A stretch of DNA of 64,000 bases from Halomarina litorea (GCF_024227715.1 NZ_CP100448.1:1426001-1490000), one strand, 5' to 3'; counted from the first letter of the stretch, positions 1 to 64,000 are shown. A program made the numbers and translations. The notes: generated from the letters alone by a model not told the origin.

Positions 1-228
1 AAGTCCTGGGAAGACGCCGCGAAGAACGCCCTCGGCGACGCCGCCTACACCATCGAGGACATCCACGGCATCGAGGTGACGGACATGACCGCCGACGTGG
101 TCGACGGCGACATCGTCCAGTACAAGACCACCTGCCGCATCGCGTTCCCGGTCCACGAACACGCCGAGCCGATGCGCGAGGGCATCGCCTCCCGCGTCAA
201 GAAGAGCGCGTCGAAAGTTCGCCGCTGA
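1..228 (+). CDS. Dodecin family protein (5' end outside window)
   Basis: The frame is open from base 1 to a TGA at 226-228, giving the last 75 residues. The run from SWEDAAKNAL through GIEVTDM to the strand-like stretch before FPV matches dodecin, a small flavin-binding protein that forms hollow dodecamers and stores riboflavin or FMN in haloarchaea. Only the first dozen or so residues should be missing. It is odd that the protein continues about 20 residues past the usual dodecin end with a tail rich in Lys and Arg (KKSASKVRR), unusual in an acidic haloarchaeal proteome. Family assignment is good; whether the tail alters assembly is unknown. Confidence 0.75.
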   Translation, partial: KSWEDAAKNALGDAAYTIEDIHGIEVTDMTADVVDGDIVQYKTTCRIAFPVHEHAEPMREGIASRVKKSASKVRR

Positions 229-310
229 ACGTCGACCGACTGTCTCGTTTTCCGCGTCCGCGGCTCTCCGAAACCCGTCGCTTATTCCCGTCGCTCACCG
301 ATGCCCGACC

Positions 311-565
311 ATGACACCCGAGGAAGTCGAGCGGCTCATCGAGGACGGTATCGCAGACTGCGAGGCGGACGTCTTCCGCCCGCGGAACCCCGACGACGAC
401 ACGCACCTCGCGGCCGTCGTCGTCTCACCCGCCTTCGAGGGGCAGTCGCTCGTCCAGCAACACCAACTCGTCTACGACGCCCTCGGCGACCACATGACCC
501 GCGACATCCACGCGCTGGAACTGAAGACGTTCACGCCGGAGGAGTACGCCGAGCGCGCGGAGTAG
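311..565 (+). CDS. BolA family protein
   Basis: This 84-residue protein has the BolA-like alpha-beta fold: an N-terminal helix (VERLIEDGIADCEADV), a strand with HLAAVVVSPAFEG, and the loop QSLVQQHQLVYDALGDHM typical of the family. It ends in the conserved LELKTFTPEEY. BolA proteins act with monothiol glutaredoxins in iron-sulfur handling or as stress regulators; which applies in haloarchaea is not established. The start was chosen as ATG 311 because the ATG at 301 is in another frame. A TATA-like stretch (cttattcc, about 281-289) lies about 25 bases upstream, fitting a nearly leaderless transcript. It is convergent with the next gene. Confidence 0.85.
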   Translation: MTPEEVERLIEDGIADCEADVFRPRNPDDDTHLAAVVVSPAFEGQSLVQQHQLVYDALGDHMTRDIHALELKTFTPEEYAERAE

Positions 566-718
566 CCGTTCGACGGGCCACCTCGTCGGGCCACTATTCG
601 CGGACGCCCGACACGCGACCACGGCTGTCCGGTCGCATCGCGAACGTGGGTCGCGCGAGGCGAGAAGACGAACGGGGCGGAAGTCCGACGGCCGCGCCGG
701 GGCCGTTCCCGACCTGGA

Positions 719-1816
719 TCAGGCGCCGAGGACCGGGACGTAGGAGTGTCCCGGGAATATCCCGACGAGATAGCAGACGGCGATGAGGAACGACCCGAAG
801 ACGATGGCCGCGGCGGGCGGGTCCCAGTGGGTGTCGCCGTGCGCGTAGAAGATACGCTGGAACAGTTCGCCGAACAGGGCGGCGAGACACCCGAACAGGC
901 CGCCGACGAGGACGGCGAGGAGCAGTCCGCCCGAGACGAGGCCCGTCCCCTCTGCGGTCACCGCGACGGCGGCCGCACTGCTCACCAGCGAGATGTGGTG
1001 GGTGACGGGTATCTGCTCGACGCCGCAGTTCAGGAAGACGAGGCTCGCCGCGCTGATGCCGAACGCGAGGAACGTACTCCCCGTCTGGATGGCGATGAAC
1101 GCCCCGAGGATGCCGACGACGACGCCGATGGTCGCGACGTTCGCCCACTCGTACTGGTGGGGGAGCCACGGTTCGACCATGAACCGGCCCCGCGCCTCGC
1201 CGCCGTCGGCCGTCGGGTCGTCTCGGCGGGTGGCCGCGTCGCCGATGACGCGTCGCTGTTCGCGCGCGAAGGGACTCATGTCGAGGATACTCGCTCCGCG
1301 GACCTTCCCGATGAGCGGGTAGCCGAAGGCGACGCGGGCGATGCCCGCCGACAGCACGACGCCCATCGCGATGGAGTCGTACGGCAGGGCGAACGTCCCC
1401 GAGAGGACGGTCAGCCAGTAGCCGAGGACGCCGAAGACGCCGCCGACCGCCAGCACGTCGGGTTTCGTCCCGAGGGCGAAGGCGATGTTCTTCGCCTCGT
1501 GGTAGTCGAAACCGGTGTCCATGTACCCCCGTCGGGAGGCGTAGGCCGCGGCGGCCACGCCCCCGGCGAAACTGATGGCCGGCGAGAACACCGGCCCGAA
1601 CGCGACGGCGCTGGTGATGCCCGTCGTGCCGACCGCCTCCGGGTCCACGCCGCCCGCCTCCCCGACCGCCCGGGTGGCGACGTTCGCGGCCTCGCCCGCG
1701 ATGACGGCGAACCCGGTGAAGATGAACGCCGGGAGCGCACCGAGTGCCGCGCCGAACGCCCCGCCGGCGAACGCCGCGATGAGCATCTCGAGCGCCCAGA
1801 GGTCCTCCAGCGCCAT
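719..1816 (-). CDS. Polytopic membrane protein next to glycerol kinase
   Basis: This predicted membrane protein of 365 residues has about eight to ten hydrophobic segments rich in Gly and Ala, interrupted by a polar loop (about residues 180-215). I chose ATG 1816 because the longer open frame runs antisense-like into glpK; from 1816 the gene starts one base after the glpK stop, so the two are almost certainly co-transcribed. Haloarchaeal glp loci carry a predicted membrane protein beside glpK, and a role in glycerol entry has been suggested for it. No aquaporin NPA motif is visible, so any transport role is inference. Family membership cannot be named from the sequence alone. Confidence 0.7.
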   Translation of the reverse strand: MALEDLWALEMLIAAFAGGAFGAALGALPAFIFTGFAVIAGEAANVATRAVGEAGGVDPEAVGTTGITSAVAFGPVFSPAISFAGGVAAAAYASRRGYMDTGFDYHEAKNIAFALGTKPDVLAVGGVFGVLGYWLTVLSGTFALPYDSIAMGVVLSAGIARVAFGYPLIGKVRGASILDMSPFAREQRRVIGDAATRRDDPTADGGEARGRFMVEPWLPHQYEWANVATIGVVVGILGAFIAIQTGSTFLAFGISAASLVFLNCGVEQIPVTHHISLVSSAAAVAVTAEGTGLVSGGLLLAVLVGGLFGCLAALFGELFQRIFYAHGDTHWDPPAAAIVFGSFLIAVCYLVGIFPGHSYVPVLGA

Positions 1817-1817
1817 C

Positions 1818-3353
1818 TCACTCCTCCTCCCGCGCCCAGTCCTTCGAGCGCTCGACGGCCTCGCTCCAGCGTCCGTAGCGCCGTTCGAGGTCGGCGTCGG
1901 CGTCGGGCGTGAACTCGCGGTCGACCTGCCAGTTGTCGCGGAGTTCGTCGACCGTCTCCCAGTAGCCGACGGCGAGGCCGGCGGCGTACGCGGCACCGAG
2001 CGCCGTCGTCTCGTCGACGACGGGCCGGACGATGTCGGTGCCGACGATGTCCGCCTGCAACTGACAGAGGAAGTTGTTCTTGACCGCGCCGCCGTCGACC
2101 CGGAGGCTGGTGAGTTCGATGCCGCTGTCGTCGCGCATCGCCTCGGCCACGTCACGCGTCTGGAAGGCGATGGCTTCCAGGGTGGCCCGGACGAGGTGGC
2201 CCTTGCGCGTCCCCCGGGTCAGGCCGACGACGGTCCCGCGTGCGCGCTGGTCCCAGTGGGGCGCGCCGAGACCGGTGAACGCCGGGACGAAGTAGACGCC
2301 GTCGGTGGAGTCCACCCCGCGTGCGAGGTTCTCCGTCTCGGCGGCGTTCCCGATGAGGTCGATGTCCTCCAGCCACTCGATCGCGGCCCCGGTGATGAAG
2401 ATGGACCCCTCCAGCGCGTACTGGACGGGTTCGCCCGAGCGCTGGAAGCCGACCGTCGTCAACAGCCCGTGGTCGCTCTCGACGGCCTCGTTACCCGTGT
2501 TGAGCAGGAAGAACGAGCCCGTCCCGTAGGTGTTCTTCGCGTCGCCGGCGTCGAAACACGTCTGGCCGAACAGCGCGGCCTGCTGGTCGCCGAGCGCTCC
2601 CGCGACGGGAACCCTCTCCCCGAGGAACCCCTCGGGGTCGGTGTAGCCGTAGTAGTCCGCGTCGCTCGACGGGCGGACCTCGGGGAGACAGGCGCGGGGC
2701 ACGTCGAACTCCTCGAGGAGGTCGTCGTCCCACGACATGTCGTGGATGTCGAACAGCATCGTCCGCGAGGCGTTCGTGACGTCGGTGATGTGGTTGCCCG
2801 TCAGGTTGTAGGTCAGCCACGAGTCGATGGTGCCGAAGAGCACCTCGCCCTCCTCGGCGCGCTCCCGGACGTCCGCCGGGCGCGCCCGCTGGAGTTTGAT
2901 GGGGTCGGCGTTGTCCAGCAGCCACTCGGCCTTCGTCGCCGAGAAGTAGGCGTCCGGCTGGAGGCCCGTCTTCGCGCGCACCTCCTCGTCTTTCCCCTCC
3001 GCCTGCAGCCGCTCGATGCGGTCGGTCGTCCGTCGGTCCTGCCAGACGATGGCGTTGTGGACCGGACGACCCGTGTCGGCGTCCCAGAGCAGGGTGGTCT
3101 CGCGCTGGTTGGTGATGCCGATGGCCGCGAGCTGGGAGGGGCCGATATCGGCCTTCGAGAGGCCCCGCTGGATGACCTCGGTGGTGTTCTCCCAGATTTC
3201 GGCCGGGTCGTGTTCGACCCAGCCGGGTTCGGGGTAGATCTGTTCGTGGGTCTCGTAGGCGTTGGCGACCACGCGACCGCCGTGGTCGAACACCATGAAC
3301 CGCGTCCCGGTCGTTCCCTGGTCGACCGCTCCGACGTACGTGTCTTCTGACAT
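1818..3353 (-). CDS. glpK: Glycerol kinase
   Basis: This 511-residue FGGY-family kinase converts glycerol and ATP to sn-glycerol 3-phosphate, the entry step for glycerol, a major carbon source for haloarchaea. The phosphate-binding start AVDQGTTGTRF (about 9-19), NQRETTLLWD, the FGGY signature region GTGSFFLLNTG and the C-terminal GGAVKNNFLCQLQAD are all present. Length matches the family (about 500-510). The downstream membrane protein follows within two bases. The upstream gap of 133 bases contains an AT-poor promoter region with a cttaac box near 3430. No G3P dehydrogenase genes are in the window, so the pathway must continue elsewhere. Confidence 0.96.
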   Translation of the reverse strand: MSEDTYVGAVDQGTTGTRFMVFDHGGRVVANAYETHEQIYPEPGWVEHDPAEIWENTTEVIQRGLSKADIGPSQLAAIGITNQRETTLLWDADTGRPVHNAIVWQDRRTTDRIERLQAEGKDEEVRAKTGLQPDAYFSATKAEWLLDNADPIKLQRARPADVRERAEEGEVLFGTIDSWLTYNLTGNHITDVTNASRTMLFDIHDMSWDDDLLEEFDVPRACLPEVRPSSDADYYGYTDPEGFLGERVPVAGALGDQQAALFGQTCFDAGDAKNTYGTGSFFLLNTGNEAVESDHGLLTTVGFQRSGEPVQYALEGSIFITGAAIEWLEDIDLIGNAAETENLARGVDSTDGVYFVPAFTGLGAPHWDQRARGTVVGLTRGTRKGHLVRATLEAIAFQTRDVAEAMRDDSGIELTSLRVDGGAVKNNFLCQLQADIVGTDIVRPVVDETTALGAAYAAGLAVGYWETVDELRDNWQVDREFTPDADADLERRYGRWSEAVERSKDWAREEE

Positions 3354-3486
3354 ATGTGCACCTCGCTCCGTCCGGTGGCGGTCACTGGGCCGCCGCCGTG
3401 GAACGTCTGAACAACCATGAGGGAACTGTTAAGCGTTTTCACGCCCTCGGGTCGAAGACAGTATTCAGCTGGGACTGGTTAGTGGT

Positions 3487-4110
3487 CTACTCGCTCGTGC
3501 CGACGCGGATGACCTGGATGAGCGAGTGGACCGGGACGCCCTCCACCTCGTCGACGCCGCGCTTGTCCACGAGGACGACGCAAGCGACGGGGTTGCCGCC
3601 GTGTTCGCGGACGGCCCGGACCGTCTCCGCGAGGGTGGTTCCGCTGGTGACGGTGTCGTCCACGACGTAGCAGTCGCGTCCCTCGATGGGCGCGAAGTTC
3701 CGCGAGAAGCTCCCGCCCCGGTCGTCGAGTTCGCCCTCCTCCCACTGGTGTTTCGCGGGCGTGTACGTCGCGAGGTCCGTCGCCAGTTCGCGCCCCACCG
3801 TCGTCGCGAGGGGGACGCCGGCCTTCTCGATGCCGACGGTGACGTCCACCTCGCCGTTGGCATCGCGCAGGAGGTCGGCCATCGCCTTGCCGACGTGTTC
3901 GAGGCGGTCGCCGCCGCTCCCGACGGCCGACCAGTCGACGTGGATGTCGTCCGGTTCGCTCGCCGTCCGGGTGGTCGTCGTGTTCCCGCGCTCGACGAGC
4001 CAGCGGGCCGTCTCCCGGGAGACGTTCAGTTCGTCGGCTATCTCGCCCTTCGACAGGCCGCGCTCTGCCAGTGCCGATGCGTTCTCGATGAGGTCGTCGA
4101 CGTTCTTCAT
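3487..4110 (-). CDS. gfcR: GfcR-type regulator (PRTase-like)
   Basis: This 207-residue protein joins an N-terminal helix-turn-helix (GLSKGEIADELNVSRETARW, about 20-39) to a type I phosphoribosyltransferase domain with the PRPP loop VVDDTVTSGTT (about 148-158). This is the architecture of GfcR, annotated earlier as an orotate phosphoribosyltransferase homologue. In Haloferax volcanii it activates glucose and fructose degradation genes of the semi-phosphorylative Entner-Doudoroff route. ATG 4110 overlaps the stop of the upstream glucose dehydrogenase gene (ATGA, 4107-4110), so both lie on one message and are probably translationally coupled. A longer in-frame extension reads back through gdh and was rejected. 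The ligand is presumably a pathway sugar phosphate. Confidence 0.92.
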   Translation of the reverse strand: MKNVDDLIENASALAERGLSKGEIADELNVSRETARWLVERGNTTTTRTASEPDDIHVDWSAVGSGGDRLEHVGKAMADLLRDANGEVDVTVGIEKAGVPLATTVGRELATDLATYTPAKHQWEEGELDDRGGSFSRNFAPIEGRDCYVVDDTVTSGTTLAETVRAVREHGGNPVACVVLVDKRGVDEVEGVPVHSLIQVIRVGTSE

Positions 4111-5180
4111 ATAGTGCTGAATTCGACCGCCGTCTTGATAGTACGTTCGTCGCCGTCCGCGAAGGCCCCCCCCGCCTCCTCGGGGGCGACCACGTCCGTC
4201 AGGACGGCCTCCGGGACCCACTCCGGGAGGCCCTGCAGGGTCTCGACGGCCGTCTCGAAGTGCCCGCGCCCGGAGTTGACCGTCCCGACCAGCGCCCGGT
4301 TCCCGAGGACGAGGTCGCGGTGGAACTGCCCGCCGTCGACCTCGAAGGTCCACGGTTCGGGGACGCCGACCAGCGCGCCGACCCCGCCCGGCGCGAGGGC
4401 CGACACCGTCTCGACGGCGTGCCGGGCGTAGCCCGTCGCCTCGTAGACGAGGTCCATCGGTTCGTACCGGTCGGGGATGTCGGGGACCGGCGTCGTCCGC
4501 GAGTCGACGTACGTCGCGCCCAGTCGCTCGATGAAGTCGATGGTCGGGTCGGGCCGGTCGCGCCGCCCCAGACAGTAGGCCCGTTCGACGTCGTCGCGTC
4601 CGACGAGCATCGCGAGGGTGAGCAGGCCGAGCGATCCGTTGCCGAGGACGAGCGTCCGTTCGGGAGTCCACTCGAAGGCCGACCGCGAGGCGAAGGCGTG
4701 TTCGAGTGCCTTCTCACTCACGCTGAGCGGTTCGACGAGCAACCCCCACTCGGCGAGGTGGCGGGGCACCGGCACGAGGTACTCGGCGGGGCTGGTGACG
4801 TAGTCGGCCATGAAGCCGTCGGCGCCGTCGATGCCGCGTTCGACGTACATCCCCTCCGGTGCCATGTCGGGTTCGCCCCGCTCGAAGAACTCGTTCGTGC
4901 CCCCCGCCGGGGGCCGCCTGACCGTCGGCGCGACCACCTGCCCTTCCCGCAGATCGGTCCCGTTCGGGTCCTCGACGACGCCCACCGCCTCGTGGCCGAG
5001 GACGATGGCGTCCGCCCCTTCGGGGAGCGACCCGTGGTTCCCGGCGACGACCTCGTGGTCCGTCCCGTCGATACCCACCCGGAGAACCCGGACGAGGGCC
5101 TCGCCCGCCGCCGGTTCCGGGCGCGGTCGCTCGACGAGTTCCGGCGGCGTTCCGTCCCCCCGCGCGACGAGTGCTTGCAT
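4107..5180 (-). CDS. gdh: Glucose 1-dehydrogenase (NADP-type MDR)
   Basis: This 357-residue zinc-dependent medium-chain dehydrogenase oxidises glucose to gluconolactone, the first step of the haloarchaeal semi-phosphorylative Entner-Doudoroff pathway. Residues D38, H63 and E150 match in number the zinc ligands described for the Haloferax mediterranei enzyme, which is also 357 residues long. The nucleotide-binding loop is VLGNGSLGLL, followed by GRRDRP after the second strand, a basic patch suggesting NADP. It is followed by gfcR with an ATGA overlap and is divergent from the aldolase gene. The shared intergenic region (5181-5276) carries AT boxes and a weak TrmB-like site. Confidence 0.95.
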   Translation of the reverse strand: MQALVARGDGTPPELVERPRPEPAAGEALVRVLRVGIDGTDHEVVAGNHGSLPEGADAIVLGHEAVGVVEDPNGTDLREGQVVAPTVRRPPAGGTNEFFERGEPDMAPEGMYVERGIDGADGFMADYVTSPAEYLVPVPRHLAEWGLLVEPLSVSEKALEHAFASRSAFEWTPERTLVLGNGSLGLLTLAMLVGRDDVERAYCLGRRDRPDPTIDFIERLGATYVDSRTTPVPDIPDRYEPMDLVYEATGYARHAVETVSALAPGGVGALVGVPEPWTFEVDGGQFHRDLVLGNRALVGTVNSGRGHFETAVETLQGLPEWVPEAVLTDVVAPEEAGGAFADGDERTIKTAVEFSTI

Positions 5181-5201
5181 GACTGTGTCTCCCTTGATGG
5201 A

Positions 5202-5230
5202 AATACTTATTCTATACCGAGTTAAAACTT
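5202..5230. promoter_or_regulatory. Divergent gdh/kdgA promoter with weak TrmB-like site
   Basis: The 96-base divergent gap contains aatacttatt (5202-5211), about 22-31 bases before the gdh ATG on the minus strand, and ttaaaactt (5222-5230) on the plus strand toward kdgA. Between them 5208-5223 reads TATT-N7-GAGTT, which differs at two positions from the published TrmB consensus TACT-N7/8-GAGTA. With two mismatches this is only suggestive; GfcR could equally act here, and I do not know its operator well enough to score it. Confidence 0.35.
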
Positions 5231-5276
5231 CCGTAGCGGGCGACGGACTTTCACGCCCGCGCTCCTGTCATCCACC

Positions 5277-6188
5277 ATGCCATCGAACGCGCCACCACCG
5301 GGAGCGGACGACCCTCTCGACCTGCACGGCGTCGTCCCGCCGACGGTAACGGCCTTCCACGCGGACGAATCGCTCGACGCCGAGACGACCGCCGCTCACG
5401 CCCGGTTCGTCGTGGACCGCGGCGCCCACGGGGTGTTCCCCCTGGGGACCAACGGCGAGTTCGCCCTCCTCACGGCCGAGGAACGCGCGCGGGTCGTCGG
5501 GGCCGTCGCGGACGAGGTGTCAGAGGTGCCCGTCATCGCGGGCGTCGGCGCGCCGAGCACCCACGAGACGGTCGAACACGCCCGACGCGCCGCGGACGCT
5601 GGCACGGACGGCCTCGTCGTCGTCACGCCGTTCTACTACCCGCTGGACGACGCGGGCGCGGTCGAACACTACCGCCGGGTCGCGGGGAGCGTGGACCTCC
5701 CGGTGTACGTCTACCACATCCCGTCCAAGACGGGCAACCACCTCTCGCTGGACGCGATGCGCGACATCGCCGCCATCGACGGCGTGGCGGGGTTGAAGGA
5801 CTCCAGCAAGGACGTCCCGTGGCTGGGACAGGCGGTCGCCGACTGCGAGGGCCTGACCTTCCTCTCGGGGTCGGACTCGTTGCTCGTCCCCGGACTCGAC
5901 CTCGGCTGTTCGGGGGTGATCAGCGCCGTCGCCAACGCCTTCCCGGAACTCGTCGTCGACCTCTACGAGGCGTACGACGCGGGCGACGAGCACCGCGCCC
6001 GCGCCCTCCAGCGCGAGGTGTACGCCGTCCGTCGCGCGCTCAAGCGCGGCCCGTACATGGCCGGCGTCAAGGCCGCCCTCTCGCTTCGCGGGTTCGACGC
6101 CGGCCCCCTCAGGAGCCCCCTCCGCGGGATGGACGACGCGGACAGGAACGACCTCGAATCGGACCTGCGGGACCGCGACCTGCTCTGA
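5277..6188 (+). CDS. kdgA: 2-dehydro-3-deoxy-(phospho)gluconate aldolase (DapA family)
   Basis: This 303-residue class I aldolase of the DHDPS/NAL family has the phosphate or carboxylate loop GTNGE (57-61), Tyr146 in YVYHIP and the Schiff-base Lys174 in GLKDSS. The GTNGE rather than GTTGE loop is typical of KDG/KDPG aldolases. The neighbours (glucose dehydrogenase, gluconate dehydratase, KDG kinase) make 2-keto-3-deoxy-6-phosphogluconate cleavage to pyruvate and glyceraldehyde 3-phosphate the likely reaction. ATG 5277 is used; the first 12 residues are Pro-rich and poorly conserved, so a slightly later start is possible. Dihydrodipicolinate synthase is the main alternative and is made unlikely by context. 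Confidence 0.88.
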   Translation: MPSNAPPPGADDPLDLHGVVPPTVTAFHADESLDAETTAAHARFVVDRGAHGVFPLGTNGEFALLTAEERARVVGAVADEVSEVPVIAGVGAPSTHETVEHARRAADAGTDGLVVVTPFYYPLDDAGAVEHYRRVAGSVDLPVYVYHIPSKTGNHLSLDAMRDIAAIDGVAGLKDSSKDVPWLGQAVADCEGLTFLSGSDSLLVPGLDLGCSGVISAVANAFPELVVDLYEAYDAGDEHRARALQREVYAVRRALKRGPYMAGVKAALSLRGFDAGPLRSPLRGMDDADRNDLESDLRDRDLL

Positions 6189-6200
6189 CCCCGAGGCGGC

Positions 6201-7322
6201 TCAGTCCTCGCCTCGCTCGCCCGCTCGTTTCTCCGCGCCGGTCGTCGGTGGTTCGTAGACGTACAGCAGGTCGTCGTGGACGACGTAGTAGGCGTCGCCG
6301 TCGGGGTCCTCCACGACGCCGCTGTCGGTGTCGATGGCGAAGTCCACGAGGTCGGCGAGCGAGTCGGCCTCCGCCCGCGGCCGGTCGAGCACCGTCTCGG
6401 GCAGGCGGATGCGAGTGATCCACTCGTCGAACTCCGCCCGGTCGCCCGCGTAGCCCAGTCGCTCCCGCTCCTCCGCGGACAGCCCGAACTCGTCGTCGCG
6501 CGCCGTGACCGCGACGGTACCGAGCAGGAGCAGCGAGGCGAGGAGGAATGCGGGGCCACCGAAGCGCTCCACGGGACCCGGTTCGTTCGGGACGACGACG
6601 GTGCGCTCGTCGGCGAAGCGCTCGCTCGCCGACCCGTTCCCCGCGATACGGTAGGCCGTTCCCAGTTCCAGCGGGAGGTCCCGGACGACGGTCCGATCGA
6701 CCTGCTCGCCGTTGACCGTCCCCTCCACGTCGATGCGCGCGCGGACGACGGCCTCCACCTGCCCGACGGTCCCACCGAGGTCCTCGGTGATGAGTTCGGT
6801 CCGGTTCTGCGCGGCGCTGACGTTCACGGAGAACGGGACGGCGACGCGCTCGCCCGGCGAGAGGCCCGCGACCTGCGTCCCGCCCAGTGGCTCCGTGCGC
6901 CGCCAGTACACCGTCGTGTTCCCGCCGCGTTCGCGGTCGACGGACTGGAGGACGAGGACCGTCCGCACGTCCGCCGAGAGGCTCCCGGAGTCGCTGGCCC
7001 CGTAGGTGTACGCGAAACTCCCGTTCAGCACCGGCGCGATGGCCGTGAAGTACGCCGACTGGTTGTGGAGCGTCGTCCCCACCTCGTACAATCGGTTCGG
7101 CTCGGTAACCGTCGCGTGGTGGTCGAAGGCCGTCCGCTCGGTCCACGTGCTCTCCACCAGCGTCTCCTCGTGCGTGCCGGGGGTCGCGTACCCGGTGTAC
7201 GTCAGCCACCCCCCCAGTAACCCGAGGACGACGAGCGCCACGACGACCACCGGCAGGTACGCCTCGACGTACCGCTGCGCCCGCAGTGTCCAGTCCGACA
7301 TGTCTGTTCGACTGTTCGTCAT
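6201..7322 (-). CDS. DUF5305 membrane protein
   Basis: This 373-residue protein has an N-terminal transmembrane segment (about 22-42, VVVVALVVLGLLGGW), a large extracytoplasmic beta-rich region with many Asn-X-Ser/Thr sequons, a second membrane helix near 280-300, and an acidic cytoplasmic tail. This is the DUF5305 layout, repeatedly found with SipW-like signal peptidases in haloarchaea. ATG 7322 was chosen because it lies 26 bases after the signal-peptidase stop; ATG 7301 (MSDWTL) is an alternative. It is the last gene of a three-gene minus-strand unit (secreted protein, peptidase, DUF5305). Its function is unknown; an accessory or chaperone role in fibre export is inference. Confidence 0.75.
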   Translation of the reverse strand: MTNSRTDMSDWTLRAQRYVEAYLPVVVVALVVLGLLGGWLTYTGYATPGTHEETLVESTWTERTAFDHHATVTEPNRLYEVGTTLHNQSAYFTAIAPVLNGSFAYTYGASDSGSLSADVRTVLVLQSVDRERGGNTTVYWRRTEPLGGTQVAGLSPGERVAVPFSVNVSAAQNRTELITEDLGGTVGQVEAVVRARIDVEGTVNGEQVDRTVVRDLPLELGTAYRIAGNGSASERFADERTVVVPNEPGPVERFGGPAFLLASLLLLGTVAVTARDDEFGLSAEERERLGYAGDRAEFDEWITRIRLPETVLDRPRAEADSLADLVDFAIDTDSGVVEDPDGDAYYVVHDDLLYVYEPPTTGAEKRAGERGED

Positions 7323-7348
7323 AGCGAGGTTAGTTAATGGCCGATTTC

Positions 7349-8518
7349 TCAGCCGAGCAACCTGTCGAGGCGGCGCGAGAACTTCGACAGCGTGGACCCC
7401 GTCTCGCGCGAGCGCTCGCGCACGCGACCCGACGGGGCAAACGGGAGCGTCAGCGCGAGGAACGCGCCCGCGAGTAGCGCGTCGATGACGACGATCGGTG
7501 CCCACGGGTGAAATTCGTAGAGGGCGTCGATGACGCCGCCCGGCAGGACGGCGAGGTAGCGGTGTTCGACCACGTACCGACGGTAGTAGCCCGTCTCGTC
7601 GGGCGCGGAGAGCGTCACGTCCGTCGTCGTCTCCTCGCCGCCCGCGAGGTGGAGTCGCTGGTCGGAGACGGCGACGCCCTCGCTGGCCGGTTCGACGTAC
7701 ACCTGCGCCGGGAGGAGGCCGCCGTTGCCGACGACGTACTCGTGGGTCTTCGACTCACCAACGGGGATGACGTCCGGGCGCTCGGACTCGAACTCCGCGC
7801 TCACGACGCCGTACTCCTGCGTCCCGCCGGGAGCGACCATCGCGGTGGTCGCCCCGACGACGATGAGGAGGGCGAACCCGACGAGGACGAGGCGCATCGG
7901 GACGCCCGTGTCGCGTTTCGTAGAGCGTGTGCGCCGTCTCACGGAGCCTTCGCGGTACCAGTCGACGACGTAGAACAGCCCCGCGAACGCGAAGAGGAGG
8001 TAGCCCAGTCCCTGCGCCCCGAGGAGCGAACGGGTGCCGAACAGGGAGGCGAGGGAGGTCTGGACCGTGGTGAGGACGCCCCGGATGCCCTCAACTGCGG
8101 TGCCGAGGTGCGGGATGACGACGACCTGTCCGTTTATCTGGAGAGCTTTGGCGACGATTTGGGCGTCCTTGACTGGTGGTTCGCTTTCCCCGTCTTGGTC
8201 AGTAAACGGGTTGGCGTCGCCCTGAGTGATATACCCCCTGGGTGTATCTCTCACGATTCTGTGGGTCACCAAACCGCCGTCGTGCAACTCTTCAGCGTCG
8301 TATGTAATTACGTCACCTGCCTCGGGGCTTCCCGCGAGAGCTATCGGTGCGGCAATGAATCCATCACCTTGATTCAACGTGGGTTCCATACTACCCGACT
8401 CGACAAATCCGATCAGGAACAGTTGTCCTGACGCCTGCACGAGAAGTAAGACTACGAGGAGTATTGCCACTCCTCCGACAGACTTGGACAAGAAATGAGG
8501 TAGTATCCGATCGCTCAT
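7349..8518 (-). CDS. SipW-like ER-type signal peptidase I
   Basis: This 389-residue membrane protease has an N-terminal helix (15-38) and a catalytic domain with Ser43 in SGSMEPTL, His86 in VTHRIV and Asp101 in TQGDAN. The Ser-His-Asp arrangement is that of archaeal and eukaryotic signal peptidases and of Bacillus SipW, not the bacterial Ser-Lys type. A membrane helix near 168-186, another near 210-230, a beta-rich extracytoplasmic domain (about 235-335) and a last helix near 345-365 follow, making it about twice the usual size. It lies between a short secreted protein and DUF5305, so it is probably a dedicated processing enzyme. The 5' half has lower GC than its surroundings. Confidence 0.88.
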   Translation of the reverse strand: MSDRILPHFLSKSVGGVAILLVVLLLVQASGQLFLIGFVESGSMEPTLNQGDGFIAAPIALAGSPEAGDVITYDAEELHDGGLVTHRIVRDTPRGYITQGDANPFTDQDGESEPPVKDAQIVAKALQINGQVVVIPHLGTAVEGIRGVLTTVQTSLASLFGTRSLLGAQGLGYLLFAFAGLFYVVDWYREGSVRRRTRSTKRDTGVPMRLVLVGFALLIVVGATTAMVAPGGTQEYGVVSAEFESERPDVIPVGESKTHEYVVGNGGLLPAQVYVEPASEGVAVSDQRLHLAGGEETTTDVTLSAPDETGYYRRYVVEHRYLAVLPGGVIDALYEFHPWAPIVVIDALLAGAFLALTLPFAPSGRVRERSRETGSTLSKFSRRLDRLLG

Positions 8519-8554
8519 CGAATGATAAACAAGTTGTTCTTGAGTGGGATACGA

Positions 8555-9070
8555 CTACGGGTACTGTGATTCGTCCGCTGCAATCGTTATCTCGTTGGGG
8601 ACGTCCGAGTACGAATTCTCTTGAAGAAGGAACGCAATAGTCACACCCACGCTTTCGCCGGGACCAACCGGAACCGCATCACCTGACGACTCCATCGTCG
8701 GGTAGGAGCTATTTTGTTCCTCAAAGAATTCCACCGCGGAGCTGCCTCCATCGTCGATCCAGAATCCCATCCCCGTGCCACCTCTGTTCCGAATCTCGAA
8801 GACTCCGTCAATCCGCGAATCCGCGTTTTTGTTGAGGCCCTCTCCACCAACGTTAGAATCCTGATTGAAGTTCAACTGGAGCGTCCCATTCGCAGATTCA
8901 CTAGCATAGGGGCTCGTCGAAACCAGCTGAATGAACGCGTTACTGTCGTTCGCTGTCGAAACATTCATCGACCGCTCTGCTCGGAAGTAGTTGACCGCAC
9001 CAGTCCCTGTTGCAGCTGCCCCCGCGGCAGCGAGCGATCCTGCACCGAGTAGGAATTTTCGCCGTTGCAT
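8555..9070 (-). CDS. AbpA/TasA-like secreted fibre protein (DUF1102-type)
   Basis: This 171-residue exported protein has a leader with RRKFLLGAGSLAAAGAAATG (3-22) followed by GTGAVNYFRAERSMNVST, the pattern of DUF1102/camelysin-like proteins in which a short hydrophobic leader precedes a strand beginning R-x-x-V/M-x-V. The mature part is beta-rich, with DSNAFIQL, NGTLQLNFN and VFEIRNRG blocks and a terminal TIAAD. Such proteins are related to Bacillus TasA and the Pyrobaculum bundling pilin AbpA, which polymerise by donor-strand exchange after SipW-type processing. The peptidase gene starts 36 bases downstream on the same strand. ATG 9070 fits the leader; a longer frame to 9244 has no leader logic. 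Assignment rests on pattern, not alignment scores. Confidence 0.68.
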   Translation of the reverse strand: MQRRKFLLGAGSLAAAGAAATGTGAVNYFRAERSMNVSTANDSNAFIQLVSTSPYASESANGTLQLNFNQDSNVGGEGLNKNADSRIDGVFEIRNRGGTGMGFWIDDGGSSAVEFFEEQNSSYPTMESSGDAVPVGPGESVGVTIAFLLQENSYSDVPNEITIAADESQYP

Positions 9071-9387
9071 CGTTGGTCTCACACGCACCGTCCGTGGCGC
9101 GCTTACCCAACCCGAGGACACATACCCGATTAGGAATATAGAGCCTCGGTAACTCAATAGAAATCCACCAGTTCTCGCAAACGCACCCTGTGGGGTCGTA
9201 TAGACACCCTCGAACGCCCGTAATCGGAGATTTATTCCGGGCACCGACGGTTTACCTTCCTTAACAATTGCATTTTCGACAGATAATTTCGCGTCAGATG
9301 CTCTGTATCACCTGATTTCCCGTGATAGAGACCCATACTTAAGTCTGACCATTCACCTCAAACACACGAGTTACGGGGGTATTCAGG
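9071..9387. other. AT-rich divergent intergenic region of the fibre module
   Basis: These 317 bases between the divergent secreted-protein and regulator genes hold no convincing gene. GC content is visibly lower than elsewhere in the window. catacttaagtc (9332-9343) is a plausible TATA region about 45-55 bases before the regulator ATG at 9388. Toward the minus-strand gene the stretch around 9120-9170 contains several AT clusters. No inverted repeat long enough to call an operator was recognised. Confidence 0.5.
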
Positions 9388-9978
9388 ATGAGCAACGCGA
9401 CGGCACGACTCGAACCCGACGAGGAGACACAGGAGGCAGAACTGACCGAAGCAGAGGTCTTCGACGTGTTGAGTAACCAGCGCAGGCGCTTCACCTACCA
9501 CTACCTGAAGCAGGCGGACTCGCCGGTGGTGGACCTGCGGCAGGTGGTCGACCACGTCGCGGCCTGGGAGTGCGAGAAGGAGGTGCGCGAACTCACGTCC
9601 GCCGAGCGCAACCGCGTCTCGACGGCGCTCCACCAGTTCCACCTGCCGAAGATGGACGACTGCGGGTTCGTGGAGTACGACCAGCAACGGGGGCACGTCG
9701 AACTGTCCGACCCCGCGACGGAACTGGAGGTGTACCTCGACGTGGTCCCCGGCCCGGACGTGCCGTGGAGCCGGTACTACATCGGGCTCGCGGGGGTGAA
9801 CGCCGTCGTCCTCGCGGGCGTCCTCGTGGACGTGGCACCCTTCTCCCTCCTGCCGCCGACGTCGTGGCTCGTCTTCCTCGTGGCCTCGCTCGTCGTCTCG
9901 GCGGCGGCGCACACCTACCTCACGCGCAGGATGCGCCTCGGGTCGGCCGACGACCCGCCGGGGCGGGTGGAGCGATGA
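9388..9978 (+). CDS. Membrane-tethered DUF7344 transcription regulator
   Basis: This 196-residue protein carries a haloarchaeal DUF7344 winged-helix domain (about 20-112: FDVLSNQRRRFTYHYL, ELTSAERNRVSTALHQFHLP, DDCGFVEYD). Two hydrophobic helices follow (about 130-150 and 158-178) and a basic end. The topology suggests a DNA-binding domain held at the membrane by its C terminus. Its stop overlaps the next ATG (ATGA, 9975-9978), coupling it to a second secreted protein. Position opposite the peptidase operon makes control of the fibre module likely. Ligand and target are unknown. Confidence 0.8.
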   Translation: MSNATARLEPDEETQEAELTEAEVFDVLSNQRRRFTYHYLKQADSPVVDLRQVVDHVAAWECEKEVRELTSAERNRVSTALHQFHLPKMDDCGFVEYDQQRGHVELSDPATELEVYLDVVPGPDVPWSRYYIGLAGVNAVVLAGVLVDVAPFSLLPPTSWLVFLVASLVVSAAAHTYLTRRMRLGSADDPPGRVER

Positions 9979-10577
9979 GCTTTCGCCTCCGACACCTCCT
10001 GCTCGTCTGCGCGGCGGTCTGTCTCGTCGTCGGCACCGGCGCCTTCTCCGCGGCGTCCGTCGACCGGGGCGTCTCGGTCAGCGTCGTCGAGGACGAGGAC
10101 GCCTACCTCGGACTGGAGATTCCCGACGAACTGCAGGTGGCGAGCGCGCGTCCCGGACAGGGCGGCGAATCTAGTGCCGGACCGCCCTTCGGGACCGATG
10201 CGGACACGCCGAACGAGGGGGAGGACCCGGGTGCGGGGACCGCCGCGCGGACGACCGGGACGGCCGCTGGGGTCGCCGAGCCACCGGGCCAGCGAGAGCG
10301 GACCGTCGTCTTGCTCCACGTAACCAACCGGTTCCGGACGCCCGTGGACGTGACCGTCGAACTCGACGCCGGGCCCGGGATGCCGCGAGTCGGCCCCGAT
10401 ACGCAGACGGTCGGCCTCGCGGTCGGGGAACGGGCCCCGGTGGATGTGTCGGTCACCTGTCCGGCGGATCGCCCCTCCGAGGTCCTCACGCTCTCCATCA
10501 CTGCTGTCGGTACCGACGGCGGTGACGGCGTCTCCGTCACGGCGACTCGTCAGGTCACCGTCTCCTGCGTCCGGTAG
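9975..10577 (+). CDS. Second SipW-dependent-type secreted protein
   Basis: This 200-residue exported protein has a leader helix (6-20) followed by GTGAFSAASVDRGVSVSVVE (20-39), which closely follows the consensus seen after the leader of haloarchaeal SipW-cognate proteins (TGAFS-x-x-x-x-DR-x-V-x-V-x-V). After DAYLGLE a low-complexity Gly/Pro/Thr/Glu linker (about 54-100) leads to a beta-sandwich-like domain (103-200) with strands LLHVTNRF, VDVTVELDA and VTATRQVTVS. The linker is unusual for a simple pilin and may make this an adaptor, cap or minor subunit. It is translationally coupled to the upstream regulator. The function is inferred from leader and context only. Confidence 0.62.
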   Translation: MSFRLRHLLLVCAAVCLVVGTGAFSAASVDRGVSVSVVEDEDAYLGLEIPDELQVASARPGQGGESSAGPPFGTDADTPNEGEDPGAGTAARTTGTAAGVAEPPGQRERTVVLLHVTNRFRTPVDVTVELDAGPGMPRVGPDTQTVGLAVGERAPVDVSVTCPADRPSEVLTLSITAVGTDGGDGVSVTATRQVTVSCVR

Positions 10578-10590
10578 CCCCAGAAAGTTT

Positions 10591-10606
10591 TACTCCCGTT
10601 CGAGTA
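10591..10606. promoter_or_regulatory. TrmB operator before gluconate dehydratase
   Basis: The sequence TACTCCCGTTCGAGTA is an exact match to the TrmB consensus described in Halobacterium, TACT-N7/8-GAGTA, with a 7-base spacer. It lies 12 bases before the ATG at 10618 and directly follows an AT-containing box (agaaagttt, 10582-10590), so bound TrmB would cover the region between TATA box and transcript start. That position fits repression of a sugar-degradation gene. The trmB gene itself is 3 kb downstream. Confidence 0.8.
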
Positions 10607-10617
10607 AGAGTTGCCAC

Positions 10618-11853
10618 ATGGCCCGGGACTACGCCTCGCTACACGACCCGAACGCGGAGTACACCATGCGGGACCTCTCCTCGGAGACGATGGGGCTCTC
10701 GAACTCGCGGGGCTCCCGCGACGTCGAGATCACCGACGTCCAGACCTGCATGGTCGACGGCAACTTCCCGTGGACGCTCGTGCGCGTCTACACCGACGCG
10801 GGCGTCGTCGGCACCGGCGAGGCCTACTGGGGGGCGGGCGTCCCGGAACTCGTCGAACGGATGAAGCCGTTCGTCGTCGGGGAGAACCCCCTCGATATCG
10901 ACCGCCTGTTCGAACACCTCGTCCAGAAGATGTCCGGCGAGGGGGCCGTCGGCGGCGTCACCGTCACCGCCATCTCGGGCATCGAAATCGCGCTCCACGA
11001 CCTCGCAGGGAAACTGCTCGACGTCCCTGCCTACCAGTTGCTCGGGGGCAAGTACCGCGACGAGGTCCGGGTGTACTGCGACTGTCACACCGCGGACGAG
11101 GCCGACCCGGAGGCCTGCGCGGACGAGGCCGAACGCGTCGTCGAGGAACTGGGCTACGACGCGCTGAAGTTCGACCTCGACGTGCCCTCGGGCCACGAGA
11201 AAGACCGCGCGAACCGCCACCTGCGCGGCGGCGAGGTCCGGCACAAGGCCCGCATCGTCGAGGCCGTCACAGAGCGGGTCAAGGACCGCGCCGACGTCGC
11301 CTTCGACTGCCACTGGACCTACTCGCCCAACAGCGCCGACCGCTTGGCGAAGGCCATCGAGGAGTTCGACGTCTGGTGGCTGGAAGACCCCGTCCCCCCC
11401 GAGAACCACGACGTCCAGCGGACGGTCACGAAGGGGACGACGACGCCCATTACCGCCGGGGAGAACGTCTACCGCAAGCACGGCCACCGTCGCCTCCTCG
11501 AAGAGCAGGCGGTCGACATCGTCGCCCCCGACATGCCGAAGGTCGGCGGGATGCGCGAGACGCGCAAGATTGCGGACCTCGCGGACACCTACTACGTCCC
11601 CGTCGCCATGCACAACGTCTCCTCGCCCGTAGCGACGATGGCGAGCGCCCACGTCGGCGCGGCGATCCCCAACGCCCTCGCCGTCGAGTACCACTCCTAC
11701 GAACTCGGCTGGTGGTCGGACCTCGTCGAGGAGGCGGTCATCGAGGACGGGCGCATCGAGGTTCCCGAGCGCCCCGGCCTCGGGATCACCCTCGACATGG
11801 ACGTCGTCGCGGACCACCTCGTCGACGGTGAGGAGTTGTTTGACGAAGCGTAA
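10618..11853 (+). CDS. gad: D-gluconate dehydratase (enolase superfamily)
   Basis: This 411-residue mandelate-racemase/enolase-superfamily enzyme dehydrates gluconate to 2-keto-3-deoxygluconate, the second step of the semi-phosphorylative Entner-Doudoroff pathway. The barrel carries the general base region LKFDLDVPSG, the metal ligands in FDCHW, WLEDPVPP and TAGEN, and the C-terminal AMHNVSSP. The start ATG 10618 is fixed by the close upstream TrmB operator and AT box. The extra N-terminal 30 residues before the capping domain are usual for haloarchaeal members. The TAA stop sits in the loop of a perfect hairpin (11842-11861). Galactonate or xylonate dehydratase are alternatives; context favours gluconate. 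Confidence 0.88.
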   Translation: MARDYASLHDPNAEYTMRDLSSETMGLSNSRGSRDVEITDVQTCMVDGNFPWTLVRVYTDAGVVGTGEAYWGAGVPELVERMKPFVVGENPLDIDRLFEHLVQKMSGEGAVGGVTVTAISGIEIALHDLAGKLLDVPAYQLLGGKYRDEVRVYCDCHTADEADPEACADEAERVVEELGYDALKFDLDVPSGHEKDRANRHLRGGEVRHKARIVEAVTERVKDRADVAFDCHWTYSPNSADRLAKAIEEFDVWWLEDPVPPENHDVQRTVTKGTTTPITAGENVYRKHGHRRLLEEQAVDIVAPDMPKVGGMRETRKIADLADTYYVPVAMHNVSSPVATMASAHVGAAIPNALAVEYHSYELGWWSDLVEEAVIEDGRIEVPERPGLGITLDMDVVADHLVDGEELFDEA

Positions 11854-11911
11854 GCTTCGTCGAGCTAACGGAGCTCTGCTCCGCCCCGTTCGATTCGACG
11901 TAGTTGAATCG
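11842..11911. repeat. Three consecutive stem-loops at the gad 3' end
   Basis: Hairpin one pairs gacgaagc (11842-11849) with gcttcgtc (11854-11861) around a gtaa loop that contains the gad stop codon. Hairpin two pairs cggagc (11869-11874) with gctccg (11878-11883). Hairpin three pairs cgattc (11891-11896) with gaatcg (11906-11911). None is followed by a T run. They may be a 3' processing, stability or termination structure, or a decayed palindromic repeat; the remaining 195 bases to the next gene hold nothing else recognisable. Confidence 0.6.
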
Positions 11912-12106
11912 CGTCAGCGAACCGTCGATTCGCACCCCGGCCCACCTGGCGAGACAGTTTCGTCGGCGCAACGATGGGCGGAAACCGCTGTACCCTTCGT
12001 TTCACACTGGCAACAACATCTTTATTCTAGAACAGTCGTGAACGGTCTGGAGTCGGTGTAAACGGTACCACCCATTTACCCTCCCGATCCCCGTCGGTGC
12101 ACTCGA

Positions 12107-12574
12107 ATGAGTTCCGAGCGAGAGCAGACGGATGGGTCGACGGGAACCGCACCGGACGTGGCGGACGGCGAGGCACCCGCCCGGGTCACTCGCGACGACG
12201 CGTACCACATCCTGCAGAACGAGCGCCGTCGTCGGGCGCTCGCGTTCCTCGCCGAGCGCGACTGGCTGGTGAACGTAGGGGTCGTCGCCGAGCACATCGC
12301 CGCCATCGAGAACGACGTCGACGTGGACGAACTGACCGCCCAGCAACGGAAGCGCGTCTACATCTCGCTGTACCAGGCGCACCTGCCGAAACTCGACGAA
12401 CACGGCATCGTCGACTACGACCAGTCGCGCGGCACCGTCGAACCCCTCCCCCTCCTGCGGGCGTTCGAACCGTACCTCGTGGAGGAGGACCTCGTCGCCC
12501 CGACCGCGTCCGAGCGACTCCTCGGGGGCGTCTCCGGCCTCGTCGGGATCGTCGGCGCGGCCTTCGGTCGCTGA
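12107..12574 (+). CDS. DUF7344 transcription regulator
   Basis: This 155-residue protein has an acidic, disordered N terminus (1-27) and a DUF7344 winged-helix domain (about 28-115) with the signature HILQNERRRRALAFLAE, LTAQQRKRVYISLYQAHLP and EHGIVDYDQ. The C-terminal segment VSGLVGIVGAAFG may be a short membrane-associating helix. It lies between gad and kdgK but faces away from kdgK, so a pathway role is possible yet unproven. The promoter region contains ctttattctag near 12020 and a weaker box closer to the gene. The family is common in haloarchaea, with few characterised members. Confidence 0.82.
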   Translation: MSSEREQTDGSTGTAPDVADGEAPARVTRDDAYHILQNERRRRALAFLAERDWLVNVGVVAEHIAAIENDVDVDELTAQQRKRVYISLYQAHLPKLDEHGIVDYDQSRGTVEPLPLLRAFEPYLVEEDLVAPTASERLLGGVSGLVGIVGAAFGR

Positions 12575-12584
12575 TTCCGCCGGT

Positions 12585-13532
12585 TCAGCGCGCTACCCGC
12601 TCCGTGTCGGCCGCGAACCGCTCCAGGTCCGCGCGGGTCGGGAGCCCCTCGATGTCGCCCGCGACGGTGGTGGCGAGCGCACCGCAGGCGGCCGCCCGCT
12701 TTGCCGCGTCGAGGGGTTCGAGGCCGTCCAGTCGTCCCGAGAGGTAGCCCGCGACGAAGCCGTCGCCCGCGCCGACGGTGTCGACGACGCGTTCGACGGG
12801 CACGGCGGGGACCCGTTCGGCGACGTCCGCCGTCGCGACGTACGCGCCCTCCCCGCCGAGGGTGACGACCACCTCGCTCGCCTCCCGGTCGCGAAAGCCC
12901 GCCGCGATCTCCGCGGGGTCGGTCGTCCCCAGCAACACTTTCCCCTCTTCGACGCCGGGGAAGACGACGTCAGCGCGTTCGGCGAGGGGGAGGAGCGTCT
13001 CGCGCATCGCGTCCTCGTCCCACAGTTTGAACCGGAGATTCGGGTCGAACGACACCCGGGTGCCCTGCTCGCGGGCGAGGGCGGCCGCCTCGAAACAGAG
13101 GTCGCGACAGGACGCAGAGAGAGCGGGCGTGATGCCCGTCAGGTGGAGGAACTCGCTCTCACCCACCACGCTCGCGGGGACGTCCTCGGGGTCGAGGCGA
13201 CTCGCCGCCGACCCGTCGCGGTAGTAGAACACGCGGCTCTCGCCCACCTCGCGGCGCTCCTTGAACATCAGCCCCGTCGGCGCGTCGGGGTCGAAGGCCA
13301 CCTCGGTCGTGACGCCCTCCCCGCGGACGGTGTCGCGGACGTACCGGCCGTGTGGGTCCTCGCCCACCCTGCTGACCCACGTCGCGTCGTGGCCGAGTCG
13401 CGCGAGGCCGATGGCGACGTTGCTCTCCGCCCCGCCGATGCGCTTCGAGAACCGGTCCGCGTACCGCAGCGGACCCGTCTCGGTGGGGTTCATCAGCACC
13501 ATCGTCTCGCCGACAGTGAGTACGTCAGTCAT
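12585..13532 (-). CDS. kdgK: 2-keto-3-deoxygluconate kinase
   Basis: This 315-residue PfkB-family kinase phosphorylates 2-keto-3-deoxygluconate at C6, the committing phosphorylation of the semi-phosphorylative pathway. The N-terminal GGAESNVAIGLARLG (33-47) and the C-terminal anion hole DTVGAGDGFVAGYLSG with catalytic Asp are present, and KLWDEDAMRETLLPL matches haloarchaeal KdgK. ATG 13532 was used; a much longer open frame extending into trmB is spurious. It is divergent from trmB over a 72-base gap holding a shared AT box and a TrmB-like site. It is convergent with the DUF7344 gene, 10 bases apart. Confidence 0.92.
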   Translation of the reverse strand: MTDVLTVGETMVLMNPTETGPLRYADRFSKRIGGAESNVAIGLARLGHDATWVSRVGEDPHGRYVRDTVRGEGVTTEVAFDPDAPTGLMFKERREVGESRVFYYRDGSAASRLDPEDVPASVVGESEFLHLTGITPALSASCRDLCFEAAALAREQGTRVSFDPNLRFKLWDEDAMRETLLPLAERADVVFPGVEEGKVLLGTTDPAEIAAGFRDREASEVVVTLGGEGAYVATADVAERVPAVPVERVVDTVGAGDGFVAGYLSGRLDGLEPLDAAKRAAACGALATTVAGDIEGLPTRADLERFAADTERVAR

Positions 13533-13556
13533 GGTACGCGATTCCGAAGAGTGTGC

Positions 13557-13580
13557 AACTCGCTTACCAGTAAATATTTC
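13557..13580. promoter_or_regulatory. Shared kdgK/trmB promoter with TrmB-like operator
   Basis: On the minus strand 13572-13557 reads TACT-N7-GAGTT, one mismatch from the TrmB consensus. It abuts the palindromic AT box taaatatttc (13571-13580). Toward trmB (ATG 13605) the box is 25-34 bases upstream, ideal for a leaderless transcript. Toward kdgK (ATG 13532) it is 39-48 bases upstream, with the operator between box and start. TrmB could therefore repress kdgK and sense its own level from one site. Confidence 0.6.
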
Positions 13581-13604
13581 GGGTGGCGATGACAAGCGCT
13601 GGCA

Positions 13605-14651
13605 ATGACCGCGGACGACCTGCGAGACTCTCTGGAGGCGATGGGCGACCGCTTCGACTTCGGCGAGTACGAGATCGAGGCGTACCTGGCGGTGCTCGAA
13701 CACGGCGAACTCACCGCGAGCGACATCGCGGACCACACGGACATCCCTCAGCCCCGGGTGTACGATACGGTCCGCAAACTGAGCGACCGCGGGGTCGTGG
13801 AGGTCCGCGAGTCGCGTCCGATGCGCGTCGTCGCCCTCGACCCCGCCGAGGTGTTCCCCTCGGTCCAGCGCTCGCTGGAGGAGATGGTCGAGGAACTGGC
13901 CGCCCGCTACACCGCCCCGACGCGGGAGACGGAGGCCGTCTCGCTCGTCAAGTCGCGCCCGAGCGTCGTCCGCTACCTCGATGCGGTCATCGAGAGCGCG
14001 GAGTACGAACTCGTCTGCTCGCTCACGCCCGAACTGCTCGACCGCTTCGAGGACCACCTCCGCGAGGCCGTCGAGGCGGACGTGACCGTCGAACTCATCG
14101 TCACGCCCGCGCGCGACGCCCCCACGACCGACGCCTTCGACTACGCGGGGGTCGCCACCGAGTCCCGCGTCCGCCGGGGCATCACGACGCCGGTGATGGC
14201 CGTCGCGGACGGCGAGCGCTCGGTGTACGCCACGCAGGACGCCCTCACCGACACCGCCGAGCGATACGGCGTCATCTTCAACCGGTCTGCGCTCGGGTTC
14301 CTCGTCGGCGGCTTCTTCAACACGGTGCTGTGGACGACGGCCGAACCGCTGGTGTCGAACCGGGACCCGCGCCCGTTCCCCCGCCGGTACGCCTCCATCC
14401 GCCGGTGTCTGAAGGACGTCCGCGAGGTCGAGGAGGACCTCTACGCCACCATCGAGGGGCGCGACGTGGAGACGGGCGAACGACGCACGGTCACCGGGCG
14501 CATCGTCGACGTGGAGATGCTCGATACCAGTGAAATAGCGACGATGGCGCTCGAAACCGACACGGGACGGGTCACCGTCGGCGGGCGGGTGGCCGCACTG
14601 GAGGACGTGGAGGCCCACGAGATCGTGGTGGACGCGAGGACCGACCGATGA
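13605..14651 (+). CDS. trmB: TrmB family sugar regulator
   Basis: This 348-residue regulator has an N-terminal winged helix (about 17-75: [38 protein letters not shown], the usual TrmB recognition helix) followed by an effector domain with the HKD-like fold of the family. In Halobacterium TrmB controls central sugar metabolism and cofactor genes in response to glucose. Here it sits beside kdgK and two kilobases from gad, with matching operator sequences at both. Its stop overlaps the next start (ATGA, 14648-14651), coupling it to a HAD hydrolase. The unusual linkage to its presumed targets supports a local pathway regulator. Confidence 0.9.
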
Positions 14652-15871
14652 ACCGCTACGACCGCCTGTACGAACTGTACGACGGCTTCGACGCCACCAC
14701 CCTGCGGGAGTACCAGAGCTTCGTCGACCTCTTTCCCGCCCTCGGGTCGCGTGTCGCCCTCGACCACTGGCGGCGCGCGAGCGACGAACTCGACCGGCGC
14801 AAGGACGATATCCGGGAAGCGTTCCCCGCGGGAGAGACGTTCGCGGCCATCGCCGCCCACGCCACCCGCGAGGAGTCGTTCACCGCCCTCGACCTCTGTA
14901 CGAAGTACGGCCGAGCGGTGAACGTCCTCGTCCTCGACGTGGACGAGACGCTCCGGTCGGCGGGGCGCACCGACAACGAGATTCCCCGCGAGACGCTCCA
15001 CCTCCTGACGGAACTCCACGAGGAGGGGATGCCCATCGTCATCTGCACCGGCCAGACGCTGGAGAACGTCAAGGGGTTCATCACGCAGGGACTGGGCAAC
15101 GAACTCGTCCACTCGGGGACGTTCTCCATCGTCTACGAGGCGGGCAACGGCGTGTTCACGCCCGGCCACGGCACCGACACGAAGCGCCTGCTCTACGAGA
15201 CGCTGGGCGAGGACGTCCGCGACGTGTTCGACGAGGTGCGCTCGCGCGCCCTGCGCGACGCTCCCGAGTCGGTCCGGCGAGGCTGTCACCTGCAGGGCAA
15301 CGAGTTCAACGTCACCCTGAAGCCCAACTTCCAGACCGGGAGCGCGGAGGCCGTCGACGTCATCGACGAGGGGATGATCCACCTCATCGACCTCGTGGGT
15401 GAGGCCGTCGCAGACGGGTCGCCCGAGACCGCTCGCGCGTTCTACGCCGCCGCCGACCCGGAACTCCGCGAGGTACTGGAGCGCGCGGGCGAGGTCCCCG
15501 ACACCGACACCGAGGACGTGGCCAGCGACGTGGTCGCGACCTACGAGCGCATCGACGTGGGCTACTACGAGGGCGACGCTGCCGAGGTGGGAAGCCTCGA
15601 ACTCGACAAGGTCGCGGGCGTGGAGGGTGCCCTCGACGTCCTCGGCGTCGACGACCCGTTCGCCCTCGTCATGGGCGACTCGAAGAGCGACCTGCGGGTC
15701 ATGGAGTGGGCCGAGGAGAACGACTGCGGTGTCGCGGCGGCCCCGGACCACGCCTCGGAGGTGGTCCTCGAACACGTCCTCGGCACCGACGAACTGGTCT
15801 TCGACCGGGACGACGCGGCCTCGATGCTCCGCATCGTCTACGCGCTGGACCGACTCGTGGACCTCGAATAG
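14648..15871 (+). CDS. HAD superfamily hydrolase coupled to trmB
   Basis: This 407-residue protein has an all-helical N-terminal region (1-95) and a HAD phosphatase domain. Motif I is [10 protein letters not shown] (about 97-106), the motif II region is ICTGQT, and motif IV is [11 protein letters not shown] near residue 345. A large insert of about 190 residues separates the motifs and should form a substrate cap. It starts within the trmB stop, so it is co-translated with the regulator. A sugar-phosphate phosphatase that adjusts TrmB effector levels would make sense, but this is inference; no substrate motif was recognised. The long N-terminal extension distinguishes it from ordinary trehalose-phosphate or sucrose-phosphate phosphatases. 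Confidence 0.8.
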
Positions 15872-15902
15872 GAACGACCCGTTCTCGCCGCCGGTTCGCG
15901 GT

Positions 15903-16226
15903 TCAGCAGATGAACTCGATTCTGACCCGGTCGCCGTGGGCGAGCGTCGAGTCCGCGCCGACCCGTTCGACGGACCCCTGGGTCCGTCGGGTCGCGACCG
16001 TGCCCTGCCGCAGTCGGCTCCCCTTGAGGAGCGCCGGGCGCACCTGCGCGCCGTGTTCGGCCGCCAGTTCCTCGACCGCGTCCGCGACCGTCGCCCCCGT
16101 CGGGAGCGCGAGTTGCGCCCGTCGGAGACCGGCGCGTGCCACCAGCGTCCCCGCGAGTTCGACGCGAACGCCGATGCGCTCTCCGACCTCGGGGCCCGTG
16201 TCACTGCGAGTCGTTCCCGTGCTCAT
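15903..16226 (-). CDS. MoaD/ThiS-like beta-grasp protein without C-terminal Gly-Gly
   Basis: This small 107-residue protein has a disordered start (1-17) and a ubiquitin-like beta-grasp fold: IGVRVELAGTL, then LALPTGATVADAVEELAAEH and the closing TLAHGDRVRIEFIC. The ATVADAVEELAAEHG helix is characteristic of MoaD and SAMP proteins. Sulfur carriers and archaeal modifiers end in Gly-Gly, yet this one stops at Ile-Cys immediately after the last strand. It may be a non-conjugated relative, or use the terminal Cys. ATG 16226 was chosen over a very long spurious frame. It is divergent from fumC, with AT-rich aaactttttcacc as likely promoter. Confidence 0.62.
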   Translation of the reverse strand: MSTGTTRSDTGPEVGERIGVRVELAGTLVARAGLRRAQLALPTGATVADAVEELAAEHGAQVRPALLKGSRLRQGTVATRRTQGSVERVGADSTLAHGDRVRIEFIC

Positions 16227-16343
16227 GGGTACTCCTACGCCTACGAGGTGAAAAAGTTTACTCGAGATCGAAAGAACATCTCCTCGGGGTGGGGCGAGGG
16301 GGAGTCGGTGGGTTTTACGCTGGCCCGGCCTGTCTCCCGAGAT

Positions 16344-17762
16344 ATGAGCGACGACACCAGCGAGTACCGAACGGAGCGCGACAGCCTCGGCGAGATGCAG
16401 GTGCCCGCGGACGCCTACTGGGGGGCACAGACTCAGCGCGCGGTCGAGAACTTCCCCATCTCGGGCATCGGCTTCTCGCGGCGGTTCGTCCGCGCGCTCG
16501 GCGTCGTGAAGAAGTCCGCGGCACGGGCGAACGCCGACCTCGGCCACCTCGACGCCGAACAGGCCGACGCCATCGTCGAGGCGGCCGACGAGGTCATCGC
16601 GGGGGACCACGACGACCAGTTCCCCGTCGACGTGTTCCAGACCGGGTCGGGCACCTCCTCGAACATGAACGCCAACGAGGTCATCGCCAACCGCGCCGCC
16701 GAGATTATGGGTGCCGAAATCGGCGACCGGGTCGTCCACCCCAACGACCACGTCAACTTCGGACAGTCCTCGAACGACGTCATCCCCACCGCGATGCACG
16801 TCTCCGCCCTCGAAGCCGTCGCGAAGGACCTCGTCCCCGCCCTCGAATCCCTGCGCGACGACCTCGAAGCGAAGGAGGCGGAGTTCGCCGACATCGTCAA
16901 GACCGGCCGCACGCACCTGCAGGACGCCACGCCCGTCACCCTCGGACAGGAGTTCGGCGGCTACCGCGCGCAGGTCGAGAAGGGTATCGAGCGCGTCGAG
17001 AACACGGAGGACCACCTCGCGGAACTCGCCCTCGGCGGCACCGCCGTCGGAACGGGTCTGAACACCGACCCCGAGTTCCCCGCCCTCGCCGCGGAGTACA
17101 TCGCCGAGGAGACCGGCCTCCCGTTCCGCGAGGCGGACAACCACTTCGAGGCGCAGGCCGCCCACGACGCCATGAGCGAGGCCCACGGCGCCCTCCGCGT
17201 CGTCGCCGGGTCGATGAACAAGGTCGCCAACGACCTCCGTCTGCTCGCCTCGGGGCCGCGAAACGGTCTCTGTGAGATCGACCAGCCCGAGAACCAGCCG
17301 GGGTCCTCGATCATGCCCGGGAAGATCAACCCCGTCGTCGCCGAGGCCGTCAACCAGGTCCACAAGCAGGTCGTCGGCAACGACGCCGCCGTCAGCGCCG
17401 GTGCCGCGGAGGGACAGATCGACCTCAACCTCTACAAGCCCGTCCTCGCACACAACTTCCTCGAGTCGGCGAACCTGCTGGCCAACTCCGCCGAGGTGTT
17501 CGGCGAGCGATTCGTCGCCAAACTGGAGGCCGACCGCGAGACCTGCGAGGAACAGGTCGAGCGCTCGATGGCCCTCGCGACGGCGCTCAACCCCGCCATC
17601 GGCTACGACAAGGCCAGCGAGGTGGCGAAGACGGCGCTCAAGGAGGACAAGACCGTCCGCGAGGTGGCAATCGAGAAGGGCTATCTGACCGAGAGCGAGG
17701 CCGACGAGGTCCTCGACCCCATGGCGATGACGACGCCCGGCATCCTCGGCGACGAGGAGTGA
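16344..17762 (+). CDS. fumC: Fumarate hydratase class II
   Basis: This 472-residue homotetrameric fumarase catalyses the reversible hydration of fumarate to malate in the citric acid cycle. The family signature GSSIMPGKINP lies at about 321-331, with the flexible loop Ser. TGSGTSSNMNANEVIANRA, HVNFGQSSNDVIPTAMH and KTGRTHLQDATPVTLGQEF form the other conserved blocks of the active site. Length is exactly that of class II enzymes. ATG 16344 begins MSDDTSEYRTERDSLG, with the conserved R-x-E-x-D-x-x-G-x-x; the longer frame to 15399 is a shadow. ttttac at 16313-16318 is a weak promoter box. Aspartase or argininosuccinate lyase are excluded by the signature context. Confidence 0.96.
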   Translation: MSDDTSEYRTERDSLGEMQVPADAYWGAQTQRAVENFPISGIGFSRRFVRALGVVKKSAARANADLGHLDAEQADAIVEAADEVIAGDHDDQFPVDVFQTGSGTSSNMNANEVIANRAAEIMGAEIGDRVVHPNDHVNFGQSSNDVIPTAMHVSALEAVAKDLVPALESLRDDLEAKEAEFADIVKTGRTHLQDATPVTLGQEFGGYRAQVEKGIERVENTEDHLAELALGGTAVGTGLNTDPEFPALAAEYIAEETGLPFREADNHFEAQAAHDAMSEAHGALRVVAGSMNKVANDLRLLASGPRNGLCEIDQPENQPGSSIMPGKINPVVAEAVNQVHKQVVGNDAAVSAGAAEGQIDLNLYKPVLAHNFLESANLLANSAEVFGERFVAKLEADRETCEEQVERSMALATALNPAIGYDKASEVAKTALKEDKTVREVAIEKGYLTESEADEVLDPMAMTTPGILGDEE

Positions 17763-17870
17763 GGAGGTATCGGGTCCGACCGGACCGACACGACAGACAC
17801 GGCCCACGCGACGGCCCGCACCGCGAACGACCGCGAAACCGCCTTTCCCGCTACCGCCCTCCTCCCGACG

Positions 17871-18233
17871 ATGGCTACGCTCACGTCCACCGACCGCCCG
17901 ACGAGCGACGGTGTCGCTCTCGTCCTGAACCTCGCGGTCCTCTCGGAGTGGCGCCTCGACCTCTACGGCGTGCTCTGGAAGCGCGCGGTGGTCCCCGTCG
18001 TCGGTCGGCCCGCAGAGCGTGAACCCGCCGCGCCCCACCGCTTCGCGAAACTCGTGGGAGCGGTGACGACCGCCCTCGCGGGCGTCGCCCTCCTCGCCGG
18101 ACTCCTGCTGGTGGGCTACGCGATTGCCGGGGTCGTCGCCGCGCTGGCGGGCCTCGCGGCCGCCACCGACGTCTGTCTCGGCTGTCGGCTCTACCGTCAG
18201 GTCTCGTTCTTCCGCCGCCTCGGCGTCGTCTGA
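17871..18233 (+). CDS. DUF4395-type small membrane protein
   Basis: This 120-residue protein has two hydrophobic helices (about 60-78 and 80-98) preceded by a short polar region with PHRFAKLVGA and followed by DVCLGCRLYRQ. The combination of a P-x-RFA-x-x-G helix start and a C-terminal CLGC pair is the DUF4395 pattern. The CxxC could bind metal or act in thiol chemistry; no function is known. It lies 108 bases after fumC on the same strand, and its stop is seven bases from the end of the convergent lipoprotein gene. The first 25 residues are not conserved-looking, so the start is moderately certain. Confidence 0.6.
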   Translation: MATLTSTDRPTSDGVALVLNLAVLSEWRLDLYGVLWKRAVVPVVGRPAEREPAAPHRFAKLVGAVTTALAGVALLAGLLLVGYAIAGVVAALAGLAAATDVCLGCRLYRQVSFFRRLGVV

Positions 18234-18239
18234 GGCGGG

Positions 18240-19076
18240 TCAGGAACTCGCGTTCGCCTCGTCCCCTCCTCCCTCCGTCGCGCGAAGCGCCTCCCCGTAC
18301 CACCCGGGCGGGGCGACCGTCGTCGCGTCGACGCGGTCGTAGGTCATCGTGACGCGGACGAACACGTCCTCGTCCTCGCGCGGTTCGACCCAGCGCGCCT
18401 CCAGCCAGACGACGAACGCGCCGTCGAGGTGCGCCTCCACCCGGTAGCGCTCGCCCTCGACGGTCCGCGAGCCACGCCCCCGGACGCGCAGGAGGCGCTT
18501 CCCGTCGCGGTCGACCGTCGAGAGCGTCGCGTTCGTCACGTCGAGGTAGCGGCCGACGGCCCGCCCCGCCTGCTGGGCGTGGGTCCCCGACCAGTTCCGC
18601 CACCGGGCGACGGTGCCTCGCTCGTACCGTGCGGTCCCGTTCTCGACGGTGCGGACGTAGCGCGTCGTCCCGTCGGCGTAGACCGCGGTGCGCTCCTCCC
18701 GGTCGAGGCCGTGTCCCAGCCACGCCCGCCTGACGACGCTGTCGTGGCGGTACAGTCCGGGACGGCGCACCCGGACGGACTCCTCGTGGCGCACGACGGG
18801 GAGGGCGTGTGAGTCACGCGCCCGCGCCTCGACGAGTTCGAGGGTGTAGGATCGACCGCTCAGTTCTTCGGCGTGCGCGCGCCCGAGCGCGCGGGTGTCG
18901 GTCACACCCGACGGTTCGACCCCCGCCGGCAGCGTCCCCTCGAACCCCGGAACCGCGGGGTCGTCCGCCGGGACGGGCGCCGGCGTCACCGTCGGGTCGG
19001 GGTTCACCGGCCCGAGGCCGCTACACCCCGCGAGGAGGAGGCTCGCGACGAGGGCGACGACGGCGGCCGGGTGCAT
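18240..19076 (-). CDS. Haloarchaeal lipoprotein (DUF7537-like)
   Basis: This 278-residue secreted protein has a clear lipoprotein signal: hydrophobic AAVVALVASLLL followed by the lipobox LAGC with Cys18. A Pro/Thr/Asp-rich spacer (22-45) precedes a globular domain with SYTLELVEARA, YADGTTRYVRTVENGTARYER and TMTYDRVDATTVAPPGWYG. This alternating outer-membrane-like LolA/LppX-type beta architecture is common to a large haloarchaeal lipoprotein family. It is probably anchored outside the cytoplasmic membrane; its ligand is unknown. It is divergent from gatE over 100 bases that contain ctttttagcc about 30 bases before the gatE start. Confidence 0.7.
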   Translation of the reverse strand: MHPAAVVALVASLLLAGCSGLGPVNPDPTVTPAPVPADDPAVPGFEGTLPAGVEPSGVTDTRALGRAHAEELSGRSYTLELVEARARDSHALPVVRHEESVRVRRPGLYRHDSVVRRAWLGHGLDREERTAVYADGTTRYVRTVENGTARYERGTVARWRNWSGTHAQQAGRAVGRYLDVTNATLSTVDRDGKRLLRVRGRGSRTVEGERYRVEAHLDGAFVVWLEARWVEPREDEDVFVRVTMTYDRVDATTVAPPGWYGEALRATEGGGDEANASS

Positions 19077-19176
19077 ACTGGTCGCTACGGCGGGCAGGTG
19101 CTAAAGCGCTGGCACCCCCTCCCCTGTGGTCCCGAGACTGCATCCTTTTTAGCCGACGACCCCGCACTCTCCCCCA

Positions 19177-21039
19177 ATGAGCGACTCCGAACACGACTAC
19201 GAGGCACTCGGCCTCGTGGCGGGGCTGGAGATCCACCAGCAACTCGACACCGCCACGAAGCTCTACTGCGGGTGCCCGACCGAGCGCCGGGAACCGGAGG
19301 AGGCGGTCCGGACGCTCACCCGCTACCTGCACCCCACCCGCTCGGAACTCGGCGAGATAGACGACGCCGCACTGGAGGAGAGCCGCGTCGACCGCGAGTT
19401 CGAGTACCTCGCGTTCGACACCACCTGTCTGGTCGAGGAGGACGACGAACCGCCCCACCGACTCGACGACGAGGCACTGGAGGTGGCCCTCGAAATCGCG
19501 CAGTTGCTCGACGCCACGCCCGTCGACACGGCCCACGTCATGCGGAAGATCGTCGTGGACGGCTCGAACACCTCGGGGTTCCAGCGCTCGTCGCTGGTCG
19601 CCACCGACGGCCAGATAGAGACGAGCGAGGGGCCGGTCGGCATCGCCGACATGCTCTTGGAGGAGGAGTCGGCGGGCCGCGTCGACGAGACCGACGAGGG
19701 GGTCGTCTACTCGCTGGACAGACTGGGCATCCCGCTCATCGAAATCGGCACGGACCCGGACATCCGCTCGCCCGAACAGGCCCGCGAGGCGGCGGCGCAG
19801 ATCGGGATGCTCCTGCGTTCGACCGGGCAGGTCAAACGCGGGCTGGGGACCATCCGGCAGGACGTGAACATCTCCATCGCGGAGGGCGCCCGCGTCGAAC
19901 TGAAGGGCGTCCAGAGCCTCGACGACATCGACGACATCGTCCGCAACGAGGTCGCCCGACAGGTCGCCCTCGTGGACATCCGCGACGAACTCGCGGAGCG
20001 AGGGGCGAGCGTCGGCGACCCCAAGGACGTCACCGACGTGTTCACTGATTCCGAAAGTGGCATCATCGCCTCCGCGAACGCCGTCCTCGCCGTCCCGCTC
20101 TACGGGTTCGACGGTCTCGTCGGTCGGGAGATTCAGCCCGACCGCCGACTGGGGACCGAACTCTCCGACCACGCCAAGCGCTCGGGCGCGGGCGGCATCT
20201 TCCACACCGACGAACTGCCCGCCTACGGCGTCACCGAGGGGGAAGTCGACGCCCTGCGCGACGCGGTGGGTGCGAGCGAGGAGGACGCCGTCGCCCTCGT
20301 CGCCGCCTCCGCGTCGGTCGCCGAGAGCGCCATCGACGCCGTCGTCGAACGTGCCGAGGCGGCCATCGCGGGCGTCCCCGAGGAGACGCGTGGCGCGAAC
20401 GATGACGGCACCTCCCGGTACCTCCGACCGCTCCCCGGCGCGGCCCGGATGTACCCCGAGACGGACGTCCCGCCCGTCGAACTGGACATGACCGAGGTGG
20501 AGACGCCGGAGCTGCTCACCGAGAAGGTGGCGCGCTACGCCGCCGAGTACGGCCTCGACGAGGGCCTCGCCGAGCAGGTGGCCTACGGCCGCCGGATGCC
20601 CGTCTTCGAGGCGGCCGTCGACCGCGGCGTGGACGCCACCCTCGCCGCCGGCACCGTCGAATCGACGGTGACGGAACTCCGACGCGACGACGTGCCCGTC
20701 GGGAACCTGCGCGAGGAACACTTCCTCGCCGTCCTCGACCGCGTCGAGTCCGGTGACCTCGCGAAGGAGGGCGTCGGGGAGGTCCTTCGCGTCCTCGCGG
20801 AGAACCCCCACCTGTCGGCGGAGGAGGCCGCCGAGGAGGCCGGACTGGGCGGCGTGGACGACGAAGAGGTCCGTGCCACCATCGTCGAGGTGGTGGAGCG
20901 AAACGAAGAACAGGTCGAGGAGCAGGGCATGGGGGCGTTCTCGGCGCTGATGGGCGAGGCGATGGGCGCACTCCGCGGGAAGGCGGACGGAGAAGTCGTC
21001 AGTTCCGTCCTCCGCGAGGAGATACAGAAGCGCGCCTGA
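19177..21039 (+). CDS. gatE: Glu-tRNA(Gln) amidotransferase subunit E
   Basis: This 620-residue subunit of the archaea-specific GatDE complex converts Glu-tRNA(Gln) to Gln-tRNA(Gln). The GatB-like kinase core begins at LVAGLEIHQQLDTATKLYC with the Cys pair CGCP, continues with RKIVVDGSNTSGFQRSS and IGTDPDIRSPEQA, and includes the GAD insert (about 280-400) that distinguishes GatE from GatB. The C-terminal GatB/YqeY-like tail (AEEAAEEAGLGGVDDEEVR) is present. The partner gatD is not in the window. The start is supported by the TATA-like ctttttagcc (19143-19152). Assignment is secure. Confidence 0.96.
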   Translation: MSDSEHDYEALGLVAGLEIHQQLDTATKLYCGCPTERREPEEAVRTLTRYLHPTRSELGEIDDAALEESRVDREFEYLAFDTTCLVEEDDEPPHRLDDEALEVALEIAQLLDATPVDTAHVMRKIVVDGSNTSGFQRSSLVATDGQIETSEGPVGIADMLLEEESAGRVDETDEGVVYSLDRLGIPLIEIGTDPDIRSPEQAREAAAQIGMLLRSTGQVKRGLGTIRQDVNISIAEGARVELKGVQSLDDIDDIVRNEVARQVALVDIRDELAERGASVGDPKDVTDVFTDSESGIIASANAVLAVPLYGFDGLVGREIQPDRRLGTELSDHAKRSGAGGIFHTDELPAYGVTEGEVDALRDAVGASEEDAVALVAASASVAESAIDAVVERAEAAIAGVPEETRGANDDGTSRYLRPLPGAARMYPETDVPPVELDMTEVETPELLTEKVARYAAEYGLDEGLAEQVAYGRRMPVFEAAVDRGVDATLAAGTVESTVTELRRDDVPVGNLREEHFLAVLDRVESGDLAKEGVGEVLRVLAENPHLSAEEAAEEAGLGGVDDEEVRATIVEVVERNEEQVEEQGMGAFSALMGEAMGALRGKADGEVVSSVLREEIQKRA

Positions 21040-21045
21040 ATCCGA

Positions 21046-21789
21046 CTATTCCCCTTCCTCTCGGTCGCCCGGCAACCCGTACCTGAGGCCGTCCTCCGCC
21101 TTCCGGAAGACGCCTCGAAGCGTGCTGACCTCCCGCGTCGTCGGGTGGGCGCGCCCGAGCAGTCGTCGGAACAGGCGTTCGGTCTTCGGCCGGCGCGAGT
21201 CCTCGTGTCGGAGGGCGTCGAGGAACGAGGCGAACTGGTCGTGCAGGCCCTCGATGTCGCCTTCCGGAGCGCGTTCGATGGCGTCGGGCAGTTGGGTCTC
21301 CTCGACGGTCAACTCGCGGAGTTCGTAGAGGACCACGGTGGCCGCCTGTCCGAGGTTGAGGACGGGGTACTCGGCGCTCGCGGGGATGGCGCACACCTCG
21401 TCGATGCGTTCGAGTTCCTCGTTGTGCAGGCCGACGCGTTCGCGCCCGAAGACGAGGCAGGTGTCCGTCTCCACCCCCCGAAGCGACTGGGCGAGGTCGG
21501 CGGGCGTCGTGAAGGGATAGCGGATGTGTCGGCGGTGGTCCTCGTTGGTCGTCGCCGTCGTTCCGACGGTGTGGTAGTGCTCGACGAGGTAGTCGAAGCT
21601 CACCTTGCGGGCGTTCGGGAGGACGTCCTCGCGGGCGTGGCCGGCGAAGCCGTACGCCTCGCCGTCCGGGTCGAGTTCCGGCGGGTCCACGAGGAGGAGG
21701 TCCTCGAACCCGAAGTTCTTCATCGCGCGGGCGATGGTGCCGACGTTGCCCGGCGTCTCCGCGTCCACCACGGCGACCGAGATGCTCAT
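21046..21789 (-). CDS. trmJ: tRNA 2'-O-methyltransferase TrmJ (SPOUT)
   Basis: This 247-residue SPOUT-class methyltransferase has the N-terminal VAVVDAETPGNVGTIARAMK, the middle VFGRERVGLHNEELE and the trefoil-knot cofactor motif PVLNLGQAATVVLYEL (about 143-158). It probably methylates the ribose of residue 32 in tRNA, as described for archaeal TrmJ. The C-terminal extension (about 165-247) is a dimerisation or RNA-contact region typical of the family. It is convergent with gatE with six bases between stops. The upstream 79 bases separate it from an uncharacterised gene on the same strand. Confidence 0.88.
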   Translation of the reverse strand: MSISVAVVDAETPGNVGTIARAMKNFGFEDLLLVDPPELDPDGEAYGFAGHAREDVLPNARKVSFDYLVEHYHTVGTTATTNEDHRRHIRYPFTTPADLAQSLRGVETDTCLVFGRERVGLHNEELERIDEVCAIPASAEYPVLNLGQAATVVLYELRELTVEETQLPDAIERAPEGDIEGLHDQFASFLDALRHEDSRRPKTERLFRRLLGRAHPTTREVSTLRGVFRKAEDGLRYGLPGDREEGE

Positions 21790-21868
21790 CGGTGCGGGTT
21801 GCCGGCCGAGGGGGAAAAGCGGCGCGTCTCGCCGCGCTCCGGGTCGTTCCCGGCGACCCGGTCGAGCG

Positions 21869-22393
21869 TCAGATGTCGAGGTCCGAGAGGTCGATGTCCA
21901 GCGCCTCGCGCTCCTCGTCGGTCATGTCGGCGAGTTCCTGTTCGAGGTCCGGGAGGTCCTGACTGGGGTCCGGCTGGACCACCGAGTCGGGGTCGGTGTC
22001 GACGTGGTCCATCCCGCCGTAGTCCTCCGGTGCGCGCCCGCCGTCGTCGAACCACTGGTGGAAGGCGTTCTGCATGAGGCGGTTGCCCGCGAGGTCGCTG
22101 CCGTCCTCCTCACGGAACCAGTAGAGGAAGTCCGCCTCGTGGTCGTTACAGAGGAGGACCTCGCCGAGGGGTTCGCCGTAGACCACGCGAGCCTGCTTCG
22201 AGCGTTCCTTCTCCTCCTCGCCGTGAATCAGCCAGCAGGCGTCACAGGGTTTGTTCACGAGCGTCGCCAGTCGCGCGATGCGCTCGCGGGCCTCCTCCGG
22301 CATCTGCGCGAGCGGTCGTATCGCCCCGTCGTCGTCGAGGACGGCCTCCTCGTCGAAGCGCCACCCCCGGAGACCGATGCTGACCTTCGCCAT
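21869..22393 (-). CDS. Conserved haloarchaeal protein with CxxC...CxxH
   Basis: I do not recognise this 174-residue protein. It begins MAKVSIGLRGWRFDE, has a possible zinc site made of Cys50-x2-Cys53 (CDACW) and Cys82-x2-His85 (LCNDHE), and ends in a long acidic tail (about 125-174) with ELADMTDEEREALDIDLSDL. There is no signal peptide or membrane helix. The start was placed at ATG 22393, where the conserved-looking core begins, rather than at the longer frame. It lies upstream of trmJ in the same direction, separated by 79 bases, and divergent from the Bat-type regulator. An RNA- or DNA-binding zinc protein is possible but unproven. Confidence 0.65.
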   Translation of the reverse strand: MAKVSIGLRGWRFDEEAVLDDDGAIRPLAQMPEEARERIARLATLVNKPCDACWLIHGEEEKERSKQARVVYGEPLGEVLLCNDHEADFLYWFREEDGSDLAGNRLMQNAFHQWFDDGGRAPEDYGGMDHVDTDPDSVVQPDPSQDLPDLEQELADMTDEEREALDIDLSDLDI

Positions 22394-22509
22394 ACCCGAG
22401 CTATCCGTCGGGGCGTGAAAAGGACCCCGTTCCTCGGACCCGGTGCGTGTTGACACAGTGTATTTACGTTCGGATAATCGAGTGAAACTATCACACCCAT
22501 CACACACCC

Positions 22510-24156
22510 ATGACGGGCACAGACGACCACGAGGTGGCGGCCGCGGTCGACCACCTCGGAGCGCCTCCCCAGTTCGCACCGCTCGCCCGCAGCGGCCTCG
22601 ACCTCCTGCCCACCGAACTCGCCATCGTCGACGCCTCGGGCACTATCGTCTACACCAACCGCGCGTGGCGGGCGTTCGGCGAGGCTAACGACTTCGACGA
22701 CGCCGACTGCATCGGCGTCAACTACCTCGCCGTGTGTGACGCCAGCGACGACGACCGGGCGGCCGAGGCGGCGACGGGCCTCCGTGCCACGCTCGCGGGC
22801 GACCGACACGACTTCTCGCTCGGCTACCCGTGTCACGGCCCCGACGAGCACCGCTGGTTCACCATGCGGGCGGTGCCGTTCGCCCACGAGGGCGAGCGCT
22901 TCGCGCTCGTCGTCCACCTCAACGTCACCGACCAGAAACTCGCCGAACTGCGCGTCCGCCGGCGCTCGGAGGACTTCCGGACGCTCGCGGCCGTCGGCGA
23001 CCTCGTGCGCGACGTCGTCCGGTCGCTCCTCGACGTCGGGTCCCGGACGGCCGTCGAGGAACTCGTCTGCTCTCGCCTCGGCGAGTCGTCGTTCTACGAG
23101 GGCGTCTGGACCGTCGAGCGCGACGTCTCCGACGGCGGGTTGACCGTCCGCACGGGGCCGGACCTCTCTGTGGCCGAGCGCTCGGGCGTCGAGTCGCTGA
23201 CGTCGACCGCTGTGGCGGACAGCGGCGTCGGGGCCGCAATCGAGGCCGGGGGCCCCGCCGTCAGGCGCGACCCGTCCGACCCCGTCCTCGGGGCGCTGGA
23301 CACCGACGCGTACCTCGCCGTGCCCATCGTCAACCGCGGGAGCACGTTCGGCGCGCTGGTCGTCCACCCCCCGTCGGCGTCCGAGTACCAGCGCACCCGC
23401 TTCGACGACTGGGAGGCGGCGGCCCTCGGCGCACTGGGCGAGACGATGGGGTACGCCACCGCCGCCATCAGGAGCCAGAAGCTCCTCGCGGGCGATGCCG
23501 TCCTCGAACTGGAGTTCGGCGTCGCCGACGAGTCCTCGTTCCTCGCGTGGGTCTCGGGACAGGCCGACTGCACCGTCAGCCTCGACGGGTTCGTCCCCGT
23601 CACCCGTGGGGCGGCCGTCGCCTACCTCGCCGTCTCGGGAACCGAACCCGAACGGTTCGTCGCCCTCGCAGAGGAGTCGCCCGCTGTCGACAGCGTCCGG
23701 CACGTCACGGAGCGCGGGGACGTCCACCTCTTCGAGTGCGCGCTCGAGCGCTCGCCGCTCGTGGAACTCGCCACGCAGGGGGTGAACGTCCGCTCGGCGA
23801 CGGCGAGCGACGGCGGCCTCCGCACTGTCGTCGAGGCGGAACCGAACGCGGACGTCCGGGCGCTAACGAACGCCCTGGCCGCCGCCTACCCGGACTCGAA
23901 CCTGCTGGCGCGGCGCGACCGCGACCGGGCGGCGGACACGAACCGGGCCGACCCGGCGGAGGACGCGGGCCTCACCCACCGCCAGTCGGAGATGGTGGAG
24001 GCGGCCTACCGCGCCGGCTACTTCTCGTGGCCGCGCGAGAGTTCCGGCGAGGCCATCGCCGCCTCCTTCGACATCTCTCCGCCCACCTTCCACCAGCACC
24101 TGCAGGTGGGGTTGAACAAGCTCCTCGGGTCGCTGTACGAGGCGTCGGAGGAGTAG
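22510..24156 (+). CDS. PAS-GAF-HTH_10 regulator (bacterio-opsin activator type)
   Basis: This 548-residue sensor-regulator has a PAS domain (about 30-140: ELAIVDASGTIVYTNRAW to VHLNVTDQK), a GAF-like domain (about 150-320, with LAVPIVNRGSTFGALVV), the bacterio-opsin-activator middle domain (about 330-470), and a C-terminal HTH_10 (about 485-540: LTHRQSEMVEAAYRAGYFSWPR, then SPPTFHQHLQVGLNKLL). This is the Bat layout used by haloarchaea to sense redox, light or small molecules and activate transcription. Without a neighbouring opsin or carotenoid gene the target is unknown. cagtgtatttacgttcgg (22457-22474) supplies an AT-containing promoter element about 40 bases upstream. Confidence 0.85.
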   Translation: MTGTDDHEVAAAVDHLGAPPQFAPLARSGLDLLPTELAIVDASGTIVYTNRAWRAFGEANDFDDADCIGVNYLAVCDASDDDRAAEAATGLRATLAGDRHDFSLGYPCHGPDEHRWFTMRAVPFAHEGERFALVVHLNVTDQKLAELRVRRRSEDFRTLAAVGDLVRDVVRSLLDVGSRTAVEELVCSRLGESSFYEGVWTVERDVSDGGLTVRTGPDLSVAERSGVESLTSTAVADSGVGAAIEAGGPAVRRDPSDPVLGALDTDAYLAVPIVNRGSTFGALVVHPPSASEYQRTRFDDWEAAALGALGETMGYATAAIRSQKLLAGDAVLELEFGVADESSFLAWVSGQADCTVSLDGFVPVTRGAAVAYLAVSGTEPERFVALAEESPAVDSVRHVTERGDVHLFECALERSPLVELATQGVNVRSATASDGGLRTVVEAEPNADVRALTNALAAAYPDSNLLARRDRDRAADTNRADPAEDAGLTHRQSEMVEAAYRAGYFSWPRESSGEAIAASFDISPPTFHQHLQVGLNKLLGSLYEASEE

Positions 24157-24189
24157 TCCCACCGGTCCCGGCCAGGTCGGGCCGTCGGT

Positions 24190-24588
24190 TCAGGCGTGGT
24201 CTTCCGCGAACATGTGGACGCCCTCGACCGTCGCCAGACAGGACATCGTGACGTCGAGGTGTGCGGCCGGCCGCACGTCGCCCGTCTCCGGGTCGTAGTC
24301 GACCACGTCGGCGTCGTCCAGTGTGGGGAGGTGGACGTGGTGGAGGGACGTCTCGAGGTGACGGTCTTCCTCCTCGTCACCCGTCCCCATCGCGCTCACG
24401 AGGTCCGTCCGGTCGACGTCCTCCTCCTGGTCGACGAGCCAGCGGACGATGCGACGGCGCTCCTCGTCGGCGAGGACGTCGAACAGACCGTCGAGGCCGA
24501 GCGACGGCTGGACCGGCTCGTCGGTGGAGGGCGACGGCGTCGTGTTTCCGCGCGGTTCCACGTCAGTTCGCGTGCCACGTCCCGACAT
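24190..24588 (-). CDS. DUF7344 transcription regulator
   Basis: This 132-residue protein has a disordered start (1-28) followed by a DUF7344 winged helix: LFDVLADEERRRIVRWLVDQEEDVDRTDL, HLETSLHHVHLPTLDDADVVDYDPE, and a short C-terminal strand-rich end. Compared with the 9388 and 12107 relatives it lacks any membrane helix, and is closer to soluble regulators. It is convergent with the Bat-type gene (33 bases between stops). Upstream are roughly 400 bases without an intact gene. Targets are unknown. Confidence 0.8.
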   Translation of the reverse strand: MSGRGTRTDVEPRGNTTPSPSTDEPVQPSLGLDGLFDVLADEERRRIVRWLVDQEEDVDRTDLVSAMGTGDEEEDRHLETSLHHVHLPTLDDADVVDYDPETGDVRPAAHLDVTMSCLATVEGVHMFAEDHA

Positions 24589-24982
24589 TCGACTCTCGCT
24601 ACTCTGGAGAGTGAGATAGCAGTCCCGCCCAAAGGATTAGGGAATTTCCGATTACTGTCCTCAGTGTGTGAAAATCGCCAGCCTGGAGGTCTCTGTCGGC
24701 GATATCACTCGCTCGTGCCTTCTGTCGGCCGTTCGAGGGCGCGAAGGCGGTCGACCCGCTCCCCGGTCGGGGGTGGGTCGCGAGGACGCGCGCCCGGCCG
24801 GGAGCCAGAACCCCCGCCCCCGAACTCCCGTCGGTGGCCGGTTCCGCGATGGCGAGGGTGGCGAGGTGCGAGCGTCGCCACCAGGACGGTCGAAACGGAG
24901 TCGAGGAGCGCCGCAGCCATCTCTCTCTAGAGGGAACGGTCGGGGGACCAGGCCACTCTCGATGTCGGCCCCGACCGACGAG
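24589..24982. other. Gap holding only an M48 protease tail remnant
   Basis: This 394-base region has no intact gene. It contains the promoter side of the DUF7344 gene (agggaatttccgatt, near 24640) and, on the minus strand at about 24705-24850, a frameshifted copy of the C-terminal tail of the neighbouring M48 proteases, listed separately. The last 60 bases before the intact protease stop show nothing recognisable. Confidence 0.55.
24705..24850 (-). pseudogene. Frameshifted C-terminal remnant of an M48 protease
   Basis: The last 26 codons before a TGA at 24705-24707 encode PPPTGERVDRLRALERPTE, matching the C-terminal THPPTDERLARLRALERANE of the intact M48 gene at 26034. Upstream the homology continues in another frame, with LATHP directly before a run of five Cs. 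Insertion of one C restores LATHPPTGER, as in both intact paralogues. The catalytic domain with HExxH is absent. It is therefore a decayed or partially duplicated third copy; a sequencing slip in the C run would explain the frameshift but not the missing domain. Confidence 0.6.
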
Positions 24983-25993
24983 TCACGGGCCCGCGGCGTC
25001 GTTCGACAGGCGGCGAAGGCGGGCGATCCGCTCGTCGGTCGGTGGATGAGTCGCTCGCAGAGGCCGGAGGTAGTTCACGGTCACGTACCGTCGGAGGCGG
25101 CGGACCGGGTGTCTGATGCTCCACGCGATGGGCCGACGCTTCTCCCACGTGAGCTTCGGGCCGGGGTCGTCCTCGGGTGCCGGGACGACCGAGAGGGCGG
25201 CGAGTCCCTCCTCGCGCGCGTCGAGTTTCGGAGCCGTAGTGGCGTCGTGGGCCAGCGTTTCCAGCGCACTCGCGAGGGGTGCGGGGTCGCCGAGGAGCGC
25301 CGTCGCCCCCCGGTCCGCGGCGAGTTCACGGCTCCGGGACAGCGAGGCGACCAGCGTCCGCCCGCCTGCCCAGAACAGGAACGACCCGATGGCGACGCCG
25401 ACGAGCGCGAAGTGGACGCCGGCAGTGCTCTGGAGCACGTGTGCGAGTTTCCGGGCGCTCGCAAGCGGTAGCTCCACGAGGGTCATAACTGCCGCGTCGC
25501 GGTTCTTCACGTGGGCGAGTTCGTGGGCGACGACGGCCTCTAGTTCCCGGTCGTCGAGTGCGTTGAGCAGCCCCGTCGAGACCACGAGTTCGGCGTCGTC
25601 CGTCGAGAGCCCCGTCGTCATCGCCAGCGGCGTCTCGCGGTCTGCGACGTACACTGCCGGCACTGGGAGGTCGGCGGCCTGTGCGAGTCGCGTGACCGTC
25701 GCGTGGAGGGCGGGGAACTCCCCCGGCCCGACCCGCTCGGCGTCGAACGTCTTCGCCGCGTCCTGCCGGAGGGCGCGCCGGAGCAGGACGCCCCCCGAGA
25801 CGAGGGTCGCCACCGCCCCGACGGCGACCAGTGCGGGCGTCGGGACTGCGAGGCCGACGGCGCCGGTGAGCCACGCCAGCCCCCACGCGAGCAGGAGCGC
25901 GATAGCGGCACCGAAGGCGAGTGTCAGCGCGGCGAGGGCGAGGAGGGTCAGCGCCATCCGTCGCCGGAGGGAGGGGTCCGGGGACCGGTTCAT
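24983..25993 (-). CDS. M48 (HtpX-like) membrane metalloprotease
   Basis: This 336-residue zinc protease has two N-terminal membrane helices (about 13-40 and 50-70) and the catalytic HELAH motif at 157-161, preceded by ALDDRELEAVV. The third zinc ligand Glu lies in SRSRELAADRGA. HtpX-like enzymes degrade misfolded membrane proteins; the active site faces the cytoplasm. ATG 25993 gives a compact N terminus; the longer frame to 26374 overlaps the paralogue. It follows the paralogue at 26034 on the same strand, 40 bases downstream. The two share a nearly identical DNA block around the active site, pointing to duplication with gene conversion. Confidence 0.9.
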   Translation of the reverse strand: MNRSPDPSLRRRMALTLLALAALTLAFGAAIALLLAWGLAWLTGAVGLAVPTPALVAVGAVATLVSGGVLLRRALRQDAAKTFDAERVGPGEFPALHATVTRLAQAADLPVPAVYVADRETPLAMTTGLSTDDAELVVSTGLLNALDDRELEAVVAHELAHVKNRDAAVMTLVELPLASARKLAHVLQSTAGVHFALVGVAIGSFLFWAGGRTLVASLSRSRELAADRGATALLGDPAPLASALETLAHDATTAPKLDAREEGLAALSVVPAPEDDPGPKLTWEKRRPIAWSIRHPVRRLRRYVTVNYLRPLRATHPPTDERIARLRRLSNDAAGP

Positions 25994-26033
25994 ACTTCGA
26001 CGTACCCGGGCACCGACATAACGGTTCGGCTCA

Positions 26034-27059
26034 CTACCGTTCGTTCGCGCGTTCGAGCGCCCGGAGACGGGCGAGTCGCTCGTCGGTCGGCGGGTGGGTG
26101 TGATAGACCTTCCGCGCGAGCCAGCGTCGTTCGTAGGCGAACAGGTCGTCCCCGTCCACCGCCGCTCCCGCGTCCGTCGGGAGGATGGAGAGCGCCGCGG
26201 CCACGTCGCTGCGGTGTCGGCCGTCGCGTGCAGGTCGCCGGGAGCGCGCCGAATCGAGCGTCCCGAGCGCACTCGCGAGGGCCGACGGGTCGCCGGTGAT
26301 GGCGACGGCACCCCGGTCCGCGGCCACCTCGCGGGCCCGCGACAGCGAGGCGACCAGCGCGCGGCCGAGGACACCCGTGGTCGCCCCGACGAGGTAGACC
26401 AGCAACGACGCGGCGTCCTCGTCGGCCGCCTCCCGGTCGGCGAGCGCCCTGGCCCCGGCGACCGGGAGCGAGGCGAGAGTCATGACCGCGGCGTCGCGGT
26501 TCTTCACGTGGGCGAGTTCGTGGGCGACGACGGCCTCCAGTTCCCGGTCGTCGAGGGCGTCGAGCAGCCCCGTCGAGACGACGAGCGTCGTCGTCTCGGG
26601 ACGGTAGCCGACCGAAAGCGCCTCCGGCGCGTCCACGGGACGGACGCGGACGCTCGGCGCGGGGAGGCCCGCCTGCTGGGCGCACCGTCCCACGAGGGGT
26701 GCGAGTCGCGTCCGTTCGGCCCCGTCGGGGCGACGGGCGTCCAGCGACGCGAGGACCATCCCGTCTCCGCGGAACTCCCGCACGACGAGTCGAACGGTGG
26801 CGACGAGGAGCGTGAGGGCGGCGAGGAGCACCGCCACGCCGAGGGCGGCGGCGGCCACTCCGCCGGGGACCGCAGCGAGGGAGTAGCCGAGGGCGTCCGC
26901 GAGCAGTCCTCCCGCGAACGCGAGGGCGGCGAGGAGGAGCAGGGAGGCGACGACGAGGAGGACGAACGCGCTCCCGGCGAGCAGCGCCGCTACCCCCGCG
27001 AGGAGGACGAGCGTGAGCGCCATCCGCGCCTGCAGGCCTCGGTCCGGTCGCCAGTACAC
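26034..27059 (-). CDS. M48 (HtpX-like) membrane metalloprotease, paralogue
   Basis: This 341-residue zinc protease is paralogous to the next gene on the same strand. Hydrophobic segments lie at about 13-45, 47-70 and 71-92; HELAH is at 180-184 in the same VVAHELAHVKNRDAAVMTL context, and SRAREVAADRGAVAI supplies the third ligand. The C terminus THPPTDERLARLRALE is shared with the sister gene and with a remnant further downstream. The central linker and N-terminal membrane region differ strongly from the sister, so substrates may differ. ATG 27059 is the first in frame. Neither gene is linked to a known stress regulator here. Confidence 0.9.
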   Translation of the reverse strand: MYWRPDRGLQARMALTLVLLAGVAALLAGSAFVLLVVASLLLLAALAFAGGLLADALGYSLAAVPGGVAAAALGVAVLLAALTLLVATVRLVVREFRGDGMVLASLDARRPDGAERTRLAPLVGRCAQQAGLPAPSVRVRPVDAPEALSVGYRPETTTLVVSTGLLDALDDRELEAVVAHELAHVKNRDAAVMTLASLPVAGARALADREAADEDAASLLVYLVGATTGVLGRALVASLSRAREVAADRGAVAITGDPSALASALGTLDSARSRRPARDGRHRSDVAAALSILPTDAGAAVDGDDLFAYERRWLARKVYHTHPPTDERLARLRALERANER

Positions 27060-27110
27060 GAGTCAGAATAGTTCGAATCCGTGAATAACCCTTCGCCGAT
27101 CGCACCGGCT

Positions 27111-28259
27111 ATGAGTCGCCCACCCCTCCAGTCCGGTATGCGAAACGTGGACGCGGCGGGCCTCGGCATCGGCGACGACCACCCACCGCGCATCATGGGT
27201 GTGCTCAACGTCTCCGCCGAGTCGCCGTACAAGCCGAGCGTCTTCGACGACCCGGGCGAGGCGGCGCAGTTCGTCGACGAGTCGCTCGTCGGCGAGGGGG
27301 CCGACATCGTGGACGTGGGCCTCGAATCGGCGAACAAGCGCTTCGAGGTGCTCTCGGCGGAGGGCGAACTCGAACGCCTCGACACCGCCGTCGAGACCAT
27401 CGAGTCGGTCTCCGGCGACCCCGTCTTCTCCATCGAGACGCGCTACCACGAGGTGGCCGAGGCCGCCCTCGACCGTGGGTTCGACATGGTCAACGACATC
27501 TGTGGGTTCGCCGACCCCGAGATGCCCCGCGTCTGCGAGGAGTACGACGCCGCCGTCGCCAAGATGGCCTCGCCGCCGGACCTCGAACGACCCGGCGCGG
27601 TCGAGGAAGTCGACGACATCTACGACGCCCTCTCGCTCAACGGCTTTACGGACAAGACCATCGTGGACCCCGCCTTCGGCGGGTGGTCCGAGGACAAGAC
27701 GCTCGCACACGACCGCGAGACGTTCGAACGTCTCCGGGAGTTCCGCGGCCTCGGACGGCCCATCCTCGTCTCCATCAACCGCAAGAACTTCCTGCGCGAC
27801 ATCGCGGGGCGCGACACCGAGGGGGCGCTGCCCGTCTCGCTGGCCGCCACCGCGATGGCCGTCGAACGCGGCGCGCACGTCGTCCGCACGCACGACGTGG
27901 CCGAGACGCGCGACGCCGCCCTCGTCGGGGAGGCGTTCTCGCGTCACCGGGTCCGCGACCCGACCGTCGAGGAACTGGACGTGACGACCGAACGCGAGGC
28001 CGAACGCCACCTCGACCGGGTCGGCGGCGACTCCGACGCGGCGGCGCACGCCGTCACCCGCGTCTTCGAGGTGACGGGACTCACGGCCGACGAGCGAGAG
28101 ACGCTCTCGGCGCTGGCTGTCGAACACGGGGCGCGGTACGTGCCCGGCGAGCGGGGCGGCCTGCTCGTCGGGACGCCCGGCGCGCTCCGGGGACTGTCCC
28201 GTGACCTCCCCGACGCACTGGATGCCCTGTCCGGGGTGCTCCGCGAATCGGTCGAGTGA
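27111..28259 (+). CDS. folP: Dihydropteroate synthase-like enzyme
   Basis: This TIM-barrel enzyme of the dihydropteroate synthase/pterin-binding family has IMGVLNVSAESPYKPS as the first strand and flexible loop, VDVGLESANKR, DMVNDICGFADPEM and later VSINRKNFLRDIAGR and VVRTHDVAETRDAA. The canonical DHPS has DxGGESTRP in the second strand; here it is DVGLESAN, a haloarchaeal variant. It joins a pterin diphosphate to an arylamine acceptor in folate or methanopterin-like cofactor synthesis. ATG 27111 places an AT-containing box (gtgaataac, 27081-27089) about 25 bases upstream. ATG 27138 (MRNVDAAGLG) is an alternative. About 110 C-terminal residues extend past the barrel. mptE follows. Confidence 0.82.
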   Translation: MSRPPLQSGMRNVDAAGLGIGDDHPPRIMGVLNVSAESPYKPSVFDDPGEAAQFVDESLVGEGADIVDVGLESANKRFEVLSAEGELERLDTAVETIESVSGDPVFSIETRYHEVAEAALDRGFDMVNDICGFADPEMPRVCEEYDAAVAKMASPPDLERPGAVEEVDDIYDALSLNGFTDKTIVDPAFGGWSEDKTLAHDRETFERLREFRGLGRPILVSINRKNFLRDIAGRDTEGALPVSLAATAMAVERGAHVVRTHDVAETRDAALVGEAFSRHRVRDPTVEELDVTTEREAERHLDRVGGDSDAAAHAVTRVFEVTGLTADERETLSALAVEHGARYVPGERGGLLVGTPGALRGLSRDLPDALDALSGVLRESVE

Positions 28260-28327
28260 GTGCCGTTCGCACGAGGAGTCGCGTCATACGTCCGTCCGAC
28301 AAACACTCAGCAAGTAAGAGAAAACTT

Positions 28328-28423
28328 ATGCCGCACCCGCCGGAACCGAAGGATGCGAGCCGGTCGGTCACACGGGTAGGGGTACTCGTGACCGCCCGGC
28401 CCATCGATATTTGTTCCCGATAG
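28328..28423 (+). CDS. Possible 31-residue leader ORF before mptE
   Basis: A short frame starts at ATG 28328 directly after the AT-rich stretch agtaagagaaaactt (28313-28327) and ends at TAG 28421-28423, one base before the mptE ATG. It encodes a basic peptide beginning MPHPPEPKDASRSV and ending RPIDICSR. It has no signal or known domain. The position and spacing suggest either a translated leader coupled to mptE or chance. An AT box at catcgatatttg (28401-28412) lies too close to mptE to be its own usual promoter, which slightly favours translation from the longer message. Confidence 0.3.
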   Translation: MPHPPEPKDASRSVTRVGVLVTARPIDICSR

Positions 28424-28424
28424 C

Positions 28425-29111
28425 ATGCACTACACAGCGTGGGAACCCGTCTACGAGGCGATTCTGGCCGACTTCGGCTTCGGGCGGGCGGCCGACGAAC
28501 GCGCCCGCGACCGGCTCGCCGACCTGACCAACGCGTTCGATAAGGAGCGCTTGCAGGGGCTAAACGGGTCGTTCGTCGCCGTCGTCGGGGCCGCTCCCTC
28601 CCTCCCCGAGGACCTCCCGCTGGTCCGCGAGGCGGAGTACGTCGTCGCCGCCTCCGCGGCCGCGGATGTCTGTCTCGATGCCGGTATCGACGTGGACCTG
28701 ATGGTGACGGACCTCGACAAGAACCCGGGGACCGCCGTGGAGCTGACCCGCGAGGGCGTCCCCGTCGCCGCCCACGCCCACGGCGACAACCTCCCCGCCG
28801 TCGAGGAGTGGGTCCCCCGTATGGACGGGGAGTGGGTCCTCCCGACGACGCAGGCCGAACCGGTCGGCGGGGTCGAGAACTTCGGCGGGTTCACCGACGG
28901 CGACCGGGCGGCGTTCCTCGCGGACCACTTCGGCGCACGGGAACTCGTCTTCCCCGGGTGGGACTTCGACGACCCGAGCGTGGACCCCACGAAACACAGG
29001 AAACTGGTCTGGGCCGAGCGGTTGCTCCGGTGGCTGGAACTCCGCCGCGGGGAGGCGTTCGCCGTCCTCGACGGGCGGCGCGACGGTATCGACCTCGGGT
29101 GGCTTCCCTGA
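28425..29111 (+). CDS. mptE: 6-hydroxymethyl-7,8-dihydropterin pyrophosphokinase
   Basis: This 228-residue protein of the DUF115/MptE family diphosphorylates the hydroxymethyl group of dihydropterin. The core has FVAVVGAAPSLPEDL, YVVAASAAADVCLDAGI and the conserved acidic DLMVTDLDKNP, followed by AHAHGDNLP, GGFTDGDRAAFLADHFGA and FPGWDFDDPS. It acts immediately before dihydropteroate synthase, encoded just upstream on the same strand, so the two genes form a pterin pair. Length matches archaeal MptE. The stop codon lies in a perfect palindrome shared with the convergent oxidoreductase. Confidence 0.9.
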   Translation: MHYTAWEPVYEAILADFGFGRAADERARDRLADLTNAFDKERLQGLNGSFVAVVGAAPSLPEDLPLVREAEYVVAASAAADVCLDAGIDVDLMVTDLDKNPGTAVELTREGVPVAAHAHGDNLPAVEEWVPRMDGEWVLPTTQAEPVGGVENFGGFTDGDRAAFLADHFGARELVFPGWDFDDPSVDPTKHRKLVWAERLLRWLELRRGEAFAVLDGRRDGIDLGWLP

Positions 29112-29119
29112 TCAGGGAA
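29104..29119. repeat. Perfect palindrome containing both convergent stop codons
   Basis: ttccctgatcagggaa is a perfect 16-base palindrome centred between the abutting stops of mptE (TGA 29109-29111) and the quinone oxidoreductase (TGA on minus strand, 29114-29112). Each strand therefore encodes Pro-stop at the end of its gene. It could serve as a bidirectional 3' end or protein site, or be a coincidence of two P-stop endings. Confidence 0.6.
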
Positions 29120-30083
29120 CGAGGACGACCTTCCCGCTCGACTCGCGGTTCTCGATGTACTCGTGGGCCTCGGCGGCGTCCCCGAGGTCGAACGTCTCGC
29201 CGACGATTACTTCGAGGGTACCGTCGGCCAGCATCTCCGTCAGGGGTCCGACGGCCTGCATGACCCGCTGTGGGTCGCGGGCCATCCCCTGCCCGAGGTG
29301 GTAGCCGATGACACGCTGGTTGTTGAACAGGAGAGTGGCGGTGTCGGGGTGGCCCGGTTCGCCGCTGGCCGCGCCGTAACTGACCATCCGCCCGAAGTGC
29401 GTGAGGCAGGTGAGGCTCTCCTGGGTCGTCTCGCCGCCGATGCCGTCGAGGACGAGGTCCACGCCGTCGCCGTCGGTGAGGTCGTTCACCCGCGCGGCGA
29501 AGTCCTCCTCGGTGTAGTTTATCGGGTGGTCCAGTCCGAGGTCCGAGGCGAGGTCGAGTTTCTCACGACTGCTCGCGGTGCCGAACGTCTCCGCGCCGGC
29601 CTCACGCGCTATCTGGACGGCGGCGGTCCCGACGCCCCCTGCGGCGGCGTGGATGAGGACCGACTCGCCCTCCTCCAGTCCGCCCCACTCGTGGAGCACG
29701 TTGTGCGCGGTGAGGAACTGGACGGGAAAGCCGGCGGCCTCCTCGAAGGACATCGACTCGGGGACGTCGAACAGGCCGCCCGCGTCCGCGACGGCGTACT
29801 CGGCGTAGCCGCCGCGCCCGACCAGCGAGACGACGCGCTCGCCTTCCTCGCGGTCGACGCCCTCGCCGACGGCGTCGACGACGCCCGCGACCTCCATCCC
29901 AGGCACGTACGTCGGTTCCGGGCCGCCGTGGTAGTGGCCCCGCCGCTGCATGATGTCGGCGAAGTTGACGCCCGCGGCCCGCACCTCGATGCGGACCTGC
30001 CCCTCGCCGGGGTCCGGCACGTCCCGGTCCACGACGTTCATCGTCTCCGTCCCGCCGAACTCCGTGATCTCGATGGCTCGCAT
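29112..30083 (-). CDS. Quinone oxidoreductase-like MDR protein
   Basis: This 323-residue zinc-free medium-chain dehydrogenase of the NADPH:quinone reductase group has VRIEVRAAGVNFADIMQRRG, the substrate loop GMEVAGVVDAVGEG, and the nucleotide motif VLIHAAAGGVGTAAVQIARE (about 142-161). NLLFNNQRVIGYHLGQ and a C-terminal ESSGKVVLVP complete the family pattern. It reduces quinones or enones with NADPH and protects from electrophiles. ATG 30083 begins MRAIEITEFGG; the long frame to 30344 is rejected. cttttatct (minus strand, about 30106-30114) is a TATA candidate 25 bases upstream. It is divergent from the FAD dehydrogenase gene. Confidence 0.88.
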   Translation of the reverse strand: MRAIEITEFGGTETMNVVDRDVPDPGEGQVRIEVRAAGVNFADIMQRRGHYHGGPEPTYVPGMEVAGVVDAVGEGVDREEGERVVSLVGRGGYAEYAVADAGGLFDVPESMSFEEAAGFPVQFLTAHNVLHEWGGLEEGESVLIHAAAGGVGTAAVQIAREAGAETFGTASSREKLDLASDLGLDHPINYTEEDFAARVNDLTDGDGVDLVLDGIGGETTQESLTCLTHFGRMVSYGAASGEPGHPDTATLLFNNQRVIGYHLGQGMARDPQRVMQAVGPLTEMLADGTLEVIVGETFDLGDAAEAHEYIENRESSGKVVLVP

Positions 30084-30198
30084 ACGCGATGGTCGGACCG
30101 CGGTGAGATAAAAGCGGGCGACGCGGCTATCCCGACCGCCTCCACGATCCCCGTGTGACGCGCTAGACTTAACCACCCGGCGACCCCGACGTGAGCGT

Positions 30199-31617
30199 AT
30201 GACACACGACTGCTCGTTCCTCGAAGACCTCGACGTCGCCGTCTCCTTCGAGGAGGGCGACCGGACCGACCACTCGGCAGACTGGGGGACGGAGGGGAGC
30301 GACCGCGCCGTGGTGCCGGACGCCGTCGTCCGTCCCGAGACCACGGAGGAGGTCTCGCGCGTCCTCGCGGCCGCCGACGAACGCGGCGTTCCCGTGACGC
30401 CCTACGCCGCCGGGACGAGTCTGGAGGGTAACGCCGTCCCCGCCCACGCGGGCGTCAGCATGAACCTCATGGAGATGAACGAGGTGCTGGACGTGCGCCC
30501 CGACGACTTCCAGATAGACGTCCAGCCGGGCGTGATGGGCTCGGCGGTGAACGAGGCGGTCGAGGGCCACGGGCTGTTCTTCCCGCCGCTTCCCTCCTCG
30601 GGCAACCTCTCGACCATCGGCGGGATGATCGCGAACGCCGCCAGTGGGATGCAGACCGTGAAGTACGGCGAGGTGGGTGACTGGGTGCTCGAACTCGAAG
30701 CGGTGCTCGCCGACGGGTCGGTCGTGAAGGCGGGGAGCAAGGCGGTCAAGACCTCCAGCGGCTACGACCTCAAGCACCTCCTCGTCGGGAGCGAGGGGAC
30801 CCTCGGCGTCGTCACGCGCGCCACCCTCGAACTGGAGGGCCTCCCGGAGCAGATTCGCGGCGGGCGGGCCATCTTCCCGACGCTGGAGGACGCCGCCGAG
30901 GCCGTCTTCGACGCCGTGCGCTCGGGCGTGGACGTCGCCAAGATCGAACTCATCGACGGGACGAGCGCCGAAATCGCCAACGCGTACCTCGACACTGGTC
31001 TCCCCGACGCCCCCATGACGTTCATCGAGTTCCACGCCAACCACGGCATCGAGGAGGAGATAGACTTCTGTAAGGCTATCTTCGAGTCGCACGACGTCCA
31101 GCGCTTCGAGATGGCCGAGGAGGAGGACATGGACACCCTCTGGCAGTCGCGAAAGGAACTGGCGTTCGCCCTCCGGGCGTGGGACCCGGACCTCGAACCC
31201 CTCCAGCCAGGCGACGTGACCGTCCCCATCAGCAAACTCCCCGAGATCATCGCCTACGCGAAGGACCTCGAAGCCGAGTACGGCATACCCGTCCCCTGCT
31301 TCGGGCACGCGGGCGACGGCAACGTCCACTACACCGCCCTCGTCGAGAAGGGGAATCCGGAGGCGCGGAAGGCCGGCAAGGAGGTGTACACGCGCGTCGT
31401 GGAGAAGGCCATCGAGTTCGGCGGGACCGCCACGGGCGAACACGGCATCGGCCTCGGCAAGCGCGAGTACATGGACCTCGAACACGGCGAGGCGAGCGTC
31501 GAGGCGATGCGCCGCGTCAAGCGGGCGCTCGACCCCAACGACACGCTGAATCCGGGGAAGATATTCCCCGAGACGGCAGACGGCGAGCGGATGCGGACGG
31601 CGGAGGCCGACGACTGA
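30199..31617 (+). CDS. FAD-linked glycolate/D-lactate dehydrogenase
   Basis: This 472-residue FAD-binding-4 (VAO family) protein resembles GlcD. The FAD domain has VTPYAAGTSLEGNAVP (the P-x-G-GT-like loop), QPGVMGSAVNEAVE, SSGNLSTIGGMIANAASG and SGYDLKHLLVGSEGTLGVVT. The C-terminal FAD-oxidase domain has CFGHAGDGNVHYT and TGEHGIGLGKREYM, where the His residues bind metal and substrate in D-2-hydroxyacid dehydrogenases. It oxidises D-lactate or glycolate, passing electrons to quinone or a partner. Gene fusion with the Fe-S subunit, as in some haloarchaea, is absent. The TATA-like gacttaacc lies about 25 bases before ATG 30199. Confidence 0.88.
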   Translation: MTHDCSFLEDLDVAVSFEEGDRTDHSADWGTEGSDRAVVPDAVVRPETTEEVSRVLAAADERGVPVTPYAAGTSLEGNAVPAHAGVSMNLMEMNEVLDVRPDDFQIDVQPGVMGSAVNEAVEGHGLFFPPLPSSGNLSTIGGMIANAASGMQTVKYGEVGDWVLELEAVLADGSVVKAGSKAVKTSSGYDLKHLLVGSEGTLGVVTRATLELEGLPEQIRGGRAIFPTLEDAAEAVFDAVRSGVDVAKIELIDGTSAEIANAYLDTGLPDAPMTFIEFHANHGIEEEIDFCKAIFESHDVQRFEMAEEEDMDTLWQSRKELAFALRAWDPDLEPLQPGDVTVPISKLPEIIAYAKDLEAEYGIPVPCFGHAGDGNVHYTALVEKGNPEARKAGKEVYTRVVEKAIEFGGTATGEHGIGLGKREYMDLEHGEASVEAMRRVKRALDPNDTLNPGKIFPETADGERMRTAEADD

Positions 31618-31748
31618 GACCGGAACCGGCGAACTCGGCCGAACTGGACTCTCGATGGGTTCGATGAACGACTGTGGACCGTCGTCGTCTCCAGGCGTGG
31701 TACCACGCATCGAACAGCTTCATCCGCCCCGGTCCGTCATGCGGGGGC

Positions 31749-32156
31749 ATGAACGCCCGCGAGTTGACCGACGACGAGCGACGGGAGGCGGTTCCGGTCC
31801 TCCGCCAACTCTGGAGCGACGCCGACCCCGAGGAAGTACTGGAGTGGACGGGTGAGGAGGAGTATCACCTGTTGGGCGGGTTCGTCGACGGCGAGCTAGT
31901 CGGCGTCGCGGGGGTGCTCGTCGCGCACGTCCTCCACCACGTCCGTCACGCGTGGCTCTACGACCTCGTCGTTGACGAATCCCGGCGGGGAGAGGGACAC
32001 GGGTCGGCGCTGCTGGCGGCCGTCGAGCGGTGGGCCGACGACCGGGACTGTGACGCCGTCGCGCTGGCGTCGCCACTGGAGCGGGAGGGCGTTCACCAGT
32101 ACTACGAGAGCCGGGACTACGAACGGTGGGGGTACGTCATCGAGAAAGACCTCTGA
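31749..32156 (+). CDS. GNAT family N-acetyltransferase
   Basis: This 135-residue acetyltransferase has the GNAT fold: helix DERREAVPVLRQLWSDADPE, strand YHLLGGFVDGELVGVAGV, strand AWLYDLVVDESRRGEGHGSA with the acetyl-CoA pyrophosphate loop R-R-G-E-G-H-G-S, and the C-terminal YYESRDYERWGYVIEKDL. It acetylates a small molecule or protein amine from acetyl-CoA; the acceptor is unknown. ATG 31749 was taken because it directly precedes the conserved first helix; the upstream extension in the same frame has no GNAT features. The 131 bases from the previous gene show no clear TATA box, so co-transcription is possible. Confidence 0.82.
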   Translation: MNARELTDDERREAVPVLRQLWSDADPEEVLEWTGEEEYHLLGGFVDGELVGVAGVLVAHVLHHVRHAWLYDLVVDESRRGEGHGSALLAAVERWADDRDCDAVALASPLEREGVHQYYESRDYERWGYVIEKDL

Positions 32157-32219
32157 GCTCGCCGCGTTCGTCGCCGTTCGTGGCTGCTGTAGGGGCGCGT
32201 GCCCGTATTCGGCCGACCG

Positions 32220-33917
32220 TCAGTCGTGGACCATGACGTCGAGCACCACCGGCCCGGGGGTCCCGACGGCGTCCTCGAACGCGCCCGCGATATCGTCGGC
32301 GCTCTCGACCAACCGCCCCTCCGCGCCGTGGCTCTCGGCGTTCTTCGGGATGTCGATGGGCGGCTCGAAGTCCATCCCGACGAAGGTGTGGTCCTCGTCG
32401 GTCCCGCCGAACAGGGCGTTCGTGTTGTCCTTGAGGATGCGGTAGTTGCGGTTGTCCGAGACCACCACCGTCAAATCGAGGTCGTAGCGCGCCGCCGAAT
32501 AGAGCGAGTGGGGGTAGTAGAGGTACGAGCCGTCGCCGACGTACCCCACCACGTCCCGGGGGTCGTCGCGTTCGCTCTCGGCGAGGGCAGCCCCGACGCT
32601 GGCCGGGAGGCCGTAGCCCAGTCCCCCGCCCTTGTTCGAGATGAACTGGTTCGGCTGGAGGGGCCAGCGGAGCATGAGCGGGTACTTCGAGGTGACGCCC
32701 TCGTCGACGATGTAGGCGTCCGGGGCGACCGACCCCATGGCGTCGACGAGTTCGGCCTTCGAGGCGCGCGTGTCGCCTTCCTCGGCGTCGCCCGCGCCGA
32801 CGCCCGCGAGGGTGCCGGCCATCGACTCCTTCAGTTCCATCACGTCCTCGATGCGGCGGTCGCGTTCGCCGTCGTCGAGTCGTTCGCGGACGAGGCCCGC
32901 GAGTTCGCCCATCACCTCGCCGGGGTCGCCGACGACGGCGGCATCCGCCTGGTACAGTTTTCCCACCTCGTCGGCGTCGTTCCCGACGTGGACGCAGGCC
33001 GCCTCTGGCGGGACGAGGTCGGACTCGTGGGGGAGGAGCGTGGTGTTGGTCGAGGTGCCGACGAACACCAGCGTGTCGGTGTTCAGGAGCATGGAGGCGA
33101 ACTCCTCTCTGGGCGGCACGAACGAGAGCCACTGGTCGTGGTCGCCGGGGAAACTCACCTCGCAGGCGAGCATCTCGCCGTGGACGCGCGCCCCCGTCGC
33201 CTCGGCGAGTTCGACGGCGGCCTCCGCCCCGCCTGCCCGCGCGACGTGGTCGCCGAGGACCAGCACCGGATTCTCCGCCTCGACGAGCAACTCGGCGGCC
33301 TCGGCTATCTGTGCGGCGTCGCCCCGCCCCGCCGTGGGAATCGCGCCGAGCGGTTCCGGTGTCTGTTCCGTCTCCGTCATCATCACGTCCGCCGGGAGCG
33401 AGAGGAAGACCGGTCCCATCGGGGGTGTGAGCGCGATGCGGAACGCCCGACGCAGGAGGAGGGGGAGGGCGTCGACGGAGGTGACCTCCGCGCTGAACTT
33501 GCAGAACTGCTGGACCAGTTCGAGAAGGTCGCCCGAGAGGATGGGTTCCTCGTGGCGGAAGTCGAGTTCGTGGTTCCCGGCGGTGACGACGACGGGCGCG
33601 CCGGTCATGCTCGCGGCGTAGACGTTGCCCAGTCCGTGGGCGAGGCCGGGCGTGACGTGGAGGTTCACGACGGAGGCGGGCATCACCTCGTCGTCGTCCT
33701 GCGCGTGGTAGCGCTTCGTCTGGGCGTAGCCGCCGGCCATCCCCACCGCGATGTCCTCGTGGAGGCCGAGGACGTACTCCAGTTCGCTGTCGCCCAGTGC
33801 CTCCATGATGGGGAGTTCGGTCGTGCCGGGGTTGCCGAACAGGTGGGTGACGCCGTACCGTTCGAGGATGTCCACGAACAGGTCCGCGCCGGTGTAGTCC
33901 TCGGGGGTGTCGGTCAT
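32220..33917 (-). CDS. ThDP-dependent 2-oxoacid decarboxylase-like enzyme
   Basis: This 565-residue thiamine-diphosphate enzyme of the acetolactate synthase/benzoylformate decarboxylase superfamily has an N-terminal PYR domain with FGNPGTTELP (28-37) and the cofactor-activating Glu54 in LHEDIAVGMAGGY. A central domain (about 190-330) and a C-terminal PP domain with YVGDGSYLYYP then VVVSDNRNYRIL (GDG-x-NN type) follow. The GNPGTTE loop resembles benzoylformate decarboxylase. The exact substrate cannot be read from the sequence; a 2-oxoacid such as benzoylformate, oxalyl-CoA-like or branched 2-oxoacid is plausible. The TRAP transporter upstream on the same strand, 206 bases away, may bring in the substrate. 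ATG 33917 was selected. Confidence 0.82.
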   Translation of the reverse strand: MTDTPEDYTGADLFVDILERYGVTHLFGNPGTTELPIMEALGDSELEYVLGLHEDIAVGMAGGYAQTKRYHAQDDDEVMPASVVNLHVTPGLAHGLGNVYAASMTGAPVVVTAGNHELDFRHEEPILSGDLLELVQQFCKFSAEVTSVDALPLLLRRAFRIALTPPMGPVFLSLPADVMMTETEQTPEPLGAIPTAGRGDAAQIAEAAELLVEAENPVLVLGDHVARAGGAEAAVELAEATGARVHGEMLACEVSFPGDHDQWLSFVPPREEFASMLLNTDTLVFVGTSTNTTLLPHESDLVPPEAACVHVGNDADEVGKLYQADAAVVGDPGEVMGELAGLVRERLDDGERDRRIEDVMELKESMAGTLAGVGAGDAEEGDTRASKAELVDAMGSVAPDAYIVDEGVTSKYPLMLRWPLQPNQFISNKGGGLGYGLPASVGAALAESERDDPRDVVGYVGDGSYLYYPHSLYSAARYDLDLTVVVSDNRNYRILKDNTNALFGGTDEDHTFVGMDFEPPIDIPKNAESHGAEGRLVESADDIAGAFEDAVGTPGPVVLDVMVHD

Positions 33918-34123
33918 GGAGGAACTGTGCGACGGGGGGACGATATAGCTGTGTGTTATCGAACGACGCGGGCGAGGAACATCGATGTCAGTCGCCGCGT
34001 CCCGGTCGTCCGGGGACGGGCGGGCACCCGCGCCGTCGAGTCTCGGGTCGGGTGCGTCCCCCACCGGGCGACGAGCGACGGACCCGGACTGGAGAGTCCG
34101 TCACCGGGTCGGGTGGACCCGGT

Positions 34124-36400
34124 TCAGCGCCCGACGTTCTCGCTCGTCCCGGAGAGGGGCAGGCGACCCATCTGGGCGAGTGCGAGGCCCGCGACGGCCA
34201 GCAGTGCCGCCGCGGCCTGCACGACGAGCATGGGCGCGTACAGCGCGGCCACCGAGAGCGTGAAGTACGCGATTCGGTGGCCCCAGCCGAGTTCGTGGGT
34301 CCCGTCGTAGGCCGTCGTCGCCGTCACCAGCGCCACCACGCCGACGAAGACGATGACGGTGTAGATGGGCGTCGCCGGCAGTTCCCAGTAGACGAGACTC
34401 GGGTTCGCGACCAGTGCGAACGGGATGAGGAACCCGGGCGCGCCGATTCGGAGCGCCTGGAACCCCGTCTGCATGAAGTTCGCGTTCGCGATGCGCGACC
34501 CCACCGCCACCGCCACCGCGACGGGCGGGGTGATGGCCGACAGCATGGCGAAGTAGAACACGAACAGGTGGGCGATGATCTCCGGCACGCCCACGTCGAT
34601 GATACCCGGCGCGACGAGGATGACGACGAGGATGTACGCCGCCGGCGTCGGCATCCCGAGGCCGAACAGGATGGACAGGAACATCGCCATCACGAGGACG
34701 GCGATGAGCACCCCGCCGGCGAGGCCGACCATCCGGATGGATATCTTCTGGGCCAGTCCGGTCTGCGTGAGCATGCTGATGATGATGCCCATCGCGGCGA
34801 GGACGCCGACGAGGGGCGACATGTCCACCGCGCCGTCGCGGAGACCCTTTACCGTCCCCGTCGTCGCGTTGACCAGCCCCCACAGCGGGGAGTCGTCGAC
34901 GACGAGGCGGCGGACGAAGATGGTCGCCACGAGGGTGGCCGCCGTGTACAGGCCCGCCGAGAGCGGCGTCAACCGCATCACGACGAGCGTGTAGACGAGG
35001 ACGGCCATCGGGACGGCGAAGTGCGCCCCGGAGAAGAACCCGGCGACGGACCCGCCGAAGTCCTCGCGGACGGCCGTCGTCCCCGACTGGGTGACGAGCG
35101 ACTGGACGAAGCGCGCCGCGAGCATCGCCGCGAGGGCGGCGGCGCCGGCGACCAGCGCACCCGCGAACCCGCGGACGACGACGAACGCGGCGGCGGCGAC
35201 GAGGAGGTAGCCGATGGTGAACAGCGTCCCCCTGCTGAACAGGGTCTGGGCGAAGCTGTTGCCCGAGCGGTCGCGTTCGGTCGTCCAGCCGAACCGGAGG
35301 ACGACGAACTGCACCGCGATACCGACGCTGAAGTAGAACAGCAGCGCGGGGATGATGGCCGCCTGGATGATGCGAACGTAGCCCACCTGCAGGATGTCGG
35401 CCATGATGAACGCGGCGACGCCCATCACGGGCGGCATCATCTGCCCGCCCGAGGAGGCGACGCTCTCGATGGCCGCCGCGAAGTCGTCGCGGACGCCCTG
35501 ACGCTGCATCATCGGGATGGTGAAACTCCCCGTCGTGGCGGTGTTGGCCGCCGCGCTGCCCGTGATGGACCCCATCGCCATGCTGGAGACGACGGCCACC
35601 TGCACGACGCCCGACCGCATGCGCTTGCCGACGCTCTGGCCTGCGTCGAGGATGTAGTCGAGTGCGCCGAACGTCTTCGCCATCCCGGCGAAGATGATGA
35701 AGATGGCGACCCACGTCGTCCCGACGCCGAGGATGAAGCCGTAGGTCCCCGAGAGGCCGATGGCGCCGTAGCGGGCCACCTCCTGCCACGACATGCCGGT
35801 GTGGCCGAGGAAACTGGGGAGCCACGGGCCGGCCATCGCGTAGGCGATGGCGGCGGCGACGACGCTCGTGATGGCCCACCCGTAGGCCCGCCGGGTCGCG
35901 TCGGCGACCAGGAGGACGATCACCGCTCCCACGAGGAAGTCGGTGTCCGTGTAGCCGATGACGACGGCGTCGTTCAGCAGGCGGTCGAAGTTCGTCTCGA
36001 CGTAGTAGGCCGCACCGAGGATGAGGACGGCCTCGACGACGGTGACGACCCAGTCGAACGACCCGCCAACAGTGCGCGCCCGCGCCAGAATCGAGTCCTG
36101 CGGGGCGCGCTCGCGGTCACGGTACGCCACGACGTCGTCGGTCCCGTAGCGGTGTTTCAGCGCCTCGTAGAGGAAGAACAGCGCCATGCCGAGGCCGAGG
36201 AAGATGTTGGAGTGGCGCACCCGGACGAACACGAGCGTGTTCGCGTAGTAGAAGGTGTAGGCACTCAGGACGATGGCCAGCGTGGCGATGACCCCGCGGA
36301 GCGTGAGTTCGCCGCGGGGACGGTCGAACCACCCGCGCACCGCCGCGCGGACGTCGTCCATCCCCGAGAGACCCTCGGAGACGTCAGTTGACGTGCTCAT
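34124..36400 (-). CDS. TRAP transporter permease, fused 4TM-12TM (TAXI type)
   Basis: This 758-residue fused small and large permease of a tripartite ATP-independent periplasmic transporter has more than fifteen hydrophobic segments. Conserved DctM blocks include IITSAAANTATTGSF-like GSITGSAAANTATTGSFTIP, ASSGGQMMPPVMGVAAFIM and LFGLGMPTPAAYILVVILVAP. The N-terminal region (1-200) corresponds to the DctQ-like unit. Uptake is driven by sodium or proton gradients, fitting for a halophile. The receptor gene (TAXI) lies four bases upstream, so they form a transcription unit. Fused permeases are typical of TAXI systems, for dicarboxylates or other organic anions; the substrate is unknown. Confidence 0.93.
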   Translation of the reverse strand: MSTSTDVSEGLSGMDDVRAAVRGWFDRPRGELTLRGVIATLAIVLSAYTFYYANTLVFVRVRHSNIFLGLGMALFFLYEALKHRYGTDDVVAYRDRERAPQDSILARARTVGGSFDWVVTVVEAVLILGAAYYVETNFDRLLNDAVVIGYTDTDFLVGAVIVLLVADATRRAYGWAITSVVAAAIAYAMAGPWLPSFLGHTGMSWQEVARYGAIGLSGTYGFILGVGTTWVAIFIIFAGMAKTFGALDYILDAGQSVGKRMRSGVVQVAVVSSMAMGSITGSAAANTATTGSFTIPMMQRQGVRDDFAAAIESVASSGGQMMPPVMGVAAFIMADILQVGYVRIIQAAIIPALLFYFSVGIAVQFVVLRFGWTTERDRSGNSFAQTLFSRGTLFTIGYLLVAAAAFVVVRGFAGALVAGAAALAAMLAARFVQSLVTQSGTTAVREDFGGSVAGFFSGAHFAVPMAVLVYTLVVMRLTPLSAGLYTAATLVATIFVRRLVVDDSPLWGLVNATTGTVKGLRDGAVDMSPLVGVLAAMGIIISMLTQTGLAQKISIRMVGLAGGVLIAVLVMAMFLSILFGLGMPTPAAYILVVILVAPGIIDVGVPEIIAHLFVFYFAMLSAITPPVAVAVAVGSRIANANFMQTGFQALRIGAPGFLIPFALVANPSLVYWELPATPIYTVIVFVGVVALVTATTAYDGTHELGWGHRIAYFTLSVAALYAPMLVVQAAAALLAVAGLALAQMGRLPLSGTSENVGR

Positions 36401-36404
36401 GAGG

Positions 36405-37466
36405 TCACTCTTCGCCGCGGGTGAACTCGTCGCTCCAGATGCCGATCTCCTCGTAGAAGTCGGCCGCCGCCGGGTGGAACGGCATGTCGTAGGCGTTCTT
36501 CAGGAAGTACCCCTCGTCGGCCAGCGGCTTCAGCAGGCCGTGGAACTCGCCGAGGCCCTCGCGGTTGGCGTGGAGCGTCTCGAGGTAGCTGTAGACCGCG
36601 TCGTAGCTGAAGTCGTTGCGCACGATGAAGTTGTACGACAGCGAGGGGGCGGTGAGCGTGTCAGGCTTGTAGCCGAAGCCTTCGAAGTCGCTCGTATCGA
36701 TCTCCGTGACGAGCAGCGAGCCGTCCTCCTCCAGTTTCGCCGTGATGTCGTCCGGCCAGTCGAGCAGGCGGAGGTCCACAGTGCCTTTCATCTCCTGGAG
36801 CCAGCCGGGTTCGACCGAGAAGTTGACGAACGTGCCCGCGCCGACGTCGAGGCGACCCTCGCTCATCGCGCTGGCCTGTCCGCCGTAGTCCACGCTGATG
36901 CGCTCGTAGTCGTCCGTGACGTAGCCCAGGGCGTGTTCGAGCATCTCGGCGGTGCCCGACCCGCGGGGCGTCGGCGAGACGCGACTGCCCGACTCGATGT
37001 CGGTGACGCTCTTCCAGCCGTCGTTCGCGCTACAGAGGAACCAGCCGAGGTCGTAGAGGTGGTGGACCTGGTTGGGGGTAAAGGAGAGGTCCGCGAAGGG
37101 GTCCTCGCCGTTGCGAATCTTCGCGGCGGTCCAGTTCTGGATGTAGGCGATCTGCGCCTCCTCGCGGTTGAGGCGGCCGACGTTCGCGTTCGTCCCCTCG
37201 CTGGGGCGCGCGTCGACACGCACCGCGTCGCTGTTCTCGTTGACCGTCGCGGAGATGCCCTGGCTCATCGCGTAGGCCGCGGTGGTCTCCGTCGACGTGA
37301 GCATGACCATGTCCGTCGCGCCGCCCGACCCGCCGGAGCCACCGGACCCGCCCGACCCGTTCCCGCCGCCGCCGTCGCCGCCCGTACAGCCGGCCAGCGC
37401 TGCGGCGCCGGCGACGCCGGCGGTCTTGAGGAATGTTCTCCGATGGAACCTGTTGCTGTCTGCCAT
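36405..37466 (-). CDS. TAXI family TRAP solute-binding lipoprotein
   Basis: This 353-residue extracytoplasmic receptor begins with a Tat signal (HRRTFLKTAG, 8-17) and a lipobox LAGC (Cys27), so it is exported folded and lipid-anchored. A Gly/Ser-rich linker (28-48) leads to the TAXI domain with TAAYAMSQGISATVNE, GTNANVGRLNREEAQIAYI, SPTPRGSGTAEMLEHALG and FHPAAADFYEEIGIW. It delivers a small anion to the coupled permease. An AT-containing element lies upstream at about 37490-37510. Glutamate-like or aromatic substrates are known for relatives, but none can be assigned here. Confidence 0.93.
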   Translation of the reverse strand: MADSNRFHRRTFLKTAGVAGAAALAGCTGGDGGGGNGSGGSGGSGGSGGATDMVMLTSTETTAAYAMSQGISATVNENSDAVRVDARPSEGTNANVGRLNREEAQIAYIQNWTAAKIRNGEDPFADLSFTPNQVHHLYDLGWFLCSANDGWKSVTDIESGSRVSPTPRGSGTAEMLEHALGYVTDDYERISVDYGGQASAMSEGRLDVGAGTFVNFSVEPGWLQEMKGTVDLRLLDWPDDITAKLEEDGSLLVTEIDTSDFEGFGYKPDTLTAPSLSYNFIVRNDFSYDAVYSYLETLHANREGLGEFHGLLKPLADEGYFLKNAYDMPFHPAAADFYEEIGIWSDEFTRGEE

Positions 37467-37597
37467 GGAGGGAACTACCAGTTGACGCTTAAATCAGCTT
37501 CCAATTCAACATCGTTCGCCGCAACTCGGAAAGTTACCCCGACTGTTAATGTGTATAGTGTTACCACGAACAGTGGCAATTGGTGTCTCGGGACTCG

Positions 37598-38599
37598 CTA
37601 GGGTGCCAGCGCGTCGATGGTCGCCGCGATCTCCTCCTGTGTCGCCTCGCGGGGGAAGGAGATCGACACCGCGTCCACGCCGTCGAGGGCGGCGAACGCC
37701 TCGACTCGCTCGCGGGCCTCGTCGGGCGTCCCGGCGACGGCCAGTTCGTCGAGCAGGTCGTCGTCGATGGCCTCGGTCGCGCGTTCGCGCTCGCCGTCGT
37801 TCCACGCGTCGTAGACGGTGTTCGCCGTCTCCTCGTACCCCTGCCGGGCGAGGTTGTCGCGGTAGAACGTCCCCATCCCGCCGACGTAGAAGGCGGTGTG
37901 CTGGCGGACGATGTCGCGGGCGCGCTCCCGGTCTTCCAGGGCCGCGCAGGTCAGCGACAGCGTCACCTGCAGGTCGTCGGGGTCGCGGTCACCCAGTTCC
38001 GCGCCGCGTTCGAGGTCCTCGGTGCGGTCTTCGAGGCCGTCGGGCGTGAGCATGAGGGCGTGCCAGCCGTCGGCGAAGCGTCCGGCGAGTTCGACGGCCT
38101 TCGGCCCCATCCCGGCCACGTCGATGGACGGGGCGGGGTCGGGGGCCGCACAGCGCAGGCGGAAGCCGCCGAGTTCGAACTGGTCGCCGTCGTAGCGCAC
38201 CTCCTCGCCCGTCATGACCTGCCGGACGATTTCGACCGTCTCGCGGGTGCGCTTGAGCGGGTTGCCGTACTCCACGCCGTGCCAGTTCTCGATGACGATG
38301 GGACCGCTCGGCCCGAGACCGAGGCGGAACCGCCCGTCGCTGACCTCCTGGAGCGTGGCGGCCGTCTGCCCGACGAGGGCGGGCGACCGCGAGTACAGCG
38401 GCATGATGCTCGTCCCGATGCCTATCGACTCGGTCTCGCGGGCGATGCTGGTGAGGACGGTCACCGCGTCCCGGCCCCACGTCTCGGGGAGCCACGCCCG
38501 GTCGTAGCCGAGGTCCTCGGCACGCTGTGCCTGTTCGACCAGTGCCTCCACGCTCGGCTGGGCGGCCACCGGCAGGAAGACGTCGCGGTCCGCGCTCAT
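37598..38599 (-). CDS. LLM-class F420/flavin oxidoreductase
   Basis: This 333-residue luciferase-like TIM barrel has LPVAAQPSVEALVEQAQRAEDLGYDRAW, LTSIARETESIGIGTSIMP, LQEVSDGRFRLGLGPSGP and a GTPDEARERVEAFAALDGVD end, features of the haloarchaeal F420-dependent class related to methylenetetrahydromethanopterin reductase. The cofactor is probably F420 but the substrate is unknown. ATG 38599 overlaps the stop of the upstream SDR gene (ATGA, 38596-38599), so the two are translationally coupled. A longer frame extends into the SDR and was rejected. A related LLM gene lies at 55888. Confidence 0.86.
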   Translation of the reverse strand: MSADRDVFLPVAAQPSVEALVEQAQRAEDLGYDRAWLPETWGRDAVTVLTSIARETESIGIGTSIMPLYSRSPALVGQTAATLQEVSDGRFRLGLGPSGPIVIENWHGVEYGNPLKRTRETVEIVRQVMTGEEVRYDGDQFELGGFRLRCAAPDPAPSIDVAGMGPKAVELAGRFADGWHALMLTPDGLEDRTEDLERGAELGDRDPDDLQVTLSLTCAALEDRERARDIVRQHTAFYVGGMGTFYRDNLARQGYEETANTVYDAWNDGERERATEAIDDDLLDELAVAGTPDEARERVEAFAALDGVDAVSISFPREATQEEIAATIDALAP

Positions 38600-39375
38600 A
38601 CCTCGACGCTCTCGTCGATTCGGGGCACGCCCTGAATCTGGATGGTCTCGCCAACGATGTACGAGGAGGCGGGCGAGGCGAGGAACTGCACGAGGTCCGA
38701 CACCTCCTCGCTCAGCCCCATGCGCCGGTTCACATCGCTCCGGTCCACGTCGTCGGCCTCGACGCCCATCTGGCTGGCGACGCCCGGCGTGGCGACGAAC
38801 CCGGGGGCGATGCAGTTGACGCGCACGTCGTCGCTCGCCCACTCGTAGGAGAGCGTCGTCGTCAGGTTCACCACGGCGGCCTTCGCCGCGCCGTAGTGGC
38901 TCATGTACGGCGACCCGCGCGTGCCCGCGACGCTCGCGAGGTTGACGATGACGCCCCCGTCGCCGTCGCGCATGTGTTCGCCGACCGCCTGCGAGCAGTG
39001 GTACGTCCCGTGGAGGTTGATGTCCACGATGGTCTTCCAGCCGTTCTCGCTGATCTCCTCGAAGTTGGCCATGAACGACGCCCCGGCGTTGTTGACGAGG
39101 ACGTCGACGCCGCCGAACTCCTCGACGGTCGCCTCGACGAGCGCCTCCACGGCGTCACGCTCGCGCACGTCGCACTCGACGGCGATGGCCCGACCCGCGG
39201 CGTCGGACTCGTTGATGCCGTCGGCCACCTCGTCGACCTTCTCCTGGGACCGGGAGGTGACGACGACGTTCGCGCCGTCCTCGGCGAACCGTTCGGCGGT
39301 GGTCCGACCGATGCCCTGTGAGGACCCCGTGATGATGGCCGTCTCGCCGGCGACGCTGAACTGTTCCGTCGTCAT
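38596..39375 (-). CDS. SDR family oxidoreductase
   Basis: This 259-residue short-chain dehydrogenase has the TGSSQGIG cofactor loop (16-23), the NNAGASF strand, catalytic Ser in NLASVAGT and the YGAAKAAVVNL Tyr-Lys pair. RSQEKVDEVAD after the second strand suggests NADP preference. The C-terminal AGFVATPGVASQMG and EVSDLVQFLASPASSYIVGETIQIQG are typical of FabG-like 3-oxoacyl reductases. It is coupled to the LLM oxidoreductase, so both probably reduce or oxidise the same carbon chain. TATA candidates lie in the 80 bases upstream (gttacatt). Substrate is unknown. Confidence 0.9.
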   Translation of the reverse strand: MTTEQFSVAGETAIITGSSQGIGRTTAERFAEDGANVVVTSRSQEKVDEVADGINESDAAGRAIAVECDVRERDAVEALVEATVEEFGGVDVLVNNAGASFMANFEEISENGWKTIVDINLHGTYHCSQAVGEHMRDGDGGVIVNLASVAGTRGSPYMSHYGAAKAAVVNLTTTLSYEWASDDVRVNCIAPGFVATPGVASQMGVEADDVDRSDVNRRMGLSEEVSDLVQFLASPASSYIVGETIQIQGVPRIDESVEV

Positions 39376-39459
39376 CGCGTCTCACCTTGTGTTACCATTG
39401 TTCACGCGAACAACCGTGCGCCGTTACATTAGTCCAGCGGTTAGCGCGATACGCTAACG

Positions 39460-41115
39460 CTACCCCTGCCAGGTCGCCTGAACGGAGGTGTTGTGGTAGT
39501 CCTCGCGGTAGCGCACCGAGAGAGTGTTCAGCGAGGCGCGCGACGGAACGCCGTACATGAGCGTCCCCCGGAACAGCTGGCCGTAGCGCGTGTCGCCGCT
39601 CACGTCGAAGTAGCGGATTCGCGGGGCGACCGACTGGTGGGCGTGGTCCACCTCGTAGGTCGTCCCGTCCACGACGACGTCGAAGGAGTCCTCCTGTGCG
39701 ACGCGCGCGTCGTCGCGCCCGGCGCGCGTCGCCACGTCCACGAGGAGGAACTTCCCGTCGCCCACGTCGGCGGGTCGCTGGGTGCGCCGCACGACGCGCT
39801 CGACGGGTTCGGTCGGCCCGCCGCTGGTGTTGTTCCCGCCGGGGGCGGGCGTCTGGGGCGTCTCCGTGACCGTCACCTCGTACTCGTAGCTGTCGATGAA
39901 CCGCGGGTTTCTGACGACCGCGGTCGACCCGTCCGCGATGGTCACCTGCTCGCCGAAGGGAACGGTAAGCGGTTCGAACGTCACGTCGCGCTTCGCCTCG
40001 AACGGCAGGGCGCGCCACCGCGCCGGGTCGACGAACGGCCACCGGGTCCGCCCGGTGAACGTCCGGGAGGCTCCCGGTTCGAGGTACGCCTCCTGAACGC
40101 TGCTCGGCCGCCAGCCCCACCCCTCGGTGCGGTAGTGGACCGCCCCGCGGTAGGTCCCGCCCACCTCGCTGACGTTGCGGACCCGGAGTTCGTAGTTCAC
40201 CGTCCCGACGGACTGCTGCTGGGGCACCTCGAAGGCCTCCAGTTCGAACTCGGGGAAGGGGTCGGCGGCGGGGAGCGACCACTGCTTCTCGGGGGCGGAG
40301 TCGAGGTCCCCGTCGGTCTGCCAGCCGAGCGCCGGCCCCCCGAGCGCCCGGTTCCGCGTCAGTTCGACGACGACCCACCCGGTGGCGGACGCGCCGGGGG
40401 CGACGGCCCGCCCGACGAGCGGTCGGCCGTCGACCCGGATGGCCGAGAGGTCCTCGCCCTCCACCTCGACCAGGACCTCCCCGTCTTGCACCGAGAGGGT
40501 CGCGGGGTCGAGGGCCGCCTGCTGGTCGCCGACGTTCTTCACCGTCCCGCGGACGACGGCGAGCGCCTGGCTGGGTGCCGTCCACATGAGGTCGGTGATG
40601 GTCCGCGAGCGCTCCTTGTACTGGTAGAAGAGGTCGGGCTCGTAGGCCACCTCCGAGAACGTCACCTCCAGCGGGCCGACCGTGAGCGGTTCGCCGAGTT
40701 CGGCCGTCTCGCCGGCGACGTTGACCGTGGCGAACACGTCCGCCCCCTCCAGTCGGAACCGGTAGCGCCCGGCGCTGTCGAAGGTCAGATCGACCTCCTG
40801 ACTCCCGCGTTCGCCGGCCGCGACGCTCTCGATGCGGACGTCGGTCGCGAAGTCGAGGCCGCCCTCGATGGCGACGAGGCGGTCGGTGAACGTGCCCGGT
40901 TCACTGCCGTAGTTGAACGCCGATACCGTGAGGGTGGCCGTCTCGTCGACTGTCACGCCGCCGAGAGACTGCACCACCACGTCACCGAACTGCGCGGGGC
41001 CCGCGACGGTGGTGAGCCGCCGGGAGGACATCGACGGACGGGTGTCCTCGCCACACCCGGCGAGCGTTCCGGCCGTCCCGACGCCACAGAGTGTGAGGAA
41101 CCGTCGTCGTTTCAT
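39460..41115 (-). CDS. Large Tat-exported lipoprotein with repeated beta domains
   Basis: This 551-residue secreted protein has a Tat motif (RRRFLTLCGVG, 3-13) and the lipobox LAGC (Cys21). Three or four beta-sandwich-like domains are suggested by alternating strands: ATLTVSAFNYGSEPGTFTDR (about 58-77), ELRVRNVSEVGGTYRGAV (about 308-325), and the C-terminal SLNTLSVRYREDYHNTS. Repeats with N-Y-G-S-E-P and N-V-S-E-V-G resemble CARDB/DUF4352-like modules that mediate binding or structure. No enzyme motif is seen. It stands alone, divergent from the MBL gene by 137 bases. It probably sits on the outer face of the membrane, with an unknown ligand. Confidence 0.72.
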   Translation of the reverse strand: MKRRRFLTLCGVGTAGTLAGCGEDTRPSMSSRRLTTVAGPAQFGDVVVQSLGGVTVDETATLTVSAFNYGSEPGTFTDRLVAIEGGLDFATDVRIESVAAGERGSQEVDLTFDSAGRYRFRLEGADVFATVNVAGETAELGEPLTVGPLEVTFSEVAYEPDLFYQYKERSRTITDLMWTAPSQALAVVRGTVKNVGDQQAALDPATLSVQDGEVLVEVEGEDLSAIRVDGRPLVGRAVAPGASATGWVVVELTRNRALGGPALGWQTDGDLDSAPEKQWSLPAADPFPEFELEAFEVPQQQSVGTVNYELRVRNVSEVGGTYRGAVHYRTEGWGWRPSSVQEAYLEPGASRTFTGRTRWPFVDPARWRALPFEAKRDVTFEPLTVPFGEQVTIADGSTAVVRNPRFIDSYEYEVTVTETPQTPAPGGNNTSGGPTEPVERVVRRTQRPADVGDGKFLLVDVATRAGRDDARVAQEDSFDVVVDGTTYEVDHAHQSVAPRIRYFDVSGDTRYGQLFRGTLMYGVPSRASLNTLSVRYREDYHNTSVQATWQG

Positions 41116-41252
41116 TGTTGGTCGTCTGTCACCCTGCGGGCACTAAGTTAAGCAGTGCCCAACGGCCCCCTCCGGTCGGCAGGCACCGGCTACCCGACCG
41201 GCCCGGCCACGGAGGGAACGGTTTATCCTCGGGCCGTCCGACGGTTCTCCCG

Positions 41253-42260
41253 ATGGACGGGCACGCCGACACGTCGAGCGTCCACCGCATCGAGTACCCG
41301 GTGGACTGGCCGCCGGGACACGTCGCCAGCTACCTCGTCGAGTGCGAGGACACCCTGACGCTCGTCGACGCCGGGATGCCCGGCCCCCAGTGCGAGTCGG
41401 TCCTCCGGGGGGCACTCGCCGACCGGAACTTCGACGTCGCGGACCTCGACTGCCTCGTGCTCACCCACCCGCACGTCGACCACGTCGGGCAGGTCGGGAC
41501 GGTCCTCGACGAGGCCGACCCGACCGTGTACGTCCCCGCCGGCGTCGGGGACCGCTTCGAGCGCGACCTCGACGACCTCGAGACCGCAGTGCGCGAGACG
41601 GCGACGGCGGCGGGCCTGACCGACGACCAACTGGAGGGGGCCGTCTCGATGGCCGTCGAGTCGCTCCGGCGCAACCGGGGACTGTTGCCCCCCGAACGGG
41701 TCGACCACTGGGTGCGCGAGGGCGACCCGTTCGAGGTCGGCGGCACCCGCGTCGAGCCGATTCACACCCCCGGCCACCAGGCCGACCACTGCTGTTACCA
41801 CCTGCCCGAGTCGGGCGTCCTCGTCGCCGGCGACATGGCCATCGAACCGTTCCGGCCCGTCGCGCTCCACGCCGGCCTCGACCGCGAGGTCGACGAGGCC
41901 ATCGACGCCTTCTACGCCGCACTCGACCGACTGGACGACCTCGCGGAGACGGACGACCCCCGGCGCGTCCTCCCCGGGCACGGCCCGGCCCACGCGGACC
42001 TCGCGGGCGTCGTCCGGCGCGACCGGGAATCCCTCGACCGGATGCTCGACCGGACCGTCGAGGCCGTCAGAAACGCCGACGAACCGCCGTCGGCACTCGA
42101 CGTGACCGAGGGCCGCGTCCGCGACCGGGGTATCGAGTACATCGTCGCCGAGGTGGTCGGCGCGCTCCGCCACCTCGAATCGGCGGGCCGCCTCGAGAGC
42201 GAGACGGTCGACGGCGTGCGCCGCTACTCGCTCCCCGAGGACGCCTCGCCCGCGCCGTAG
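41253..42260 (+). CDS. MBL-fold metallo-hydrolase
   Basis: This 335-residue metallo-beta-lactamase-fold protein has the zinc motif THPHVDHVGQVG (His72-x-His74-x-Asp76-His77), a further HTPGHQADH and DMAIEPFRP, and the C-terminal helix-rich BLACT-like winged region (about 255-335: LDRTVEAVRNADEPPSALDVT to LESETVDGVRRYSL). This arrangement resembles LACTB2-like hydrolases or nucleases. The substrate may be an acyl-thioester or RNA; sequence does not decide. ATG 41253 has a box tttatcc about 31 bases upstream. The HtrA gene follows 30 bases later on the same strand. Confidence 0.85.
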   Translation: MDGHADTSSVHRIEYPVDWPPGHVASYLVECEDTLTLVDAGMPGPQCESVLRGALADRNFDVADLDCLVLTHPHVDHVGQVGTVLDEADPTVYVPAGVGDRFERDLDDLETAVRETATAAGLTDDQLEGAVSMAVESLRRNRGLLPPERVDHWVREGDPFEVGGTRVEPIHTPGHQADHCCYHLPESGVLVAGDMAIEPFRPVALHAGLDREVDEAIDAFYAALDRLDDLAETDDPRRVLPGHGPAHADLAGVVRRDRESLDRMLDRTVEAVRNADEPPSALDVTEGRVRDRGIEYIVAEVVGALRHLESAGRLESETVDGVRRYSLPEDASPAP

Positions 42261-42290
42261 CCTTTTGTCGCACCCGCTCGTCTCACCGGC

Positions 42291-43436
42291 ATGACTGATT
42301 CGATGCGGCGGCGGGCGGTCCTCGGCGTCGTCGGGTCGGCGCTCGCGGCCGGGTGCAGCGGATTCGGCGGGTCGGACTCGCCGGACGATTCGTCGGCGAC
42401 GACGGATGCGCCCACCGAGTCCGGGGGGACCACGTCCCCGACGGTGACCCGGTCGCTCTCGACGGCCCGCGCCGAGAGCGTCTACACCGAAGTCTATCGG
42501 GACGTCTCGCCCGCCATCGCCCAGGTGGTCGTCGGGTCGGGGGGACAGGGGACGGGGTTCGTCGTCGACGACCGCCACCTCGTGACCAACTACCACGTCG
42601 TCACGCCCGGCGTCTCCACCGGGTCGCCGACCGGTCCCGCCGCCGAGGAGGTGTCGGTGCGGTTCGAGGACGCCAGCCAGCGCGCCGCGCGGGTCGTCGG
42701 CCGCGACATCTTCGCCGACCTCGCGGTGGTGCGCGTCGAGGACCTCCCCGACGGCGCCGCCCAGGTCTCGTTCGCCGACCGCGACCCCGTCATCGGACAG
42801 GAGGTGGTCGCCATCGGCAACCCCTACGGGTTGGCGGGGTCGGTGTCGGCGGGCATCGTCAGCGGGACGGACCGCCTCATCCCGAGTCCCGCGGGGGTTC
42901 CGATACCGGACGCCATCCAGACGGACGCGGCAGTCAACCCCGGCAACTCCGGCGGTCCACTCGTCGGCCTCGGGGGCGACGTCCTCGGCGTCGTCAACTC
43001 CGGCGGCGGCGACAACATCGCGTTCGCTATCTCCGCCCCCCTCGCACGCCGGGTCGTTCCCGCGCTCGTCGAGTCGGGTACCTTCGAACACTCGTTCGTC
43101 GGCGTCTCGCTGACGGAGGTGACCCCCACCGTCGCGCGGGCGAACGACCTCGCGGCCGACCGCCCGCGGGGCCTCATCGTCCTCCGGACCGTCCCCGGGA
43201 GTCCCGCCGAGGGCGTCCTGCGCGGGAGCAGTCAGGAACAGGTCGACGACGTCACGGTCCCGGTCGGCGGCGACGTGGTCCTCGAACTCGGCGGGCAACC
43301 CGTGGACACGCTGGAGGCGTTCTCGGCGTATCTCGCGCTGGAGACCAGCCCCGGCGACACCGTCGGGGTGACGGTCCTGCGCAACGGCGAGCGCCGGACC
43401 CTCGACGTGACGCTCACGGACCGCCCGGCCCCCTGA
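42291..43436 (+). CDS. HtrA-like S1C serine protease, lipid-anchored
   Basis: This 381-residue exported trypsin-like protease has an N-terminal RRR Tat-like start and a lipobox AAGC (Cys22). The triad is His102 in TNYHVV, Asp143 in FADLAVV and Ser220 in NPGNSGGPL. A C-terminal PDZ domain (about 265-375: SFVGVSLTEVTPTVARAN to GDVVLELGGQPVDTLEAF) senses misfolded ends. It acts outside the membrane as a quality-control protease. It is likely co-transcribed with the upstream MBL gene. The spacer 24-55 is Ser/Thr/Asp-rich, usual for haloarchaeal lipoproteins. Confidence 0.92.
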   Translation: MTDSMRRRAVLGVVGSALAAGCSGFGGSDSPDDSSATTDAPTESGGTTSPTVTRSLSTARAESVYTEVYRDVSPAIAQVVVGSGGQGTGFVVDDRHLVTNYHVVTPGVSTGSPTGPAAEEVSVRFEDASQRAARVVGRDIFADLAVVRVEDLPDGAAQVSFADRDPVIGQEVVAIGNPYGLAGSVSAGIVSGTDRLIPSPAGVPIPDAIQTDAAVNPGNSGGPLVGLGGDVLGVVNSGGGDNIAFAISAPLARRVVPALVESGTFEHSFVGVSLTEVTPTVARANDLAADRPRGLIVLRTVPGSPAEGVLRGSSQEQVDDVTVPVGGDVVLELGGQPVDTLEAFSAYLALETSPGDTVGVTVLRNGERRTLDVTLTDRPAP

Positions 43437-43497
43437 GGGGTCGGCCGCCTTCGCGCGAACCCGTAGGCTCATCCCGCTCGGCCTCCCCTCTCCGCCC

Positions 43498-44196
43498 ATG
43501 ACGGACTACGAGGGCGCGTTCTTCGACATCGGCGGGGTCCTGCTGGACCTCGCCTCCGTGCGGGCGGGTTACGTCACCTTCCTCGACCGGTTCGCCGAAC
43601 GCGAGGGTATCGCCGACAGCGACGCCCTCGCGGACGACTGGCGGTCCGCGCTCGGCGCGTACTTCTCCGGGCGGGAGGGCACCGAGTACCGGCGCGCCCT
43701 GCCGGGCTACCAGCGAGCAATCGAGGAAGCGACGGGCCGCGAGGTGGCGGAAGCGGAGTGGCGGCCGCTCTTCGAGGAGGCGACGGCCGAGCACATCCGA
43801 CCCGTCGACGGGGCCGTCGAGGTAGTGGAGGCGCTCGACAGGGCGGGCGTCTACCTCGGCGTCATCAGCGACATCGACACGTGGGAGGCCGAACGGATGC
43901 TCGGGCAGTTCGGCATCTGGGAGCGCTTCCATCACGTCACCACCTCCGAGGCGGTGGGCCGGACGAAACCGGACCCCGCGATGTTCGAGGCGGCGCTCTC
44001 GAAGGCCCCCGTCGCCCCCGGCGATTCGCTGTACGTCGGCGACCGCTACGACCACGACATGCGCGGCGGGAAGGAGGCGGGCCTCGTCACCGTCGCCTAC
44101 GGCGAGGAGGCGACCGACGGCCCGGCCGAGAACGTCGACTACGTCGTCGAGGACTTCCGCGAGATTCTGGACATCGCGGGCGTGCGTCGGGAGTAG
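43498..44196 (+). CDS. HAD family hydrolase
   Basis: This 232-residue HAD phosphatase has motif I FFDIGGVLLDLAS (about 7-19; nucleophile Asp9, then Gly where many members have a second Asp), a helical cap (about 20-100), motif II VISDIDT, motif III GRTKPDPAMFEAAL and motif IV YVGDRYDHDMRGGKEAG. The DIGGVLLD form is found in haloacid dehalogenase and pyrimidine nucleotidase-like members, so the missing general acid may mean altered chemistry. The substrate is unknown. It follows HtrA by 61 bases and is convergent with a DUF1684 gene. Confidence 0.85.
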   Translation: MTDYEGAFFDIGGVLLDLASVRAGYVTFLDRFAEREGIADSDALADDWRSALGAYFSGREGTEYRRALPGYQRAIEEATGREVAEAEWRPLFEEATAEHIRPVDGAVEVVEALDRAGVYLGVISDIDTWEAERMLGQFGIWERFHHVTTSEAVGRTKPDPAMFEAALSKAPVAPGDSLYVGDRYDHDMRGGKEAGLVTVAYGEEATDGPAENVDYVVEDFREILDIAGVRRE

Positions 44197-44231
44197 TCGT
44201 CGCGAGTCGTCAGTAATCGTCGCGAGTCGTC
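44197..44231. repeat. Two 15-base direct repeats between convergent genes
   Basis: tcgtcgcgagtcgtc occurs at 44197-44211 and again at 44217-44231, with a period of 20 bases. A further partial tcgcg follows. The repeat fills the 40-base gap between the convergent HAD and DUF1684 genes. The two copies also contain internal gtcgtc halves. Replication slippage is the simplest explanation; a termination role is possible. Confidence 0.55.
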
Positions 44232-44236
44232 GCGGG

Positions 44237-44779
44237 TCAGTAGTCGGCGCGTTCGCCGGCTTCGATGGGGACGTCGAGATGGTTCTCGCTCGGGACGAGC
44301 GGGCACTCGTAGCGCTCCGAGTAGAGGCAGAAGGGGCTGTACGCGTCGTTGAAGTCGAGCACCCAGGAGCCGTCGGCCGCGCGGTCCTCCGGTTCGAGGT
44401 CGAGGTAGCGCCCGCCGCCGTAGGTGGTCTCGCCGTTGGTCGCGTCCGTGAACGGGACCCAGAGGCGGCCGTCGTCGGCGTCGGCGCGATAGGCCGTCAG
44501 GGTGTACTCCGACCCGTCGAGCGAGAAGCGGAACTCGCCCCACCGGAGGTAGGTCCGCCGGCCGTCCGTCGTGGTCTCCACCTCGAGTTCGTCGTGTTCG
44601 TCGAACTCGTGGAGGGGGAGTTCGAACCGGTAGTCCTCGTCCGGCGGGTAGTACGAGAGGCCGTCGAAGTCGCCGCGCTGGCTCGCCGGGATGGGCGAGC
44701 GCGGGTTCTGAGCGAAGTACTCGTCTTTCTGTGTGCGCTGGCGCTGGAGGTCCGCCGCCCACTCCTCGTGTTCGTCCAT
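44237..44779 (-). CDS. DUF1684 domain protein
   Basis: This 180-residue protein has the DUF1684 pattern: EWAADLQRQRTQKDEYFAQN with the helix start, SPIPASQRGDFDGLSYYP, FSLDGSEYTLTAYRAD, LWVPFTDATNGETTYGGGRYL and the C-terminal DFNDAYSPFCLYSERYECPL, where Asn, Tyr, Pro and Cys are characteristic. No signal or membrane helix is visible; it should be cytoplasmic. Biochemical function is unknown. ATG 44779 was preferred because it immediately precedes the conserved first helix; an upstream extension exists but is low complexity. It is divergent from the SDR gene at 44884. Confidence 0.82.
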   Translation of the reverse strand: MDEHEEWAADLQRQRTQKDEYFAQNPRSPIPASQRGDFDGLSYYPPDEDYRFELPLHEFDEHDELEVETTTDGRRTYLRWGEFRFSLDGSEYTLTAYRADADDGRLWVPFTDATNGETTYGGGRYLDLEPEDRAADGSWVLDFNDAYSPFCLYSERYECPLVPSENHLDVPIEAGERADY

Positions 44780-44850
44780 GGCGTTCGTGAGGCGGCGGGA
44801 CAGTAAACCTCCTGCGCCCCTGAAACCGACCGGCGTGACCCCGGGATAGC

Positions 44851-44858
44851 TATTTATC
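44851..44858 (+). promoter_or_regulatory. TATA box of the 44884 SDR gene
   Basis: tatttatc lies 26 bases before the ATG at 44884, exactly the distance for a leaderless haloarchaeal transcript. It is the only AT cluster in this 104-base divergent gap. No operator was recognised around it. Confidence 0.6.
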
Positions 44859-44883
44859 ACGGACCCGCCACATCAGGGTCGCA

Positions 44884-45660
44884 ATGGACCTTGGACTCAG
44901 TGACCGCACTGCCCTCGTGACGGGCGGCGGCGGCCGCATCGGGAGCGAAGACTGCAGAGTGCTGGCGGAGGAGGGCGCCGAGGTGGTCGTCCTCGACGTG
45001 GACGAGGACGCCGCCCAGTCCGTCGCCGACGAAATCAGTGAGGACGGGGGCACCGCCCACGCCGTCGTCTGCGACCTCACCGACCGCGAGGACGTGGCCG
45101 ACACCGTCGGGGCCCTCCGTGAGGAGACGGGCGGTGTCGACGTCCTCGTGAACAACGCCGCGATGGTGGACGCCCGCGACCGGGTGGCGAACTTCGACGA
45201 CGACGTCTGGGACCGCGACGTCGCCATCAACCTCACCGGCGCGTACAACGTCACCCGTGAGGTGTTCCCCGCGATGTGCGACCGCGGGTGGGGCCGCGTC
45301 ATCAACATGTCCTCGATGGCGGGGTGGCAGGGCGGCTTCGGGCAGATTTCCTACTCCGCGACGAAGGCCGCGCTCATCGGCTTCGGCAAGACCCTCGCCC
45401 TCGAAGGCGCGCAGTCCGGCGTCACCTCGAACGTCATCGCGCCGAACATCGTCGTCGAGGCGCTCGCAGACATGTCCATCGAGGAACTGGAGGAGTTCGA
45501 CTCGCACTTCGCGCGCATCGCCAAGGCGACGCCGATGCGCAAACTCGGGAAGGAGCGCGACGTGGCCGACATGGTCGCGTTCCTCTCCAGCGAGCAGGCC
45601 TCCTACGTGACGGGACAGGTCGTCGGCGTCACCGGCGGCATCGACCTCTTCTCGTTCTAG
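44884..45660 (+). CDS. SDR family oxidoreductase
   Basis: This 258-residue short-chain dehydrogenase has TGGGGRIG as cofactor loop (14-21), VVLDVDE after the second strand (the Asp suggests NAD), NNAAMVD, catalytic Ser in NMSSMAG, Tyr-Lys in YSATKAAL and a C-terminal VAFLSSEQASYVTGQVVGVTGG. It resembles 3-hydroxyacyl-CoA or cyclic alcohol dehydrogenases. The gene is transcribed from a well-placed TATA box. Its stop overlaps by four bases with the stop side of the convergent lipoprotein gene, leaving no 3' spacer. The substrate is unknown. Confidence 0.9.
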   Translation: MDLGLSDRTALVTGGGGRIGSEDCRVLAEEGAEVVVLDVDEDAAQSVADEISEDGGTAHAVVCDLTDREDVADTVGALREETGGVDVLVNNAAMVDARDRVANFDDDVWDRDVAINLTGAYNVTREVFPAMCDRGWGRVINMSSMAGWQGGFGQISYSATKAALIGFGKTLALEGAQSGVTSNVIAPNIVVEALADMSIEELEEFDSHFARIAKATPMRKLGKERDVADMVAFLSSEQASYVTGQVVGVTGGIDLFSF

Positions 45661-46379
45661 CGGGGGACGGGGGCGACTCCCCCGACCACGCTCCCCTCGC
45701 TCGTGACGACCACGACGGGGACCGTCCCGGCGAGCGACCGCCGCTCTCCCGAATCCCACCGAAACGTGACCGACTCCCCGGTGTCGAGCGTCGCCGTCAC
45801 CCGGTAGGCGTCGGTCCGCGGGTCGTCCGCGACGGCGGAGACGTAGACGCCCGTGTCGGGACCCACCGAGAACTCGTCGGTCGTCGCGTCCCCCGAGGCG
45901 TTCGGCCCGACGGGTTCGAGTGTCACCGTCACGGTCCGCCCTTCCTCGGCGAAACTGTAGACGCGGAGCGCGAGGTTCCGGTCGTCCCGGCCGTCGCCGC
46001 CGTCCCGCCGCGTCACCGTCCCCTCGCCGATGCGCGTCTCGCTCGACGTGGTGACCCGGTACACCGACTGCCAGCGCCCGGTGCCAGTCTGGTCACCGTA
46101 GCTGAACCCGCCGCTACACCCGACGAACGCGTAACCCGCCCGGTCGGTCGTCCCGAGCGTCGTCGCGCCGCAGGCGAGGCGTTCTTCGGTCGCGCCCCGG
46201 TCCGCGGCCGCCCGGTGCCGCTTGGTCGTCTCGCTGGCGTTGGCGTAGTCCGCGACCCGGTCTGCGGTCAGCGTCTCCGGGTGGTCGGGGGCCGGCGGGG
46301 GGTCGATGGTGCCGAGGCCGAGACAGCCGACGAGCGCGAGGAGCGCCACGAGGGCGAGGATACGGGCGGGGAGGGCCAT
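45657..46379 (-). CDS. Predicted lipoprotein of unknown function
   Basis: This 240-residue secreted protein has a short basic start, a hydrophobic helix (ARILALVALLAL) and a lipobox LVGC (Cys19). The mature region has three Cys (ERLACGATTL and AFVGCSGG), possibly one disulfide, and alternating strands VYRVTTSSETRIG, RTVTVTLEPVG and YRVTATLDTGESVTF. No domain is recognised. It is divergent from the PfkB gene by 51 bases, the gap containing tacttaacc that could serve as TATA for either. An outer-face binding or structural role is likely but unproven. Confidence 0.65.
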   Translation of the reverse strand: MALPARILALVALLALVGCLGLGTIDPPPAPDHPETLTADRVADYANASETTKRHRAAADRGATEERLACGATTLGTTDRAGYAFVGCSGGFSYGDQTGTGRWQSVYRVTTSSETRIGEGTVTRRDGGDGRDDRNLALRVYSFAEEGRTVTVTLEPVGPNASGDATTDEFSVGPDTGVYVSAVADDPRTDAYRVTATLDTGESVTFRWDSGERRSLAGTVPVVVVTSEGSVVGGVAPVPR

Positions 46380-46430
46380 ACCCCGGCTTCAGTGCTGAAC
46401 TACTTAACCGAGGGGGCGAGTAAGCCCGCC

Positions 46431-47372
46431 ATGACCGACGACGGGGTGCTGGTGGCCGGCGAGACGCTGGTGGACATGCTCCCGGCCGGTGGTGCGGGAA
46501 CCGACGGGGAGACCTTCCATCGTCACGCCGGGGGTGCGCCCGCGAACGTCGCCGTCGGCCTCGCCCGCCTCGGCGACCCGCCGCAGTTCTGGACGCGACT
46601 GGGCGGCGACCGGTTCGGCGACTTCCTCGCCACTACGCTCGCCGACGAGGGTGTCTCCGACACGCTGGTCGAACGCGGGTCGGGGACGACGGCGCTGGCG
46701 TTCACCGAACCGGGTGTCGAGGGCCGCTTTCGCTTCTACGCGTCGGGGACGGAGACGGTGGCGCTGGACGCCGACCGGGTCCCCGACGGCGTCCTCGACT
46801 CGGTGGGATGGGTCCACGTCGGGGGGTTCCTGCTCGGCTTCCCCGAGGCACGGCGGGCGACGGTCCGCCTCGTCGAACGCGCCCGCAGTCGGGGGTGTAC
46901 CGTCTCGTTCGACCCGAACGTCCGCCCGGAGGTGTTCGCCGACGGGGAGACGATGCGGGCGGCAATCGACCGCCTCGTCGCCCGCGCGGACGTGCTGAAG
47001 GTCTCGGAGGAGGACCTCTCGCTCGCGGGCTACGACTTCCCGGACCCCGTGTCGGCGCTGGCAGACCGCGGCCCGCACACGGTCTTCCGCACGCGCGGCG
47101 CGGACGGCGCGAGCGCACTCGCCACGGAGGACGCGCCGTGGGGAGCGGGCCGCTTCGACCACGACGGCGTCCCCGTCGACGCCGTCGAGACGACGGGCGC
47201 GGGCGACGCCTTCACCGCCGGCGCGATAGCGGCCCTCCGGGACGGCGAGTCGCTCCCGGACGCCCTCGGGTTCGCCGTCGCGGCGGGCGCGGCGGCGACC
47301 ACCGCCCACGGCGCGATGGGCGCCCTCCCGACCCACGAGGTGGTCGAGTCGACCCGGCGGGACGTGGCGTAG
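46431..47372 (+). CDS. PfkB family sugar kinase
   Basis: This 313-residue carbohydrate kinase of the ribokinase/PfkB family has the N-terminal HAGGAPANVAVGLARLG (about 30-46), FRFYASGTETVALD, SFDPNVRPEVF and the active-site ETTGAGDAFTAGAIAAL (about 256-272) with catalytic Asp. It looks most like bacterial and haloarchaeal fructokinases, but ketohexo-, ribo- and KDG-kinases cannot be excluded. It is not a duplicate of kdgK, since the sugar-binding loops differ. ATG 46431 lies 30 bases after tacttaac, a plausible TATA. An EamA transporter gene follows 30 bases downstream, suggesting a shared message. Confidence 0.85.
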   Translation: MTDDGVLVAGETLVDMLPAGGAGTDGETFHRHAGGAPANVAVGLARLGDPPQFWTRLGGDRFGDFLATTLADEGVSDTLVERGSGTTALAFTEPGVEGRFRFYASGTETVALDADRVPDGVLDSVGWVHVGGFLLGFPEARRATVRLVERARSRGCTVSFDPNVRPEVFADGETMRAAIDRLVARADVLKVSEEDLSLAGYDFPDPVSALADRGPHTVFRTRGADGASALATEDAPWGAGRFDHDGVPVDAVETTGAGDAFTAGAIAALRDGESLPDALGFAVAAGAAATTAHGAMGALPTHEVVESTRRDVA

Positions 47373-47402
47373 GTTCTTCACCCCACTTCACCAACGGGAG
47401 GC

Positions 47403-48314
47403 GTGTCCCGCCTCCGCCCCGTCGCGCTGTTCCTCTCGCTCGGTCTCCTGTGGGGGTTGTCGTTCCCCGCCATCACGGTGGGGCTGTCGGCGCTCGACCC
47501 GCTGTTCTTCGCGGCGACGCGCTACGACGTGGCCGCCGTCGCCCTCCTCGCGTACGCCGTCTTCGGCACCGAGCGCTGGCGGCCGACCGGCCGCGACGAC
47601 GTGCTGGCGGTGCTCGCGGGCGGGGTGTTCCTCGTCGCGGGCAACAGCCTGCTGTTCGTCGGTCAGCAGACGACGACCAGCGGCGTCGCCGCCATCATCT
47701 ACAGCCTCATCCCCATCCTGACGACGGTGTTCGCCTTCCTCCTGCTGGCGGACGAGCGCCTCTCGCGGACCGGCCTTCTGGGGGTCTGCTTCGGCCTCGT
47801 CGGCGTCGTCATCATCGCCCGACCCGAACCGGGGAACCCGCTCGCGGCGGGCGTCGTCGGCAAACTCCTCATCCTCGCGGCCGCCGCCAGCGTCGCCCTC
47901 GGGAGTGTCCTCATCCGGCGGCTGTCGCCGTCGCTCGACGATGCCGGGCTGACCGGGTGGTCGATGCTCGCCGGGGCGGTGTTCCTCCACGTCGGGAGCC
48001 TCGCCACCGGGGAGTCCGTCCCCGGCGCGCTCTCGCCGGCGGTGCTGACGGCCGTCGTCTACCTCGGGACGCTCGCCACCGCCGTCGCCTTCCTCATCTA
48101 CTTCCACCTGCTCGGCACCTACGGTCCCCTCCAGAGCAACCTCGTCTCCTACGTGGTGCCGGTCGTCGCCACCGTCGCGGGCGCACTCTTGCTGGACGAA
48201 CCCATCACGCCGCTCACCGTCGTCGGGTTCGCGGTCATCCTGCTCGGGTTTGTCCTCCTCCAGCGCCGCTCCCTGGCGCGGTTCCTCGCAGAACGTCGCG
48301 GGACGAGAGCGTAG
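47403..48314 (+). CDS. EamA/DMT family transporter
   Basis: This 303-residue membrane protein has ten predicted helices in two five-helix EamA repeats: the first from LFLSLGLLWGLSFPAITVGL to VGVVIIAR (about residue 140), the second from LLILAAAASVALGSVLI to the end. WGLSFPA, PILTTVFAFLLLADERL and VVPVVATVAGALLLDEPIT are the conserved repeat ends. DMT exporters release amino acids or other metabolites, or import small molecules. The start is a GTG at 47403; no ATG fits before the first helix. It is probably co-transcribed with the PfkB kinase. The substrate is unknown. Confidence 0.88.
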   Translation: MSRLRPVALFLSLGLLWGLSFPAITVGLSALDPLFFAATRYDVAAVALLAYAVFGTERWRPTGRDDVLAVLAGGVFLVAGNSLLFVGQQTTTSGVAAIIYSLIPILTTVFAFLLLADERLSRTGLLGVCFGLVGVVIIARPEPGNPLAAGVVGKLLILAAAASVALGSVLIRRLSPSLDDAGLTGWSMLAGAVFLHVGSLATGESVPGALSPAVLTAVVYLGTLATAVAFLIYFHLLGTYGPLQSNLVSYVVPVVATVAGALLLDEPITPLTVVGFAVILLGFVLLQRRSLARFLAERRGTRA

Positions 48315-48320
48315 CCCGCT

Positions 48321-48488
48321 TCAGGTCGCCGACGTCGTCGGCCCGTCCATGCTGAACCGCTCGACGGCCGTCTCGCCGCACCTGCACTCTCCGTCCTCGG
48401 TGGGGAGGATGAACGATCCGTCGGCGCGTTCGCGTCCGGCGTAGGCCTGACCGCACGCCGTACACGTGACGATTGCGCGACTGCTCAT
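48321..48488 (-). CDS. Small zinc-ribbon-like protein, 55 aa
   Basis: On the minus strand ATG 48488 to TGA 48321 encodes 55 residues with CTACGQ (Cys9 and Cys12) and CRCGET (Cys37 and Cys39), a CxxC-CxC arrangement of a single zinc knuckle. It begins MSSRAIVTCTACGQAY and ends in DGPTTSAT. Many such microproteins exist in haloarchaea, some with roles in biofilm or stress, but this one is not recognised. It is convergent with the EamA gene, six bases apart. An AT cluster lies upstream (ccaaaacagtttg region, about 48565-48580). Confidence 0.7.
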   Translation of the reverse strand: MSSRAIVTCTACGQAYAGRERADGSFILPTEDGECRCGETAVERFSMDGPTTSAT

Positions 48489-48637
48489 CGGCGACTCACC
48501 TGCCTCGACTGCGGGGGTTCGTCGGTCGGCATGGGAGTACCCGGACCGACACGGCGCGGCAGGGTATAGCCATCACCAAACTGTTTTGGACGTCCTCATT
48601 GGGGCCCACACGCCCGGTGTGGGCGGTACTCGCTCGG

Positions 48638-50299
48638 TCAGCGTGCGTCCGTCGCGGTGCCGTCGCCGTCCTCCCGGCCGAAGTGTCGCCGCGCGCGGGC
48701 CAGCACCCGTCTGTCGTCGTTCGGCCGGTCGACCGTCTTGTCGACCGCGTAGGCGGTGTACGTACACGCCTCCCGCGAGAACTCGACGACGGCGTAGCCC
48801 CACTCGTGGCTGTCGAAGAACGCCATCTGGGGGTTCATCGCGGGCATCGCACGCCGGAAGAGCGGGCGCGCGAGTCGCGCCGCGAGGCCGTCGTCCACGC
48901 CGAAGGTCTCCGAGAAGTTGACGCTCGTGACGGGCGGTCCCATGAACTCCGTCCCGACGGCCGGGCCGTCGCTCCCGTCGAGGCGCTGGGTCCCCGCGAG
49001 CGAGCAGTGGAGGTCGCCGCTGAGCGTGACGACCGCCGGGTCTGCGTCGTGGAGGTCGGAGAACACTCGCTTGCGCTCGTAGGGGAAGCCGTCCCACGTC
49101 GAGTCGGCCTTCGGGTGGACGGCGAACGGGCCGACGCCGACGCGGAACGGCATCGTGAGGACGGCGCTGGCCCACCCGAGCCACCGGGTGTCCGCCGCGG
49201 CGGTCCGGTCGGCGAACCACTCCCGCTGGTCGTCGCCGAGCATCGACCGGTCCGGGTCGCCCTCGCCGCCGAGGCCGAGGGTGACGCCGAACAGCGAGAG
49301 CGCCCGTGGGGGCGGTCCGTCGCGGTAGAACCGGTTGTCGGTGACGAGGAGTTCGAGCAGGTCGCCGAACCGGAGCGACCGGTAGAGGCGAAACGACTCG
49401 TGGGGGTGTTCCTCGTCCGGGTCGTAGTGGACCCGCGAGGGGACGTTCTCGTACCACGCCCGGATGCCGGCGTGGAGCAGAGCCGTCGCGACTTCGGGGT
49501 CGTCGCCCTCGGGGTGGTCCGGGAGGACCGGCACGTCGCGCGCGTCGTCCCAGTAGCGGTCGTTCGAGACCCCGTGGTCGTCCCACCCGGCGACGAGCGT
49601 GTGCGCTTCGAGCGCACACTGGAGGTTCCGGTCGGACCGGTAGAGGCGGTGGAGCGCCCGGAAGTCCGCGAGCGTCGTCGCCCGGTCGGTCCCGCTCGGG
49701 AGCGTCGGGTTGCGGTCGGGGTAGCGCGCCCCGTCGTCGGCCGCGAACAGGCCGCCCGCCGACTCGTAGATGAAGTCCCCGAGGTGGAGGAGGAAGTCGA
49801 CGTCCTCCTCGGCGATGTGGGCCAGCGCGCCGTAGTAGCCGTTCTCGTAGTCCTGACACGAGAGGACGCCGAACCGGACCGACTCGACGCTCGCCTCCGG
49901 GTCGGGGAGCGTCCGACAGCGCCCGGTCCGGGAGGCGACGCCGTCGTGGACGAAGCGGTAGTAGTAGGTCGTGTCCACCTCGAGGCGGCCGTCGAGGTCG
50001 AGGCGGACCGTGTAGTCGAACGCCGGGTCGACGCGGTCGGCGGGCAGGTGGGCGTCGACGACGACCGCCTCGAAGTCCGGGTTCTCGGCGACGACGACGC
50101 GGACGGGGTCGGCGGGGTCGTATCGCTCCCCGTCGAGGCGCGTCCAGAGGACGACGCCGGCGGGCGTCGGCCCCCCGCTGGCCACCGACTGGGGGAACAC
50201 CGAGTTGGCCGCCGAGTCGTCGACGTCGCCGGGGTCGAAGGCGTCGTCCGGGTCCGCGAGTGCCGACGGTCGGACGTCCGGGAGTGCCTCACCCCCCAT
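48638..50299 (-). CDS. PhoD-like alkaline phosphatase or phosphodiesterase
   Basis: This 553-residue metallophosphoesterase of the PhoD family has an N-terminal beta domain (about 30-125: FPQSVASGGPTPAGVVLWTRL to YYYRFVHDGVASRTG) and a catalytic domain with FGVLSCQDYENGYYGAL, DFLLHLGDFIYES, VAGWDDHGVSNDRYW and VTLSGDLHCSLAGT. All metal-binding blocks are present. Unlike most PhoD proteins no Tat signal is visible: ATG 50299 starts MGGEALPDVRPSA; a TTG at 50314 adds only five residues. It may be cytoplasmic or use an unrecognised export route. It stands alone. Phosphate-ester substrates are likely. Confidence 0.88.
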   Translation of the reverse strand: MGGEALPDVRPSALADPDDAFDPGDVDDSAANSVFPQSVASGGPTPAGVVLWTRLDGERYDPADPVRVVVAENPDFEAVVVDAHLPADRVDPAFDYTVRLDLDGRLEVDTTYYYRFVHDGVASRTGRCRTLPDPEASVESVRFGVLSCQDYENGYYGALAHIAEEDVDFLLHLGDFIYESAGGLFAADDGARYPDRNPTLPSGTDRATTLADFRALHRLYRSDRNLQCALEAHTLVAGWDDHGVSNDRYWDDARDVPVLPDHPEGDDPEVATALLHAGIRAWYENVPSRVHYDPDEEHPHESFRLYRSLRFGDLLELLVTDNRFYRDGPPPRALSLFGVTLGLGGEGDPDRSMLGDDQREWFADRTAAADTRWLGWASAVLTMPFRVGVGPFAVHPKADSTWDGFPYERKRVFSDLHDADPAVVTLSGDLHCSLAGTQRLDGSDGPAVGTEFMGPPVTSVNFSETFGVDDGLAARLARPLFRRAMPAMNPQMAFFDSHEWGYAVVEFSREACTYTAYAVDKTVDRPNDDRRVLARARRHFGREDGDGTATDAR

Positions 50300-50549
50300 C
50301 GGTCGCCTCGCCAACGCTCGTCGTCGTGTCGTCTGCGGGGAGCGCTCGTCTCACGACGGTTCGTTCCCCGGCGGGGGTGTTCAAGCTACGGCATGACGAT
50401 CGCGCCGGTACGGGGGACCTCCCGGAGGGAACCGCTCCGAACGCCACCCGACGTGCCACGGAACCCCCGGTTCGTCGCGGTACGACGCGAACGGTGGCGT
50501 GGTCGTCCGCGTCGACCCGGACCGCGGTCGGGGGCGTGCGCGGTGCCGG

Positions 50550-50951
50550 TCAGGTCCCGCTCCCGTCCTCGTGTTGGTGTGCCAGTTCGAGATACGGCTT
50601 CGCTCGCTCGAAGGAGAACCCCCGGGAGATGGTCCCGGACTCGCTGACGTACTCCACCAGGTCCGCCTCGCAGAGTTTGGGGAGGACGATGTGGTGGAGC
50701 GCCGTGACGAGGTACTCGCGCTGGTCGTCGGTCACCTCCTCCCGCGGGACGTCGTACTCCACGGCCGCGAGTTGCGACGCTACCTCGTCCCGAGATGCCC
50801 GTTCCTCGTCGACCAGGAGCGAGAGGACGGCCCGCTGGCGGGCCGTCGCGAGTGCCGAGAACAGGCGGTCGAGCGACAGTTCGTCCTCGCCACCGTCCGA
50901 CACGATATCCTGCCGTTCGCGGGGCAGAGACCGGTCTGATTTGTCGGCCAT
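50550..50951 (-). CDS. DUF7344 transcription regulator
   Basis: This 133-residue protein has a basic-acidic start (1-28) and a DUF7344 winged helix: LDRLFSALATARQRAVLSLLVD, VTDDQREYLVTALHHIVLPKL and CEADLVEYVSESGT, followed by a short helix FSFERAKPYLELAHQ. It lacks a membrane segment. The gene has a clear AT box upstream (50986-50995). It follows a HalOD1 gene on the same strand by 69 bases; both may respond to the same stimulus. Targets are unknown. It is the fourth DUF7344 protein of the window. Confidence 0.82.
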   Translation of the reverse strand: MADKSDRSLPRERQDIVSDGGEDELSLDRLFSALATARQRAVLSLLVDEERASRDEVASQLAAVEYDVPREEVTDDQREYLVTALHHIVLPKLCEADLVEYVSESGTISRGFSFERAKPYLELAHQHEDGSGT

Positions 50952-50985
50952 CAGGAACTCCTACTAGTTCAAGCAGGATCCGAGC

Positions 50986-50995
50986 TATATATTTA
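50986..50995 (-). promoter_or_regulatory. TATA region of the 50550 regulator
   Basis: tatatattta is the strongest AT cluster between the HalOD1 and DUF7344 genes. On the minus strand it lies 35-44 bases before the ATG at 50951, giving a short leader of about 10-15 bases. The upstream gene ends 26 bases before it, so the DUF7344 gene has its own promoter. Confidence 0.6.
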
Positions 50996-51020
50996 ATGGC
51001 CGATTGCCGGATATGGCCGG

Positions 51021-51335
51021 TCAGGTTTCCGAAGGCGGTCGGATGACGACCTCACCGTCGGTAATCGTGACCCGCGACTCCTCGTAGGTGAACGTGACAA
51101 CGGGGGACTCCGGACGATCCTGCCGGTCCGCGATGAGGTGCGCGACCCGTTCGACGGCCACTACGTCGCTCAGGGACGTCGACTCCGTCACCGGCACCCC
51201 CCGGATCTTCGCGACGGCTGATGCGATACCGAGGAGTACCCGCTCGGCGTCTGCTGTACTGGACGCGTCGTACTCGCTCCGGTAAGTCCCGGTCGTCTCG
51301 TCGAACCGGAACGAGTCGTATGAGTCGTGTGTCAT
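51021..51335 (-). CDS. HalOD1 output-domain protein
   Basis: This 104-residue protein consists of a single HalOD1 domain, a haloarchaeal output module: SFRFDETTGTYRSEYD as start, ADAERVLLGIASAVAKIRGV as helix, SLSDVVAVERVAHLIAD, and the C-terminal VVTFTYEESRVTITDGEVVI. HalOD1 usually follows receiver or sensor domains; here it is free-standing. It likely binds a partner response regulator or transcription factor. It lies 69 bases upstream of the DUF7344 regulator. tatatctg-type AT sequence (gatataaat on the minus strand, about 51398-51406) is its possible promoter, 63 bases upstream. Confidence 0.78.
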   Translation of the reverse strand: MTHDSYDSFRFDETTGTYRSEYDASSTADAERVLLGIASAVAKIRGVPVTESTSLSDVVAVERVAHLIADRQDRPESPVVTFTYEESRVTITDGEVVIRPPSET

Positions 51336-51509
51336 CGTCGATTGGATGCGCTCGTCGGGCGCGGGGACGTCGCTACGGGCGGAGGTCGCGCCTGTCGGAT
51401 TTATATCTGCTGGTGGTGGTGTTCAAAAAAGACATCAGTCGCAGTGATGACACAGGTTTCAGCGGTGAACAGCCGCCGGTGCGGACGTCCGTGTCCCCGG
51501 CGTCCCGGC

Positions 51510-52265
51510 TCAGAAGAGGGTCGCGTACTCGGCGTCGCTCCAGTAGCGCCCGAAGAGGGACTCGGCCCACTCGGCGACCGCCGGGTTCGACGTCTCGACG
51601 AACGCCGTCGGGAGTCCCTCCGAGTCGTGGGCGGTCAGACCGACCCGCTCGTCGAAGAGGAACAACTCGAACGGGCACTCGTCGTGTATCTTCACCTCGA
51701 ACCGCCCGGTCCGGGCCGACTCGCGTGACTCCGCGCCGTACTCGGAGAAGAGGACGTCGACGACCTCCCGGTTGAACACGGCCTGGATTTCGGCCCCGTT
51801 CCGGACCGAGCGATTGGCGATGTCGACGTATATCGGGGAGACGACCCGCGAGAACATCCGCATCGAGTCGGCGTCGGCGAGCATGTCGCGCAGTCGCTTG
51901 ACCGCCAGGTGTGGATGTCCCGCTCGCGGGCGGACGACCGTCGCGTCCGTCAGGTGCTCGAGCGGGAGGTCGACCGAGTCGGCGTCGACGACGTTGAGGA
52001 GCGGTTCGAGCCGCGCTATCGACTCGAGTTCGGAGAGGTACGTGTCGGTGCGGGCGGCGACTACCTCCCCGACGCCGGTCAGCCCGAACGTGCCGTCGAC
52101 GTCTTCGACGAGTCCCTTCTCCGTCAGCGACCGCATCGCGCGGTGGACCGTCGACCGGGACGCACTCGAGTTCCGTTCGAGCGCTTCGGTGTCTGCCGGT
52201 CCCTCGCGGAGGTGTGACAGTAACTCTGCCCGCTTGATTATCTCGGGTGCGTCGTCACGTTCCAT
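51510..52265 (-). CDS. HTH regulator with FilR1-type effector domain
   Basis: This 251-residue transcription regulator has an N-terminal winged helix (about 8-62: EIIKRAELLSHLREGPAD, NSSASRSTVHRAMRSLTEKG) and a C-terminal domain (about 115-245) with ADSMRMFSRVVSPIYVDI, AVFNREVVDVLFSEYG and CPFELFLFDERVGLTAHDSEG, the FilR1/DUF1724 pattern first described in methanogens. The effector domain probably binds a small molecule. The target may be its neighbour, the DUF1059 gene 114 bases upstream on the same strand. TATA is not obvious. Confidence in the fold is high, in function low. Confidence 0.82.
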   Translation of the reverse strand: MERDDAPEIIKRAELLSHLREGPADTEALERNSSASRSTVHRAMRSLTEKGLVEDVDGTFGLTGVGEVVAARTDTYLSELESIARLEPLLNVVDADSVDLPLEHLTDATVVRPRAGHPHLAVKRLRDMLADADSMRMFSRVVSPIYVDIANRSVRNGAEIQAVFNREVVDVLFSEYGAESRESARTGRFEVKIHDECPFELFLFDERVGLTAHDSEGLPTAFVETSNPAVAEWAESLFGRYWSDAEYATLF

Positions 52266-52379
52266 GGTGTGCAGTCCGCAGTGAGTGGGTCGGTCGCGTT
52301 CCCCGACCGACTTCCGGTGGTAGTGATAGCACGAACCGACCCCGTCTTCGGGGTCCGGGAGCGACTGCCGGGTGACTCG

Positions 52380-52538
52380 TTACGCGCGCTCGACCTCGGA
52401 GCGGATCGCCTCCCCTTCGAGGGACAGGTCGTGGGTCCGTTCCGCGTGCTCCTGGACGAGATACACCAGTTCGTCCTCCGAGTCCGCACGGATCATGAAG
52501 CTACACCCAGTCTGATAACACTCGAACTTGACAGGCAT
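52380..52538 (-). CDS. DUF1059 small protein, 52 aa
   Basis: ATG 52538 to TAA 52380 on the minus strand encodes 52 residues with MPVKFECYQTGCSFMIRADS at the N terminus, then EDELVYLVQEHAERTHD and VERA. This is the DUF1059 pattern: Cys7 and Cys12 plus a distal His pair (His31 and His36), a likely zinc site C-x4-C-x18-H-x4-H. The function is unknown. The upstream 100 bases contain gttttaatct (minus strand gattaaaac, about 52561-52570) as promoter. It is followed by the FilR1-type regulator on the same strand. Confidence 0.8.
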   Translation of the reverse strand: MPVKFECYQTGCSFMIRADSEDELVYLVQEHAERTHDLSLEGEAIRSEVERA

Positions 52539-52639
52539 CGATTGCACGGACGACGGGGTTAGATTAAAACCTCACCTTCCGCCAGCGGGTACCGTCTGTC
52601 GGGACGGGACTCCGCGCCGGGGAGGGGTACCGACCGTCC

Positions 52640-54514
52640 TCAGTCGTCGTCCTCCTCGTCCCCGCCGGTTCCGGTCGCCAGCCCCGCCCGTCGCCCGTCT
52701 GCGACGTCGAGGTAGCCGTCGTCGGTCACGCGGATTGCCTGGACGTTGCCGAGTTGCCGCGGTTCGGGCTGGAGCGTGTGGTTCCGCTCGCGGAGGTTCG
52801 AGACGGTCCCGTCGGGAACCGCCGGCTCCCAGAGCACCTCGGGGTCGGTGTCGTTGTAGATGCGCGGCTCACGCACGGCCTCGGGGAGCGAGAGGCCGAA
52901 CGTGGCGACGTTCACGATGACCTGCGCGACGGTGGTGATGATGGTCTTGCCGCCGGGGGAGCCGACGGTCATGAGCGGGTCGCCGTCCTCGAAGACGATG
53001 GTGGGGCTGGTCGAACTGAGGGGCCGTTTCGTCGGGGCCACCTCGTTCGGACCGCCCGGTACCGCGTCGAAGTCCGTCAGTTCGTTGTTGAGCACGACGC
53101 CGTACTCGGGGACGACGATGCCGGAACCGAACAGTTGCTCGATGGTCGACGTCCACGAGACGAGGTTGCCGTCGCCGTCCGCGACGGTGAAGTGCGTCGT
53201 GTGGCTCGTGTTCCGCGAGGAGGCGCGGGACCCGCCGGGTTCGCTCCCCACGTCGACGGAGGGTGCCTCCACGACGTAGGGGTTCCCGGGCTGATAGCTC
53301 CACGGGTCGCCGGGCTGTGGCCGCCCGGGACTCGCGTTGTGCGGCGGGATGAGGCCCCGGCGCTCCGCGAGGTACGCCTCGTCGAAGAGCCCCTGCCACG
53401 GCGCGTCGACGAACGCCTTGTCGCCCATGTACTCGCCCCGGTCGGCGTACGCGAGGCCGAACGCCTCGACGAGCGCGTGGTACTTCGCCGCGTCGCGGGG
53501 GTCGTACTGCCCGAGGTCGAGGGGGTCGACGAGGTTCAGGATGTGCCCGATGGTGAGACCGCCGGAACTCGGCAGGGACATCGTCCGCACCGTCAGGCCG
53601 TCGTACTCGGCGTGCTCGGCGTGGTCGATGGTGACGTTGTAGCGCGCGAGGTCGTCGACTGTCATGGAGCCACCCTCCTCCTGGACCACGTCGGCGAGCG
53701 CCTGTCCGAGCTCGCCGCCGTAGAGCGCGCCGATTCCCTCGTCGCGGATGCGCCGGAAGGCTTCCGCGAGGTGAGGCTGGTCCAGCGTGTCTCCCTCCGA
53801 GAGCGGTTCGCCGTCCGGGACGAACAGGTCGCGCGCGGCGTCGTTGAAGCGGCCCATGTTCTCGCGGATGGACTGGGCGACGAAGGCGTCCACCTCCACC
53901 CGGGTCCCGTTAGGTTTCGCCAACTGGATGGCCGGTTCGATGAGGTCCGCGATGTCGCGGCTCCCGAAGCGCTTGAGCGCGACGTCGCAGGCACGGAGGG
54001 TGCCGGGGACGCCCACCGCCTGCCCGAGACCGATGCGCTCGCCGAACGGGATGGGTTCGCCGTTCTCCTGCAGGAACATGTCCTTCTCGGCGTTCAGCGG
54101 GGCGCGCTCGCGGTTATCGACGGCGTACGTCTCGTCTTCGTCGGCGTCGTAGACGAGCATGAACCCGCCGCCGCCGATGCCGGAGGTGTGCGGCTGGGTG
54201 ACGTTCAGGGCGAACTGGACGGCAACCGCCGCGTCGACGGCGTTGCCACCGCCTGCGAGGACGCGCTTCCCGACTTCGGAGGCCTGTGGGTGGACGGAGG
54301 CGACCATCCCGTCCGCCGCACGGGCGACGCTGGGGGCGGGCATCTCGCCGTCCTGCGTTGTGCCGTCGCCGTCGTCGCCGGCGACGACGCCCGCACCGCC
54401 GGTGACCATCCCGACGCCGAGTGCCGCCGTTCCGGCGAGGAAGGACCGCCGGTTCGTCGACAGGTCGGCGTGGTCGCCCGCATCCCGGCTTCGACCGCCG
54501 TCTTTTCGTGACAT
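52640..54514 (-). CDS. ggt: Gamma-glutamyltransferase (Tat-exported)
   Basis: This 624-residue Ntn-hydrolase precursor has a Tat signal (NRRSFLAGTAALG, 21-33). The large-subunit part has GGGNAVDAAVAVQFALNVTQPHTSG with the oxyanion region and the GGGFMLVYD strand. Autocleavage should occur before Thr439 in TTHFTVADGDGN, the nucleophile of the small subunit. The later SSTSPTIVFEDG and GSPGGKTIITTV complete the active site. It hydrolyses or transfers gamma-glutamyl groups of gamma-Glu-Cys or peptides outside the cell; haloarchaea use gamma-glutamylcysteine as thiol. It is divergent from the FMN oxidase, with ttaatatta (about 54542-54550) as its promoter. Confidence 0.93.
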   Translation of the reverse strand: MSRKDGGRSRDAGDHADLSTNRRSFLAGTAALGVGMVTGGAGVVAGDDGDGTTQDGEMPAPSVARAADGMVASVHPQASEVGKRVLAGGGNAVDAAVAVQFALNVTQPHTSGIGGGGFMLVYDADEDETYAVDNRERAPLNAEKDMFLQENGEPIPFGERIGLGQAVGVPGTLRACDVALKRFGSRDIADLIEPAIQLAKPNGTRVEVDAFVAQSIRENMGRFNDAARDLFVPDGEPLSEGDTLDQPHLAEAFRRIRDEGIGALYGGELGQALADVVQEEGGSMTVDDLARYNVTIDHAEHAEYDGLTVRTMSLPSSGGLTIGHILNLVDPLDLGQYDPRDAAKYHALVEAFGLAYADRGEYMGDKAFVDAPWQGLFDEAYLAERRGLIPPHNASPGRPQPGDPWSYQPGNPYVVEAPSVDVGSEPGGSRASSRNTSHTTHFTVADGDGNLVSWTSTIEQLFGSGIVVPEYGVVLNNELTDFDAVPGGPNEVAPTKRPLSSTSPTIVFEDGDPLMTVGSPGGKTIITTVAQVIVNVATFGLSLPEAVREPRIYNDTDPEVLWEPAVPDGTVSNLRERNHTLQPEPRQLGNVQAIRVTDDGYLDVADGRRAGLATGTGGDEEDDD

Positions 54515-54662
54515 GACGATACAACGTCCACTCAGAGTCGATTTAATATTAATTCAGCTCGGCTCTGTATTCGACTGTGTGCGAGAGTCCCTCTCGTGTA
54601 CTGGTGCCCAGTCTGCCACCTTCCCACACACCACTTATGTACCGCCCCTCCGACGCCCGCGT

Positions 54663-55865
54663 ATGGTCGAGGACCCCTCCGAGCCGTACGGACAGGACCG
54701 ACAGCGCGACGTCATCGCCTCCGGGATGCTCGCGGACGACCCGCCGGACCTCCCGGTCCGCTACGAGGAACTGGAGGCGCGCGCGGTGGAGGCGATGGAG
54801 TCGGGTCCGGCGAACTACCTCGCGGGCGGGGCGGGCGGGGAGACGACGATGAGCACCAACCGCGAGGCGTTCCGCGAGTGGCGTATCGTCCCCCGCCTCC
54901 TGCGGGACGTCTCCGAGCGTGACCTCTCGGTCGACCTCCTCGGCCGGGAGTTCGACGTCCCGTTCATGGTCGCGCCCATCGGCAACCAGACCATCTTCCA
55001 CGAGGCGGGCGAACTCGGGACCGCCGGTGCCTGCGCCGACCTGAACGTCCCGATGTGCCTCAGCTCCGTCTCCTCGCACACCATCGAGGAGGTGGCCGAC
55101 ACCCTCGGTGACACGCCGAAGTGGTTTCAGCTCTACTGGTCGTCGGAGCGGGCCATCATGGAGAGCTTCGTCGGGCGGGCCGAGGACGCGGGGTTCGACG
55201 CCATCGTCGTCACCGTCGACGTGCCCATCCTCGGGTGGCGCGAGCGCGACCTGCAGGGCGGCTACAGCCCAAGTCTCGACGGCGCGGGACTGGGCAACTA
55301 CTTCTCGGACCCCGCCTTCCGCGAGGGGCTGGACGAGCCACCGGAGGAGAACGAGTCCGCGGCCATCTACCACTGGCTCGACGTGTTCGGCAACCCGGCG
55401 CTCGACTGGGACGACGTCGAGGACCTCGTCGGGATGACCGACCTCCCGGTGGTCGTGAAGGGCCTGCTCCACCCCGACGACGCCGAGGAGGCCATCTCGC
55501 GCGGCGTCGACGCCATCGCCGTCTCGAACCACGGCGGCCGCCAACTCGACGGCGAAATCGCGGCGCTCGAAGCCCTGCCCGGCATCGCCGACCAGGTGAT
55601 GGGTCGCGTGCCCATCACCTTCGACAGCGGCATCCGGCGGGGACCGGACATCGTGAAGGCCCTCGCCCTCGGGGCGGACGCCGCGATGGTGGGCCGCCCG
55701 TTCGCCTGCGGCCTCGCCGTCGGCGGCGAGGCGGGCGTCCGCGAGGTGCTCTCCAACGTCCGGGGCGACCTCGACGTCTCGCTGTCGAACACGGGGACGG
55801 CGAGCGTCTCGGACCTCGACGAGTCCGTACTCGTCCACCGGTCGGAACTGGCAGGCGGGCGCTGA
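54663..55865 (+). CDS. FMN-dependent 2-hydroxyacid oxidase (lactate 2-monooxygenase-like)
   Basis: This 400-residue FMN TIM barrel of the alpha-hydroxyacid dehydrogenase family has LRDVSERDLSVDLLGREF, PFMVAPIGNQTIFHEAGELG, VVVKGLLHPDDAEEAISRGV and the catalytic SNHGGRQLDGE, followed by FDSGIRRGPDIVKALALGAD and the phosphate-binding GRPFACGLAVGGE. The long loop 4 insert (about 190-260) resembles lactate 2-monooxygenase. It oxidises L-lactate or another 2-hydroxyacid with oxygen or an acceptor. ATG 54663 follows TATA-like cacttatgtacc (54630-54641) by about 22-33 bases. The upstream long frame is an antisense shadow of ggt. Confidence 0.88.
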   Translation: MVEDPSEPYGQDRQRDVIASGMLADDPPDLPVRYEELEARAVEAMESGPANYLAGGAGGETTMSTNREAFREWRIVPRLLRDVSERDLSVDLLGREFDVPFMVAPIGNQTIFHEAGELGTAGACADLNVPMCLSSVSSHTIEEVADTLGDTPKWFQLYWSSERAIMESFVGRAEDAGFDAIVVTVDVPILGWRERDLQGGYSPSLDGAGLGNYFSDPAFREGLDEPPEENESAAIYHWLDVFGNPALDWDDVEDLVGMTDLPVVVKGLLHPDDAEEAISRGVDAIAVSNHGGRQLDGEIAALEALPGIADQVMGRVPITFDSGIRRGPDIVKALALGADAAMVGRPFACGLAVGGEAGVREVLSNVRGDLDVSLSNTGTASVSDLDESVLVHRSELAGGR

Positions 55866-55887
55866 GCCGGTTCAGAGCCTCAGAGCC

Positions 55888-56865
55888 TCAGAACCGCACG
55901 GGGGCGAGTTCCTCCACCGTTCGCTCGGCGAGGTGGCCCGCGCTGTTCGGGATGGTCAGGAGCGGTCGGTCGACGACGTCCATCTCCCCGATCTCGCGCA
56001 ACTGCTCGCGGGCCTCCTCGGGCGTGCCGGCGACGCCGAGGGCGGCGACCATCTCGTCGGTAACGGCCTCGGCGGCCGCCCCCCGGTCGCCCTCGTGCCA
56101 CAGGTCGGCGACCCGGTCGGCCTCCTCGGGGAACCGTCCGCCGACTGCTCGCTGGTAGCCCTTCCCGCTCCCGACGTAGTACGCGAGGTGTTTGCGGACC
56201 ATCAGGCGGGCCTCGTCGGCGTCGTCGCTCACGCAGGCGGGGACGTAGGGGGCCACGTCGATGGCGTCGGGGTCGCGGCCCGCCTCCGCCGCGTGCTCTG
56301 CGATGTACTCGAAGGAGTCGGCGAGGTCCGGGAACGGGACGTTGTGGGGGATCCAGCCGTCACAGAGGCGGGCGACGACCCGCCGGTTCGCGCTGCCGAG
56401 GGCGGCGTGGTAGATGGGCACGTCGTGGTCCAGCGACGGGAAGTCGGCGGCGTGGAACACGTCGCCATCGTAGGTGACGCGCCCCTCACCGGAGAGGTAG
56501 GCCTTCGTCAGTTCGATGCACTCGTGGGCGCGCCGGATGGGATTCGGGTCGTCCCACTCCATCCCGTGGAGGTCCTCGACGGCCTTCCGGGTGCTGGTGC
56601 CGACGCCGAGCGTGAACCGCCCGTCGGAGAGGTCGTCGATGGTCTTCGCTGTCATCGCCAGCACCGCGGGGGTGCGCGAGAAGACGTTGAGGATGGCCGT
56701 CCCGAGTTCGATGTCGTCCGTCCGGGCGGCCACGTCCGTCAGGCGAACGACGGAGCTCTCGCCCCAGAGTTCGCCCATCCACGCGGACTCGTAGCCGAGG
56801 TCCTCGGCGCGGACGGTGAAGGCGGTCGGGTCGTCGACTGCTGGTACAAGTACGCCAAGTCGCAT
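55888..56865 (-). CDS. LLM-class flavin/F420 oxidoreductase
   Basis: This 325-residue luciferase-like TIM barrel has MRLGVLVPAVDD, AEDLGYESAWMGELWGE, RTDDIELGTAILNVFSRTPA, IDDLSDGRFTLGVGTSTRKA and the C-terminal LGVAGTPEEAREQLREIGEM. The ordering is as in F420-dependent haloarchaeal members, related to the gene at 37598 but only about a third identical by eye. ATG 56865 was selected over the 13-residue longer frame because MRLGVLVP begins the first strand. It follows the CaiB-type enzyme on the same strand with 67 bases between. A role in acyl-CoA or sulfonate chemistry is possible. Confidence 0.84.
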   Translation of the reverse strand: MRLGVLVPAVDDPTAFTVRAEDLGYESAWMGELWGESSVVRLTDVAARTDDIELGTAILNVFSRTPAVLAMTAKTIDDLSDGRFTLGVGTSTRKAVEDLHGMEWDDPNPIRRAHECIELTKAYLSGEGRVTYDGDVFHAADFPSLDHDVPIYHAALGSANRRVVARLCDGWIPHNVPFPDLADSFEYIAEHAAEAGRDPDAIDVAPYVPACVSDDADEARLMVRKHLAYYVGSGKGYQRAVGGRFPEEADRVADLWHEGDRGAAAEAVTDEMVAALGVAGTPEEAREQLREIGEMDVVDRPLLTIPNSAGHLAERTVEELAPVRF

Positions 56866-56932
56866 GGCACCACGTGCCCCGCCGACGGGATAAATCCGTG
56901 CCACGCGACCTGCGGGTCGCGGCCGACGGCGC

Positions 56933-58102
56933 TCAGCGAATCGCGCCCCCCTCGCGGAGCCGTTCGAGGTCCTCGTCGCTCACGCCCGCCGCCGAGAGGA
57001 GTTCGGCGGTGTGTTCGCCGTGGCCGGGCACCGACTCGTCGGTCTCCGGGCGGTCACAGACCGCCGGGAAGCCCACGCGGGGGTGGTCGCCGCCCTGGAC
57101 CACGTCGCGGGCGGCGAACTGTTCGTCGGCGACGGCCTCCGCGGGCGTGAGGACGGGTTCGACCGCCGTGTCGGGGCCGAGCGCGTCCGCCCACTCGTCG
57201 CGCGTCCGCCCCGCGAACAGCGAGTCGAGTTCTTCGCGGAGGGCCGCCTGCTCGGCCGGGTCCTCCGTCCCGTGGTACGAGACGAGGTCCTCGCGGTCGA
57301 CGCCCCGGCAGAACGCCTCCCAGAACTGGGGTTCGAGCGCCCCCAGGGTGACGAACCGCCCGTCGGCCGTCTCGTAGACGTCGTACCACGGGTAGCCGCC
57401 GGTCAGCGGCGTCCCGCCCGGTCGCGGTCCCTCGCCGCCCCCGTCGGCCGCCGTGAGCGCCCCGTGGGCGACCGTCTGGGAGAACGACAGCACCACGTCG
57501 GTCATCGACACGTCGACGTACTCGCCGCCGCCGCCACCGAGTTCGCGCGAGAGGAGGGCGCTCACGACGCCGAACGCGGCACAGAGTCCACCGCCGAGGT
57601 CGGCGACCTGGTAGCCGGGCGTGGAGGGGGCGTCGTCCTCGCCGTCGCGACTCATGTCGAGAAAGCCCGTCCGACCCACGTAGTTCAGGTCGTGACCCGC
57701 CCGGTCCGACAGCGGACCGGTCTGGCCGTACCCCGTCAGCGAGCAGTAGACGAGGTCCGGGTTGTACTCCCGCAGGGTGTCGAAGTCCACACCGAGGCGC
57801 TCGACGACGCCGGGGCGGAAGCCCTCGATGACCACGTCGCTCTCCTCGACGAGCGCGTAGAACGCCTCGCACGCGTCGTCGTCCTTCAGGTCGAGGGCGA
57901 CCGAGCGCTTCCCCCGGTTGACGCCGTCGAAGACGCCGCCGACCCCGCGGTCGGTGGTGGGGGGCATGTGTCGGGCGTAGTCGCCCGCACCGGTGTCTTC
58001 GACTTTCACCACGTCGGCGCCGAGGTCGGCGAGCAACTGGGTGGCGTAGGGGCCGGGAAGCAGGCGGGTCAGGTCGAGAACGCGGATGCCATCGAGGCGC
58101 AT
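56933..58102 (-). CDS. CaiB/BaiF CoA-transferase family protein (AMACR-like)
   Basis: This 389-residue class III CoA-transferase family protein has LDGIRVLDLTRLLPGPYATQ, LADLGADVVKVEDTGAGD, GFRPGVVERLGVDF, YCSLTGYGQTGPLSDRAGHDLNY and QVADLGGGLCAAFGVVSALL. The GHDLNY and VADLGGG pairs are those of alpha-methylacyl-CoA racemase (His and Asp bases), while true transferases usually carry a different active Asp context. The likely reaction is epimerisation of 2-methylacyl-CoA in branched-chain or isoprenoid degradation. ATG 58102 starts MRLDGIRVL; the longer frame is low complexity. It is near an acyl-CoA ligase and dehydrogenase, supporting this view. Confidence 0.86.
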   Translation of the reverse strand: MRLDGIRVLDLTRLLPGPYATQLLADLGADVVKVEDTGAGDYARHMPPTTDRGVGGVFDGVNRGKRSVALDLKDDDACEAFYALVEESDVVIEGFRPGVVERLGVDFDTLREYNPDLVYCSLTGYGQTGPLSDRAGHDLNYVGRTGFLDMSRDGEDDAPSTPGYQVADLGGGLCAAFGVVSALLSRELGGGGGEYVDVSMTDVVLSFSQTVAHGALTAADGGGEGPRPGGTPLTGGYPWYDVYETADGRFVTLGALEPQFWEAFCRGVDREDLVSYHGTEDPAEQAALREELDSLFAGRTRDEWADALGPDTAVEPVLTPAEAVADEQFAARDVVQGGDHPRVGFPAVCDRPETDESVPGHGEHTAELLSAAGVSDEDLERLREGGAIR

Positions 58103-58146
58103 ACCACGCGGTGAGGGGGCGGGGGGCTTAAGATTCAGTCCCGCGC

Positions 58147-58749
58147 TCACCCCACCCGGTCGACGGTGAGGAAGGTGAGCGGCTGGAGCTGTCCCACGAC
58201 GACCGCCGGGTCGGAGGGTGCGGTGCTGCTGTAGGTGACGAAGACGTCGACGGACTCCCCCGCGTGGAGGTCGACGAGTTTCGACACGGAGGCGGTGGTG
58301 TTGACGTCCGTCGCGCCCGCGGCGACGGACATCGCCCGCGGAGTGCTGTTGACCCGGACGAGGAGTTTCACCCCCGCGCCGCGCACCGTGGGGATGTGGA
58401 ACTCGCCGGCGGTGTCTATCCGGTAGCGCCCGGAGGCCGAGGCGGTGTACTGGCCCGTCTCGGCGTCGTAGTTCCCCCCGTCGTCGAACGCCACCCGGTC
58501 GAACGTGACGACCCGCCCCGACGACTGCGGGAGGTCGATGGACGACCCGAGCGACGCCGAGAACGCCTCGCTCGCCATCTGCGCGCCCGCCGTCCCCGCC
58601 GACCCCAGACCGAGACCCCCCGCGACGCCGAGCAACCCGAGTGCGGTCCGGCGACTCAGCGACAGGCCCGCGAGTCCTCCCGTGGTCTCCCCGCGCCGTG
58701 GCTCCCCGCCTCCCGCATTCCTGTCAGTCCCCCGTTTGTTTCCCGTCAT
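58147..58749 (-). CDS. Tat-exported C1q-like domain protein
   Basis: This 200-residue protein has a polar start, a Tat motif (LSRRTALGLLGVAGG, 31-45) with probable cleavage near AGA-Q57, and a C-terminal beta domain (60-200). The domain follows the C1q/TNF-like pattern: AFSASLGSS, VVTFDRVAFDDGGNYDAETG, then YTASASGRYRIDTAGEF, KLVDLHAGESVDVFVTY and a terminal hydrophobic LTFLTVDRV. In C1q proteins V-x-F-x-x-V-x-x-N-x-G-x-x-Y-D-x-x-T-G-x-F-T is the signature. They form trimers that bind ligands. Such domains are uncommon in archaea. There is no collagen-like stalk. A surface adhesin or structural role is possible. Confidence 0.7.
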   Translation of the reverse strand: MTGNKRGTDRNAGGGEPRRGETTGGLAGLSLSRRTALGLLGVAGGLGLGSAGTAGAQMASEAFSASLGSSIDLPQSSGRVVTFDRVAFDDGGNYDAETGQYTASASGRYRIDTAGEFHIPTVRGAGVKLLVRVNSTPRAMSVAAGATDVNTTASVSKLVDLHAGESVDVFVTYSSTAPSDPAVVVGQLQPLTFLTVDRVG

Positions 58750-58786
58750 GTGTGACTCGCGATACCGTGAATCATGGGTCTGGAAG

Positions 58787-58794
58787 GATAAATC
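58787..58794 (-). promoter_or_regulatory. TATA box of the C1q-like gene
   Basis: gataaatc on the plus strand, read as gatttatc on the minus strand, lies 38-45 bases before the ATG at 58749. It is the only AT cluster near that start, so a short leader of about 10-15 bases is expected. Confidence 0.55.
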
Positions 58795-59049
58795 GTTCGC
58801 GTCCCGGGGAGTGTCCGGATGCCATTCTCCCCGACGCGCAGCGGCGAGGGTGTGTGCCACCACCGTGGCGTTCCGGGCCGCGCGCGAGGGGGAGACGGGT
58901 GGTCACCCCTGCGCACTGGCGGTCTGTCGAGTCGGCCCACCTGTGTCCGTTCCGACCGTGTGTGCTCGCACCGCCGTACATCGCGTGTCCCACTACCGAC
59001 GACCAGCCGCGTGTGCCAGCCGTCAGTATGTCCCAGTAGGTGTTAGGGG

Positions 59050-59060
59050 ATATAAATATC
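59050..59060 (+). promoter_or_regulatory. TATA box of the acyl-CoA ligase gene
   Basis: atataaatatc is a strong archaeal TATA sequence 70-80 bases before the ligase start at 59130. Transcription should begin near 59085, giving a leader of about 45 bases. A leader of that length is unusual among the genes here, most of which have boxes 25-40 bases before the ATG, and leaves room for regulation or an earlier non-ATG start. Confidence 0.6.
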
Positions 59061-59129
59061 TCGCCGAGTGTCACTTACTGGGAGTCCGAACAGCTATGGT
59101 GTGTGATATGGCATGTGGCTACACACGCC

Positions 59130-60794
59130 ATGATGGACGTTCCACTCACGCTGAACGGGCTACTGGACCGGGCCGTCGACCTCTTCCCGGACCGCGAGAT
59201 CGTGACGAAGACCCCCTCCGGCGACCTCCATCGCTACACCTACGCGGACCTCGGGGTGCGGGTGGCGCAACTCGCCCACGCCCTCGACGACCTCGGCGTC
59301 GGCCGTGGCGAACGGGTCGCCACGGTCGCGGCCAACAACTACCGCCACCTCGAACTGTACTTCGGGCCGCCGTGTTCGGGTCGGTCGATGCACATGTGCA
59401 ACATGCGCCTGCCCGACGACCACTTCCAGTTCATCGTCAACGACGCCGAGGACCGGGTACTGTTCGTGGATCCGGCGTTCCTCGAGAAGGTGGAGGCGAA
59501 CGCGGATTCGCTGGAGACGGTCGAACAGTACGTCGTCCTCGCCGACGAGGTACCCGACACCTCGCTGGACCCGGTCGTGGCCTACGAGGACCTCCTCGAC
59601 GGCCACCCGACGGAGTACGACTGGCCCGACATCGACGAGGAGAGCGAGTGCGGGATGTGCTACACCTCCGGGACGACGGGCAAGCCGAAGGGCGTCGCCT
59701 ACACCCACCGGGGCATCCACCTCCACAGCCTCATGTCGGGGCACACCGACGCCAACGGCATCGGGGAGGCCGATACCGTCCTTCCGGTCGTCCCGATGTT
59801 CCACGCCAACGGGTGGGGCATCCCCTACGCCGCCACGTTCGTCGGCGCGAAGCAGGTCCTGCCCGGCGTCCACACGGACCCCGGCTCTGTCGCGGAACTC
59901 ATCGACGGCGAGGAGGTGACCATGTCCGCCGCCGTCCCGACCATCTGGCTGGAGATGGCCCAGTATCTCGACGAGAACCCCGAGGTGGACATCTCGAACA
60001 TCGACCGCCTCACCGTCGGCGGCTCCGCCCCGCCCGAGTCGCTCATCCGCAAGTACGACGAGCGATACGACGCGCCCATCCTGCAGGGCTGGGGGATGAC
60101 CGAAACCTCCCCGCTGGGGACGCTGAGCACCCTCCGGAAGGAAGTCGCGGACGCCGACCCCGAAGAACAGTACCGCCGCCGGGCGATGGCGGGGGTCCCC
60201 GTCCCCGGGATGCAACTGCGAATCCGAGATGAAGACGGCGAGGACCTGCCCCACGACGGCGAGGCGATGGGCGAACTGCAGGTCAGAAGCCCGTGGGTCG
60301 TCGACTCCTACCACAACCGCCCGGAGGCGAACCGCGAGTCGTTCGTCGAGGACGTCCCCGCGAGCGACGCGAGCGGGGAGCAGCGAGACTCGTCTCGCGA
60401 GCGGTGGCTCAGAACGGGCGACATCGCCACCGTCGACGAACTGGGGTACGTCGACATCGTCGACCGGACGAAGGACGTCATCAAGTCCGGCGGGGAGTGG
60501 ATTTCGAGCGTCGAACTGGAGAACGAACTGATGGCCCACGAGGCCGTCGCGGAGGCCACCGTCATCGCCGTCGACCACGAGAAGTGGCAGGAGCGGCCGA
60601 TGGCCTGCGTCGTCCTGCGGGAGGGCCACGACGCGACCGACGAGGACCTGCGCGAGCACCTCGCAGACCGGTTCCCCAAGTGGTGGCTCCCCGAGACGTA
60701 CCGCTTCGTCGACGCCATCCCTCGCACCTCGACGGGCAAGTTCGACAAGATGACCCTCCGCGAGGAGTTCGGGGATGTGCGACTGGGGGAGTAG
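59130..60794 (+). CDS. Acyl-CoA ligase (AMP-binding)
   Basis: This 554-residue ANL-family enzyme activates a medium- or long-chain fatty or branched acid to its acyl-CoA through an acyl-adenylate. The phosphate loop CYTSGTTGKPKGV lies at about 175-187, QGWGMTETSPLG at about 320-331, and LRTGDIATVDELGYVDIVDR and SGGEWISSVELEN follow. The C-terminal catalytic Lys is in RTSTGKFDKM. FGPPCSGRSMHMCNMRLPDD resembles the FadD/AlkK group. Two adjacent ATGs (59130, 59133) are possible. An insert rich in Ser and Asp (ASDASGEQRDSS) is typical of halophiles. It is followed by a hairpin-rich gap and an acyl-CoA dehydrogenase on the same strand. Confidence 0.92.
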   Translation: MMDVPLTLNGLLDRAVDLFPDREIVTKTPSGDLHRYTYADLGVRVAQLAHALDDLGVGRGERVATVAANNYRHLELYFGPPCSGRSMHMCNMRLPDDHFQFIVNDAEDRVLFVDPAFLEKVEANADSLETVEQYVVLADEVPDTSLDPVVAYEDLLDGHPTEYDWPDIDEESECGMCYTSGTTGKPKGVAYTHRGIHLHSLMSGHTDANGIGEADTVLPVVPMFHANGWGIPYAATFVGAKQVLPGVHTDPGSVAELIDGEEVTMSAAVPTIWLEMAQYLDENPEVDISNIDRLTVGGSAPPESLIRKYDERYDAPILQGWGMTETSPLGTLSTLRKEVADADPEEQYRRRAMAGVPVPGMQLRIRDEDGEDLPHDGEAMGELQVRSPWVVDSYHNRPEANRESFVEDVPASDASGEQRDSSRERWLRTGDIATVDELGYVDIVDRTKDVIKSGGEWISSVELENELMAHEAVAEATVIAVDHEKWQERPMACVVLREGHDATDEDLREHLADRFPKWWLPETYRFVDAIPRTSTGKFDKMTLREEFGDVRLGE

Positions 60795-60795
60795 C

Positions 60796-60980
60796 GCGGT
60801 TCGGAGGGCCCGAAGGGGCCGAGAACCGCGGAGTCCGAACGGCGACTGTCGGGTGCCGTGAGGAGTAGGGAGGTTCGAGCGTAGCGAGAACCTCCAACAG
60901 AACGAGCGGGGAACGATAGTGACCCGCGAGTAGCGCGGGTCGGAGTGCGTGATTCGGAGCGAGCTACGCGAGCGAGAATC
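60796..60980. repeat. Array of four stem-loops between acyl-CoA ligase and dehydrogenase
   Basis: This intergenic stretch contains serial palindromes: gcggttc/gaaccgc (60796-60802 with 60823-60829, with a second inner ggccc/gggcc pair), ggaggttc/gaacctcc (60869-60876 with 60888-60895), gacccgcg/cgcgggtc (60921-60928 with 60934-60941) and gattc/gaatc (60951-60955 with 60976-60980). Loops two to four carry variants of gagcgtagcga. The array has no T runs, no open frame and no transposase. The rest of the gap to 61095 shows only a weak box near 61064 (ggttaagac) for the next gene. Confidence 0.7.
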
Positions 60981-61095
60981 GCGGGATCTGAAGGGTCCGG
61001 GAACCGCGAGCGAGACTGACGGAAGCCGCGGTCCCTGCCCTTGGTACCGAGCGCGGCCACCCAGCGGTTAAGACCCCTCGCCCGGAGGTGGCGGT

Positions 61096-62319
61096 ATGGC
61101 AACGCAGGACACGGTCCCGTCCGGGGTCAGTTTCGAGGAGGACGAGGAGTGGCGGCTCATTCGTGGGAGCCTCGACGAGTTCGTCGAGCGGGAGGTCGAC
61201 CCGCTGGAGGACGACCTCGGCGAGACGTGGTCGAACCCGCGCAAGCGCCACGAGGACGACGGGCGACTGGTCGAGGAGGCGCTGGAGGCGATACGTGAGG
61301 TCCGACGCAAGAGTGCCGAGGCGGGCTTCTACGCGATGAACCTCCCCGAGGAGGCGGGGGGCGAAGGCGTCTCGAACGTGACGTGGTACCGCGCGAAGAA
61401 GCACGTCGCCAGCCACGGGACGGGACTCGCGAGCGAGATACTCGCCGGGCCGGAGGGACCGAAACCGCTCCTCCTACAGGCCGAGGGCGAGCAAGTCGAG
61501 GAGTACCTGAAACCGGTCGTCCGCGCCGAGAAGTCCACCGGGTTCGGCCAGACCGAACCGGGAGCGGGGTCGGACTCGCCGAACATGGAGACGCGCGCCG
61601 AGAAGGACGGCGACGAGTGGGTCATCGACGGCACGAAACAGTGGATCACGAACGCCCCCTACGCCGACTTCCTGCAGGTGTTCGCCCGGACGACGCCACA
61701 GGCGGAGGCGGGGCGCTACGGCGGCATCACCTGCTTTCTCGTCGAAGCCGACGAGTACGAGGTTGGCAGTTTCAACAACGCCGTGGGGGCCGAGGGACTG
61801 CAGGCCGAGGTCCACCTCGACGGCGTGCGCGTGCCCAACTCGCGGGTGCTGGGGACGCCCGACGAGGCGTTCTACGAGGCGATGGGCTTCCTCTCGCTGG
61901 GCCGGATGGAACTCGGCGCGGAGGCGGTCGGCTTCGGTGAGTACCTCCTCGACCGGGCGGTCCAGTACGCGAACGACCGCGAGGCGTTCGGGCACTCCAT
62001 CGGGTCGTTCCAGGGCATCTCCCACAAGGTCGCGAAGGGGCGGGCGCACAACTACGCTGCCGACGCCGCGGGCCTGAAACTCGCCTGGAAGATGGACGAC
62101 GGACAGGAGGCCATCGAGGACTCCTCCGTGTTCAAGTACGTCGCCACGAACGCGATGTGGGACATCGCCGACGACACGGTGCAGGTCCACGGGGGCAACG
62201 GCCTCGCGGAGGACAACCCGTTCATGGACCACCTCCACTACGCGCGCCTCCTGCGCATCGTGGAGGGCACCGACGAGATTCAGCTCAACACCATCGCCAA
62301 GCAGATGGGCGTCGAGTAG
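61096..62319 (+). CDS. Acyl-CoA dehydrogenase
   Basis: This 407-residue FAD enzyme introduces a trans-2 double bond into acyl-CoA. Conserved blocks are the N-terminal helical domain with FYAMNLPEEAGGEG, FGQTEPGAGSDSPNMETRA (the FAD/substrate region), WVIDGTKQWITNAPYAD, REAFGHSIGSFQGISHKVA and VQVHGGNGLAEDNPFMDHLHYARLLRIVEGTDEIQ split across the C terminus. The glutamate in VEGTDEIQ lies where short-chain members have their catalytic base region. The chain-length class cannot be fixed. It is downstream of the ligase, so fatty or branched acids may pass from one to the other. ATG 61096 is preceded by ggttaagacc about 30 bases upstream. Confidence 0.92.
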   Translation: MATQDTVPSGVSFEEDEEWRLIRGSLDEFVEREVDPLEDDLGETWSNPRKRHEDDGRLVEEALEAIREVRRKSAEAGFYAMNLPEEAGGEGVSNVTWYRAKKHVASHGTGLASEILAGPEGPKPLLLQAEGEQVEEYLKPVVRAEKSTGFGQTEPGAGSDSPNMETRAEKDGDEWVIDGTKQWITNAPYADFLQVFARTTPQAEAGRYGGITCFLVEADEYEVGSFNNAVGAEGLQAEVHLDGVRVPNSRVLGTPDEAFYEAMGFLSLGRMELGAEAVGFGEYLLDRAVQYANDREAFGHSIGSFQGISHKVAKGRAHNYAADAAGLKLAWKMDDGQEAIEDSSVFKYVATNAMWDIADDTVQVHGGNGLAEDNPFMDHLHYARLLRIVEGTDEIQLNTIAKQMGVE

Positions 62320-62328
62320 CGCGCTCGC

Positions 62329-62553
62329 CTACCGGCCCGCCGGTCGTCGGGGGTCGAAGTCATCCGCCGACTGCGTTCGTCTCGCCCGGACATACGAGCG
62401 CGCCCCGACCAGCACCGTCGCCAGTGCGAGGAGGCCGACGGCGAGGTTCACCGTCATCAGCGCGAAACACGCGAGCAGAACCGTGAGCACGAGCCACGCC
62501 CCACGCAGGGCGAGGGCCGCGTCGACGCGACGGAGGAGTTCCGGGTCGGTCAT
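62329..62553 (-). CDS. Small two-helix membrane protein
   Basis: This 74-residue protein has MTDPELLRRVDAALALRGAW followed by two adjacent hydrophobic helices (about 20-38 and 40-56, LVLTVLLACFALMTVNLAVG and LLALATVLVGA) and a basic-polar tail with RSYVRARRTQSADDFDP. No family is recognised. ATG 62553 was chosen because the 20 residues upstream in the longer frame have no conserved character. It is convergent with the acyl-CoA dehydrogenase (nine bases apart) and downstream of an SDR on the same strand. The function is unknown. Confidence 0.6.
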   Translation of the reverse strand: MTDPELLRRVDAALALRGAWLVLTVLLACFALMTVNLAVGLLALATVLVGARSYVRARRTQSADDFDPRRPAGR

Positions 62554-62597
62554 GGTACGAGGAGGCGCGCCGGGGAGATGAACGAGCGCCGACCACA

Positions 62598-63377
62598 CTA
62601 CTGCGCCAGCCACCCGCCGTCGACGGGGAACGACTGTCCCGTGACGTAGCTCGACGCCTCGCTGGCGAGGAAGACGGCGAGGCCCTTCAGTTCCGACGGG
62701 TCGCCCCGTCGCCCGAGCAGGGTGCGCTGGTCGATGGCCCGGTCGAACCGCTCGCGGCCCTCCTCGGAGAGGGCACCGAGGCCCGAATCGAGCAGGTCGG
62801 TGTCGAAGAACCCCGGCGCGATGGCGTTGACGCGGATGTCGTGTCTGGCGAAGGAGACTGCCATCTCGCGTGTCAGGTTCACCACCCCTCCCTTCGCGGC
62901 GCTGTAGGCCGGTTGCGTCCCCGCGAGACTCCCGACGTGGCCGTAGATCGAGGCCGTCGTGACGATGCTCCCCCCGCCCGTCTCGCGCATGGCCCGCGCC
63001 GCCTCCCGGCAGGTGAGGAAGACGCCGGTGAGGTTCACGTCAAGGACCGCACGCCACTCGTCGAGGTCGTACTCGGCCACGGGGGCCTGTACGCCGCCGA
63101 CGCCCGCGTTGGCGAACGCGACGTCGAGGCCGCCGAGGTCCGCCGCGGTCCGGGCGACGCTCTCTTCCATCGCCATCTCGTCGGTCACGTCCGCATCCAG
63201 CGCGAGCGAGCGGGTGTCGAGACCCGCCGCCGTCTCGCTCGCGGCGTCGGCGTCCACGTCGAGGCACGCGACGGCCGCGCCCGCCTCCGAGAGCGCCTCG
63301 GCGTACGCGCGGCCGATGCCCCCGCCCGCGCCCGTCACGAGCGCGACCGACCCCGCGAGGTCGAACTGCTCCGGCAT
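62598..63377 (-). CDS. SDR family oxidoreductase
   Basis: This short-chain dehydrogenase of about 259 residues has TGAGGGIG as the cofactor loop, CLDVDAD after the second strand (the Asp suggests NAD), FANAGVGG, a catalytic Ser in TTASIYG and Tyr-Lys in YSAAKGGVVNL. The C terminus GLAVFLASEASSYVTGQSFPVDGGW is typical of FabG-like and 3-hydroxyacyl-CoA dehydrogenases. ATG 63377 (MPEQFDLAG) starts just before the first strand; ATG 63404 would add nine residues. It is paralogous to the next SDR on the same strand, with near-identical DNA in places, indicating tandem duplication. Confidence 0.88.
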   Translation of the reverse strand: MPEQFDLAGSVALVTGAGGGIGRAYAEALSEAGAAVACLDVDADAASETAAGLDTRSLALDADVTDEMAMEESVARTAADLGGLDVAFANAGVGGVQAPVAEYDLDEWRAVLDVNLTGVFLTCREAARAMRETGGGSIVTTASIYGHVGSLAGTQPAYSAAKGGVVNLTREMAVSFARHDIRVNAIAPGFFDTDLLDSGLGALSEEGRERFDRAIDQRTLLGRRGDPSELKGLAVFLASEASSYVTGQSFPVDGGWLAQ

Positions 63378-63479
63378 GCTCCTGTCTCCGTTCCCGTCTC
63401 CCATAGCAGGGGCTCTCGCCGGAGCTATATCCGTCTTGACGTGCGACGGGGCGGGTGCAGGCGTCCCCGGACCGCACGG

Positions 63480-64000
63480 TCAGCGCGCCAGCCAGCCGCC
63501 GTCGACTGGAATCGTCTGGCCGGTCAGGTACGACGCGGCGGGCGAGGCGAGGAACACCGCGGTCCCCATCAGGGCCGCCGGGTCGGCGGGGCGGTCGGAG
63601 AGCGTCCGACGGCCCAGCGCCTCGTCGCGTTCCGCGACGGCCGTCTCCGAGAGCGTCCCAATGGCATCGTCGGCAAGGTCGGTGCTGACGAACCCCGGCG
63701 CGATGGCGTTGACGCGGATGCCGTGCGGGAGGAGTGCGACGGCCATCTCGCGTGTCAGGTTCGTCACGCCGCCCTTCGAGGCGGCGTACGCCGGTGCGGT
63801 CCCGGTGTAGCTCCCGACGAACCCGTAGATGGACGCGGTGCTGACGATTCGGCCCGCCGTGCCCGCGTCCATCATCGCCCGGGCGGCGGCACGCGCCGTG
63901 AGGAAGACGCCGGTGAGGTTCACGTCGAGGACCGCACGCCAGTCTGCGAGCGACAGGTCGTAGAACGGCTCCCGGGCACCGCCGATACCCGCGTTCGGGA
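63480..64000 (-). CDS. SDR family oxidoreductase, N terminus outside window
   Basis: This SDR is cut by the window edge; 173 residues remain from NAGIGGAREPF (the NNAG-like strand) to the TGA at 63480. Visible motifs are catalytic Ser in STASIYG, Tyr-Lys in YAASKGGVTNL, and the C-terminal GTAVFLASPAASYLTGQTIPVDGGW. It is about 65-70 percent identical by eye to the downstream paralogue at 62598, with a 40-base block that is almost the same in DNA. The pair probably diverged after a recent duplication. The reaction is likely oxidation of a hydroxyacyl-CoA or similar alcohol. Confidence 0.88.
   Translation of the reverse strand, partial: PNAGIGGAREPFYDLSLADWRAVLDVNLTGVFLTARAAARAMMDAGTAGRIVSTASIYGFVGSYTGTAPAYAASKGGVTNLTREMAVALLPHGIRVNAIAPGFVSTDLADDAIGTLSETAVAERDEALGRRTLSDRPADPAALMGTAVFLASPAASYLTGQTIPVDGGWLAR

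Follow-up and report, generated by a model that had tools for sequence, protein, structure and literature searches.

Haloarchaea carry thin appendages known as Tat-fimbriae, or tafi, which are exported by the Tat pathway and whose core subunit is TafA (summarised in PMC12687288, citing Galeva et al. 2025, iScience 28:111793). The Taf proteins are covered by four NCBIfam families, NF052520-NF052523 (TafA, TafC, TafE and TafF), which have equivalog cut-offs. Another point of comparison is offered by donor-strand fibres, to which the archaeal bundling pili (AbpA) of Pyrobaculum belong (outlined in PMC9674648, citing Wang et al. 2022); according to the same outline, archaea also possess donor-strand fibres that are relatives of TasA. 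TasA itself has a phenylalanine at P2' (as described in PMC10269814). Here we analyse a five-gene locus of Halomarina litorea, the haloarchaeal genome of which measures 3.88 Mb, that an earlier note on this DNA had filed under TasA/AbpA. By sequence comparison, the nearest known system is tafi and neither TasA nor AbpA, and the genes very probably form a compact locus of the haloarchaeal tafi superfamily in which one of the two secreted proteins, P0003, is a Tat-exported polymerising fibre subunit.

The locus occupies positions 6201-10577 of the 64,000-nt stretch of DNA that was analysed (the window), and all of its genes are intact (Table 1). On the minus strand, the order of transcription is P0003, the signal peptidase and the DUF5305 protein, while on the plus strand the DUF7344 gene is followed by that of the second secreted protein, P0005, whose ATG overlaps the stop codon of the regulator (ATGA). 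Two gene starts had to be corrected: P0003 begins at the ATG at 9070 and not at the start of a longer GTG ORF, and DUF5305 most likely begins at 7301 or 7322. The divergent units are separated by 317 bases, which presumably contain the promoters and the targets of the regulator; palindromes for the regulator were sought in this region and only short imperfect inverted repeats were seen. The whole set lies between the genes for KDG aldolase and gluconate dehydratase, and its flanks comprise genes of the 2-keto-3-deoxygluconate aldolase type (DHDPS family), glucose dehydrogenase, gluconate/galactonate dehydratase type and KDG kinase type.

Table 1. Features of the locus, with position in the window, strand and basis of the assignment.
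DUF5305 membrane protein	6201..7301 (start 7301 or 7322)	-	PF17231 7.5e-53; 366 aa
ER/SipW-type archaeal signal peptidase	7349..8518	-	TIGR02228 above cut-off; Ser43, His86, Asp101
P0003, probable secreted fibre subunit of TafE type	8555..9070	-	TafE 8.9e-15; 171 aa
A+T-rich intergenic region between divergent units	9071..9387		50% GC vs ~70% around
DUF7344 regulator	9388..9978	+	PF24035 4.1e-29
P0005, predicted secreted TafC-like protein	9975..10577	+	TafC 4.6e-6

The three helper proteins are those that the earlier note had described. The signal peptidase reaches 63.4 bits against TIGR02228 (archaeal signal peptidase I; cut-off 51.85), and its S43, H86 and D101 are invariant in an alignment of 44 sequences. 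The match to the NCBIfam model of SipW is weak (33 bits against a cut-off of 190), and the enzyme is thus of the ER/SipW type without being a SipW equivalog. Hydrophobic segments are found at residues 9-27, 210-228 and 342-360, and between the second and the third lies the claimed second exported domain (~229-341), which is Ig-like or ASH-like, with a weak ASH match at 251-310. The DUF5305 protein scores 179.6 bits against PF17231 (gathering score 29), and its hydrophobic segments (9-27 and 248-266) place an outer domain between two membrane segments, the first of them N-terminal, and a cytoplasmic tail after the second. Among the 30 best-scoring DUF5305 loci class-wide, 23 have the signal peptidase within about 1.5 kb. 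The DUF7344 protein scores 101.2 bits against PF24035 (gathering score 27.8) and combines a winged-helix-like N-terminal domain with two C-terminal membrane segments (132-150 and 161-179). Its juxtamembrane motif, VPWSRYYIGL, was found in 35 of the 51 DUF7344 proteins of related loci, and in the alignment the conserved stretch widens to LEVYLDVVPGxDIPWSxYYLGL. No relative of P0004 was found in viral contigs.

Both leaders that had been described for the two short secreted proteins are present, but they are not of one kind. That of P0003 (MQRRKFLLGAGSLAAAGAAATGTGAVNYFRAERSMNV) is a twin-arginine leader, MQRRKFLLGAG, with a weak h-region (Kyte-Doolittle 1.39) and a GTGA cleavage region, whereas that of P0005 (...VVGTGAFSAASVDRGVSVSV) has no RR and is Sec-like (Kyte-Doolittle 2.57). 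An RR leader recurs in 38 of 41 P0003-type proteins; the Pfam TAT_signal model matches P0003 itself with an E of 0.47 only. Against the NCBIfam 'TafE family fimbrial adapter protein', P0003 scores 54.9 bits, short of the cut-off of 155, and it matches Pfam DUF1102 above its cut-off; P0005 matches TafC with 26 bits, far from the cut-off of 410. These matches extend to all 41 P0003-type proteins for TafE (four of the entries being from canonical tafi loci) and to all 25 P0005-type positional homologues, the window included, for TafC. At the curated Taf cut-offs the subunits of the window thus remain outside the tafi families, to which they are homologous at the level of the superfamily. P0005 further contains a glycine- and acid-rich linker of low complexity (about residues 50-107), followed by a C-terminal beta domain with two conserved cysteines.

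These data bear on the reading of the locus as a true donor-strand biofilm fibre of the TasA/AbpA type, with a SipW peptidase and a member of the TasA/camelysin family as subunit. TasA and SipW substrates use Sec, whereas the leader of P0003 is apparently of the Tat type and the nearest named families are Taf (TafC and TafE). Moreover, PF12389 (Peptidase_M73, camelysin/TasA) matches nothing in the window genome at E<=1 and none of the 41 subunit sequences, although it does match the Bacillus subtilis control, and membership of the TasA/camelysin family was rejected on this ground. An AbpA chain did not appear among the PDB sequence-search matches either. This reading is thus very unlikely, even though the weak SipW match of the peptidase, the small-Ala-Phe end of the P0005 leader, which resembles that of TasA (as given in PMC10269814), and the TasA-related fibres of archaea (PMC9674648) are in its favour. 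The first interpretation stands in part. There is good support for a surface-fibre locus that encodes its own signal peptidase and a regulator bound to the membrane, and the interpretation was right in kind, but the family was the wrong one.

The fibre itself is suggested by a solved structure. PDB entry 9P0A, a 'Pilin' with three identical chains, is matched by P0003 alone at 4.2e-7, with about 150 residues aligned, and by the profile of the P0003 family at 6.5e-34; the homology takes in the leader as well as the greater part of the mature sequence. It speaks against the alternative of a secreted sensory or enzymatic module that is tethered to the membrane and makes no fibre, in which the two small Ig-like proteins would stay with DUF5305 and signal to DUF7344. 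Such a module would agree with the single TafE-like subunit gene, the absence of TafA and TafF and the presence alongside of two membrane proteins, DUF7344 and DUF5305, and loci with several paralogous substrates could then sense different ligands; it is nevertheless very unlikely, because the helper genes are also common to bona fide tafi subunit loci. AlphaFold, with input alignments of two sequences each (window and L004), produced all-beta models of P0003 and P0005 at low confidence (pLDDT 45 and 49). With these models Foldseek and VIA-align returned generic Ig-like matches, and the absence of TasA, AbpA and 9P0A among them is uninformative. Among the papers searched, none deals with DUF1102, none mentions 9P0A and none names together any two of DUF5305, DUF1102, DUF7344, SipW and haloarchaea.

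L105, a canonical tafi locus in a sister genome, contains DUF5305, TafF, TafE, TafA, DUF7344, TafC and a signal peptidase, with TafA (245.9 bits), TafC (552), TafE (222.6) and TafF (562.5) all above their cut-offs, and its DUF7344 and tafC genes overlap by four bases, as they do in the window. The signal peptidase, DUF5305 and DUF7344 are likewise found in the canonical tafi loci L104-L109. Searches of the window genome for TafA and TafF gave no match, although TafF also matched none of the control genomes. In a tree of the signal peptidases, a single branch (100/96) unites the ten canonical tafi-type loci. The window is placed apart from it, grouping with its genus neighbours (100/99) within the class of divergent gene order. 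Since two genomes hold one locus of each class (G037, with L063 and L105; G099, with L084 and L109), the window class and canonical tafi are paralogous systems and not alleles.

The gene set is widespread in haloarchaea and constitutes a conserved module. Within the family, 80 of the 96 genomes of good quality have a relative of the signal peptidase, and class-wide DUF5305 is present in 158 of 194 genomes. We collected 49 related loci, the window included, which were chosen by similarity to the peptidase or to TafA and whose genes were called mechanically as ORFs and scored against profiles built from the proteins of the window. DUF5305 is present in 45 of them, DUF7344 in 41 and secreted subunits in 45. 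By comparison, the whole genome contains only two matches to DUF5305 and 32 to DUF7344, and a 16-kb stretch is expected to contain about 0.13 DUF7344 and 0.01 DUF5305 genes by chance, so that the association is not fortuitous. Relatives of the five genes are located together across the family. They are mostly in the same divergent order, which had been taken for non-standard: a secreted gene lies directly downstream of the regulator in 36/49 loci, and the regulator and a subunit gene diverge in 35/49. In many related loci, additional subunits are encoded and the peptidase is preceded by a TafF-like gene; the window has no counterpart of either. The set of five genes is also found beyond the genus (L004, L063, L065 and L066).

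Within the genus, one chromosomal site offers a natural series of gain and loss. Two sister species have the full locus there, either between KDG aldolase and gluconate dehydratase (G052) or adjoining gluconate dehydratase (G053). In G055, DUF7344 is still intact at this site, with P0005 broken and a weakly matching tail of DUF5305 left (E 0.03); in G056, the C-terminal half of DUF7344 and a P0005 are what remains. In G051 and G054, an ORF of about 460 codons is found between the aldolase and the dehydratase; it is a GntP permease by Pfam in G054, and that of G051 looks like the same gene. The remnants point to a loss of the fibre genes in at least the G055 and G056 lineages, with the regulator lingering, and insertion as the sole explanation of presence and absence is not favoured in view of this erosion. 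That the locus of H. litorea is itself decaying and no longer yields a functional fibre, as its compact gene set without TafA/TafF and the remnants or permease in sister species might suggest, is very unlikely, given that its five genes are intact, that G052 and G053 keep the set at that place and that the five-gene form has been maintained beyond the genus.

How might such a compact tafi-type locus work? The leaders support export of P0003 by Tat and, probably, of P0005 by Sec, and the dedicated ER/SipW-type peptidase would then cut both leaders near GTG-A-F/V. Mature P0003 would then polymerise to form a thin fibre on the cell surface. In the most likely mode of assembly, its exposed N-terminal strand (xxADRxVxV) would enter the beta-sandwich of the next subunit. 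Donor-strand insertion is proposed here by analogy with TasA and the archaeal bundling pili (as outlined in PMC9674648). P0005 may be a minor subunit of the tip, base or adhesin type. At the membrane, DUF5305, as an anchor or chaperone, could retain or direct the fibre as it grows, together with the additional outer domain that the peptidase carries, and the membrane-anchored DUF7344 protein would control the divergent promoter pair. More tentatively, the DUF7344 subfamily with the PWSxYYLGL motif may act as a one-component transcription regulator in the archaeal membrane, sensing the state of fibre assembly via DUF5305 or unassembled subunits and adjusting how strongly the divergent subunit operon is expressed; the tafi class concerned would differ from the one that has been characterised. 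We regard this as possible but doubtful. The locus provides concrete candidates for the assembly and regulation of Tat-exported fibres in haloarchaea. It also links the named tafi to a defined set of helpers, and it reveals a second class, paralogous and differently ordered, that is widespread in the haloarchaeal family and can coexist with canonical tafi.

Compared with known systems, the locus shares with Bacillus sipW-tasA a dedicated ER-type signal peptidase and a small secreted beta protein (as presented in PMC9674648), and with TasA the aromatic residue after the predicted cut in the P0005 leader (PMC10269814). It differs from TasA in the missing PF12389 match and in the Tat leader of P0003 in place of a Sec leader; TapA was not seen, and DUF5305 and DUF7344 were unmatched in the control genomes, except for DUF7344 in Haloferax volcanii. 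AbpA of Pyrobaculum would resemble it as a donor-strand fibre of archaea. The likeness to tafi comprises the helper set of an ER/SipW-type signal peptidase with an extra outer domain, DUF5305 and DUF7344, the overlap between the regulator gene and tafC, the Tat leader on a subunit and the homology of the subunits. The differences are that the window proteins score below the equivalog cut-offs, that TafA and TafF are lacking, that the TafC-like protein is without the LamG-like C-terminal part, that the gene order is another one and that the signal peptidase belongs to a separate branch. We thus read the locus as a compact, paralogous variant of the known tafi system.

DUF7344 is a large family in the genome to which the window belongs (32 matches over the whole genome, window included). 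A second protein of its fibre-linked subfamily, which carries the juxtamembrane motif PW..YYLGL, is encoded at locus L158 by a solitary gene; neither a signal peptidase gene nor a DUF5305 or Taf-like gene lies within 8 kb of it. A further DUF7344 protein of the window is devoid of this motif; its gene adjoins a KDG kinase-type gene and is retained at this site in the sister species G053, G055, G056 and G057. At the fibre site itself, the interval between the KDG aldolase and gluconate dehydratase genes is occupied in two sister species by a GntP-type permease in place of the fibre genes.

Coordinates of the features discussed
Feature	Location	Basis
GntP-type permease	L119 6332-7717	Pfam
GntP-type permease	L120 8289-9683	resemblance to the L119 copy, the one tested with Pfam
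DUF7344, without motif	window 12107-12574	
DUF7344, fibre-linked subfamily	G000:C1:2424434-2424997 (L158 8363-9004)	
Signal peptidase + DUF5305 cluster	L047 (G000:C1:1867830-1870900)	
TafF-type protein	L104 10370-11554	

The same genome contains another signal peptidase and DUF5305 cluster, L047, from which DUF7344 is absent. It encodes two small secreted proteins with Sec leaders, one of which matches TafE weakly (E 0.0026), and is flanked by PAS/response-regulator-like genes. Its peptidase lies on a distant branch of the signal-peptidase tree. Signal peptidase and DUF5305 pairs are also carried by haloarchaeal plasmids (L008, L010, L011, L012 and L014), in two cases close to partition or replication genes.

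TafF-type proteins (the L104 copy and its relatives) have an outer part resembling DUF1102, a linker rich in Thr and Pro, and hydrophobic segments at the C terminus; this architecture suggests that they provide the membrane anchor of the canonical fibre. In comparison with the canonical tafi loci, the window locus is devoid of a TafF-type protein.
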